Shown here in pieces: positions 1 to 35,086 of a DNA stretch of 35,086 nucleotides. The position numbers and the translations under genes were made by a program. Position 1 is the stretch's first letter, and each line of letters opens with the position of its first letter. Source of the stretch: an uncultured Merdimonas sp. (GTDB lineage: Bacteria; Bacillota; Clostridia; Lachnospirales; Lachnospiraceae); contig CALWGE010000024.1 of assembly GCA_944378225.1 (NCBI GenBank), positions 1 through 35,086 on the forward strand. The letters are read 5' to 3'. The notes below the pieces were generated by a model. That model was not told the origin of the DNA. It made no database searches and saw only the letters and a program-made list of their open reading frames with translations.

Positions 1-230
1 AGACCGATTACGTGAACACCCTTTGCCTCAGCCTCCTTAAACATGGAGATGAAGTTCAGCGGGCAGAACACTACGTCAAACTGAGTAGCAGCGCTCTTTC
101 CTTCAGAAAGAGAGCAGTGATGCAGCTTTCCAACCTTTACGTTCAGAGACTTGATCACCTTCTCAGCGGTCATCTTCATCATCAGACTTGTTCCCGCGCC
201 GTTTGCGCAGCATACCAGAATATTCAGCAT
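1..230 (-). CDS. ulaB: PTS ascorbate-type EIIB component (partial, 3' end outside window)
   Basis: This gene would encode the cytoplasmic EIIB phosphocarrier that passes phosphate from EIIA to the sugar bound in the EIIC channel. I translated 76 codons directly. The protein opens MLNILVCCANGAGTS, the usual EIIB loop, with the likely phosphorylated cysteine at Cys8 followed by the ANGAG turn. The reading frame runs off the left edge, so roughly the C-terminal quarter is missing. The start is supported by GGAGG about 8 bases upstream. It lies 53 bases downstream of the EIIC gene and is the last visible member of the operon. The ascorbate assignment comes from the neighbouring UlaA- and UlaG-like genes; by itself the fragment could be a related lactose/galactitol-type EIIB. 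Confidence 0.85.
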   Translation of the reverse strand, partial: MLNILVCCANGAGTSLMMKMTAEKVIKSLNVKVGKLHHCSLSEGKSAATQFDVVFCPLNFISMFKEAEAKGVHVIG

Positions 231-283
231 CTCTTTTTCCTCCAATACTAATTAATCTAAATGAGTTTGAAATAAAAGCGGTT

Positions 284-1774
284 TTATTCTGCCTTTTTAC
301 CCTTGAGCTCTTTGTAAGCTTCCCAGTCCTCTGTCATAAGGAAATAGCCATCCTTATCCAGTCTGTACTGAATCTGCGGAATAGCAATCAGGGCAATGAT
401 AACGATTGCCAGACCTGCGTAGCTTAAGTACTTCATCACTACTGTGAATACCGGCCATACTACCGCCCAGTCCCACATACCAAGATATCCGCCGTAAGCA
501 GCCATTCCTACAAAGCTTGCAATGAATGCGGAACCAAATACCTGACACAGACCGGAAATGAACGGAAGTACAATCGCAGCCTTCAGACCGCCTCTGTTAT
601 TAGCATACACCGCGATGGTCGCATTGTCAAAGAAAACAGGTACGAATCCGGCGATTACCAGTACCGGGCTCTTCAGAAGAATCAGAGCGCCGATAGCAAG
701 GAACTGTCCTACAGCACCTGCAAGGAAACCGATCGGAACCGCGTTCGGGGAACCGAAACCGTAAGATACCGCGCAGTCAACAGCCGGAATGGAGCCGGGC
801 AGCAGCTTGCCTGCGATACCCTGGAAGGAGTTGGTCAGCTCTGTTACGAAAGTACGAACACCCAGCTGCAGAATTGCCAGATATACGGCAAAGTTCAGAC
901 AGGTTGTCAGTATGTAGAACAGGAAGCTCTGTCCTTCTTTCAGGAAGCCAGCCTCTGTCAGATAATCACGTCCCAGCAGCAGCAGAATTGCGCCGAAGAA
1001 CAGAGTCATCAGAAGAGCGGTACATACCATGTTCTCGTTAAAGATAGTCATGAAGCCCGGAAGCTCAATATCCTCAATTTTCTTGGAAGCTTTTTTGCCT
1101 TTCTTTACATTGCTCTCATGCCATTTTCCGGCAATCCAGGAGAACAGGGCAACACCCATAATCTGCTGATGTCCGAGACAGAAACCTGCTCCGTCAGTCA
1201 GTTCCTGAGTCGGTTTGATGGTCAGGTTGGAACCTACTGCCCAGTACAGACCAAGTACAACTGCCATGACAATCAGAAGCGCAGTATTGTTTGTCAGAAG
1301 TCCCGGAAGAGCGAACAGAATCAGCCAGTAAGCGGTAGAAGCCTGCTGTACCTGTACGTGTCCTGTGGTGAACAGGGAGCGAAGCTTCGTAATCTTGCGG
1401 AAGCGAACCAGAAGAATATTGATGATAAACGCAAGAAGCAGAAGAATCATAACCTGTGAAAAGGATTTTCCAAACGTCTCTTCCACACCTGCGGTTACCG
1501 CGTTCTGTCCGAAATAGGGGTCGATAACCATGGCGTTCAGGTTGAAACGCTCGCCGAGACCTACCAGAACAGGACGGAAGTTGTTTACCAGTCCGCCGGA
1601 ACCTACAGCCAGAATCATGTAGCCGATAACAGCCTTCAGGGTGCCTCCCAGTACATCATACCAGGGTTTCTTCAACAGTATATAACCTACCAGTACAATC
1701 AGACCGATCATCCAGGCCGGCTGCTGCAGGATATTTGTAGCAAAATATGACCATGCATTCATTAAAATATTCAT
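284..1774 (-). CDS. ulaA: PTS ascorbate-specific EIIC permease
   Basis: This 496-residue polytopic membrane protein resembles UlaA/SgaT, the channel that imports L-ascorbate and lets it be phosphorylated to L-ascorbate-6-phosphate. Hydrophobic segments fill most of the chain, with a charged loop near residues 225-240 (KKGKKASKKIEDIE). The conserved-looking stretch GSPNAVPIGFLAGAVGQ lies in the C-terminal half. The length is only slightly above that of enterobacterial UlaA. The start has GGAGG about 8 bases upstream. It sits between the EIIA and EIIB genes, so all three PTS parts are encoded as separate polypeptides. True substrate specificity is inferred from the UlaG neighbour; relatives transporting other sugar acids exist. 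Confidence 0.9.
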   Translation of the reverse strand: MNILMNAWSYFATNILQQPAWMIGLIVLVGYILLKKPWYDVLGGTLKAVIGYMILAVGSGGLVNNFRPVLVGLGERFNLNAMVIDPYFGQNAVTAGVEETFGKSFSQVMILLLLAFIINILLVRFRKITKLRSLFTTGHVQVQQASTAYWLILFALPGLLTNNTALLIVMAVVLGLYWAVGSNLTIKPTQELTDGAGFCLGHQQIMGVALFSWIAGKWHESNVKKGKKASKKIEDIELPGFMTIFNENMVCTALLMTLFFGAILLLLGRDYLTEAGFLKEGQSFLFYILTTCLNFAVYLAILQLGVRTFVTELTNSFQGIAGKLLPGSIPAVDCAVSYGFGSPNAVPIGFLAGAVGQFLAIGALILLKSPVLVIAGFVPVFFDNATIAVYANNRGGLKAAIVLPFISGLCQVFGSAFIASFVGMAAYGGYLGMWDWAVVWPVFTVVMKYLSYAGLAIVIIALIAIPQIQYRLDKDGYFLMTEDWEAYKELKGKKAE

Positions 1775-1827
1775 ACACTTTTCCTCCAGATTTCTCTCTA
1801 AAAAGTTCTCTCTAACTTCTGTAAAGG

Positions 1828-2295
1828 TTAGTTTTCTTTATTGTCCAGATACTTTTCCTGAAGCTTCAGAAGATCCTCCGGTCCCTGAGCCTTGAGAAGT
1901 TCTGCTACCAGCTCCTCATTCATCAGCATCTCAGAAAGCTTCATCATGTTATTCAGATGCTGCTCCGGATTACAGGATGCCAGTGTGAAAAACAGCTGCG
2001 CGTCTTTTTCCGGATCGTTCGGATCAAAGCTTACCGGCTTGTTCAGCTTCATAAAGCCGATAGCTGTCTTGTTGACTCCGTTTGCTCCTTCCTGGGAATG
2101 AGGCATCGCAACATTGGGCATGATTACAATATAAGGACCATATTTGCGAACACACTCCACGATGTCATGACCATAATTGGATTCCACAGTACCGTCTGCC
2201 TCCAGAGACTTGCAGCTCATGAGGATAGCTTCTTCCCAGTCCTTTGCCTCCTCGGCAAACAGGTAATGTTTCTTTTCCACAAATTCTCTTAACAT
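1828..2295 (-). CDS. ulaC: PTS ascorbate-type EIIA component
   Basis: This 155-residue cytoplasmic EIIA of the mannitol/fructose fold class takes phosphate from HPr. The active-site histidine is most likely His66 in MPHSQEGA, the typical EIIA loop. The open frame extends 17 codons further upstream to 2346. I prefer the internal ATG (MLREFVEKKHY) because AAGGAG lies the right distance before it and the extension looks unlike protein. It lies between ulaG and ulaA with gaps of 65 and 53 bases, consistent with one operon. The C-terminus is acidic and lysine-rich (LQEKYLDNKEN). A fructose/mannitol-type EIIA is the alternative, but the context favours UlaC. Confidence 0.88.
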   Translation of the reverse strand: MLREFVEKKHYLFAEEAKDWEEAILMSCKSLEADGTVESNYGHDIVECVRKYGPYIVIMPNVAMPHSQEGANGVNKTAIGFMKLNKPVSFDPNDPEKDAQLFFTLASCNPEQHLNNMMKLSEMLMNEELVAELLKAQGPEDLLKLQEKYLDNKEN

Positions 2296-2360
2296 ATCTT
2301 TTCTCCTTATCGCCATCTGCCCGCGGAACACGGACAGACAGCACATTCAAGACTCGCTGA

Positions 2361-3464
2361 TTACAGGCAGGAACGGAACGGAATGTTCTGCGGATGCTCG
2401 AAGCAGTCCTCGAATCCTCTTCTGTGATGGTAGTAGAGTTTATCCTTATCCTGCGGATATGTATACTTACCGCCTACCTGCCAGAAGAACGGATGGAACT
2501 TGTACTCGTTGCGATCCTTCTTGAAATCGTAAAGCAGCTTGATTTCCTCGCAGTCTGCCTGGAAGTTGGTCCATACATCCCAGTGAATCGGAACAACAAC
2601 CTTGCACTGCAGATTTTCTGCCATACGCAGCACATCGATGGATGTCATCTTATCCTGCATACCGATGGGGTTCTCGCCAAAGGAGCCGAAGGCTACATCG
2701 ATATCGTAGTCTTTTCCGTGCTTTGCAAAGTAAATGGAGAAATGTGAATCTCCGGAATGATAGATGTTTCCGCCCGGAGTCTTAACCAGGTAGTTTACAG
2801 CCTTATCGTCCATATCGGTCGGGCATACGCCTGTCAGCTCTTCTCTGTTCTCGCTGGTATCGTCTGTAGTTACGATACAGGTACGGTCAAAGCTGTCCAG
2901 AGCGACAATCTCAATGTCCTTAATCTTAATGGTATCGCCCGGCTTTACAGTAATGCATCGCTCTGCCGGAACTCCCCACTTCATCCAGGTCTCTACAGAC
3001 TTCTTCGGTCCGATGAAAGGTACCGGAATCTCTTTTCCGTTTTCATCTGTGGTAGTCATGCCGCTCTTGATTACATGTGCAGCCCACTCTGCAGACATAT
3101 GATCCTGATGATAATGTGTAGCCAGAACTGCGTCCACCTGCTTGAACGCGAACGGATCAATTACAAAAGGAACGTTACGAAGGTTCGGCTGCATCAGACG
3201 GCCTCCGCACATATTTGCCATCTGATGACCCGGCTTCATCTTATTGTCGCCATGGGTTCTCTTTCCGTTTCCGCACCAGAGGTCAATGGTAATGTTTGCG
3301 CCGCCGGGAGTCTTAAACCATACTCCGGTACAGCCCAGCCACCACATAGCCACATTTCCGGGAGCTACTACCTCATTCTCAATGTCTTCCACCAGCCAGG
3401 TACCCCACTCCGGGAAAGTGCTCATGATCCAGCTGTCTCTTGTGATGTCGTCAATCTTGGACAT
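2361..3464 (-). CDS. ulaG: L-ascorbate-6-phosphate lactonase
   Basis: This 367-residue metallo-beta-lactamase-fold hydrolase opens the lactone ring of L-ascorbate-6-phosphate after PTS uptake, giving 3-keto-L-gulonate-6-phosphate. The metal-binding signature THYHQDHMS is at His117, His119, Asp121 and His122. Further likely ligands are in HSGDSHF and in PIHWD. The length and N-terminus agree with UlaG, so it looks complete. It is the first gene of the ula unit here, whereas in E. coli ulaG is transcribed separately from ulaABCDEF. The start has AGGAAG upstream. The later enzymes (UlaD/E/F-like) are not in the window and may lie beyond the left edge. Confidence 0.93.
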
Positions 3465-3545
3465 ATCAGTTTCTTCCTTTCTTAAAAATAATTATCAGTT
3501 CCTTATGGCTCTTATTGTACCGAAGTTTTCCAGTCCACGCAAATG

Positions 3546-3593
3546 GTTTTATGATTGTTTTACTATTTTTATGTTCGTTTTATGTGTCTTTTG
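3546..3593 (-). promoter_or_regulatory. Phased direct repeats, candidate operator of the ula operon
   Basis: On the plus strand a 17-base unit GTTTTATGATTGTTTTA (3546-3562) recurs as TTTTTATGTTCGTTTTA (3566-3582) with three mismatches. A partial third copy is at 3577-3593. The TTATG cores are offset by 20 and then 10 bases, i.e. on one face of the helix. A/T-rich phased repeats of this type are what DeoR-family sugar repressors such as UlaR bind (inference). They overlap the likely -10 region. Confidence 0.5.
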
Positions 3594-3597
3594 ACAA
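3568..3597 (-). promoter_or_regulatory. Candidate sigma-A promoter of the ula operon
   Basis: Read on the minus strand, TTGTCA (3592-3597) and CATAAA (3568-3573) are separated by 18 bases. The -35 matches the consensus at five of six positions and the -10 at four of six. The rest of the 3465-3735 gap is AT-rich and I see no gene in it. Confidence 0.45.
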
Positions 3598-3735
3598 TTT
3601 CGTCCTATATCACAATCAAAACCGTTATTTTTTACCTTTATGCAAACTTATTTCCGGCATTTTGCACAGGGTGTTTTAATTTTATGATTATTTTGAACTT
3701 TTTAACTTGTTCTTTCTGTTCATCACAATGTTTAT

Positions 3736-4356
3736 TCACAGCACCGTCATTATCAGGCATCCCGCCAGAATATAAGGTACCATGGGAATTCTGTACTTTC
3801 TGTCTGCTTTTCCGCTTATGAGAAGCCAGGCACAGGTGCACGCCGCAATGCCTGTCCCGTATAAAAAGCCAGAACAGGTCCAGGAAAAACCGCAGTGCAG
3901 TCCGCTCACCCCGAGCAGCTTAATATCTCCAGCCCCCAGGCCGCCTCTGCTGATAAAAGAAAGAAACAGAAAGACTGTCATCGTTATTCCCAGTTCCGTA
4001 AGATCTGCCAGCACCAGTTTCCCCAACCCGACAGGAGATACCCAGAACCCGGCAGCATACAGCAGGCACCTGCCTGCAAATCCAAGAAAAATCAGAACAT
4101 TCGGCACAATTCTCTTCTCTGCATCTGTATAGGCGGCAGCCGTCATAATCGTAAGTATCCAGAGAATTTTAACCGTTTCTCCCGGTTCTGCGTTTTTCTG
4201 TTCCAGTCGAAAAACCGCAAAGGTCAGAACAGCACAGAGCGCTGCGCTGACTGCCAGCTCCTTTTTTGTCAATTTTTCTTTCTTATATGTATAAAAAAAA
4301 GCAAGCGCCGGCCCTACACAGGCCAGCGCTGCACATACAGCAAAACATATTTTCAT
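3736..4356 (-). CDS. Short A24-family prepilin peptidase
   Basis: This 206-residue integral membrane aspartyl protease of the type IV prepilin leader peptidase family cleaves positively charged leaders of pilin-like proteins at the cytoplasmic face. Both catalytic aspartates are visible: Asp78 in YTDAEKRIVPN and Asp144 in GLGAGDIKLL. About six hydrophobic segments surround them. The N-terminal cytoplasmic zinc/methyltransferase domain of bifunctional PilD enzymes is absent, so it is a peptidase-only form. The start has GGGGAGAAGG just upstream. It lies 34 bases after the S41 protease gene in the same direction. No pilin or secretion ATPase is nearby, so its substrate is unknown from this window. 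Confidence 0.85.
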   Translation of the reverse strand: MKICFAVCAALACVGPALAFFYTYKKEKLTKKELAVSAALCAVLTFAVFRLEQKNAEPGETVKILWILTIMTAAAYTDAEKRIVPNVLIFLGFAGRCLLYAAGFWVSPVGLGKLVLADLTELGITMTVFLFLSFISRGGLGAGDIKLLGVSGLHCGFSWTCSGFLYGTGIAACTCAWLLISGKADRKYRIPMVPYILAGCLIMTVL

Positions 4357-4390
4357 GCCTTCTCCCCAAAACAGCCTTTCGGCAGCATAC

Positions 4391-5614
4391 TCAAAGCCCT
4401 GGCTGTTTCAAAGCCTCTATCGCTGCCTGAAGCTGATTATCCTTCTCCTTCGGCACTTCCACTTCATACTTCAGACTTTCATCCAGCTCCACTTCTATAT
4501 CGGGAGTTATTCCCGTCCCGTGAATATTATTTCCATTGGGCGTATAATATTTGGAAACTGTCAGTTTGACTGCCGTGCCGTCGCTTAACGGATAGATTTT
4601 CTGTACGATTCCTTTTCCATAAGTAGTTGTTCCCACCAACGTACCGATTCCGTAATCCTTAATGGCCCCCGCAAAGATTTCAGAAGCGCTGGCGCTGTTA
4701 GCATTCACCAGGACCGCCATGGGCTTATCAAAATAGTTCTCTGCATCCGAAAATTCTTCTTCACGATTTCCGTACTTATCTTCCGTATAGACAATCAGTC
4801 CTTCCGGGAGCAGCCGATCCAGGATAGCACATACACTGGACACCAGACCTCCTCCGTTATTCCGAAGGTCCACAATCAGTCCTTCCATTCCCTGCTGTTC
4901 CAGGGAGTCAAGCGCAGTCAGAAACTGTTCGGTTGTCACATCGTCAAAAGATGTAATCGCAATATATCCGATATGATCCTCCAGCATTTCCGATTCCACC
5001 GTAGGAACTTCGATAGTCCGGCGTTCCACCTCAAACTCCAGATAGTCTTCTTCTCCATCCCGGGCCACCTCCACGGTGACTGTGGTATATTCTTCGCCTT
5101 TAATCAGCGTAACCACTTTATTCAGATCTTCTCCCGTTACTTCCTGACCGGCAATCCGGTATACCACATCTCCCGGAAGAAGGCCTGCTTCTTCCGCCGG
5201 AGAGCCCTCAAAAATACGGCTGATGGTAATGACTCCCGTGGTCATATTCTGAGAAATTTCCACACCGATACCATAGTAGCTTCCATTTGTGGTATCAATC
5301 AGACTCTGATATTCTTCTTCCGTATAATAGGCTGCATAAATATCGCCCAGACCGGCTACCGCTCCCTTATACAGATAATTTTCTACCTGCTCCGTGTCGA
5401 TTTCTTCGAGATAATAGGTTTCCATCAGCGCCTGAATCTCATCCAGTTTCGTCTCCACAGATTCACCGGTCAGGTTCAGCTGTCCGCTCTCTGCCTTTTG
5501 TTCATCTTCCATATCTGACAGCATATTTTTTCCGAACATAGCTGCCTCCACAAGAGCCAGAGTAATAATAAAACCTGCCGCTATCCCTTTCCAAAACTGT
5601 TTCCTGTCCTTCAT
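4391..5614 (-). CDS. S41 C-terminal processing peptidase (CtpA/CtpB type)
   Basis: This membrane-anchored serine protease has a TM segment at about residues 9-26, a PDZ domain at about 115-200 and the S41 catalytic domain at about 210-390. With the start chosen here (407 residues) the likely catalytic residues are Ser309 in NSASASE, Lys334 in YGKG and Gln338. This Ser-Lys-Gln spacing is that of the CtpB family, as recalled. The frame stays open upstream to 5749, but that ATG directly abuts GGGGA inside a hairpin arm and the extension is arginine-rich and not protease-like. The ATG at 5614 has AGGAAG and GGGG upstream, though spacing is loose. Lying behind ftsEX-pcsB it probably acts in envelope or sporulation proteolysis. 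In Bacillus CtpB cleaves SpoIVFA. Confidence 0.85.
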   Translation of the reverse strand: MKDRKQFWKGIAAGFIITLALVEAAMFGKNMLSDMEDEQKAESGQLNLTGESVETKLDEIQALMETYYLEEIDTEQVENYLYKGAVAGLGDIYAAYYTEEEYQSLIDTTNGSYYGIGVEISQNMTTGVITISRIFEGSPAEEAGLLPGDVVYRIAGQEVTGEDLNKVVTLIKGEEYTTVTVEVARDGEEDYLEFEVERRTIEVPTVESEMLEDHIGYIAITSFDDVTTEQFLTALDSLEQQGMEGLIVDLRNNGGGLVSSVCAILDRLLPEGLIVYTEDKYGNREEEFSDAENYFDKPMAVLVNANSASASEIFAGAIKDYGIGTLVGTTTYGKGIVQKIYPLSDGTAVKLTVSKYYTPNGNNIHGTGITPDIEVELDESLKYEVEVPKEKDNQLQAAIEALKQPGL

Positions 5615-5750
5615 ACGCTGTATTCCCCGTCTTCCTGATAAGCGGGGCTGCCGCAGAATTCCCAGGCTCCGGATTTTATATATCCGAAGCTCCGTCTGCA
5701 GCAGCCCTGTCTCTTTTCTTTCAATATACTCTTTTATCTTTTGTTTCATT

Positions 5751-5780
5751 CCCCGGTTCCATACAATTCCAAAACCGGGG
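5751..5780. other. Hairpin between pcsB-like gene and S41 protease gene
   Basis: A perfect 8-base inverted repeat, CCCCGGTT (5751-5758) and AACCGGGG (5773-5780), has a 14-base loop. No T-run follows on the minus strand, so it does not look like an intrinsic terminator. It could be an mRNA processing or stability element between the two genes. Confidence 0.45.
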
Positions 5781-5790
5781 GCCCCGCTTT

Positions 5791-7005
5791 TCAGCCCACA
5801 TAGCCCAGCGGATTTACATAAGTCCCGTTCTTAATCACGCCAAAATGAAGATGGTTTCCTGTGGAATATCCGGTGGATCCTACTGCGGCAATCGTCTCGC
5901 CCTGGGACACCGTCTGTCCCACGGATACATAGAGCGCTGAGCAATGCATATATACCGTAGACATACCATCGCCATGTGAAATTACCACATAATTTCCAGC
6001 CGAGCTGCTGTAGGTGGCCGTCGTTACGCGTCCTGATGCCGAAGCCACAATCGCCGATCCATAGGAAGCGCCGATATCAATTCCTTTATGATTGGTGGAC
6101 GCCCCCGGTGTGGGCTGCGGTCTGGGACCAAAATAACTGGTAATTCGATGACTGCTGGGACAGGGCCAGATAAAACCGGACGCGCCGCCGTCACCGTCAC
6201 CCTCCTGAGCGGCGGCCGCTGCAGCTGCTGCAATCTGCTGTTCAATCTGGTCCAGCTTCTTTTCCTGCTCAGCCAGATCTTTTTCATATGCATCTGCATT
6301 ACTGCTCTCACTGTCAATCTGAGCCTGATAGCTGGCAATCTCTGAATTTTTGGCGCTGATCAGAGATTCTACCGTCTTTTTCTGATCACTGGCCGCATCA
6401 GCAAGAAGATTCAGTTCTTCTTCTTCTGCCTCCAGTTCCGCCTTTTTCTGCTCAACCTCTTCTTTCTGCGCAATATACGCATTCAGCATCTCTCTGTCAT
6501 AACTGGTCATCTGCGACGCATACGTGGACCGGTTCAGAAAATCTGCAAAACTCTGAGAAGTCAGAAGCAGTTCCAGCATGGAAGGCATTCCGTTTTCATA
6601 CAGATACTGAATCCTCATCTTCATGTCTTCATACTGCTGATCCGCCACAGCCTGCGCTTCTTCCAGTTCAAGCTTTACCTGTTCGATTTCCGCTTTTTTA
6701 TTCTCAATGTCTTTGTTCAGATCACTGATTCTCTGCTCCAGTTCATTGGCTTCCTGGTCAAGCTGGGAAATATAGCTCTGCAGGCTGCTCTTATTATTCT
6801 CCAGCTTCTCAATCTTATCCTCTGCCGCTTTAATGTCTTCCTTAATATCGTCAATCTTATCCTGAGTCTCCTGTTTCTGCGCCTCCAGATCACTGGTATC
6901 CACAGTCTGAGAAGCAGACACATAGGGCAGTTTGTCTGATGTGAAAATACCGGTTAATATCAGCGCCGCCGCAAGGCAGACACTGCACAGTCTCTTTCTT
7001 TTCAT
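5791..7005 (-). CDS. PcsB/EnvC-like murein hydrolase with coiled coil and M23 domain
   Basis: This 404-residue secreted cell-wall protein has a signal peptide at residues 1-31 (MKRKRLCSVCLAAALIL and a small-residue cleavage region). A long, glutamate/glutamine-rich coiled coil spans about 37-262 and an Ala/Gly linker follows. A LytM/M23 peptidase domain covers about 280-404. M23 metal-site residues are visible: His306 and Asp310 in HKGIDIG and His385/His387 in HLHFG. The site appears intact, unlike catalytically dead EnvC proteins. It directly follows ftsE-ftsX (55-base gap). FtsEX is known to activate PcsB/EnvC-type proteins across the membrane for septal peptidoglycan cleavage, so the three probably form one machine. 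Confidence 0.9.
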   Translation of the reverse strand: MKRKRLCSVCLAAALILTGIFTSDKLPYVSASQTVDTSDLEAQKQETQDKIDDIKEDIKAAEDKIEKLENNKSSLQSYISQLDQEANELEQRISDLNKDIENKKAEIEQVKLELEEAQAVADQQYEDMKMRIQYLYENGMPSMLELLLTSQSFADFLNRSTYASQMTSYDREMLNAYIAQKEEVEQKKAELEAEEEELNLLADAASDQKKTVESLISAKNSEIASYQAQIDSESSNADAYEKDLAEQEKKLDQIEQQIAAAAAAAAQEGDGDGGASGFIWPCPSSHRITSYFGPRPQPTPGASTNHKGIDIGASYGSAIVASASGRVTTATYSSSAGNYVVISHGDGMSTVYMHCSALYVSVGQTVSQGETIAAVGSTGYSTGNHLHFGVIKNGTYVNPLGYVG

Positions 7006-7060
7006 ATATTATCCTTTAACCGTACTCCTTACATGCACACTCCTGTGTTTTCTGCCTGTC

Positions 7061-7969
7061 TCATACTCTCAGATGCTTGCGGATTGTAAAGAAACTTCCG
7101 AAGAATCCGATTCCCACACCCAGGGCAAGTCCCACCGGAAGCAGAATCCGGAACATCTCATTAACCGGCAGGAACTGCAGCAGCCCTGTAAGGATATTGA
7201 ACTTATCCCCCATAAAATTCACCAGTCTGGTGTACAGGAAATACAGCAGCGCCAGGGGAATCGAGGCTCCGATGATACCAATGATAACACCCTCCACAAC
7301 AAACGGCGCTTTCACAAATCCATTGGTAGCTCCAATCAGCTTCATGATGGCAATCTCTTCCCTGCGTACTGCAATTCCGATGGTAACCGTATTGCTGATC
7401 AGGAAGACAGACACGCACAGCAGAAGCAGAATTACAGCAATGGAAATATATCCAACCAGCAGATTAAAGTTCGTAAGAACATCCGCCACCTGTGCTGACT
7501 CATTGATTCTGCGGATACCTTCCACAGACTGCAGCCAGGTCACCAGATCATCCTGACTCTCTACATTTTTCAGATAAATCTCATAATGCGCTTCGTTGGC
7601 CAGCGGATTGTCATCTTCAAAGCCCTCTGCCAGGTGGGGCGCCTCCTCAAAGTAAATCTCCTTGTATTCGTCCCATGCTTCTTCTGCTGACACAAAAACC
7701 ACATCCGAGACCTCCGCCCGGGAGCGAATCTGTTCTCCGATATCATCTATCTGCTCCTGGCTTAAGTCCTCATTAAAGAACACCGTAACCGCTACCGACT
7801 TCTCCATCTCCCGCACCATATGCTGAAAGTTTTCTACCACACAGAAGAAAATCCCGAACAGAAAGATACACGCCGCCATGGTCGCAATGGAAGCCAGAGA
7901 AAACATTTTGTTTCTCCAGATATTTTTCAGTCCCTGCTTAATGCAGTAGGCAATTGAACTAATCCGCAT
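7061..7969 (-). CDS. ftsX: Cell division ABC transporter permease FtsX
   Basis: This 302-residue membrane protein has the FtsX layout: a short cytoplasmic N-terminus, TM1 at about residues 22-42, and a large extracellular loop to about 165. Three further TM segments follow. The C-terminal half has the typical motif with RREEIAIMKLIGATNGFV. With FtsE it forms the ABC-type complex that drives a peptidoglycan hydrolase at the septum. The frame is open up to 8026, but MRISSIAYCIKQGLKNIWRN at 7969 is the family-like start. It overlaps the end of ftsE by 11 bases, implying translational coupling; no strong Shine-Dalgarno is visible. Confidence 0.93.
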   Translation of the reverse strand: MRISSIAYCIKQGLKNIWRNKMFSLASIATMAACIFLFGIFFCVVENFQHMVREMEKSVAVTVFFNEDLSQEQIDDIGEQIRSRAEVSDVVFVSAEEAWDEYKEIYFEEAPHLAEGFEDDNPLANEAHYEIYLKNVESQDDLVTWLQSVEGIRRINESAQVADVLTNFNLLVGYISIAVILLLLCVSVFLISNTVTIGIAVRREEIAIMKLIGATNGFVKAPFVVEGVIIGIIGASIPLALLYFLYTRLVNFMGDKFNILTGLLQFLPVNEMFRILLPVGLALGVGIGFFGSFFTIRKHLRV

Positions 7970-8648
7970 GCTGTATATACCCAGCTTTACGCTCGTCACT
8001 GATGATGACGCCTTTGTGCATTGCAATGACGCGTTTTTTCATCGCATCTACAATCTCCTGGTTATGCGTTACGACCACAACAGTAGTTCCTCTCTCATTG
8101 ATGGTTTCCAGAAGCCGCATAATCTCTTTGGAATTCTTCGGATCCAGATTTCCTGTAGGCTCGTCTGCCAGAAGAATATTCGGCTGATTCACCAGCGCCC
8201 GGGCAAGAGCCACTCTCTGCTGCTCTCCTCCGGAAAGTTCCTTCGGAAAGGCTTTATATTTTTCCGCCAGTCCAACCAGGGACAGCGTTCGGGGAACATT
8301 TTTTCGAATCTGCTTTGTGGGCGTAATAATTACGCGCTGGGCAAAAGCAACATTCTCATAAACATTGCGATCCTTCAGAAGACGGAAATCCTGGAACACA
8401 ACGCCCAGTTTTCTTCTGTATTTCGGAATGGCTCTGGGCTTCATCTTATTCAGATTCATGCCATTGACCTTAATTGTTCCGGACGTGGGATCAAGCTCCT
8501 TCAGAAGAAGCTTGATCAACGTCGATTTGCCGGAACCGCTGTCTCCGACTATGAAGACAAACTCTCCTTTGTCAATATGCAGCGTAATGCCGTTCAACGC
8601 CTGTACGCCTGTAGCATATGACTTTTTCACATTTTCCAAATCAATCAT
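7959..8648 (-). CDS. ftsE: Cell division ATP-binding protein FtsE
   Basis: This 229-residue ABC ATPase has Walker A GDSGSGKST at about 35-43, the ABC signature LSGGEQQR at about 139-146 and Walker B with LLADEPTGNLD. A switch histidine follows in VVVVTHNQE. These are standard FtsE features and the length is normal. It powers the FtsX permease homolog that controls septal hydrolysis. The start has GAGGAGAG about 6 bases upstream. It is the first gene of the ftsE-ftsX-pcsB-ctp unit, 62 bases after the PucR-type regulator gene, from which read-through is possible because no good terminator lies between. Confidence 0.95.
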   Translation of the reverse strand: MIDLENVKKSYATGVQALNGITLHIDKGEFVFIVGDSGSGKSTLIKLLLKELDPTSGTIKVNGMNLNKMKPRAIPKYRRKLGVVFQDFRLLKDRNVYENVAFAQRVIITPTKQIRKNVPRTLSLVGLAEKYKAFPKELSGGEQQRVALARALVNQPNILLADEPTGNLDPKNSKEIMRLLETINERGTTVVVVTHNQEIVDAMKKRVIAMHKGVIISDERKAGYIQHAD

Positions 8649-8710
8649 TTTTTCTCTCCTCAGGTTCTTTTGTCCGCCTCGGGAAGGCGAAAGCCAGGTA
8701 CAGTACTGAA

Positions 8711-9799
8711 TTAATAATCTGCATGCTCCATATATTTCATATACTTCACTACCATCAGGGCAATCTTGAAAGTAATCGCGTCCTCAAACACCCGCAGATC
8801 CAGTCCTGTACTTTTCTGAAGCTTATCCAGTCGATATACAAGAGTATTTCTGTGAATATACAGCTGTCTGGAAGTCTCAGATACATTCAGGCTGTTCTCA
8901 AAAAACTTGTTGATCGTTGTCAGTGTCTCTTCGTCAAAATCATCCGGAGACTTGCCGTCAAAGATTTCCCGGATAAACATTTTGCAGAGAGGTATGGGCA
9001 GCTGATAAATCAGACGGCCGATTCCCAGGGTACTGAATCCCACAATATCTTTATCGTCAAAGAAAATCTTGCCCACATCCAGCGCCATCCGGGCTTCCTT
9101 ATAAGATCGGGACACCTCTTTGATTTCTCCCACAATGGTTCCGTAAGCAATGCGGACAGGCTGTTCTCCCTCGCCGTTCAGCAAATCGCGAATAACCTTC
9201 GCTGTTTTATTCAGCTCCTGATATCCTTCATTTTCTTCCAGTTCTTTTACTACAATGATATTTTTCTCATCTACTGCCGTAACAAAATCATGGGATTTGG
9301 AGCCAAACAGAGAGCGCACGCTTTCCAGCGATCCTGTATCCTTGTCATGTCCCGTCTCCACAATCAGAACAGCCCGGCGTACCTCCGTCTGAATATGAAG
9401 CTTTTTGGCTCTGTTATAAATATCCACCAGAAGCAGATTATCCAAAAGCAGGTTCTTGATGAAATTATCTTTGTCAAACCGTTCTTTATAAGCCACCAGC
9501 AGATTCTGTACCTGAAATACCACCAGCTTGCCAATCATATAGGCATCTTCACTGCCGCCATTCAGAAGCAGAATGTACTCCAGCTGATTTTCGTCAAAGA
9601 TTTTGAAAAACTGAAAGCCCTGAATCACCTGGCTGTCTGCCGGTGAATCAATGAAGGCCAGAACGGAGCCCGTATAAGAATCCGCCTCAGGGAAGGTAGA
9701 CGCCAGCACCTTTCCTTCCGTGTCTATGATACAGAGATCAATTCTTGTTATTCCTTTAAGTCCGTCAATCGTGTTCTGCAGTATCTGATTTGAAATCAT
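8711..9799 (-). CDS. PucR/CdaR-type transcriptional regulator
   Basis: This 362-residue regulator has an N-terminal sensor part resembling the sugar-diacid recognition region of CdaR (residues about 1-130), a central GGDEF-like middle module (about 140-270), and a C-terminal PucR-type helix-turn-helix. The HTH contains SETSRQLYIHRNTLVYRLDK. The frame extends upstream to 9907, but the ATG at 9799 (MISNQILQNT) has GGAGCGGAG in good position, and the extension is not family-like. Ligand and targets cannot be read from the sequence. Candidates include the adjacent ftsEX unit or the divergent yitT-like gene. Confidence 0.82.
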   Translation of the reverse strand: MISNQILQNTIDGLKGITRIDLCIIDTEGKVLASTFPEADSYTGSVLAFIDSPADSQVIQGFQFFKIFDENQLEYILLLNGGSEDAYMIGKLVVFQVQNLLVAYKERFDKDNFIKNLLLDNLLLVDIYNRAKKLHIQTEVRRAVLIVETGHDKDTGSLESVRSLFGSKSHDFVTAVDEKNIIVVKELEENEGYQELNKTAKVIRDLLNGEGEQPVRIAYGTIVGEIKEVSRSYKEARMALDVGKIFFDDKDIVGFSTLGIGRLIYQLPIPLCKMFIREIFDGKSPDDFDEETLTTINKFFENSLNVSETSRQLYIHRNTLVYRLDKLQKSTGLDLRVFEDAITFKIALMVVKYMKYMEHADY

Positions 9800-9823
9800 A
9801 AACTTTCTCCGCTCCTTCTCACT

Positions 9824-9851
9824 TATATAGTTTTGTGCATATCGCTGACAA
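9824..9851 (-). promoter_or_regulatory. Candidate promoter of the PucR/CdaR-type regulator
   Basis: On the minus strand TTGTCA (9846-9851) is followed after 16 bases by TATATA (9824-9829). An overlapping TATAAG gives 18-base spacing. It lies about 25 bases upstream of the chosen start codon, which leaves a very short leader. Confidence 0.5.
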
Positions 9852-10190
9852 ACCGCCGGCTTATCTCCACCCCGTACACCGGCAATATTTACAATAAAAA
9901 CACCCATTTCCCTGTCAGCAAAAAAATACCTAAGATATATATTAATGCAAAATTATAAAAAAGAAAAGAGGAAATATAATTTCTTTTATGCATTTCCTTA
10001 AATTTTTCCAACAAATACCTCTAAAATTTCCCTATACATAGTTCACAAATTTTTTCCGGTATATGTTTTTTCCTCTTTTTCCCATTCAAGGAAGCCCTTG
10101 CATTTTTTTATTTCCTGTGGTAGCGTCAAAATACAGGGATTTTTCGGCTTCAGCCCCGCAGCGACTCCGGCCTGATGAATTCTCCCTGCA
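9852..10190. other. AT-rich divergent intergenic region
   Basis: About 340 bases between the minus-strand regulator promoter and the plus-strand yitT-like gene. The stretch 9930-10090 is strongly A/T-rich with T-runs. I see no convincing gene here, and no clear plus-strand promoter. TTGCAT/TAGCGT near 10100-10130 is only a weak candidate. Confidence 0.5.
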
Positions 10191-10206
10191 GAACAAGGAG
10201 GCTCCC

Positions 10207-11094
10207 ATGTCAGGAATCAATATAAAAATACTTTTACGAAACTATCTGCTTATCATTGCCGGTACGGCTCTGGTTGCCTTTGCCGCAGCCTCGGTGCTTG
10301 AACCGGCCAGCCTGGTCACAGGCGGTTTCACCGGTCTGGCTATCATTATCAAGCAATATTCAGAGCACCTTGTACCCGGTGGAATTCCTCTGTCTTTCAC
10401 AAACCTTGCGCTGAATATTCCTTTTTTTCTTATCGCCATCCGGCTGAAAGGGTTCCGTTATCTGGTCCATACTCTTTTCGCCACTCTGATGCTGTCCTTC
10501 TGGCTTTCCGTTCTCCCTGTAGTTCCCCTGGCAGGGGACGATCTCCTGCTGGCTTCTCTTTACGGAGGCATTCTGATGGGGGTCGGCATCGGTCTTGTGT
10601 TTGCCACCGGAGCCACCACCGGCGGAACAGACATGATCGCCGCATTGATACAGCATTTCCTGCGTCATTACAGTATTTCCAATATTCTCTGGGTCATTGA
10701 CACTGTCATCGTCCTGGTGGGGGTATATCTGTATGGCATCCAGATCACCCTTTACGCCATCATCGCTATTTATCTGACCTCCAAAATCTCGGACGGAATT
10801 ATCGACGGACTGAAATTCTCCAAAGCCGCCTTCATCATTACGTCAAATCCAGAGCGGCTGGCCACACTTGTTATGGAGGAGCTTGGCCGCGGCGTTACCG
10901 GAATCTCCGCTACCGGTATGTATTCCGGCGATTCCAAGAACATGCTGCTCTGCGTAGTTTCCAAAAAGGAAATCGTTCGTCTGAAGGAACTGACAAAATC
11001 CTGTGATCCCAATGCCTTTGTTATTGTAACTGACGTACGGGAGGTTCTGGGCGAAGGTTTCATCGAACATTCGGGAAGCGCCGGGGTTCTTTAG
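10207..11094 (+). CDS. YitT family membrane protein (DUF161 + DUF2179)
   Basis: This 295-residue membrane protein of the YitT family has about five to six TM segments in residues 10-185 and a C-terminal cytoplasmic ferredoxin-like DUF2179 domain at about 210-290. Family motifs are visible: EPASLVTGGFTGLAIIIKQ near the N-terminus, GLVFATGATTGGTDMIA in the middle, and the RGVTGISATGMYSG motif of DUF2179. The molecular function of the family is not established. The frame is open from 10063, but the ATG at 10207 has a perfect AAGGAGG 6 bases upstream. It is followed after 72 bases by a small membrane-anchored gene in the same direction. Confidence 0.9.
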   Translation: MSGINIKILLRNYLLIIAGTALVAFAAASVLEPASLVTGGFTGLAIIIKQYSEHLVPGGIPLSFTNLALNIPFFLIAIRLKGFRYLVHTLFATLMLSFWLSVLPVVPLAGDDLLLASLYGGILMGVGIGLVFATGATTGGTDMIAALIQHFLRHYSISNILWVIDTVIVLVGVYLYGIQITLYAIIAIYLTSKISDGIIDGLKFSKAAFIITSNPERLATLVMEELGRGVTGISATGMYSGDSKNMLLCVVSKKEIVRLKELTKSCDPNAFVIVTDVREVLGEGFIEHSGSAGVL

Positions 11095-11166
11095 ACTTTC
11101 CGGCGGTATATTTTCCCCTCCGCTTTCATAGCTTATAACAATCGAAGCATACAGGAGGGGCTTTCC

Positions 11167-11616
11167 TTGAGCTCAAAAACCAAAATCGTCGTCCTCCGCA
11201 TGAAAGAACTGATCTATACGGGAATCTTTGTAGCCCTTGGCATTCTTCTGATCCTTCTTCTGGTCTATATGTTTTCTCCAAAGGGCGGAAACTCAGACAC
11301 AGCTGAAGGTTCCGGAAAGTATGTCCCCGGCGTCTACGCCTCTTCCATTATGCTGAATGGCAGCGCCGTGGACGTGGCAGTAACCGTCAGCGCCAATGAA
11401 ATCGAATCCATTCAGCTTGTAAATGTCAGCGAAACCGTGACGACCATGTATCCTCTGATGGAGCCTGCCCTGGAAAGTCTGGCAGAGCAGATATGTTCCA
11501 CACAGTCCCTGGAAGGGCTTACCTATGCATCCGAGAATCAGTATACCTCTCAGGTACTGCTGGACGCCGTCAGCAGGGCGCTTGACAAAGCAGGCGTACC
11601 CACGGAAGAAGAATAA
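11167..11616 (+). CDS. Small membrane-anchored FMN_bind-like protein (TTG start)
   Basis: This 149-residue protein has one N-terminal TM helix (about residues 15-35) and an outside domain of about 95 residues. The pattern GVYASSIMLNGSAVDVAVTVSANEIESIQL resembles FMN-binding-domain-type folds (PF04205-like), in broken form; no flavin-attachment motif S/T-G-A-T is evident. The start is TTG with AGGAGG 8 bases upstream; the ATG at 11200 is the alternative. It follows the yitT-like gene and ends at a strong bidirectional terminator. Its function is unknown. A role in envelope redox or in support of the YitT partner would be speculation. Confidence 0.7.
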   Translation: MSSKTKIVVLRMKELIYTGIFVALGILLILLLVYMFSPKGGNSDTAEGSGKYVPGVYASSIMLNGSAVDVAVTVSANEIESIQLVNVSETVTTMYPLMEPALESLAEQICSTQSLEGLTYASENQYTSQVLLDAVSRALDKAGVPTEEE

Positions 11617-11647
11617 AAACATAATGCCCATATCAGAAAAAATGGTA

Positions 11648-11677
11648 AATCAGGGACGGCTTCTGCCGTCCCTGATT
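11648..11677. terminator. Bidirectional intrinsic terminator between convergent genes
   Basis: A perfect 13-base-pair stem (11648-11660 with 11665-11677) has a TTCT loop and is followed by CTGTTTTCCTTT on the plus strand. On the minus strand a T-run follows after a few bases. It separates the plus-strand FMN_bind-like gene from the convergent glgB. Confidence 0.88.
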
Positions 11678-11702
11678 CTGTTTTCCTTTATCTCCAGCCC
11701 TG

Positions 11703-13667
11703 TCAGAATTCAAATACTGCCACTCCGTAAGGCGCCAGCGGATACGCAATGGAATAAGGCTGCCCGTCGCACTCGCTTTTAACTGCCTTATACGCCAGGG
11801 GCTTTTCTTTTCCTGTTCCTCCAAACTCCGCCGCATCGCTGTCCAGCACAAGCTTATACTGTTTTCTTCTTGGTACGCCTACTCTGTAGTCAGGACGGGC
11901 CATCGGCGTAAAGTTGCAGACAAAGAGAAGACTTCTTCTTCCGTTTTTTGCAAAACGCATGAAGGAAAAGATACTGCGGTCTGCATCGTTGGGGTTAATC
12001 CACCGGAATCCCTCCGGATATGTATCCTGCTCGTACAGGCAGGGATGATTCCGGTACAGATGAAGCAGAGCTCTCACATAATTCTGCACCTGCTGATGAC
12101 GTTCCTCACTCAGCAGATACCAGTCAAGTTCTCTGGCCTCGCTCCACTCCTGCAGCTGTGCAAACTCCTGTCCCATAAAGAGAAGTTTCTTTCCCGGATG
12201 ACCGATCATAAAGGAATATGCCGTCTTCAGATTAGCAAATTTATCATCCGGATATCCCGGCATCTTATTGTACATGGAACACTTCAGATGCACCACTTCG
12301 TCATGGGACAGAACCAGAATATATTTTTCACTGTACGCGTAAGTCATCGCAAAAGTCATCAGATGATGCGCTCCCTTACGGAAATAGGGATCCAGCTTCA
12401 TATATTCCAGAAAGTCGTTCATCCATCCCATATTCCATTTGAAGGAGAACCCCAGACCATCATTCTCCACCTTATCCGTTACCTTCGGCCAGGCTGTAGA
12501 TTCCTCGGCAATCATCATGGTTCCCGGATTCCGGCCAAGAAGCACGGAATTCAGATGCTTAAAGAATTCCACTGCCTCCAGATTTTCATTACCGCCGTAT
12601 TTATTAGGTACCCACTGTCCGGACTGTTTCCCGTAATCCAGATAAAGCATAGATGCCACCGCATCTACACGCAGTCCGTCCACATGATACTGTTCTACCC
12701 AATACAGTGCATTGGCAATGAGGAAGTTTTTGACCTCATTCATCTCATAATTGAAGATCTTGGTTCCCCAGTCCGGATGCTCCCCCTTTCTGGGATCAGG
12801 GTATTCATACAACGGCTGCCCGTCAAAGTCCGCCAGACCATGCGCGTCTCTCGGGAAATGTGCAGGAACCCAGTCCAGAATTACGCCAATCTTTTTCTTA
12901 TGCAGATAATTTACCAGATACATAAAGTCCTGGGGGCTTCCGTAACGGGATGTGGGCGCATAGTAACCAGTCACCTGGTATCCCCAGGAACCATCAAAGG
13001 GATGCTCTGCAATTCCCATCAGTTCCACATGGGTATATCCCATCTCGCTGACATAATCCGCAAGGCTGCGGGCCAGTTCCCGGTAATTATAGAAACCGTC
13101 CTCGTCCGGACCGTGAGGATGCTTCTTCCAGGAGCCCGGATGCACCTCATAAATGGACATGGGCTCTTCTGTCATGGTCTTTCCGCGGCGGTTCACCATC
13201 CAGTTTTCATCTGTCCAGCGGAAACCAGTAATGTCTGCCACGCGTGAGGCTGTGCCAGGACGCATCTCTGCAGAAAACGCAAAAGGATCGGCTTTATAAA
13301 GCTTCCTGTGATCCTGCGTCTCGATCAGGTATTTGTAAAGGACTCCCGGCTTAATGCCTGGAATAAAGCATTCCCAGATTCCCAGAGGTTCCAGCCTCTC
13401 CATCGGTCTGCTATCCTCATCCCAGCCGTCAAAATCGCCGATTACATGCACATCCAGAGCATGCGGAGCCCATACGGCGAAATACACGCCCTTTACTCCA
13501 TCCACTGTCATCGGATGCGCTCCCAGCTTTTGAAAGATATCATAGTGTGTTCCCTGACCAAACAGATACTGATCCAGGTCTCCCACAAAACCTTCCGGCC
13601 GCTGCCTTCTTCCCTTTCCTTTTGTCCCTTTGCCTGTTCTCGTGCTCCTGCTTCTCTCCTCTTTCAT
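11703..13667 (-). CDS. glgB: 1,4-alpha-glucan branching enzyme
   Basis: This 654-residue GH13 branching enzyme introduces alpha-1,6 branches into glycogen. It has a short basic N-terminal tail (residues 1-24, rich in Arg/Lys/Gly), a CBM48-type domain (about 45-145), the (beta/alpha)8 catalytic domain (about 170-530) and a C-terminal beta domain. Catalytic residues visible are Asp335 in GLRVDAVASM, Glu388 in MMIAEEST and the Asp of LSHDEVVH. It starts only 4 bases after the stop of the GH13 gene, with GGGGTGAG before the ATG, so the two are co-translated. No glgA, glgC or glgP lies in the window, so synthesis must be encoded elsewhere. Confidence 0.95.
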   Translation of the reverse strand: MKEERSRSTRTGKGTKGKGRRQRPEGFVGDLDQYLFGQGTHYDIFQKLGAHPMTVDGVKGVYFAVWAPHALDVHVIGDFDGWDEDSRPMERLEPLGIWECFIPGIKPGVLYKYLIETQDHRKLYKADPFAFSAEMRPGTASRVADITGFRWTDENWMVNRRGKTMTEEPMSIYEVHPGSWKKHPHGPDEDGFYNYRELARSLADYVSEMGYTHVELMGIAEHPFDGSWGYQVTGYYAPTSRYGSPQDFMYLVNYLHKKKIGVILDWVPAHFPRDAHGLADFDGQPLYEYPDPRKGEHPDWGTKIFNYEMNEVKNFLIANALYWVEQYHVDGLRVDAVASMLYLDYGKQSGQWVPNKYGGNENLEAVEFFKHLNSVLLGRNPGTMMIAEESTAWPKVTDKVENDGLGFSFKWNMGWMNDFLEYMKLDPYFRKGAHHLMTFAMTYAYSEKYILVLSHDEVVHLKCSMYNKMPGYPDDKFANLKTAYSFMIGHPGKKLLFMGQEFAQLQEWSEARELDWYLLSEERHQQVQNYVRALLHLYRNHPCLYEQDTYPEGFRWINPNDADRSIFSFMRFAKNGRRSLLFVCNFTPMARPDYRVGVPRRKQYKLVLDSDAAEFGGTGKEKPLAYKAVKSECDGQPYSIAYPLAPYGVAVFEF

Positions 13668-13671
13668 ACTC

Positions 13672-15036
13672 TCACCCCTGTTTTACTGTAAAGACGGCGC
13701 TTCCATAAGCGGGCATCTCCCATATGATCCTGCCGTTCTCTATTTTAATCTCCTTTTTCGTGAAGATTTCCTCTGCCACTGCTCCAGAAACCGGGCAGGG
13801 TATCTCAAAACGAGCTTCCCGGTCATCATTATTCACAGCTACGACCACCGCTTCCCCATCCAGAATTCTTCCAAAGGCATACTGGCGGTTCGTAAGCATC
13901 AGTTCGCGGTAGGCTCCGTCTGTCAGCGCCTTTTCCCGGCTGCGCACTCCGGCCAGCGTACGCAGAATTTCCATAAGTTCCGGCACCGGCGGATTTGCCT
14001 CCAGCTCAGAAAGGGTGAGGGCCGGGCGGAGATGTTCATCTCCGCCCCATTCCTTCTTTCCTTCCACGCCATACTCACTTCCGTAATATACAGAAGGAAT
14101 TCCCGGCAATGTATAGAGAAGTGTATAGACGGAACGCAGGAATGCTTTTTCATTCAATGTATTCACAATTCGGTTTACATCATGATTATCCACAAAACTG
14201 TACAGACGGCAGCCCCGGTAAATACCGCCGTTCGCGTCAAACTGGCGCCGGATGGTATGCGCGATTTCAAAATAGTTGTGATCATTATGTCCGGAATAAA
14301 GTCCTTTCCACAGCTCATAATTTGTCACAGAGTGGAGAATATCCGGCTTCACCCAGCGGGCATAATCTCCGTGAATCACCTCGCCCATCAGCCAGAAGTC
14401 TTCTTTCTTTTCTTCCGTCGCCCTGCGAAGTTCCTTCATAAAATCAAAGTTCAGGCAATCCGCACAGTCCAGACGGATTCCGTCGATATCAAATTCTTCT
14501 ATCCAGAAGCGGACCACATCCAGAAGATAATTCCTCACCTCGGGATTTTCAAGATTCAGATTCGCCAGTTCATAGCAGTTTCTCCAGGCCCGGTACCAGA
14601 ACCCGTCATTATAGGGACTGTTTCCTCCGAAATTCACATCCTGATACCAGTAGCGATACGGTGAATTTTCTCTGTTTTTCTGCAGATCCTGAAACGCGAA
14701 AAACTCACGGCCCGTATGATTGAACACGCCGTCCACCACAACCCGGATTCCGTTCTCGTGACATTTTTCTGTGAAATGCCGGAAATCTTCATTATCCCCC
14801 AGACGCCCGTCCACTTTTTTATAGTCCTTTGTATCGTACCCATGCGTGGTGGATTCAAACAAGGGTCCGATATAGACAGCCGTGATACCGAGGTCCTTCA
14901 TATGATCAACCCACGGATCCAGTTCACGCATTCTGTGAACCGTCTCCTCTCCTTCATCCTGTCTGCACCTGGGAGCCCCCGTCAGTCCCAGTGGATAAAT
15001 ATGATAAAAAATGGCTTCATCGTACCATTTTGACAT
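13672..15036 (-). CDS. GH13 family alpha-glucosidase/amylase (maltodextrin-active)
   Basis: This 454-residue GH13 enzyme has a complete catalytic barrel and a short C-terminal beta domain, without the N-terminal domain of neopullulanases. Family regions are visible: DGVFNH at 102-107, GIRLDCAD with nucleophile Asp190, LMGEV with acid/base Glu219, and FVDNHD with Asp286. No signal peptide is present, so it is cytoplasmic and probably trims maltodextrins or glycogen-derived chains. Cyclomaltodextrinase, oligo-1,6-glucosidase or amylase activities are all possible. The start has GGAGGAGG upstream. It follows the TetR gene by 48 bases and precedes glgB by 4 bases. Confidence 0.9.
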   Translation of the reverse strand: MSKWYDEAIFYHIYPLGLTGAPRCRQDEGEETVHRMRELDPWVDHMKDLGITAVYIGPLFESTTHGYDTKDYKKVDGRLGDNEDFRHFTEKCHENGIRVVVDGVFNHTGREFFAFQDLQKNRENSPYRYWYQDVNFGGNSPYNDGFWYRAWRNCYELANLNLENPEVRNYLLDVVRFWIEEFDIDGIRLDCADCLNFDFMKELRRATEEKKEDFWLMGEVIHGDYARWVKPDILHSVTNYELWKGLYSGHNDHNYFEIAHTIRRQFDANGGIYRGCRLYSFVDNHDVNRIVNTLNEKAFLRSVYTLLYTLPGIPSVYYGSEYGVEGKKEWGGDEHLRPALTLSELEANPPVPELMEILRTLAGVRSREKALTDGAYRELMLTNRQYAFGRILDGEAVVVAVNNDDREARFEIPCPVSGAVAEEIFTKKEIKIENGRIIWEMPAYGSAVFTVKQG

Positions 15037-15084
15037 AATTGCAGTTCCTCCTCCGATTTATTCTCACAACCCGGCAGAATACGT

Positions 15085-15669
15085 TCAGGAATAAATGCCA
15101 TGCATAAACTGATGCACCAGTGCTTCTATCTCGTCTCCCGAAATATCGATGCATTCTCTCCCGCCTGTCTCATATTTCATAACGAGGTACAGAATCACCA
15201 GACCGATAAATCCCAGGGAAAACTGTCTCTGCCGTCCATGCATGTTCCCCAGTTCAGATGCTGCCGCATGGAAAATGCTTTCCACATCCTTCTGCAGACG
15301 AAGCATCATAGGCCGAACCGCCCGATAGGATTCATTGTCCCTCGCTGAATAAAACAGAGCCACGAGCAGCACGGCGAATTTCGGATCTCTTCCCGCAAAA
15401 TCTGACACAGCTCCTACGGCTGTGCAGAGCGTTTCCTTCAGGTCTCCGCGATAGACGCAGGCCTGTCGCAGATCTTTCAGAAACGGCTCCCCCCTGCTCT
15501 CCAGAAGCTGTTCCAGAAGACCGTATTTACTTTTAAAATAGTAATAAAGTGTCGGTTTGGTTACACCTGATTTTTCTGCAATCTCCTGAACCCCCACCGC
15601 GTCATAGCCTCTGGCGTAAAAAAGATCCAGCGCAGTCTCCAGAATTCGTTCTCTGTTATCCACGGGCAT
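15085..15669 (-). CDS. TetR family transcriptional regulator
   Basis: This 194-residue one-domain repressor has an N-terminal TetR helix-turn-helix, RERILETALDLFYARGYDAVGVQEIAEKSGVTKPTLYYYFKSK (residues about 5-48, quoted here in parts: RERILETALDLF, VGVQEIA, KPTLYYYFKSK), and an all-helical ligand domain. The frame is open to 15765, but the upstream ATG at 15714 lies inside the promoter -10 element, so it cannot be used. The ATG at 15669 has AGAAGG upstream. The palindromic operator in its own promoter implies autoregulation. Being first in the unit, it probably controls the GH13 and glgB genes. The inducer is unknown. Confidence 0.9.
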   Translation of the reverse strand: MPVDNRERILETALDLFYARGYDAVGVQEIAEKSGVTKPTLYYYFKSKYGLLEQLLESRGEPFLKDLRQACVYRGDLKETLCTAVGAVSDFAGRDPKFAVLLVALFYSARDNESYRAVRPMMLRLQKDVESIFHAAASELGNMHGRQRQFSLGFIGLVILYLVMKYETGGRECIDISGDEIEALVHQFMHGIYS

Positions 15670-15712
15670 CCTTCCTTCTGTCCTGACAATAGCTGTGCTT
15701 TGTTCTGATTTC

Positions 15713-15741
15713 ATTCTATACCGAACGGTATAAACTGTCAA
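15713..15741 (-). promoter_or_regulatory. Sigma-A promoter of the tetR-GH13-glgB unit
   Basis: On the minus strand the -35 is TTGACA (15736-15741, perfect), the spacer is 17 bases and the -10 is TAGAAT (15713-15718, five of six). Transcription would begin near 15706, which rules out translation starts further upstream. Confidence 0.85.
15717..15732. promoter_or_regulatory. Palindromic TetR-type operator
   Basis: TATACCGAACGGTATA has two perfect 7-base arms around a 2-base centre. It fills most of the -35/-10 spacer of the tetR promoter and lies 21 bases before the -35 of the divergent sugar-kinase promoter. It is a typical position for autorepression by the adjacent TetR protein (inference). 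Confidence 0.8.
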
Positions 15742-15753
15742 GGTGTCTTTTGT

Positions 15754-15782
15754 TTGACATTTCATTATTGTGCACCTATAAT
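15754..15782 (+). promoter_or_regulatory. Consensus sigma-A promoter of the PfkB sugar kinase gene
   Basis: TTGACA (15754-15759), a 17-base spacer and TATAAT (15777-15782) give a perfect match to the vegetative consensus. The start codon at 15837 would leave a leader of about 48 bases. Confidence 0.9.
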
Positions 15783-15836
15783 GTATCTGTATTCAGAAGA
15801 ATTGCACAAAAATCGCTGCCTGGAGAGGAATTTTCT

Positions 15837-16769
15837 ATGATTTTAACCGTCACACTGAATCCCTGTATTGACAAAACCATATATCTTGACATACTGGAAA
15901 CCGGAGGTTATAACCGCGTAAAAAGCACGCGGATTGATGTGGCCGGAAAGGGTCTGAATGTAAGCACGGTTCTCAACCATCTGGGGGAAGATACCCTCTG
16001 CATGGGACTGAATTTCAGAAATAACGGAACCCTGCTGGAACGCACTGTGAACAACCGCGGACTCAAGCATCATTTCGTCTATGCCGACGGTTCCATAAGA
16101 ACCAATATAAAGCTTTTTGAACAGGCCTCTCATACCATGACAGAGATCAACGAAGCCGGTCCCTGTGTTTCATCCTCTGTCATTGATCGCCTGGTAGACG
16201 AGATTGACGCCCGCCTGGAACATACGCACATTCTTGTTCTGAGCGGAAGCATCCCTCCCGGAGTGCCCGCCGACATCTACCAGCGCCTGATTCGCATGGC
16301 ACACAGAAAAGATGTAAAAACTGTTCTGGATACTGCAGGCGAACCCTTTGCTCTTGGTCTGCGCGAAAAGCCGTTTCTGATTAAGCCCAATGGCGTGGAG
16401 TTTGAGCAGACTTTCCGGCAGGAATTGAAAAGCGGAAAAACACCCCTGGAAATTGCCCGCAGCGTCATAGACAGCGGCGTCTCCTACCTGTGCATTTCTC
16501 TGGGAGAAGACGGGGCCCTTCTTCTGGACCGGGAACACACTTACCGCGCAAAGGCTCTCCCTGTAGAAGCCAAAGGACTGACAGGCGCCGGAGACTCCAT
16601 GGTTGCAGGCATGTGCTATGCACTTCGGAAACACCTTGGTTCAGAAGATATGCTTCGCTGGGCCATGGCCTGTGCCGCAGGTTCTGTCCGTCAGGAAGGT
16701 ACTCTTCTGGCTGGAGAAAGCGATGTACAGGAATTGCTTCCAGCCGTAAATATTGAAGTAATCACCTGA
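15837..16769 (+). CDS. PfkB-family hexose-phosphate kinase (1-phosphofructokinase/tagatose-6-phosphate kinase type)
   Basis: This 310-residue cytosolic kinase has the FruK/LacC N-terminus MILTVTLNPCIDKTIYL, the glycine-rich GKGLNVSTVL segment, and the C-terminal GLTGAGDSMVAGM motif with catalytic base Asp253. Such enzymes phosphorylate fructose-1-phosphate or tagatose-6-phosphate to the bisphosphate. The frame extends upstream to 15750, but that region contains the promoter. The ATG at 15837 has GGAGAGG upstream. No fructose PTS or tagatose gene is adjacent, so the exact substrate cannot be assigned. It diverges from the TetR unit and ends at a strong terminator. Confidence 0.88.
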   Translation: MILTVTLNPCIDKTIYLDILETGGYNRVKSTRIDVAGKGLNVSTVLNHLGEDTLCMGLNFRNNGTLLERTVNNRGLKHHFVYADGSIRTNIKLFEQASHTMTEINEAGPCVSSSVIDRLVDEIDARLEHTHILVLSGSIPPGVPADIYQRLIRMAHRKDVKTVLDTAGEPFALGLREKPFLIKPNGVEFEQTFRQELKSGKTPLEIARSVIDSGVSYLCISLGEDGALLLDREHTYRAKALPVEAKGLTGAGDSMVAGMCYALRKHLGSEDMLRWAMACAAGSVRQEGTLLAGESDVQELLPAVNIEVIT

Positions 16770-16790
16770 AAATTTTTCTGTTGATAAGAC

Positions 16791-16830
16791 AAAAGGTATG
16801 GGAAAACGTCTTCGTTTTCTCATACCTTTT
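16791..16830. terminator. Bidirectional intrinsic terminator (kinase / MATE)
   Basis: An 18-base-pair stem (16791-16808 with 16813-16830, one G-T pair) has a TCTT loop. A/T tracts flank both sides, so it can end both the plus-strand kinase transcript and the minus-strand MATE transcript. Confidence 0.88.
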
Positions 16831-16857
16831 ATTTCTGCAGTTTCGCACAGCTGCAGG

Positions 16858-18228
16858 TTACAGTGCTGTTTTATTCAGAGCCCGCTCCCGGCTGGCAATG
16901 ACACGCGGGAAAAACCAGAAAAACAAAAGCGTTGTCACTGTCGCTGCCACAACGTCTGCCACCGGCTCTGAAAAAAAGGCCGCTTCTGCTGAAATCAACG
17001 CCGGGAACAGCAGAAGTCCCGCAAAATAGACAGATTTACGGAACGCAGAACAGAACAAAGCAAGCTTCACCTGTCCCAGAGCCGTCGTTTCATCCACCAG
17101 AGGATACTGAACTGCCAGCGGTATAATCATAATCGTAAATATCTTGATATATTTTACGGACCGTTCCAGAATTGACGCATCCTTCGTAAACAATGACACA
17201 TACAGAGGGGAAACCGTATAAGTCATCACCATCATAAAAGCGCAGAACCCTACACAGAGACCGACGATACAGCGAAGCGCCTTTCTGATACGGGCTCCGT
17301 CTCCCATTCCATAATTAAAACTGATAACCGGCTGGCTTCCCAGCGTAATTCCTCCCATAGGCATGGTAATCAGCAGAAGATAACTCTGTACAATCGTTGC
17401 GCAGGTTACAAGAACATCTCCCTCACCAGGTCCTCCATACCGCTGAAGCACGGTATTCAGCACAATCAGAAGCACGCTGTCGCTGGCAATAATCAGAAAG
17501 GGAGATAATCCAAAGACTGCAATCCGTTTTACAGCCTTCCACTGGAATCCGCCCCATCCAAGACGTACCGGCATCCGCCTGCTTCGCAGAGCCAGCAGAA
17601 CAAAGGAACAGGATGCGATCTGAGAAATCACAGTGGCGGCTGCTGCGCCGGCCACGCCCATGTGAAATCCGAAAATAAACAGGGGATCAAGCACTATATT
17701 CAGCGCTGCGCCCAGTACTACCGTTGCCATTCCCAGTCCGGAATAGCCCTGGGCAATCAGAAAGCTGTTCATACCGCCTGCCATCAGCGCAAAGAAGGTG
17801 CCTGCGGTATAGATAGTCATATATGTATCCGCGTAAGCAAAGGTAGCCTGGCTTGCTCCAAACCACATAAGCAGATGTTCTTTTGAAAAAAGAAATACTG
17901 CCGTCAGAATTACAGACAAGACCAGCAGCATCAGAAATCCATTGTTCAGGATTCTGCGGGCCTCTTCTTTATTGCCTTCCCCCATCCGCATCGCCATAAT
18001 TGGGGAGCCTCCCATTCCTACCAGAGACCCAAAAGAAGACAGAAGCGTCACGATAGGCGCGCAGACTCCTACTCCTGCCAGCGCCAGACTTCCTACTCCC
18101 GCACCGATATACATGCGATCCACAATGGAATACAGCACGTTTACCAGCTGCGCCAGCATTGTGGGAATCGCCAGCCGAAGCACCAGTGGAAAGACAGGAT
18201 CTTTCCCCAGATCATTTGTATGTTTCAT
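16858..18228 (-). CDS. MATE family efflux transporter
   Basis: This 456-residue polytopic membrane protein has about 12 TM segments in two halves. The N-terminus LGKDPVFPLVLRLAIPTMLAQLVN and VLYSIVDRMYIG are typical of NorM/DinF-type MATE proteins. It exports drugs or metabolites using a Na+ or H+ gradient; the substrate is unknown. The length is normal. The start lacks a clear Shine-Dalgarno: a GC-rich hairpin (18237-18259) ends 8 bases before the ATG. It follows the TPR/AAA-like gene after 44 bases in the same direction. Confidence 0.9.
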   Translation of the reverse strand: MKHTNDLGKDPVFPLVLRLAIPTMLAQLVNVLYSIVDRMYIGAGVGSLALAGVGVCAPIVTLLSSFGSLVGMGGSPIMAMRMGEGNKEEARRILNNGFLMLLVLSVILTAVFLFSKEHLLMWFGASQATFAYADTYMTIYTAGTFFALMAGGMNSFLIAQGYSGLGMATVVLGAALNIVLDPLFIFGFHMGVAGAAAATVISQIASCSFVLLALRSRRMPVRLGWGGFQWKAVKRIAVFGLSPFLIIASDSVLLIVLNTVLQRYGGPGEGDVLVTCATIVQSYLLLITMPMGGITLGSQPVISFNYGMGDGARIRKALRCIVGLCVGFCAFMMVMTYTVSPLYVSLFTKDASILERSVKYIKIFTIMIIPLAVQYPLVDETTALGQVKLALFCSAFRKSVYFAGLLLFPALISAEAAFFSEPVADVVAATVTTLLFFWFFPRVIASRERALNKTAL

Positions 18229-18236
18229 ATCATTAC

Positions 18237-18259
18237 AGGCCGCTGTACAACAGCGGCCT
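18237..18259. other. GC-rich hairpin immediately before the MATE start codon
   Basis: A 9-base stem AGGCCGCTG (18237-18245) pairs with CAGCGGCCT (18251-18259) around a TACAA loop. On the minus strand it is followed by TGTAATGAT and the ATG, not by a T-run. It occupies the place where a ribosome site would be expected. Confidence 0.5.
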
Positions 18260-18272
18260 TGAACTCCTTTTA

Positions 18273-20585
18273 TTATTCAAAATCTTTTTCCAGAAGAATC
18301 AGGTTGCCGGACTCATCCAGACGGCTCTTTTTCATTCTTCCGAACATTCCCTTCTTGCCCCGTTTTCCGATAGCTTCGTCTACCATCTCTTTCACCTCAG
18401 CCACATTCACCAGATGATCACTCGTCTGGCTGTTTCCTATACGGTTATAAAGAGCCAGTACAGCCATCTCATCCAGAACACAGTCCTTCTCACGGGCATA
18501 AGATTCTCCAAAGGCTACAAGTTCTTTGTTTGTAAACACCGGGATCTCTATCGTCCGTGTAAATTTGGCCCCAAGGCTTTCACAGCGGACAAACAGTTTG
18601 CGGATCTCTTCCTTTTCATCCTCCAGAATTACCAGAAGTCCTCCTGTATTCCGTGTCATGGCATGAGAAAGTTTTACCGCTGTCTGTGTCTTCATATTTC
18701 CTGCCTTTTCAATCAGAAGAGCACCGCCTCCAAGCTTTGAGATAACTTCGGAAACATCTTTTCCGTTAAGACTTTCCGCCGGAACCTTTGCCATCTTGGC
18801 GCCTTTGACCCTGCGCTGTTTCTGAAGGGCCTTTACGATATCCGCCGCCAGTGTGGATTTTCCGTTTCCCCTCTCGCCTGTAATTACAATATTTCCTACC
18901 AGTGAATCCTCACGGGATTCTTTTCTCATCCGATCTTCTTCCAGCAGTTCAGCCAGCTGTCTGTTCATACCGCGTACCGAGGTAAAGTACGCGAAGAGCT
19001 TCTTCTGTTCCTCGGAAAGCTGTCCCGGCGGCAGAGTAGAAATGGTCTCCTCCAGAGATTTTTCCAGTTTTTCCAGCATGGGAGACGCCGGCTGCGTCTG
19101 TTCTTTCTGACCGGAAACTGCCTTCCCGACCACTCTGCTGTCCCGCTCTTTCTGAACCGGCATTTCTATTATGGAAGGCTTTTTCTTTTCCTGTATTTCC
19201 TTTGACGGAGCTTCCAGAATCTCCAGAATCTCCTGCGGTCTGACGCCGGTTTCCGACATCTCCAGGATTTCCAGAATCTCCTGCGGTTCTCGTTTCACCG
19301 CTGTACTCTGTCTGTTTTCTGTCTCAGGCTGCTTCTCTTCCGGTTTCACTGCAACAGCCACATTTTTCACAATAGGCTCCAGCTCTACACGAACCGGATA
19401 CCTTCCCTCTATCTCTTCAATCAGCCGTTGAATTTCTTCCGGCACAGTAGTTTTTATCTCTGCTTTCAAATCCGGAAGCTGTCCCGTCGCACGCAGATAC
19501 TCTCTCTCTTTACGGCGTTCTTCATCTCTCACAGCCGCCTGCGCAATCGCTGCCTCTGTCGCGCGCTTTTTGACCTCCCAGTCGCTGAGAATATCTTCAA
19601 TGCTGAGCTGTCCTGTAATCTGCCGATCCAGCACATTCTCTTCCATGTCAAACGTCAGCTGTCCCGTCTCATTCTGTCCGATAAATCTGGGAAGCTGTGC
19701 CGTGTCAGAAAAAACGCCTGACTTTCCGGAACCTGAAAGCGGCTGTTCCGCCTTCTGCTCTTTCTGGTCTTTCTGCTCTTTTTTTTCTTCCTGCTGTTCT
19801 TTCTCTTCGGCCGGTACAGAATCCTCCGGTTTCTGCTCTTCCTCTTTTTGGTCTTCCTCTTTCTGAATCAGATCCTGCAGACCTTCTGCCAGAGCTGCCT
19901 GAAGATTCGTGGTGTTGAACCGATCCACATTGACCGGACGTACCTGAATCTCCTCATCTGCAGTTCCGGTTCCTTTCACCATGCAGCGGTATTTCTCCTC
20001 CTGAGATGCTGTCAGCGGCTGAATCCGCATCTTCAGCTCCATGGCTTTCATGACAAATTCACCTTCGCTGAACCACAGGATCAGATCGTCACATTCTTCC
20101 ACACATTTGGAGTTCATGCCTGCCTTGTAATAGAGCTCCGCCAGCTCATAGGCCCACTCCTCCTGATACTCTCTGCTCTTATATTCCTCAAGTATGGCAA
20201 TCTGATCTTCAATGGAAGATCCGCGCCCTTTATAGATCTCATATTTCAGTACATAACGTCCCAGATCATGGGGAGCAACTCTGACAAATTCCTTATAAAG
20301 TTCTACCGCTTCATCAAAATCCTTCATCTTCAAAGCTGTCTGTACCATTTTATAAATGATCATCCGGCCGATCGGAGCATTGTCATAAGCAATATTCAGA
20401 ATGTCATAGCAGTCTTCATACCGTTCTGTTTTATCATAAGCCTCTGCTACCTGCAGCAGAAGTCCCACATTCCTGACCTTACGCCAGTCAATGGAATCCG
20501 CAATCTTTGCAGCAGTCTTATAGTCCTTTTTTTTCATCAGCTTTCCCAGCTGTTCCGTCTTTATCTGAAATTCATATTTATCCAA
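18273..20585 (-). CDS. TPR protein with disordered middle and AAA-like P-loop domain
   Basis: This 770-residue cytoplasmic protein is of unknown function. Residues about 1-215 form TPR-like helical repeats (VAEAYDKTERYEDCYDILNIAYDNAP and similar, in pairs). A charged, Gln/Glu/Lys-rich disordered region covers about 235-290. A middle segment carries short repeats, (T/P)GQL several times and QEILEILE twice. The C-terminal about 200 residues are a P-loop ATPase-like domain with Walker A GERGNGKST at 570-578. Its Walker B position reads GALLIEKAG at about 621-629, with Glu-Lys instead of the usual Asp-Glu. The layout recalls CbxX/SpoVK-type AAA domains (weak). It has its own promoter. Confidence 0.75.
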   Translation of the reverse strand: MDKYEFQIKTEQLGKLMKKKDYKTAAKIADSIDWRKVRNVGLLLQVAEAYDKTERYEDCYDILNIAYDNAPIGRMIIYKMVQTALKMKDFDEAVELYKEFVRVAPHDLGRYVLKYEIYKGRGSSIEDQIAILEEYKSREYQEEWAYELAELYYKAGMNSKCVEECDDLILWFSEGEFVMKAMELKMRIQPLTASQEEKYRCMVKGTGTADEEIQVRPVNVDRFNTTNLQAALAEGLQDLIQKEEDQKEEEQKPEDSVPAEEKEQQEEKKEQKDQKEQKAEQPLSGSGKSGVFSDTAQLPRFIGQNETGQLTFDMEENVLDRQITGQLSIEDILSDWEVKKRATEAAIAQAAVRDEERRKEREYLRATGQLPDLKAEIKTTVPEEIQRLIEEIEGRYPVRVELEPIVKNVAVAVKPEEKQPETENRQSTAVKREPQEILEILEMSETGVRPQEILEILEAPSKEIQEKKKPSIIEMPVQKERDSRVVGKAVSGQKEQTQPASPMLEKLEKSLEETISTLPPGQLSEEQKKLFAYFTSVRGMNRQLAELLEEDRMRKESREDSLVGNIVITGERGNGKSTLAADIVKALQKQRRVKGAKMAKVPAESLNGKDVSEVISKLGGGALLIEKAGNMKTQTAVKLSHAMTRNTGGLLVILEDEKEEIRKLFVRCESLGAKFTRTIEIPVFTNKELVAFGESYAREKDCVLDEMAVLALYNRIGNSQTSDHLVNVAEVKEMVDEAIGKRGKKGMFGRMKKSRLDESGNLILLEKDFE

Positions 20586-20669
20586 TGATTCACACCTCGG
20601 TTATCCTGTAGAACCCCATATTTTGCTGTATTTCCGGTTGCCCCGACAAAATATGCTATAGTCAGAATT

Positions 20670-20698
20670 AGTGTATCACAGGGCACTTTCCTTGTCAA
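20670..20698 (-). promoter_or_regulatory. Promoter of the TPR/AAA-like gene
   Basis: On the minus strand TTGACA (20693-20698) is perfect, the spacer is 17 bases and the -10 is TACACT (20670-20675, four of six). The start codon at 20585 leaves a leader of about 80 bases. Confidence 0.7.
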
Positions 20699-20717
20699 AA
20701 AAAATTGCGGAATTCTT

Positions 20718-20778
20718 AAAACAGGAAGAGGCAGAAATCCGGTTCTTTTTCCGCCGGTTTCTGCCTCTCTTCCTGTTT
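20718..20778 (-). terminator. Intrinsic terminator after degV
   Basis: A long stem pairs 20718-20736 with 20758-20778 apart from a 2-base bulge, with an extra CCGG pair nearer the loop. On the minus strand TTTT follows. It lies just beyond the degV stop codon. Confidence 0.85.
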
Positions 20779-20790
20779 ATATAAACCATA

Positions 20791-21660
20791 TTATTTATCC
20801 AGAATTTTTGTAGCTGCCACAGCCAGTGAACCATCTCCGATATGACAGGATACGCTTAAGGAAAGCGAGTCCACAAAACCTACCTGATATCCGGGGAAGG
20901 CCGCCTCTACTTCTGCCTTAAAATCCAATGCCTCTTCATAATTATTTGTATGGGCAATATCCAGATGTACGCAGTGCGCATCCACTCCTCCGAACCTGTT
21001 CTCCATATCATTCTGAATGGCAGAAATCATGGTCTGCCGCGCCTGGCGCATAGTTCTCGCTTTTGAAAAAGAATCCAGCCGTTCGCCCTGTATGGTTAAT
21101 ACCGGCTTTAAGCGGAGCATTGTGCCGATAGCTGCCACAGCCGGCGTGATTCGTCCGCCCTTCTTAAGATATTTCAGTGTGGCCACTGTAATATAAATAC
21201 TGGAATCCAGCTTCGTCTTTTCGAGAATATCCCGAATCTCCCCTGCGTTCTTTCCTTCCTTTGCAAGCTGAATCGCATCCTCCACAGCTCTTCTCTGGGT
21301 AATGGAAATACGGTGGTTGTTTACTACCTGAACTCTTCCGTCAAAATCTCCGGCCAGAGCAATCGCTGTCTGACAGGAACCGGACAGTCCGCTGGACATG
21401 GGAATATGAAGTACCTCATCATATTCCTTAAGAAGCCCCTCCCAAAGATTCATTACTGATTCCGGGGACGGCTGGGATGTGGAAATATCCGCATCCTTTT
21501 TCAGATATTCATAAAACTCTTCCTGAGTCAGACTGATTCCCTCAAAATATTCCTTTCCATCGATCGTAAAAGGCATGGGCAGAACTGAAATTCCCATTCC
21601 TTCAGCCAGCTCCTGGGAAATTCCGCTGTTGCTGTCTGTTACAATCGCTACCTTGCTCAC
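20791..21660 (-). CDS. DegV family fatty-acid-binding protein (GTG start)
   Basis: This 289-residue DegV-family protein binds a fatty acid and in some Firmicutes acts as FakB, presenting it to the FakA kinase. Family motifs are visible: VAIVTDSNSGIS at the N-terminus, DADISTSQPSPE, IPMSSGLSGSCQTA, and LKYLKKGGRI. The start codon is GTG at 21660, preceded by AAGGAGAGG at good distance. No kinase gene lies nearby. It has its own sigma-A-type promoter and strong terminator, so it is a single-gene unit next to the sporulation block. Confidence 0.92.
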   Translation of the reverse strand: MSKVAIVTDSNSGISQELAEGMGISVLPMPFTIDGKEYFEGISLTQEEFYEYLKKDADISTSQPSPESVMNLWEGLLKEYDEVLHIPMSSGLSGSCQTAIALAGDFDGRVQVVNNHRISITQRRAVEDAIQLAKEGKNAGEIRDILEKTKLDSSIYITVATLKYLKKGGRITPAVAAIGTMLRLKPVLTIQGERLDSFSKARTMRQARQTMISAIQNDMENRFGGVDAHCVHLDIAHTNNYEEALDFKAEVEAAFPGYQVGFVDSLSLSVSCHIGDGSLAVAATKILDK

Positions 21661-21755
21661 AAAAACCTCTCCTTCCGTATCTTTACTGCGGTTAATGGCC
21701 TTCCGCGGCCCTGCTGCAGATCTCTTCCTGTTTCTCCTTCGGACCGTCGAGGCTT

Positions 21756-21784
21756 AGTATATCAGCTAAAGGAAGAAAAGGCAA
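21756..21784 (-). promoter_or_regulatory. Promoter of degV
   Basis: On the minus strand TTGCCT (21779-21784), a 17-base spacer and TATACT (21756-21761, five of six) lie between the spoVAE stop and degV. The leader is about 95 bases and contains a GC-rich self-complementary patch near 21697. Confidence 0.75.
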
Positions 21785-21790
21785 GCCTTT

Positions 21791-22147
21791 CTATTTCTTC
21801 ATCTTCGGCTGAAACAGAAGGCTGGCCAGGTATCCAAAGACCAGCGCTGCGCAGATTCCCGCCGCGCTTGCTGTGAAGCCTCCCTTGAAAATGCCCAGAA
21901 ACCCTTCTGTCTCCACTGCCTCTTTTACTCCATTCCAGAGTGTATTTCCAAAACCAAGAAGCGGAACAGACGCGCCTGCTCCGGCAAATTCCTGAAAAGG
22001 TCCGTATATCCCCAGCGCGCCCAGAACAGCGCCGCTGCAGACCAGAAGCACCATAATCCGTCCCGGCATCATTTTTGTCTTTTCCATCAGAATCTGTACC
22101 AGAGCACAGATAAGACCTCCCAGTACAAATGCTTTTACATAATCCAT
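21791..22147 (-). CDS. spoVAE: Stage V sporulation protein AE (SpoVAEb type)
   Basis: This 118-residue, four-TM membrane protein is part of the SpoVA channel that moves Ca-dipicolinate into the developing spore and out at germination. The N-terminus MDYVKAFVLGGLICALVQIL is typical of the family, and glycine-rich TM segments follow. I prefer the ATG at 22147: GGAG lies 9 bases before it, while it directly abuts the alternative ATG at 22156. It lies 24 bases after spoVAD. SpoVAC and SpoVAE are paralogous, as the shared FLGGLIC-like and PLLGFGN/PITGFAN segments show. Confidence 0.92.
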   Translation of the reverse strand: MDYVKAFVLGGLICALVQILMEKTKMMPGRIMVLLVCSGAVLGALGIYGPFQEFAGAGASVPLLGFGNTLWNGVKEAVETEGFLGIFKGGFTASAAGICAALVFGYLASLLFQPKMKK

Positions 22148-22171
22148 TTCTGTCATCTCCTTCTGCCTTTC

Positions 22172-23200
22172 TCAGCAGTGCTCCAGCACAACGGCATGAG
22201 CGATTCCCGGTACGCTCTGTCCTTCATTGTAGCTGACTGTTGAAAGCAGCGCTCCTGTAGGTACAAAAAGAACACGCTTCCATTCGCCGGTCTCCAGTTT
22301 CGGCAGAATATAAGCCGCCAGAGTCACCGCTGAGCAGGCGCAGCCGCTGCCTCCTGCATGAGTATCCTGCGTTTCCGGATCAAAAATCAGCATGCCGCAG
22401 TCCAGATGTCTGCCTTCCAGTTCGACTCCCCGCTTGCCGGCAAGCTCCAGAAGAAGCGTCTGTCCCACACTCCCCAGATCCCCGGTAATAATATAATCAT
22501 AATCTGAAGGTTTCCGGTCAAAGTCCTCCAGATGGGCGCAGATTGTATCACAGGCCGCCGGCGCCATACAGGCCCCCATGTTCATGGAATCCTTCAGCCC
22601 GTAGTCCACAACTCTTCCCGGTGTGGCCCCTGTCATACGTGTCTTCCCACCTGTATGCGCCAGCACAAAAGCTCCGCTTCCCGTGACCGTCCAGGTAGAA
22701 GAAAGCGGACGCTGCCCTCCGTACGCCAGCGGAAACCGGAACTGCTTCTCCGCACTTCCAAAATGACTGGATGTGAGAGCAAGAACAGCATCCGAATATC
22801 CGCCCTGAACTGTCATTGCAGCCAGCATCAGAGCCTCTCCAATCGTAGAGCATGCTCCGTACAGACCAAACAGCGGCAGCTTCAGATCCATCACGCCAAA
22901 AGAAGTGGCAATCAGCTGACCAAGAAGATCTCCCGAAAAGAGATAACGTACCGGCGGAACGCCCGGTCCTGCCTTTTCCATAGCCAGCCTGGCTGCCTGC
23001 TTCTGAAAGGCGCTTTCCGCCTCTTCCCAGGAGGCCTGTCCTGCCATAGGGTCCTCCTCAATCCTGTCAAACAATTTCCCAAGGGGCCCCTCCCCTTCTT
23101 TCTTTCCTACAATTGATGCTCTGCTTACAATATGGGGCGCTTCCCTGAAGCGAATACTCTGTTTTCCGATAATCGTTTCTGCGTTCACTTTTCCTGCCAT
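22172..23200 (-). CDS. spoVAD: Stage V sporulation protein AD
   Basis: This 342-residue cytoplasmic thiolase-fold protein of the SpoVA complex binds dipicolinic acid at the inner spore membrane. Visible landmarks are GKQSIRF near the N-terminus, LFGLYGACSTIGEALMLAA, ALTSSHFGSAEKQFRFPL, and a cysteine-rich GGSGCACSA near the C-terminus. The length is almost that of the Bacillus protein. The start has GGAAAGG directly upstream. In most spore formers spoVAD directly follows spoVAC; here an AGCS symporter gene intervenes, and a forespore-type promoter lies directly before spoVAD. Confidence 0.95.
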   Translation of the reverse strand: MAGKVNAETIIGKQSIRFREAPHIVSRASIVGKKEGEGPLGKLFDRIEEDPMAGQASWEEAESAFQKQAARLAMEKAGPGVPPVRYLFSGDLLGQLIATSFGVMDLKLPLFGLYGACSTIGEALMLAAMTVQGGYSDAVLALTSSHFGSAEKQFRFPLAYGGQRPLSSTWTVTGSGAFVLAHTGGKTRMTGATPGRVVDYGLKDSMNMGACMAPAACDTICAHLEDFDRKPSDYDYIITGDLGSVGQTLLLELAGKRGVELEGRHLDCGMLIFDPETQDTHAGGSGCACSAVTLAAYILPKLETGEWKRVLFVPTGALLSTVSYNEGQSVPGIAHAVVLEHC

Positions 23201-23224
23201 CCTTTCCGCAGATACTTCTGCCGT

Positions 23225-23253
23225 TATTTTTCCCCGACACCATAAATTTATGC
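23225..23253 (-). promoter_or_regulatory. Candidate forespore (sigma-F/sigma-G) promoter of spoVAD-spoVAE
   Basis: On the minus strand GCATA (23249-23253), 15 bases and GGAAAAATA (23225-23233) match the published Bacillus sigma-F consensus GCATR-N15-GGHRARHTX at all positions, as recalled. Sigma-G recognises overlapping sequences. It is about 25 bases before the spoVAD start and downstream of the symporter terminator. Confidence 0.6.
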
Positions 23254-23307
23254 CCGGTTATTATTTTATGAGCGCGACAGGAAAAGTATTCCTTTTTTCA
23301 AAAGAAA

Positions 23308-23331
23308 AGACGTCTCCCGGCCGAGACGTCT
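23308..23331 (-). terminator. Intrinsic terminator of the AGCS symporter gene
   Basis: The stem AGACGTCTC/GAGACGTCT (23308-23316 and 23323-23331) has a 6-base loop and is followed on the minus strand by TTTTCTTTT. It separates the symporter from spoVAD. Confidence 0.88.
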
Positions 23332-23361
23332 CTTCTGCACAAATATATTTTTACTCTGTTT

Positions 23362-24759
23362 TCAGTCATCTACCACAGGCACACTCTCTTCATCCCAGGC
23401 ATCCAGATCATGAATATACTTCCGGGTCTCTTTTGCAATGACGTTGGACAGCAGAAGCACAGCAATGAGATTCGGAATAGCCATCAGAGCGTTCAGAATA
23501 TCTGCAATGTCCCAGACAATGTCAAGCGCTACTACCGGAGCAATAGCTGCAACCAGAACATACAGAGCCCGGTAGGGAATGAGCCCTTTCTTTCCTGCAA
23601 AGTATTCCACAGCCCGTTCTCCGTAATAGGCCCAGCCAAGCACTGTGGAAAATGCAAAGCAGATAATGCCGAGCGTCAGCACGGCAGGTCCGAAATACGG
23701 AATCTGCCCGAAAGCAAGTGTGGTCAGAATTCCTCCGTCTGTAATATCCCCCATGTTAATAGATGGATTTTTCATAATCGTAGTTACCAGCACAAGACCT
23801 GTCATGAGACATACGACTACCGTATCCCAGAATGTTCCCGTGGAAGATACGAGAGCCTGGCGTACAGGATTTCTCGTCTGAGCAGCCGCAGCGGCAATCG
23901 GCGCGGAGCCCATACCGGATTCATTGGAAAACAGACCTCTGGCTGTTCCATAACGCATAGCTGTCATAATTCCCGTACCTACAAGGCCGCCTGCTGCCGC
24001 ACCCGGCTGAAAAGCCAGACGTACAATCGTCTGAACAGCCGGAATAATAAAATCGTAATTGATGCAAAGAATAATCACACAGCCTACCACATAAAAGACT
24101 GCCATGAAAGGAACCAGTTTTTCACAGACATTGGCGATGGAACGAATTCCTCCAAAGATAACCACAGCCGTCAGCGCAGCCACAATCAGGCCTACGGCCC
24201 AGCCCTTGATTCCCACATTTTCCTGTACTATGCTTGCGATGGCATTGACCTGGGTAGCACAGCCGATTCCGAAAGAAGCCACTCCGGCGAAAACTGCAAA
24301 CAGCATTCCCATAACCGCGCCAAAACCTTTCCATTTCAGACCTCTGGAGAGGGCATACATGGCTCCGCCCTGCATACGGCCATCCTTCTTCTTAACTCTG
24401 TATTTTACGGCAATCAGAGATTCCGCGTATTTTGTAGCAATTCCAAACACGCCGGAAAGCCAACACCAGAGCACTGCGCCCGGACCGCCCAGCGCCACGG
24501 CCGTGCCCACGCCTACAATATTTCCCGTTCCGATCGTAGCCGCCAGCGCCGTTGTCAGCGCGCCGAAATTGGAAACCTCTCCTTCCGCTTCCGGATCTCT
24601 GGTTACGGACAGTCTGATCCCCTTCGTTATGGATTTCCACTGAATAAATCCTGTTCTGAAGGTCATGAAAATATGCGTGCCCAGAAGCAGGACAATCAGC
24701 CACCAGCCCCAGACTGCGTCATCTATGGCCGTGATCACATTTCCGATTGTTTCCATCAT
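23362..24759 (-). CDS. AGCS family sodium:alanine/glycine symporter
   Basis: This 465-residue transporter has about 11-12 TM segments and imports alanine or glycine with Na+. The family signature is present: ALAATIGTGNIVGVGTAVAL with GGPGAVLWCW, then ARGLFSNESGMGSAPIAAAA and AYYGERAVEYF. The frame extends to 24795; I chose the ATG at 24759 (a second ATG follows at once) because GGGAG lies 5 bases before it. It sits between spoVAC and spoVAD, in the same direction. A hairpin lies in its leader and a strong terminator follows it. A candidate sigma-G promoter upstream suggests possible forespore expression. Confidence 0.95.
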   Translation of the reverse strand: MMETIGNVITAIDDAVWGWWLIVLLLGTHIFMTFRTGFIQWKSITKGIRLSVTRDPEAEGEVSNFGALTTALAATIGTGNIVGVGTAVALGGPGAVLWCWLSGVFGIATKYAESLIAVKYRVKKKDGRMQGGAMYALSRGLKWKGFGAVMGMLFAVFAGVASFGIGCATQVNAIASIVQENVGIKGWAVGLIVAALTAVVIFGGIRSIANVCEKLVPFMAVFYVVGCVIILCINYDFIIPAVQTIVRLAFQPGAAAGGLVGTGIMTAMRYGTARGLFSNESGMGSAPIAAAAAQTRNPVRQALVSSTGTFWDTVVVCLMTGLVLVTTIMKNPSINMGDITDGGILTTLAFGQIPYFGPAVLTLGIICFAFSTVLGWAYYGERAVEYFAGKKGLIPYRALYVLVAAIAPVVALDIVWDIADILNALMAIPNLIAVLLLSNVIAKETRKYIHDLDAWDEESVPVVDD

Positions 24760-24796
24760 ATGTACTCCCTCTCTTTCTTTTCCCGTTTTATGCACA

Positions 24797-24829
24797 AAAG
24801 GAGCACCGGCAAACTGTCGGCGCTCCTTT
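24797..24829 (-). terminator. Terminator-like hairpin between spoVAC and the symporter gene
   Basis: AAAGGAGC (24797-24804) pairs with GCTCCTTT (24822-24829), with an inner CCG/CGG pair and a G-U pair. On the minus strand CTCCTTTTGTGC follows. It may end the spoVAA-AC transcript or act as an attenuator in the leader of the symporter gene. Confidence 0.65.
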
Positions 24830-24866
24830 GCACGTTACCTTGTTATAAGTTTAATGCAGTACACTA

Positions 24867-24896
24867 TAAAATGCAATCTTTTTCTTTTATACAATC
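24867..24896 (-). promoter_or_regulatory. Candidate sigma-G promoter of the AGCS symporter
   Basis: On the minus strand GATTG (24892-24896), 18 bases and CATTTTA (24867-24873) fit the sigma-G consensus GHATR-N18-CATNHTA with a perfect -10 and one -35 mismatch. The region is AT-rich, so a chance match is possible. A sigma-A reading (TTGCAT, 17 bases, TAAACT) overlaps. Confidence 0.4.
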
Positions 24897-25393
24897 CCTG
24901 TAACTTTAAGAACCCAATAAACCAGTCCCAGCAGCCAGCTGGCTACGGTGCCGTACAGAATAACCGGACCTGCAATCGTAAAAATCTTGCACCCTATACC
25001 GAAAACCTGGCCTTCTTTCTGGTACTCAATAGCCGGAGCAGCCACGCTGTTGGCAAAACCTGTGATAGGGACCAGCGCCCCTGCTCCGCCCCATCTGGCA
25101 ATCAGCGGAAAGACATTGAATCCTGTCAGAAGAACGCTGACCAGGACCAGAAGAACTGAACACCAGGTTCCGGCCGCATCCTTTTCCAGCCCCAGACTTT
25201 CTGCACAGTTCAGAATTCCCTGGCCTGCACAGCAGATAAGACCGCCTGTCAGAAAAGCACGGAGCATCTGGATTCCCAGACTGTGTACCGGCGTGGCTTC
25301 TTTTACCAGTTCACTGTACTCCACTTTTTCCTGATCCGTGACCTCGTTCATTTTCTTTTCATTCTCTTCTGTCATTCTTTCTTCCTGTGCCAT
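24887..25393 (-). CDS. spoVAC: Stage V sporulation protein AC
   Basis: This 168-residue membrane protein of the SpoVA complex acts in Bacillus as a mechanosensitive channel for Ca-DPA release. After a charged N-terminus of about 40 residues come four TM segments with the family-like stretches MLRAFLTGGLICCAGQGIL and LVPITGFANSVAAPAIEY. The N-terminal extension is slightly longer than in Bacillus. The ATG at 25393 has AGGAGG 11 bases upstream; the internal ATG at residue 7 is an alternative. It follows spoVAB after 21 bases. Confidence 0.94.
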   Translation of the reverse strand: MAQEERMTEENEKKMNEVTDQEKVEYSELVKEATPVHSLGIQMLRAFLTGGLICCAGQGILNCAESLGLEKDAAGTWCSVLLVLVSVLLTGFNVFPLIARWGGAGALVPITGFANSVAAPAIEYQKEGQVFGIGCKIFTIAGPVILYGTVASWLLGLVYWVLKVTGIV

Positions 25394-25414
25394 TTTTCTT
25401 TCTGCCTCCTGCGC

Positions 25415-25843
25415 CTAAAACCGGAAATAATAAAAAATCAGTGCCCCTGCAGTCCGCCCTGCAGCCATGCTGAGGATCACAAGTTCCATCCCCCGCCGCA
25501 CATCCAGACGGCGGGCGAAAATCGGAAGAATATTGATAATCTCCGTCAGAGCCATAGCCCAGGCTCCCACAAAGATTCCTGAAAAAATGCCGAAAATACC
25601 TGCGCCCGTTTTTCCAAAAGGCAGAGGGAAAGCACAGATACTCATCAGATTTCCCAGAATTCCTCCCAGCGCCACTGCGTCCTCATACCACAGAATGTAA
25701 CGGGCCGTATGGGTACGATCCGCAAACTCTGCCACCAGCCCCAAAGCAATAATCAGGGCAAACAGGCCGCCTGCCACAGCCAGACCGCTGCACAGACCGG
25801 TTACAGCCATCAGGAATTCTTTCCACCAGATCATACTTTTCAA
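25415..25843 (-). CDS. spoVAB: Stage V sporulation protein AB
   Basis: This 142-residue membrane protein of the SpoVA cluster has about four TM segments, with EDAVALGGILGNLMSICAFPLP and GIFSGIFVGAWAMALTEIIN as the conserved-looking stretches. The length equals that of Bacillus SpoVAB. Its start overlaps the end of spoVAA by four bases (ATGA), implying translational coupling. It takes part in building the Ca-dipicolinate channel in the inner forespore membrane; its individual activity is not established. Confidence 0.92.
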   Translation of the reverse strand: MKSMIWWKEFLMAVTGLCSGLAVAGGLFALIIALGLVAEFADRTHTARYILWYEDAVALGGILGNLMSICAFPLPFGKTGAGIFGIFSGIFVGAWAMALTEIINILPIFARRLDVRRGMELVILSMAAGRTAGALIFYYFRF

Positions 25844-26511
25844 GACTCCTCTTTCTCTTTTTCTTCCCCGCTCTTCTCACGTCCCGATCCTTTTCTGCCT
25901 GCCGTCTGTATGAGGGTCGTGTTCACATCATCTTCATAAAGCCGCATCTCCACTTCAATCGGCGTAGGTTCGTTGGACAGCCGTCTGCCTCCAATATGAT
26001 TAAAGAAAGCGATAATGCCCACGGACAGCCCCAGAGAATAAGTAAGTTCCAGAATTGTAAATCCGTCAGATTCCCTGCCTGTCACGAGAGTATAAAAACT
26101 GTCGAACAGCGTCACTGTGGAGACATCATTATTAAACGCCATAATAGAAAAAGCTGACCCAAAGAAACAGATCAGACAAATCAGAGAGACTTTGACAAAC
26201 GTAAGCGCCGGGTTTTCCTGCCGCTTGGTGGAGTATTCCACTACAAAATCCTCTTCCCCCAGATTCTGAATCTCCAGCTCGGGAAAAACCTCCTGCACCC
26301 GCTCAATTACATCCACGATAGAAAGAACGGTACGGGCCGCGCAGGTACGCTTTCCCGTACGTGCATGATCGAACGTATATAATTTCTCCGTTTTCAGTCT
26401 GTTTACAACCTTCGGAGCTGCGCAGGTCATCCGGACAGCCTCGCCAAGCAGCAGGGTTCTGTTGTAAGTCCGGATATTTTTCTCAGCCTTCAGATACAAA
26501 ATCTCCTTCAT
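25840..26511 (-). CDS. spoVAA: Stage V sporulation protein AA
   Basis: This 223-residue protein has a cytoplasmic N-terminal domain (residues about 1-100) with the family-like MKEILYLKAEKNIR, and two TM segments at about 105-125 and 155-180. A charged C-terminal tail rich in Glu/Lys/Gly (about 200-223) is longer than in Bacillus SpoVAA. It overlaps the small upstream ORF by four bases and spoVAB by four bases, so it is part of a tightly coupled unit. It belongs to the SpoVA Ca-DPA uptake complex. Confidence 0.92.
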   Translation of the reverse strand: MKEILYLKAEKNIRTYNRTLLLGEAVRMTCAAPKVVNRLKTEKLYTFDHARTGKRTCAARTVLSIVDVIERVQEVFPELEIQNLGEEDFVVEYSTKRQENPALTFVKVSLICLICFFGSAFSIMAFNNDVSTVTLFDSFYTLVTGRESDGFTILELTYSLGLSVGIIAFFNHIGGRRLSNEPTPIEVEMRLYEDDVNTTLIQTAGRKGSGREKSGEEKEKEES

Positions 26512-26690
26512 GCTTCTTCCCTTTCTTTATCCTGATAAAGCTCCTGCTCAGGCAGCATATGCCAGACCAGTGTCCCTTCTGTAATCTTTTTTTCCTCTTC
26601 CCGTCCGGAAATATACCAGATAACTCCAAAAAGGACGGCCGCTGCCAGAACTGCGGAAATCAGCAATACGCGGTATTTTGAATGATTCAT
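26508..26690 (-). CDS. Small single-pass membrane protein at the head of the spoVA unit
   Basis: This 60-residue protein has a basic N-terminus, one TM helix (about residues 7-27, VLLISAVLAAAVLFGVIWYI) and a charged tail ending DKEREEA. I do not recognise its family. The ATG at 26690 has AGGAGG 7 bases upstream; a GTG one codon earlier is less well placed. Its stop overlaps the spoVAA start by four bases, which argues strongly that it is real and co-translated. A sigma-G-like promoter lies just upstream, so it is probably made in the forespore. A role with the SpoVA complex is inference from position. Confidence 0.75.
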   Translation of the reverse strand: MNHSKYRVLLISAVLAAAVLFGVIWYISGREEEKKITEGTLVWHMLPEQELYQDKEREEA

Positions 26691-26711
26691 CACGCTTCCT
26701 CCTTCTGTTTC

Positions 26712-26741
26712 CAGTATGCTCCGGATATGCAGGAATTATGC
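26712..26741 (-). promoter_or_regulatory. Candidate sigma-G promoter before the small ORF and spoVAA
   Basis: On the minus strand GCATA (26737-26741), 18 bases and CATACTG (26712-26718) match GHATR-N18-CATNHTA at all but the last position. It lies in the gap between sigF and the small ORF, giving a leader just long enough to include the ribosome site. Confidence 0.55.
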
Positions 26742-26773
26742 GCCGCTCCGCTGAACGCCGTATATTCTGTGCT

Positions 26774-27487
26774 TTACAACCTGCTTTTCAGTGCCAGAAG
26801 AATCTTTTTTTCCAGTCTGGAAACCTGTACCTGCGACATTCCCAGTTCCTCTGCCACCTGTGTCTGCGTCCTGTCATGAAAAAAGCGCAGCACGATTAAA
26901 CGACGTTCTTTTGGGTCCAGAGACGCCAGAAGTTCTTCCAGAAACATCCTTCTCAGGAGTTCCTCCTGCTCATCCCTGTCCTGCTCCACCCGTTCCATCA
27001 AGCTTGTCCCTTCCCTGTCCCCCTGGGAAACCACCTTCTGGAGAGATTCCACCTCCGCGCAGCTGTCCATGGCCTGTACCAGTTCTGCCGGTTCCACCTG
27101 CAGCCGTGCCGCCAGTTCCTCAACCCGCGGCTCCTCTCCTCTTTCCATCAGAAGCTGCTCCCGCAGGCCGGCCGCCCTGACTGCCAGTTCCTTCAGTGAA
27201 CGACTGACCTTAATCATGCTGTCATCCCGGAGAAAACGCCGTATCTCTCCAGCTATCATTGGAACCGCATACGTGGAAAAGCGGACGCCAAAACTCAGGT
27301 CGAACCGGTCTACGGCTTTTACCAGTCCTACGGCTCCGATCTGAAAAAGGTCCTCTGCCTCTACTCCTCTGCCCAGAAACCGTTTCACCACATGATGAAT
27401 CAGTCCCAGGTTTTCTTCTATCAGTATATCCCGGGCTCCTTTATCTCCTTCCTGTGACTGCCGAATGAGCTCCTCCGTCCGATCCAT
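26774..27487 (-). CDS. sigF: Forespore RNA polymerase sigma factor SigF
   Basis: This 237-residue sigma-70 family factor has region 2 with DLFQIGAVGLVKAVDRFD, FSTYAVPMIAGEIRRFLRDD, and region 4 with the HTH QTQVAEELGMSQVQVSRLEKKIL. It directs the first forespore-specific transcription and is held inactive by SpoIIAB. It is separated from spoIIAB by only 3 bases. Position in the spoIIA cluster identifies it as SigF rather than the closely related SigG or SigB. The length is close to that of clostridial SigF. Confidence 0.95.
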   Translation of the reverse strand: MDRTEELIRQSQEGDKGARDILIEENLGLIHHVVKRFLGRGVEAEDLFQIGAVGLVKAVDRFDLSFGVRFSTYAVPMIAGEIRRFLRDDSMIKVSRSLKELAVRAAGLREQLLMERGEEPRVEELAARLQVEPAELVQAMDSCAEVESLQKVVSQGDREGTSLMERVEQDRDEQEELLRRMFLEELLASLDPKERRLIVLRFFHDRTQTQVAEELGMSQVQVSRLEKKILLALKSRL

Positions 27488-27490
27488 AGA

Positions 27491-27919
27491 TTACGCCTCC
27501 CGGCGTCCAATCCGCTTTTTCATAAAAACCGAGGTCCCCTTTCCGGGCTGTGACTCTACGCGCACCTCATCCATAAAGGCCTCCATAAACAGGAAACCCA
27601 TTCCGGAACGTTCCAGCTCCGGCCTGGTGGTATACAAGGGTTCCATGGCTTTCTCCACATCAGCAATCCCTACTCCCTGATCTTCCACGCTGATCATCAG
27701 CCAGTCATCCTCAATCTCTCCGGTTATAGTGATTTTATGTACTTCTCCGTGATATCCGTGTATCACTGCATTTGTCACCGCCTCTGACACGGCTGTCTTC
27801 ACATCCGCCACCTCCTCCATACTGGGATTCATCTGAGTCATAAAAGCGGCTACCGTTACCCTCGCAAATGCTTCATTGGCTGAAACGCTGTCAAACTCCA
27901 GGCGCATCTGATTTTTCAT
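27491..27919 (-). CDS. spoIIAB: Anti-sigma F factor, serine kinase
   Basis: This 142-residue GHKL-fold protein binds SigF and phosphorylates SpoIIAA. The N box is visible in VKTAVSEAVTNAVIHGY, and the G1/G2 boxes in VEDQGVGIADVEKAMEPLY and GMGFLFMEAFMD. The length matches family members. Its start overlaps the spoIIAA stop by four bases, so the antagonist and the anti-sigma factor are made in step. Confidence 0.95.
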   Translation of the reverse strand: MKNQMRLEFDSVSANEAFARVTVAAFMTQMNPSMEEVADVKTAVSEAVTNAVIHGYHGEVHKITITGEIEDDWLMISVEDQGVGIADVEKAMEPLYTTRPELERSGMGFLFMEAFMDEVRVESQPGKGTSVFMKKRIGRREA

Positions 27920-28245
27920 ACTCTCTCTCCTCTCTTCATCCTCTCTACAGGAATCATCTTCATCACACCAGACAACAGAAGAATTCTCTCCACTCTGCTT
28001 TGCACTTCTACAGCCCGCACGGTTCCTCCCAGAGCCTGCATCATCTTATATCTGCCCATCAGCATCCCGATTCCGGAACTGTCGCAAAACAGCGTTTCGG
28101 AAAAATCAAAAACCACTTCCCGAACCTCTCGTTTCTTTATCAGCGCATCTGCCTGTGCGGAAATCTGTGCCGCGCTGTGGTGATCCAGTTCTTCCGGAAC
28201 CCGGATTCGGAGAATCCCATTTTCCAGCCTCATGTTTTCTTTCAT
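27916..28245 (-). CDS. spoIIAA: Anti-anti-sigma F factor
   Basis: This 109-residue STAS-domain protein releases SigF from SpoIIAB when unphosphorylated. The phosphorylation site is most likely Ser56 in FCDSSGIG. The frame is open up to 28284. I prefer the ATG at 28245 because AGGAGG lies 10 bases before it; the ATG at 28254 is only 1 base from AGGAGG. It is the first gene of the sporulation operon, which then continues into spoIIAB and sigF. I saw no clear sigma-H or Spo0A site upstream. Confidence 0.93.
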   Translation of the reverse strand: MKENMRLENGILRIRVPEELDHHSAAQISAQADALIKKREVREVVFDFSETLFCDSSGIGMLMGRYKMMQALGGTVRAVEVQSRVERILLLSGVMKMIPVERMKRGERV

Positions 28246-28294
28246 ATTTTCCATTCCTCCTCTATATGCCTGCAGCAGACCCATGACAGCAGAA

Positions 28295-28322
28295 AAGGGA
28301 CATACCTTTCGGTATGTCCCTT
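28295..28322 (-). terminator. Intrinsic terminator upstream of the spoIIA operon
   Basis: A perfect 12-base-pair stem (28295-28306 with 28311-28322) carries a GAAA loop on the minus strand and is followed by TTTTCTGCTG when its last bases are counted. It ends the zinc-ribbon TPR transcript before spoIIAA. Confidence 0.75.
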
Positions 28323-28361
28323 GCTTCAGGGTTTCTCTGCTGTTTTTTCTGTACTCTTCTT

Positions 28362-29795
28362 CTACTGCGCCTGTTCCTGCGCCTCATCCTGCTGTGTTTC
28401 CGTCTCCTCCTGCGCAGTCAGCGGTTCCAGCCGCGCTATGGCGTTGTTCGAATAAGTTGCCCGCTGGGTTCCCGGATAGGCTTCCGCAAATATCCGGAAC
28501 ATTTCGAGCGCCTCTGCGTTCTGTCCCAGGTTTTCATAAGACCGGGCCAGATAATAGAGAGCGTAGCCGTCGCTGTAGCGTTCATCATAATCCACTACCC
28601 GTTTCAGATTTTCGACAGCCTCTTCGTAATTCCTGCTCTCATAGGCTGCGGATCCGGCATCAAAAAGCGCCTGTATCTCATCTGCATGTACGCTGCCGTA
28701 AATCTGATTGTAAATACTTTTCGCATTATCCGAAAGCTGTTCCGGATCCACCTGATCCAGCGCTTCCGCAGCGCCTTCTGAATCCTGTGCCTGGAAACTT
28801 GTATAAGCGTCTATCAGAAGCTCATAGCTGTTTCCGCCTTCACCTTCCTCCGCTTCTCCTGCCTCTTCATCTCCCTGCAGAGCCGCCAGCTGATTCTGCA
28901 GCTCACTGATTTCTGCCTGCCGGGCCGCCAGCTGATCGCTGTATTCCCGTATCTGCTCAGCTGTCTGGCTGCGTACTGACTGTACCTTGGCGGGAACTGC
29001 CAGAAACCACATCAGGGCTACGCCCACCACCAGACCTATAAAAATATTGAGAAGCACATTTACGCCCGTATTATCCTTATAGGATGCAGGCATGATAATC
29101 GTTTCGTTTCCACTTGTATACGAAATAATATCCGGATTCTTTGATTCCTTCTCCGGTTTCTGGCTCCGCGCCTGGGATTTTCCCGTAATCTCTTCCAGCT
29201 CCGCCTGGTAGTAAAGGGAAACATTATCTGTCTTATCGATGGCCAGAGCTCTGCGCAGTTCCCGTCCTGCCCGGTCATATTCTTCTGTTTTAATATACAG
29301 CAGGGCAAGCAGCTGATGAGCCTTCACCAGTTTGGGATTCAGGGAGAGCACTTTTTTCAGCTGAATAATCGCCAGATCTTCGCTTCCCTGTTGGCAGTAA
29401 AGCAGGGACTGGTTATACTTTTTAATAGTCTGATTAATAGTGTCCAGTCTTGCCGGATTTGCCTGAATCGCGCGAATGTATTCATCTGCAATATTTTTGT
29501 CCGGTTCCAGGTTTTTACTGATAATCCACTCCGTCAGCGCCGAAACAACGTCGCCTACCTCAAAGCAGATCAGTCCCAGCAGATTCCTGGCCTGTATATT
29601 GTTTTTATTCAGTTCCAGACTGCAGCGCAGGTCTTTCACGGCTCCGGACAGGTTCCGTGCCTTCGCCTTTTCCAGTCCCATGTTATAATAGGTATTGGAC
29701 AGCCGGATGAGTTTATTATAAATCGTAATCTCTGTTCCGCAGGAGCTGCAGTAGCCGGGATCATTCAGCACCGCTCCACATTTTACACAACGCAT
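28362..29795 (-). CDS. Zinc-ribbon TPR membrane protein
   Basis: This 477-residue protein of unknown function begins with a zinc ribbon (Cys3, Cys6, Cys16, Cys19 in CVKC and CSSC). TPR-like repeats follow at about residues 30-210, then one TM helix at about 245-265 and a short coiled coil (about 270-305). An acidic linker and a second TPR block at about 320-460 lie beyond it. The tail is Gln/Glu-rich. The zinc ribbon and first TPR block should be cytoplasmic and the second outside, so it could link the two compartments. It ends 116 bases before spoIIAA. GAGGAGG precedes the ATG. Confidence 0.8.
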   Translation of the reverse strand: MRCVKCGAVLNDPGYCSSCGTEITIYNKLIRLSNTYYNMGLEKAKARNLSGAVKDLRCSLELNKNNIQARNLLGLICFEVGDVVSALTEWIISKNLEPDKNIADEYIRAIQANPARLDTINQTIKKYNQSLLYCQQGSEDLAIIQLKKVLSLNPKLVKAHQLLALLYIKTEEYDRAGRELRRALAIDKTDNVSLYYQAELEEITGKSQARSQKPEKESKNPDIISYTSGNETIIMPASYKDNTGVNVLLNIFIGLVVGVALMWFLAVPAKVQSVRSQTAEQIREYSDQLAARQAEISELQNQLAALQGDEEAGEAEEGEGGNSYELLIDAYTSFQAQDSEGAAEALDQVDPEQLSDNAKSIYNQIYGSVHADEIQALFDAGSAAYESRNYEEAVENLKRVVDYDERYSDGYALYYLARSYENLGQNAEALEMFRIFAEAYPGTQRATYSNNAIARLEPLTAQEETETQQDEAQEQAQ

Positions 29796-29850
29796 AGATT
29801 CCTCCTCTGAAAAACCATGAAAGCTTTTTGTTTCCCGGACCTCATATCAT

Positions 29851-30000
29851 CTAATAACGGCTGCCGCCTTTCATTTCCTTCAGCATCTCATCCAGAAGAT
29901 CCGCCATGTCCTTCGGCTTGTTCTTATACACATTTTCCTCTACCTGCTCTACTTCCAGGCTGGGATGAAATTTCTTCAGTTCTTCCTCAAAATCAATCAT
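29851..30000 (-). CDS. Small 49-codon acidic protein overlapping folC
   Basis: I translated this ORF directly: it begins MIDFEEELKKFHPSLEVEQV and ends LKEMKGGSRY. It is 49 residues, strongly charged, predicted helical and soluble. A perfect AAGGAGG lies 7 bases before the ATG, which itself overlaps the folC stop by eight bases, so it is likely translated from the folC transcript. It has no recognised family. It lies 55 bases upstream of the zinc-ribbon TPR gene. Lack of a wider comparison keeps the call moderate. Confidence 0.7.
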   Translation of the reverse strand: MIDFEEELKKFHPSLEVEQVEENVYKNKPKDMADLLDEMLKEMKGGSRY

Positions 30001-31297
30001 CTGCGGACCTCCTTGTCTCTAAAATACTCTTTATACTTCCTACCAGATACAGGGAACCGACACAGAACAGAATTCCGTCTCCCTTTTCTCTGAGCGCTTC
30101 GTCAAATGCTTCTTCCACATCAGGAACAGCCGTGACCTCTTTCTGGCCGAATTCCCGGAACAACGCTTCCGGCACCTTCACATCCACACTGCGGTAGCCG
30201 CCCACCTCAGTTACAATCACACGTTCCAGCCTGAGCTCCCGGCAGATCGTCTCAATCATATGGCGATAATCCTTATCTCCTACTGCCGCGAACAGCAGGG
30301 TCACCGTCTCATCCGCCTCCAGCCTTCTGGCCGTCTTCACGAATTCCTCTACGCCGGCCTCATTATGCGCGCCATCAATGATAACGCCCGGCAGTACTGT
30401 CTCCATTCTGCCCTGCCAGCGCATATCCCGAATACCTCTCTGTATCACTTCATCCGTAAAAATACCTGCACGGTCTGAAACACGGACAGCGGTTACCGCC
30501 TCCGCGGCATTTTTCACCTGATATTCAGCCACACTGGAAATTGACAGCCGGATATCATCATAATACCCAGAATCAATGGAAAAATCAATATGTTTCTTTG
30601 TTGTTTTGGAAATTTTATACATTTTTCCAGATACAGGATATGCGGGAGCCTGCATTTCCTCCGCTTTTCTGCGAATGACTTCCGCGGATTCCGGACAGGT
30701 CGCATCATAAATCACCGGTACGCCTTTCTTAATGATCCCTGCCTTCTCTCCGGCAATGGCTGCCACCGTATCTCCAAGATACTCTGTGTGATCCAGACTG
30801 ATGGAAGTAATTACCGTCGCCAGCGGATGCTGCACAGAATTCGTGGCATCCAGCCTGCCGCCCAGACCGGTCTCAAGAACCAGATATTCCACTTCTGCCT
30901 TCTCAAAGATTTTCATGCCAATGAGAAACAGCAGTTCAAAATACGTAGGATGAGGATATCCCTCTTCCTTCATGGCCTCCACACAGTCCATAACTGTATG
31001 AAAGGCCTCCAGAAACTGTCCGTCGCTGACATCCTTCTCGTCAATCACAAAACGTTCGTTGATCTTCACCAGATGCGGAGAGGTAAAAAGTCCCGTCCGC
31101 TTTCCCGCGGCTTTCAGCATGGATGCCAGGAAAGAGCAGACAGAGCCCTTTCCGTTCGTTCCTGCCACATGAAAGATTTTCATCTTTTCCTGCGGATTCC
31201 CAAGCCTTTTCAAAAACGCCCGGGTATGATCAAGAGAATTTTTCTTTGTGAATTTCGGTGTCTCATCAATATAGGCTACCGCTTCCTGATACGTCAT
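29993..31297 (-). CDS. folC: Folylpolyglutamate synthase/dihydrofolate synthase
   Basis: This 434-residue Mur-ligase-fold enzyme adds glutamates to (dihydro)folate using ATP. The P-loop is GTNGKGS at 46-52. Further family stretches are FTSPHLVKINERF, LVLETGLGGRLDATN and VIDGAHNE. The length is typical. Its start overlaps the stop of the LtaS-like gene by four bases, and its stop overlaps the 49-codon ORF. Together with valS and the sulfatase it looks like one long minus-strand unit. Confidence 0.95.
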   Translation of the reverse strand: MTYQEAVAYIDETPKFTKKNSLDHTRAFLKRLGNPQEKMKIFHVAGTNGKGSVCSFLASMLKAAGKRTGLFTSPHLVKINERFVIDEKDVSDGQFLEAFHTVMDCVEAMKEEGYPHPTYFELLFLIGMKIFEKAEVEYLVLETGLGGRLDATNSVQHPLATVITSISLDHTEYLGDTVAAIAGEKAGIIKKGVPVIYDATCPESAEVIRRKAEEMQAPAYPVSGKMYKISKTTKKHIDFSIDSGYYDDIRLSISSVAEYQVKNAAEAVTAVRVSDRAGIFTDEVIQRGIRDMRWQGRMETVLPGVIIDGAHNEAGVEEFVKTARRLEADETVTLLFAAVGDKDYRHMIETICRELRLERVIVTEVGGYRSVDVKVPEALFREFGQKEVTAVPDVEEAFDEALREKGDGILFCVGSLYLVGSIKSILETRRSADD

Positions 31298-33444
31298 TCT
31301 GTCTCGCCTGCTCCTTCTTCTGTACCTGTCTCTTCTATATTTTCTGTGCCTTCTGTATTTTCTGTTTCGTCCGTATTTTCATAATGAAAACTGTACGTAT
31401 TTCCTTCACTGAGCACGCGCTTTGCCCTACCCGGCGCCACCTGCTTCACAGCAATCAGCGCGTCATCTTCCAGTACAGTCTTTTTCAGCTGGAGTACGTG
31501 ATCGTTGATAAATTTCGTAGTCTGATACTCACCGTCCACATAAACCTTAGTCGCAGTGGTAAAGTTCTGGCCGAATACATAGGTCATCTTTTCCAGAGCC
31601 ACCACATTGCGTACTGACGGCTGGTTGATTCCCATCTGCATATCCACAGGTTCAAAAGGCGTCTCTCCGTCCATATCATAGGCGTACCGCTCTCCATAAA
31701 GCAGATCATACTGGAGAAGCTCCATATCCGGCAGATACCATTTCGTCTTCCGGCGCGCCTGGTGATACTGCATCATGGTTCCTACATGAATATCCACCTT
31801 GTCCAGCACCTCTGCCGCAATCTGGTAGGAACACAGGGTCTGATCCACCTTTTCCAGTCCGATATTATCTACGATCACATAGCTGGTATCAAACAGGTAC
31901 CGGTTACTCACATCCTCCACGGTAAGTCCCAGAGTCGGAAGATGATCTCCGTACATTACCAGCACATAATCCTCGCCGTATGCGTCCAGCGTATCGATAA
32001 GATCCGCTATGAACTGATCCATCTCATGAAGCTGATTTACGTAGTATTCCCACTGATAGTTTTTCTCTTCTGTTTCTGCTCCTGTAACTTTAATGGCAGG
32101 ATCCTCAAGCACAGGCTCTGTGGGGTATTCGCCGTGTCCCTGTACAGAAATCGTATAGATAAAGTCCTGACGCGCCGTGGAATTCAGGCAGTCCATAATA
32201 TGCTCTATCAGGATCTCATCCTTCAGCCATCCGTTTTCTGTGGTGTTCGACACGTCCATGTATTCCTTGGAAGTATAAGTGTCAAATCCCAGATTGCTGA
32301 ACACATCGGCACGGCTGTAAAAGGTTGCTTTATTATTATGAATCGCGTGAGTCGCATAACCTGCTTCCCGAAGATCGTAGGCCACGCTCTCACAGGTCGT
32401 CTCTTTCAGAATTGTCTTATAGGGATACTCTCCCGGTCCGAAATACCGGAGATTCATGCCTGTAATACACTCAAACTCCGTATTAGCCGTACCTGCTCCT
32501 ACAGACGGAACTTTAAAGGCTCCCGAAGAGTACTCTTCCATCAGTCTGCGGAAATTCGGGATCGGATCTTCAGAAAACTCCAGGAATTCGACAGTAGTAG
32601 GATCAAAAAAGGTTTCCAGCTGCAGCATAATGATATTAGGCTTCTCAGAATCGTTGTCCTCATCCGCAAGCGTCTCTTCATCCCGCTGGACAATAGCCTG
32701 AATCGCCTCCTCAGAATACTCATAAGGCTCATCCATACCCGTGGCCAGCAGACTGCAGAAAAAGCAGTAGGGAAGGCCATAGTCCTGATAGGCAAAGGCA
32801 ATATTTCCAAAATACGTGGAAAGCACTCTCTGCTCCAGGCACACTCTGGTAGCTCCGGCAAACAATCCGATAACTGCCGCCAGCGCCGCAAGATTCAGCG
32901 GATAACGCAGCTTTCCCTTATACTTCGGGGCGTATTTCCACAGAAGTACAAGAACCGCAGCTCCGAGGACGATACTTCCCACCTTCTGTATCAGCTGGAG
33001 CGGAGACATATAATTTCCCACAATGTCCAGCGCGTCTGTAATCAGATGCATATCCTGCCCTGTAAAAGGCGTTACACGGGTTGAAAGAATCGTTCCGTTA
33101 ATAATACCCAGTACCAGCCAGAAAAAGGTCAGCAGAAGACGCATGAAAATCCTGCGCCGTACCAGATATACTACCATGAAACTCATAAATATCATAAGGC
33201 TGTTATAAGCGAAAGCGGCCGTACTCTCTGTCATAAAGTTCCACGCTTCCAGGACAGAATGACGAGACACTGCTTCCATAATAAAATAAATTATCCAGGA
33301 CAGCACCGCATGCAGCAAAAGAGAAAACCGGTTCGCTATAGCGATCGGTTTTGCCAGTACCCTGCTGCACTTCTCGTTGTTTTCTTTAAAAAAGGTTCTC
33401 AAAGAGGAACCTATACCCCCCAGCCATTTTCTTAACTTTTTCAT
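31294..33444 (-). CDS. LtaS-like membrane sulfatase with C-terminal IPT/TIG-like domain
   Basis: This 716-residue protein resembles lipoteichoic-acid synthases, which transfer glycerol-phosphate to a lipid-anchored polymer. About five TM segments occupy residues 35-230. The extracellular sulfatase-fold domain has likely Mn ligands Glu277 (LQLETFFDP), Asp500 and His501 (YGDHLP), His437 (GHGEYP) and nucleophile Thr319 (GAGTANTEFE). Beyond it, residues about 605-690 resemble an IPT/TIG beta-domain, and the tail is Thr/Glu-rich. The GTG at 33453 is an alternative start; the ATG at 33444 has GAGG upstream. It could be an LTA synthase or another phosphoglycerol transferase. Confidence 0.85.
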   Translation of the reverse strand: MKKLRKWLGGIGSSLRTFFKENNEKCSRVLAKPIAIANRFSLLLHAVLSWIIYFIMEAVSRHSVLEAWNFMTESTAAFAYNSLMIFMSFMVVYLVRRRIFMRLLLTFFWLVLGIINGTILSTRVTPFTGQDMHLITDALDIVGNYMSPLQLIQKVGSIVLGAAVLVLLWKYAPKYKGKLRYPLNLAALAAVIGLFAGATRVCLEQRVLSTYFGNIAFAYQDYGLPYCFFCSLLATGMDEPYEYSEEAIQAIVQRDEETLADEDNDSEKPNIIMLQLETFFDPTTVEFLEFSEDPIPNFRRLMEEYSSGAFKVPSVGAGTANTEFECITGMNLRYFGPGEYPYKTILKETTCESVAYDLREAGYATHAIHNNKATFYSRADVFSNLGFDTYTSKEYMDVSNTTENGWLKDEILIEHIMDCLNSTARQDFIYTISVQGHGEYPTEPVLEDPAIKVTGAETEEKNYQWEYYVNQLHEMDQFIADLIDTLDAYGEDYVLVMYGDHLPTLGLTVEDVSNRYLFDTSYVIVDNIGLEKVDQTLCSYQIAAEVLDKVDIHVGTMMQYHQARRKTKWYLPDMELLQYDLLYGERYAYDMDGETPFEPVDMQMGINQPSVRNVVALEKMTYVFGQNFTTATKVYVDGEYQTTKFINDHVLQLKKTVLEDDALIAVKQVAPGRAKRVLSEGNTYSFHYENTDETENTEGTENIEETGTEEGAGETE

Positions 33445-33478
33445 AATCCTCACTTTTCTTTTTCAGAGCGGGCTTTCG

Positions 33479-33498
33479 GGGAAGGCCCAGTCCTTCCC
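33479..33498 (-). other. Weak hairpin between valS and the LtaS-like gene
   Basis: GGGAAGG (33479-33485) and CCTTCCC (33492-33498) can pair around a 6-base loop, without a T-run afterwards. It is probably not a strong terminator, so valS may be co-transcribed with the genes downstream. Confidence 0.3.
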
Positions 33499-33525
33499 GT
33501 ATTCCCGTCTCTGCCGTAAATCCTG

Positions 33526-35086
<1,561 letters not shown>

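Follow-up and report, generated by a model that had tools for sequence, protein, structure and literature searches.

A symporter gene inside the spoVA cluster

The window, that is, the whole stretch of 35,086 nucleotides of Merdimonas DNA analysed here, carries on its minus strand, in this order, spoIIAA, spoIIAB, sigF, spoVAA, spoVAB, spoVAC, an AGCS symporter gene, spoVAD, spoVAE and degV (Table 1). The intact AGCS gene that the preliminary description of this DNA had placed between spoVAC and spoVAD is borne out by the open reading frames and by family scans. Its frame of 464 aa contains no internal stop, scores 435.5 bits with TIGR00835 (agcS; cut-off 272.65) and 432.7 bits with PF01235 (cut-off 24; E 2e-129), and aligns over residues 7-447 with the solved AgcS 6cse (E 5.5e-126); judged by this family membership, the protein is probably a Na+-coupled importer of alanine and glycine that works in growing cells. 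Five AGCS-like loci were found in the window's genome (six matches); one of them, at G000:C2:19013-20249, extends over two frames interrupted by a stop and is possibly a decayed paralogue. The equivalog scores of spoVAC, spoVAE, sigF and spoVAD lie below the respective cut-offs, which fits divergent members of these families. In addition, a small open frame with one hydrophobic stretch was seen by eye between sigF and spoVAA, on the minus strand at about 26509-26690.

Table 1. Coordinates of the spoVA region in the window, and of a transporter found at three related loci
Feature	Position	Strand	Basis
spoIIAA	27916..28284	-	ORF; named by order and by the sequence as read
spoIIAB	27491..27919	-	ORF; named by order and by the sequence as read
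sigF	26774..27487	-	TIGR02885 is the best family, 294.4 bits, under the curated cut-off of 321.45
spoVAA	25840..26511	-	PF12164
spoVAB	25415..25843	-	PF13782
spoVAC	24887..25393	-	PF03862; TIGR02838 143.5 bits, under the cut-off of 164
Putative AGCS promoter, sigma-A type, TTGCAT-N17-TAAACT	24848..24876	-	In 8/8 carriers
Leader hairpin, terminator-like	24797..24829	-	Between AGCS promoter and start codon; folding and conservation
AGCS-family Na+:alanine/glycine symporter, 464 aa	23362..24756	-	ORF, family scans, alignment with AgcS 6cse
Intrinsic-terminator-like hairpin 3' of the symporter gene	23303..23336	-	Folding: -22.6 kcal/mol, z -5.0
Forespore-like promoter block of spoVAD, GAATA-N16-CATAAAATA	23262..23291	-	Aligned 5' of spoVAD in 8/8 carriers; also pattern search of the genome
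spoVAD	22172..23200	-	PF07451; NF006160 above its own cut-off; equivalog model 407.4 bits, cut-off 411.8
spoVAE (spoVAEB)	21791..22156	-	PF03862; TIGR02839 128 bits, cut-off 131.1
Putative amino-acid ABC transporter between sigF and spoVAA (binding protein and permease)	L078:3720-5456; L080:4269-6017; L081:3908-5797		Pfam scan on L078 only

An orthologue that is 92-94% identical lies between spoVAC and spoVAD in eight of the 16 genomes of the genus (G000, which is the window's genome, G002, G007, G008, G009, G010, G014 and G015); confinement to one strain, which the preliminary description had regarded as speaking against a function, is thus not what we see. In the alignment of these eight carriers, a promoter block composed of TTGCAT (six carriers) or TTGCAA (two), 17 nt and TAAACT precedes every copy of the gene. 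It is a moderate match, with 7 of 12 consensus letters, and a generic pattern scan reported neither this block nor the two terminator-like hairpins on either side of the gene, all of which were recognized by folding and conservation. The same element recurs 5' of the symporter at unrelated loci (L083, L086, L088 and L090, or four of 49 loci outside spoVA), and we therefore take it to be the symporter's own, its letters suggesting a sigma-A-type promoter.

Downstream of the gene, the terminator that had been proposed at 23308-23331 is present (Table 1), and a terminator-like hairpin with a T-run occupies this place in all eight carriers, the sequences being unlike one another (compared by eye; the window's alone was folded). 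A second conserved block lies 5' of spoVAD in 8/8 carriers and reads TCATA (GAATA in the window), 15-16 nt and CATAAAA (CATAGAA in G008), with a spacing of 16 nt in seven carriers and of 15 in G007; it resembles a forespore (sigma-G-like) promoter. The forespore motif has six matches genome-wide, as against two for a reversed-pattern control, and one of the six is the window's own site; no downstream frame was identified at the two inspected of the five others. The pattern was found in none of three SASP upstream regions of the window's genome, where related elements were seen by eye. Thus, spoVAC and spoVAD are separated by a symporter gene flanked by terminator-like hairpins, an arrangement that, as read from the sequence, is not that of a single co-transcribed spoVA unit, and the symporter looks transcriptionally separate from the spoVA genes.

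The leader hairpin

The preliminary description had also noted a hairpin in the symporter's leader, and it is indeed present, within a stretch that folds with a z of -4.0. It stands about 18-20 nt past TAAACT, has in most carriers the form GAGCATCG-ACAGTTTGC-CGATGCTC, and is followed by T's and then by a poorly conserved stretch of variable length that leads to the start codon. The eight carriers hold seven distinct sequences, in which all 11 bp of the stem are kept, three pairs being changed on both sides, and the loop ACAGTTTGC is invariant; because every pair is kept and the loop does not vary, the leader seems to be under selection. The covariation score of the stem was 0.355 against 0.245 in shuffles, a value reached by 1/500 of them; three of five covariation measures were reached by 1/500 shuffles, among sequences that are closely related, and two were not special, namely pairs changed on both sides (28/500) and further pair types (354/500).

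A terminator-like hairpin between promoter and gene is the structural hallmark of an intrinsic-terminator attenuator, and the leader hairpin is possibly such an attenuator; visual inspection of the short leader revealed no alternative antiterminator fold. The hairpin also lies closely 3' of spoVAC, and so it may simply serve to end spoVA transcripts. Two other candidates were set aside. A glycine riboswitch or another known RNA yielded no Rfam match at the gathering score in the window and seven related loci, and a conserved leader peptide was rejected because, by eye, G000 lacks a start codon at the corresponding position and the frames differ between relatives. A search of the genome for the leader loop returned one exact match, its own, and four one-mismatch matches against one and two for the controls.

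By eye, a promoter-like element with a terminator-like hairpin after it was also recognized before AGCS genes at unrelated loci (L088-L090, L092-L094, L096, L099, L102, L106 and L111), some of which share a stem like AAGGCGTAC/GTATGCCTT. A fixed promoter-plus-hairpin rule was satisfied at 16/56 symporter loci and at 15/303 control genes of the same loci, a contrast that is indicative only because the loci are related; the window and five of the seven other spoVA-linked copies do not satisfy it, in line with the 7/12 promoter match. These observations raise the idea of an undescribed attenuator class that precedes AGCS genes in gut clostridia, both within the spoVA cluster and at separate loci of Blautia, Anaerostipes and Agathobaculum, and that would consist of a sigma-A promoter, an intrinsic terminator within about 20-70 nt and the symporter, and would permit readthrough only under some amino-acid-related signal. 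We regard this idea as unlikely. It is weakened by the nearest symporter relatives from outside the cluster (L082-L087 and L126; 89-92% identical), which have no hairpin after the promoter; for the same reason, a joint arrival of hairpin and gene is not evident.

Carriers within the genus and the spoVAC-spoVAD junction in the family

Among the eight genomes of the genus other than the carriers, spoVAC and spoVAD are contiguous in six (G003, G004, G005, G006, G012 and G013) and enclose different inserts in two (G001, 8.8 kb; G011, 2.8 kb). The eight carriers group as one clade in a phylogeny of 34 SpoVAD proteins (support 100/99, recovered in 100% of 200 bootstrap trees), and a single ancestral insertion is therefore the simplest reading. 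The tree of the AGCS proteins is poorly resolved; in it, the spoVA-linked copies are not one clade, a minimum of two changes is needed and L080 stands at an unresolved fork. The symporter adjoins spoVAC in all eight carriers, though spoVAC itself has diverged in them to 70-82% identity with the window's copy. On the other side, extra DNA separates the symporter from spoVAD in two of the eight (2.7 kb in G014, 9.1 kb in G007), and in both the promoter-like block remains beside spoVAD despite the extra DNA.

Conservation of the symporter in the spoVA cluster across several genera, which had been proposed as a check on function, is not found. When named genomes were scanned with the symporter protein, spoVA neighbours were present at 7/57 loci, all seven in the one genus (Merdimonas MAGs, Lachnoclostridium sp. 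An131 and An138, and Ca. Merdisoma merdipullorum); at L080, spoVAD lies beyond the fetched stretch owing to a 9 kb insert. The fetched DNA of the other 50 loci, some of it short or bounded by contig ends, contained no match to spoVA, sigF or degV; 49 of these symporters are 67-92% identical in the best segment, and L131 is a remote relative at 37%. In the seven genomes with the closest of them, identity to the window's protein is 89-92% for the symporter and only 46-66% for SpoVAD, a difference suggesting either that the symporter gene has passed from one lineage to another or that it evolves far slower than spoVAD.

Further insertions were observed elsewhere in the cluster. Among the seven carriers with sigF in view, three (L078, L080 and L081) hold a putative amino-acid ABC transporter between sigF and spoVAA, and in An131 a four-frame insert lies between spoVAE and degV (L077:12322-16133), its last frame being a PTS component (one frame scanned).

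We compared the junction in 61 genomes, the window's own and 60 relatives, taking the distance between spoVAC and spoVAD from match coordinates. In the other families of the order (24 genomes, three of them without spoVAC), the junction was contiguous in 21/21, with about 215 bases or less between the matches. In Lachnospiraceae as a whole, it was contiguous in 9/29 resolvable genomes, and the view that the order from spoIIAA to spoVAE is usually unbroken in spore formers fails in this family. Of 21 genomes from its other genera, seven lacked a usable pair, G016 was cut by contig ends, and 13 were resolvable; the junction was contiguous in three of these (G027, G030 and G033) and broken in ten (G018, G022, G023, G024, G026, G028, G029, G032, G034 and G036), with spoVAC and spoVAD on separate contigs in G018, G024 and G028.

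In a further survey, a joined SpoVAC-SpoVAD query was run against 150 genomes of the family and matched in 106, of which 12 are among the 61. Among the matches listed, 55 genomes had both parts: at least 27 were contiguous (two with gaps of 222-243 bases), at least nine were separated on one contig (including G000 and G034) and at least 19 had them on different contigs, numbers that are minima and not rates, because the matches listed favour strong ones and assembly breaks may account for part of the 19. In a set of 13 genomes from the comparison with other genera, spoVAC adjoins spoVAD in four (L147, L149, L151 and L152), is inverted in one (L145) and is absent from the fetched flank in eight (a flank of <700 bases in L141 and L150). 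The inversion affects spoVAC alone, flipped relative to spoVAB and spoVAD, both at L145:885-1334 (Schaedlerella arabinosiphila) and at L054:5917-6405 (G029), and among the matches listed in the family survey, spoVAC and spoVAD are on opposite strands in G145 and G154 too. A switchable spoVAC was rejected for L145 and L054, the nearby inverted repeats being only short and imperfect among the repeat pairs listed (25 of 48 for L054).

The split junctions hold differing cargo, as judged from family scans of 20 proteins, a sample of open reading frames of which 17 came from the spoVAC-spoVAD junction. The inserts contain genes for an ABC transporter, a permease and a binding protein in G007, a PTS component in G014, two cytosine DNA methylases in G011, Schlafen-AlbA and Mrr-type proteins in G001 (L042:1932-10740), a histidine kinase with receiver domains in G034, a methyltransferase in G023, an amylase, an alcohol dehydrogenase and a solute-binding protein in G036, an amylase and Thy1 in G029, an acetyltransferase in G032 and haem biosynthesis in G026; in G022 the interval spans 61 kb.

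Origin of the arrangement and comparison with known systems

We consider it probable that the symporter is an insulated passenger, which was inserted once in the ancestor of the clade at a junction tolerant of breaks and has been inherited vertically. In this model, the symporter gene that entered between spoVAC and spoVAD would have brought a sigma-A-type promoter along. The event would date to the common ancestor of a single clade within a Lachnospiraceae genus, the site being a point where the spoVA cluster of this family tolerates breaks. The terminator-like hairpins before and behind would insulate it, so that the spoVA halves would be expressed separately, spoVAA-AB-AC as before and spoVAD-AE from its own forespore-type promoter; the leader hairpin would stop readthrough from spoVAC and would probably limit the symporter's own transcripts as well. 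As a counterpoint, the adjacency of spoVAC and symporter in 8/8 carriers could be explained by selection too.

An explanation that overlaps with this model, and that we find doubtful in its pure form, is neutral drift, in which the spoVA order has decayed and the symporter is a chance neighbour, with no special junction and no regulation in the leader. Such drift would agree with the differing genes at the split junctions, with the inversion of spoVAC alone in L145 and L054, and with breaks at sigF-spoVAA (L078, L080 and L081) and spoVAE-degV (L077); however, it does not account for a leader whose stem pairs are kept in seven distinct sequences around an invariant loop.

Alternatively, the junction might be a site-specific or homology-driven landing site, with the 3' end of spoVAC as the attachment site, and the symporter might have come on an element since lost. 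Many different inserts do occur at the junction, and the G001 insert, with its Schlafen-AlbA and Mrr-type genes, repeats part of the spoVAC 3' end twice more (105 nt at 79%; 63 nt at 95%), which looks like the result of repeated entry of DNA at this place. However, among nine split loci, a set apart from G018, G022, G024, G026, G028, G029 and the split loci of the two further surveys, such copies were confined to G001; the matches in G034 and G023 were short and weak (37 and 25 nt), and six loci, including G000, gave none. Moreover, the 17 junction proteins scanned, a sample of the open reading frames, included no recombinase family, and a landing site is in our judgement very unlikely. The absence of an IS or repeat border, remarked on in the preliminary description, is upheld, the borders showing no inverted repeat of at least 16 nt and one 19-nt direct repeat at 79%. 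The window symporter as an insertion sequence or integrative element was likewise rejected: the borders have no terminal inverted repeat of that length, and, on the sense strand, the symporter is the sole gene between spoVAC and spoVAD.

Least probable of all, in our estimate, is a role in the spore programme, with the symporter made in the forespore or outgrowing spore and importing alanine or glycine for germination, outgrowth or loading, a role compatible with its place beside spoVAC in 8/8 carriers despite divergent spoVAC sequences, with the putative amino-acid transporter between sigF and spoVAA in L078, L080 and L081, and with glycine and alanine being described as co-germinants in C. 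difficile (PMC6464247), but opposed by the symporter's own sigma-A-type promoter, the flanking terminator-like hairpins, the separate spoVAD block, the interrupted link to spoVAD in 2/8 carriers and the absence of spoVA neighbours from the fetched DNA of 50 other loci. The preliminary description had left the choice between a functional link to germination or DPA loading and a chance insertion; the location that it reported stands, and on the same evidence the link is unsupported.

The textbook spoVA order cannot safely be assumed in Lachnospiraceae, one of the major families of gut spore formers. There, a core spore operon has been interrupted on many occasions, and the half downstream of the break seems capable of running from a promoter of its own, a point that bears on annotation as well as on the prediction of sporulation from gene order. 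In addition, the conserved hairpin before the symporter is a well-defined candidate, open to experiment, for the regulation of amino-acid uptake.

A search of titles and abstract openings found no published description of a symporter within a spoVA cluster, a depth at which we make no claim that none has been published. With the AgcS of 6cse/6csf, the window's symporter shares a near full-length match, along with family profiles well above the cut-offs, and it differs in its chromosomal place inside the spoVA cluster. In C. difficile, spoVAC-AD-AE (CD0773-CD0775) is described in PMC3789822 as one operon of the sigma-G regulon; the genes and the order AC, AD, AE are the same, whereas in the window AC is parted from AD, which has a promoter-like block of its own. 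In Streptococcus pyogenes, a glycine riboswitch is reported upstream of a sodium:alanine symporter gene (PMC5829553), likewise an RNA leader element before a symporter of the same family; in contrast, the window has only a short hairpin after the promoter, with no Rfam match at the gathering score. Finally, spoVA genes have been described on mobile elements, namely a Tn1546-like element and gut genomic islands (PMC6907783), and there, too, they stand in a rearranged genome context; however, in the cases described it is the spoVA genes that move, whereas in the window a resident cluster is interrupted by another gene.
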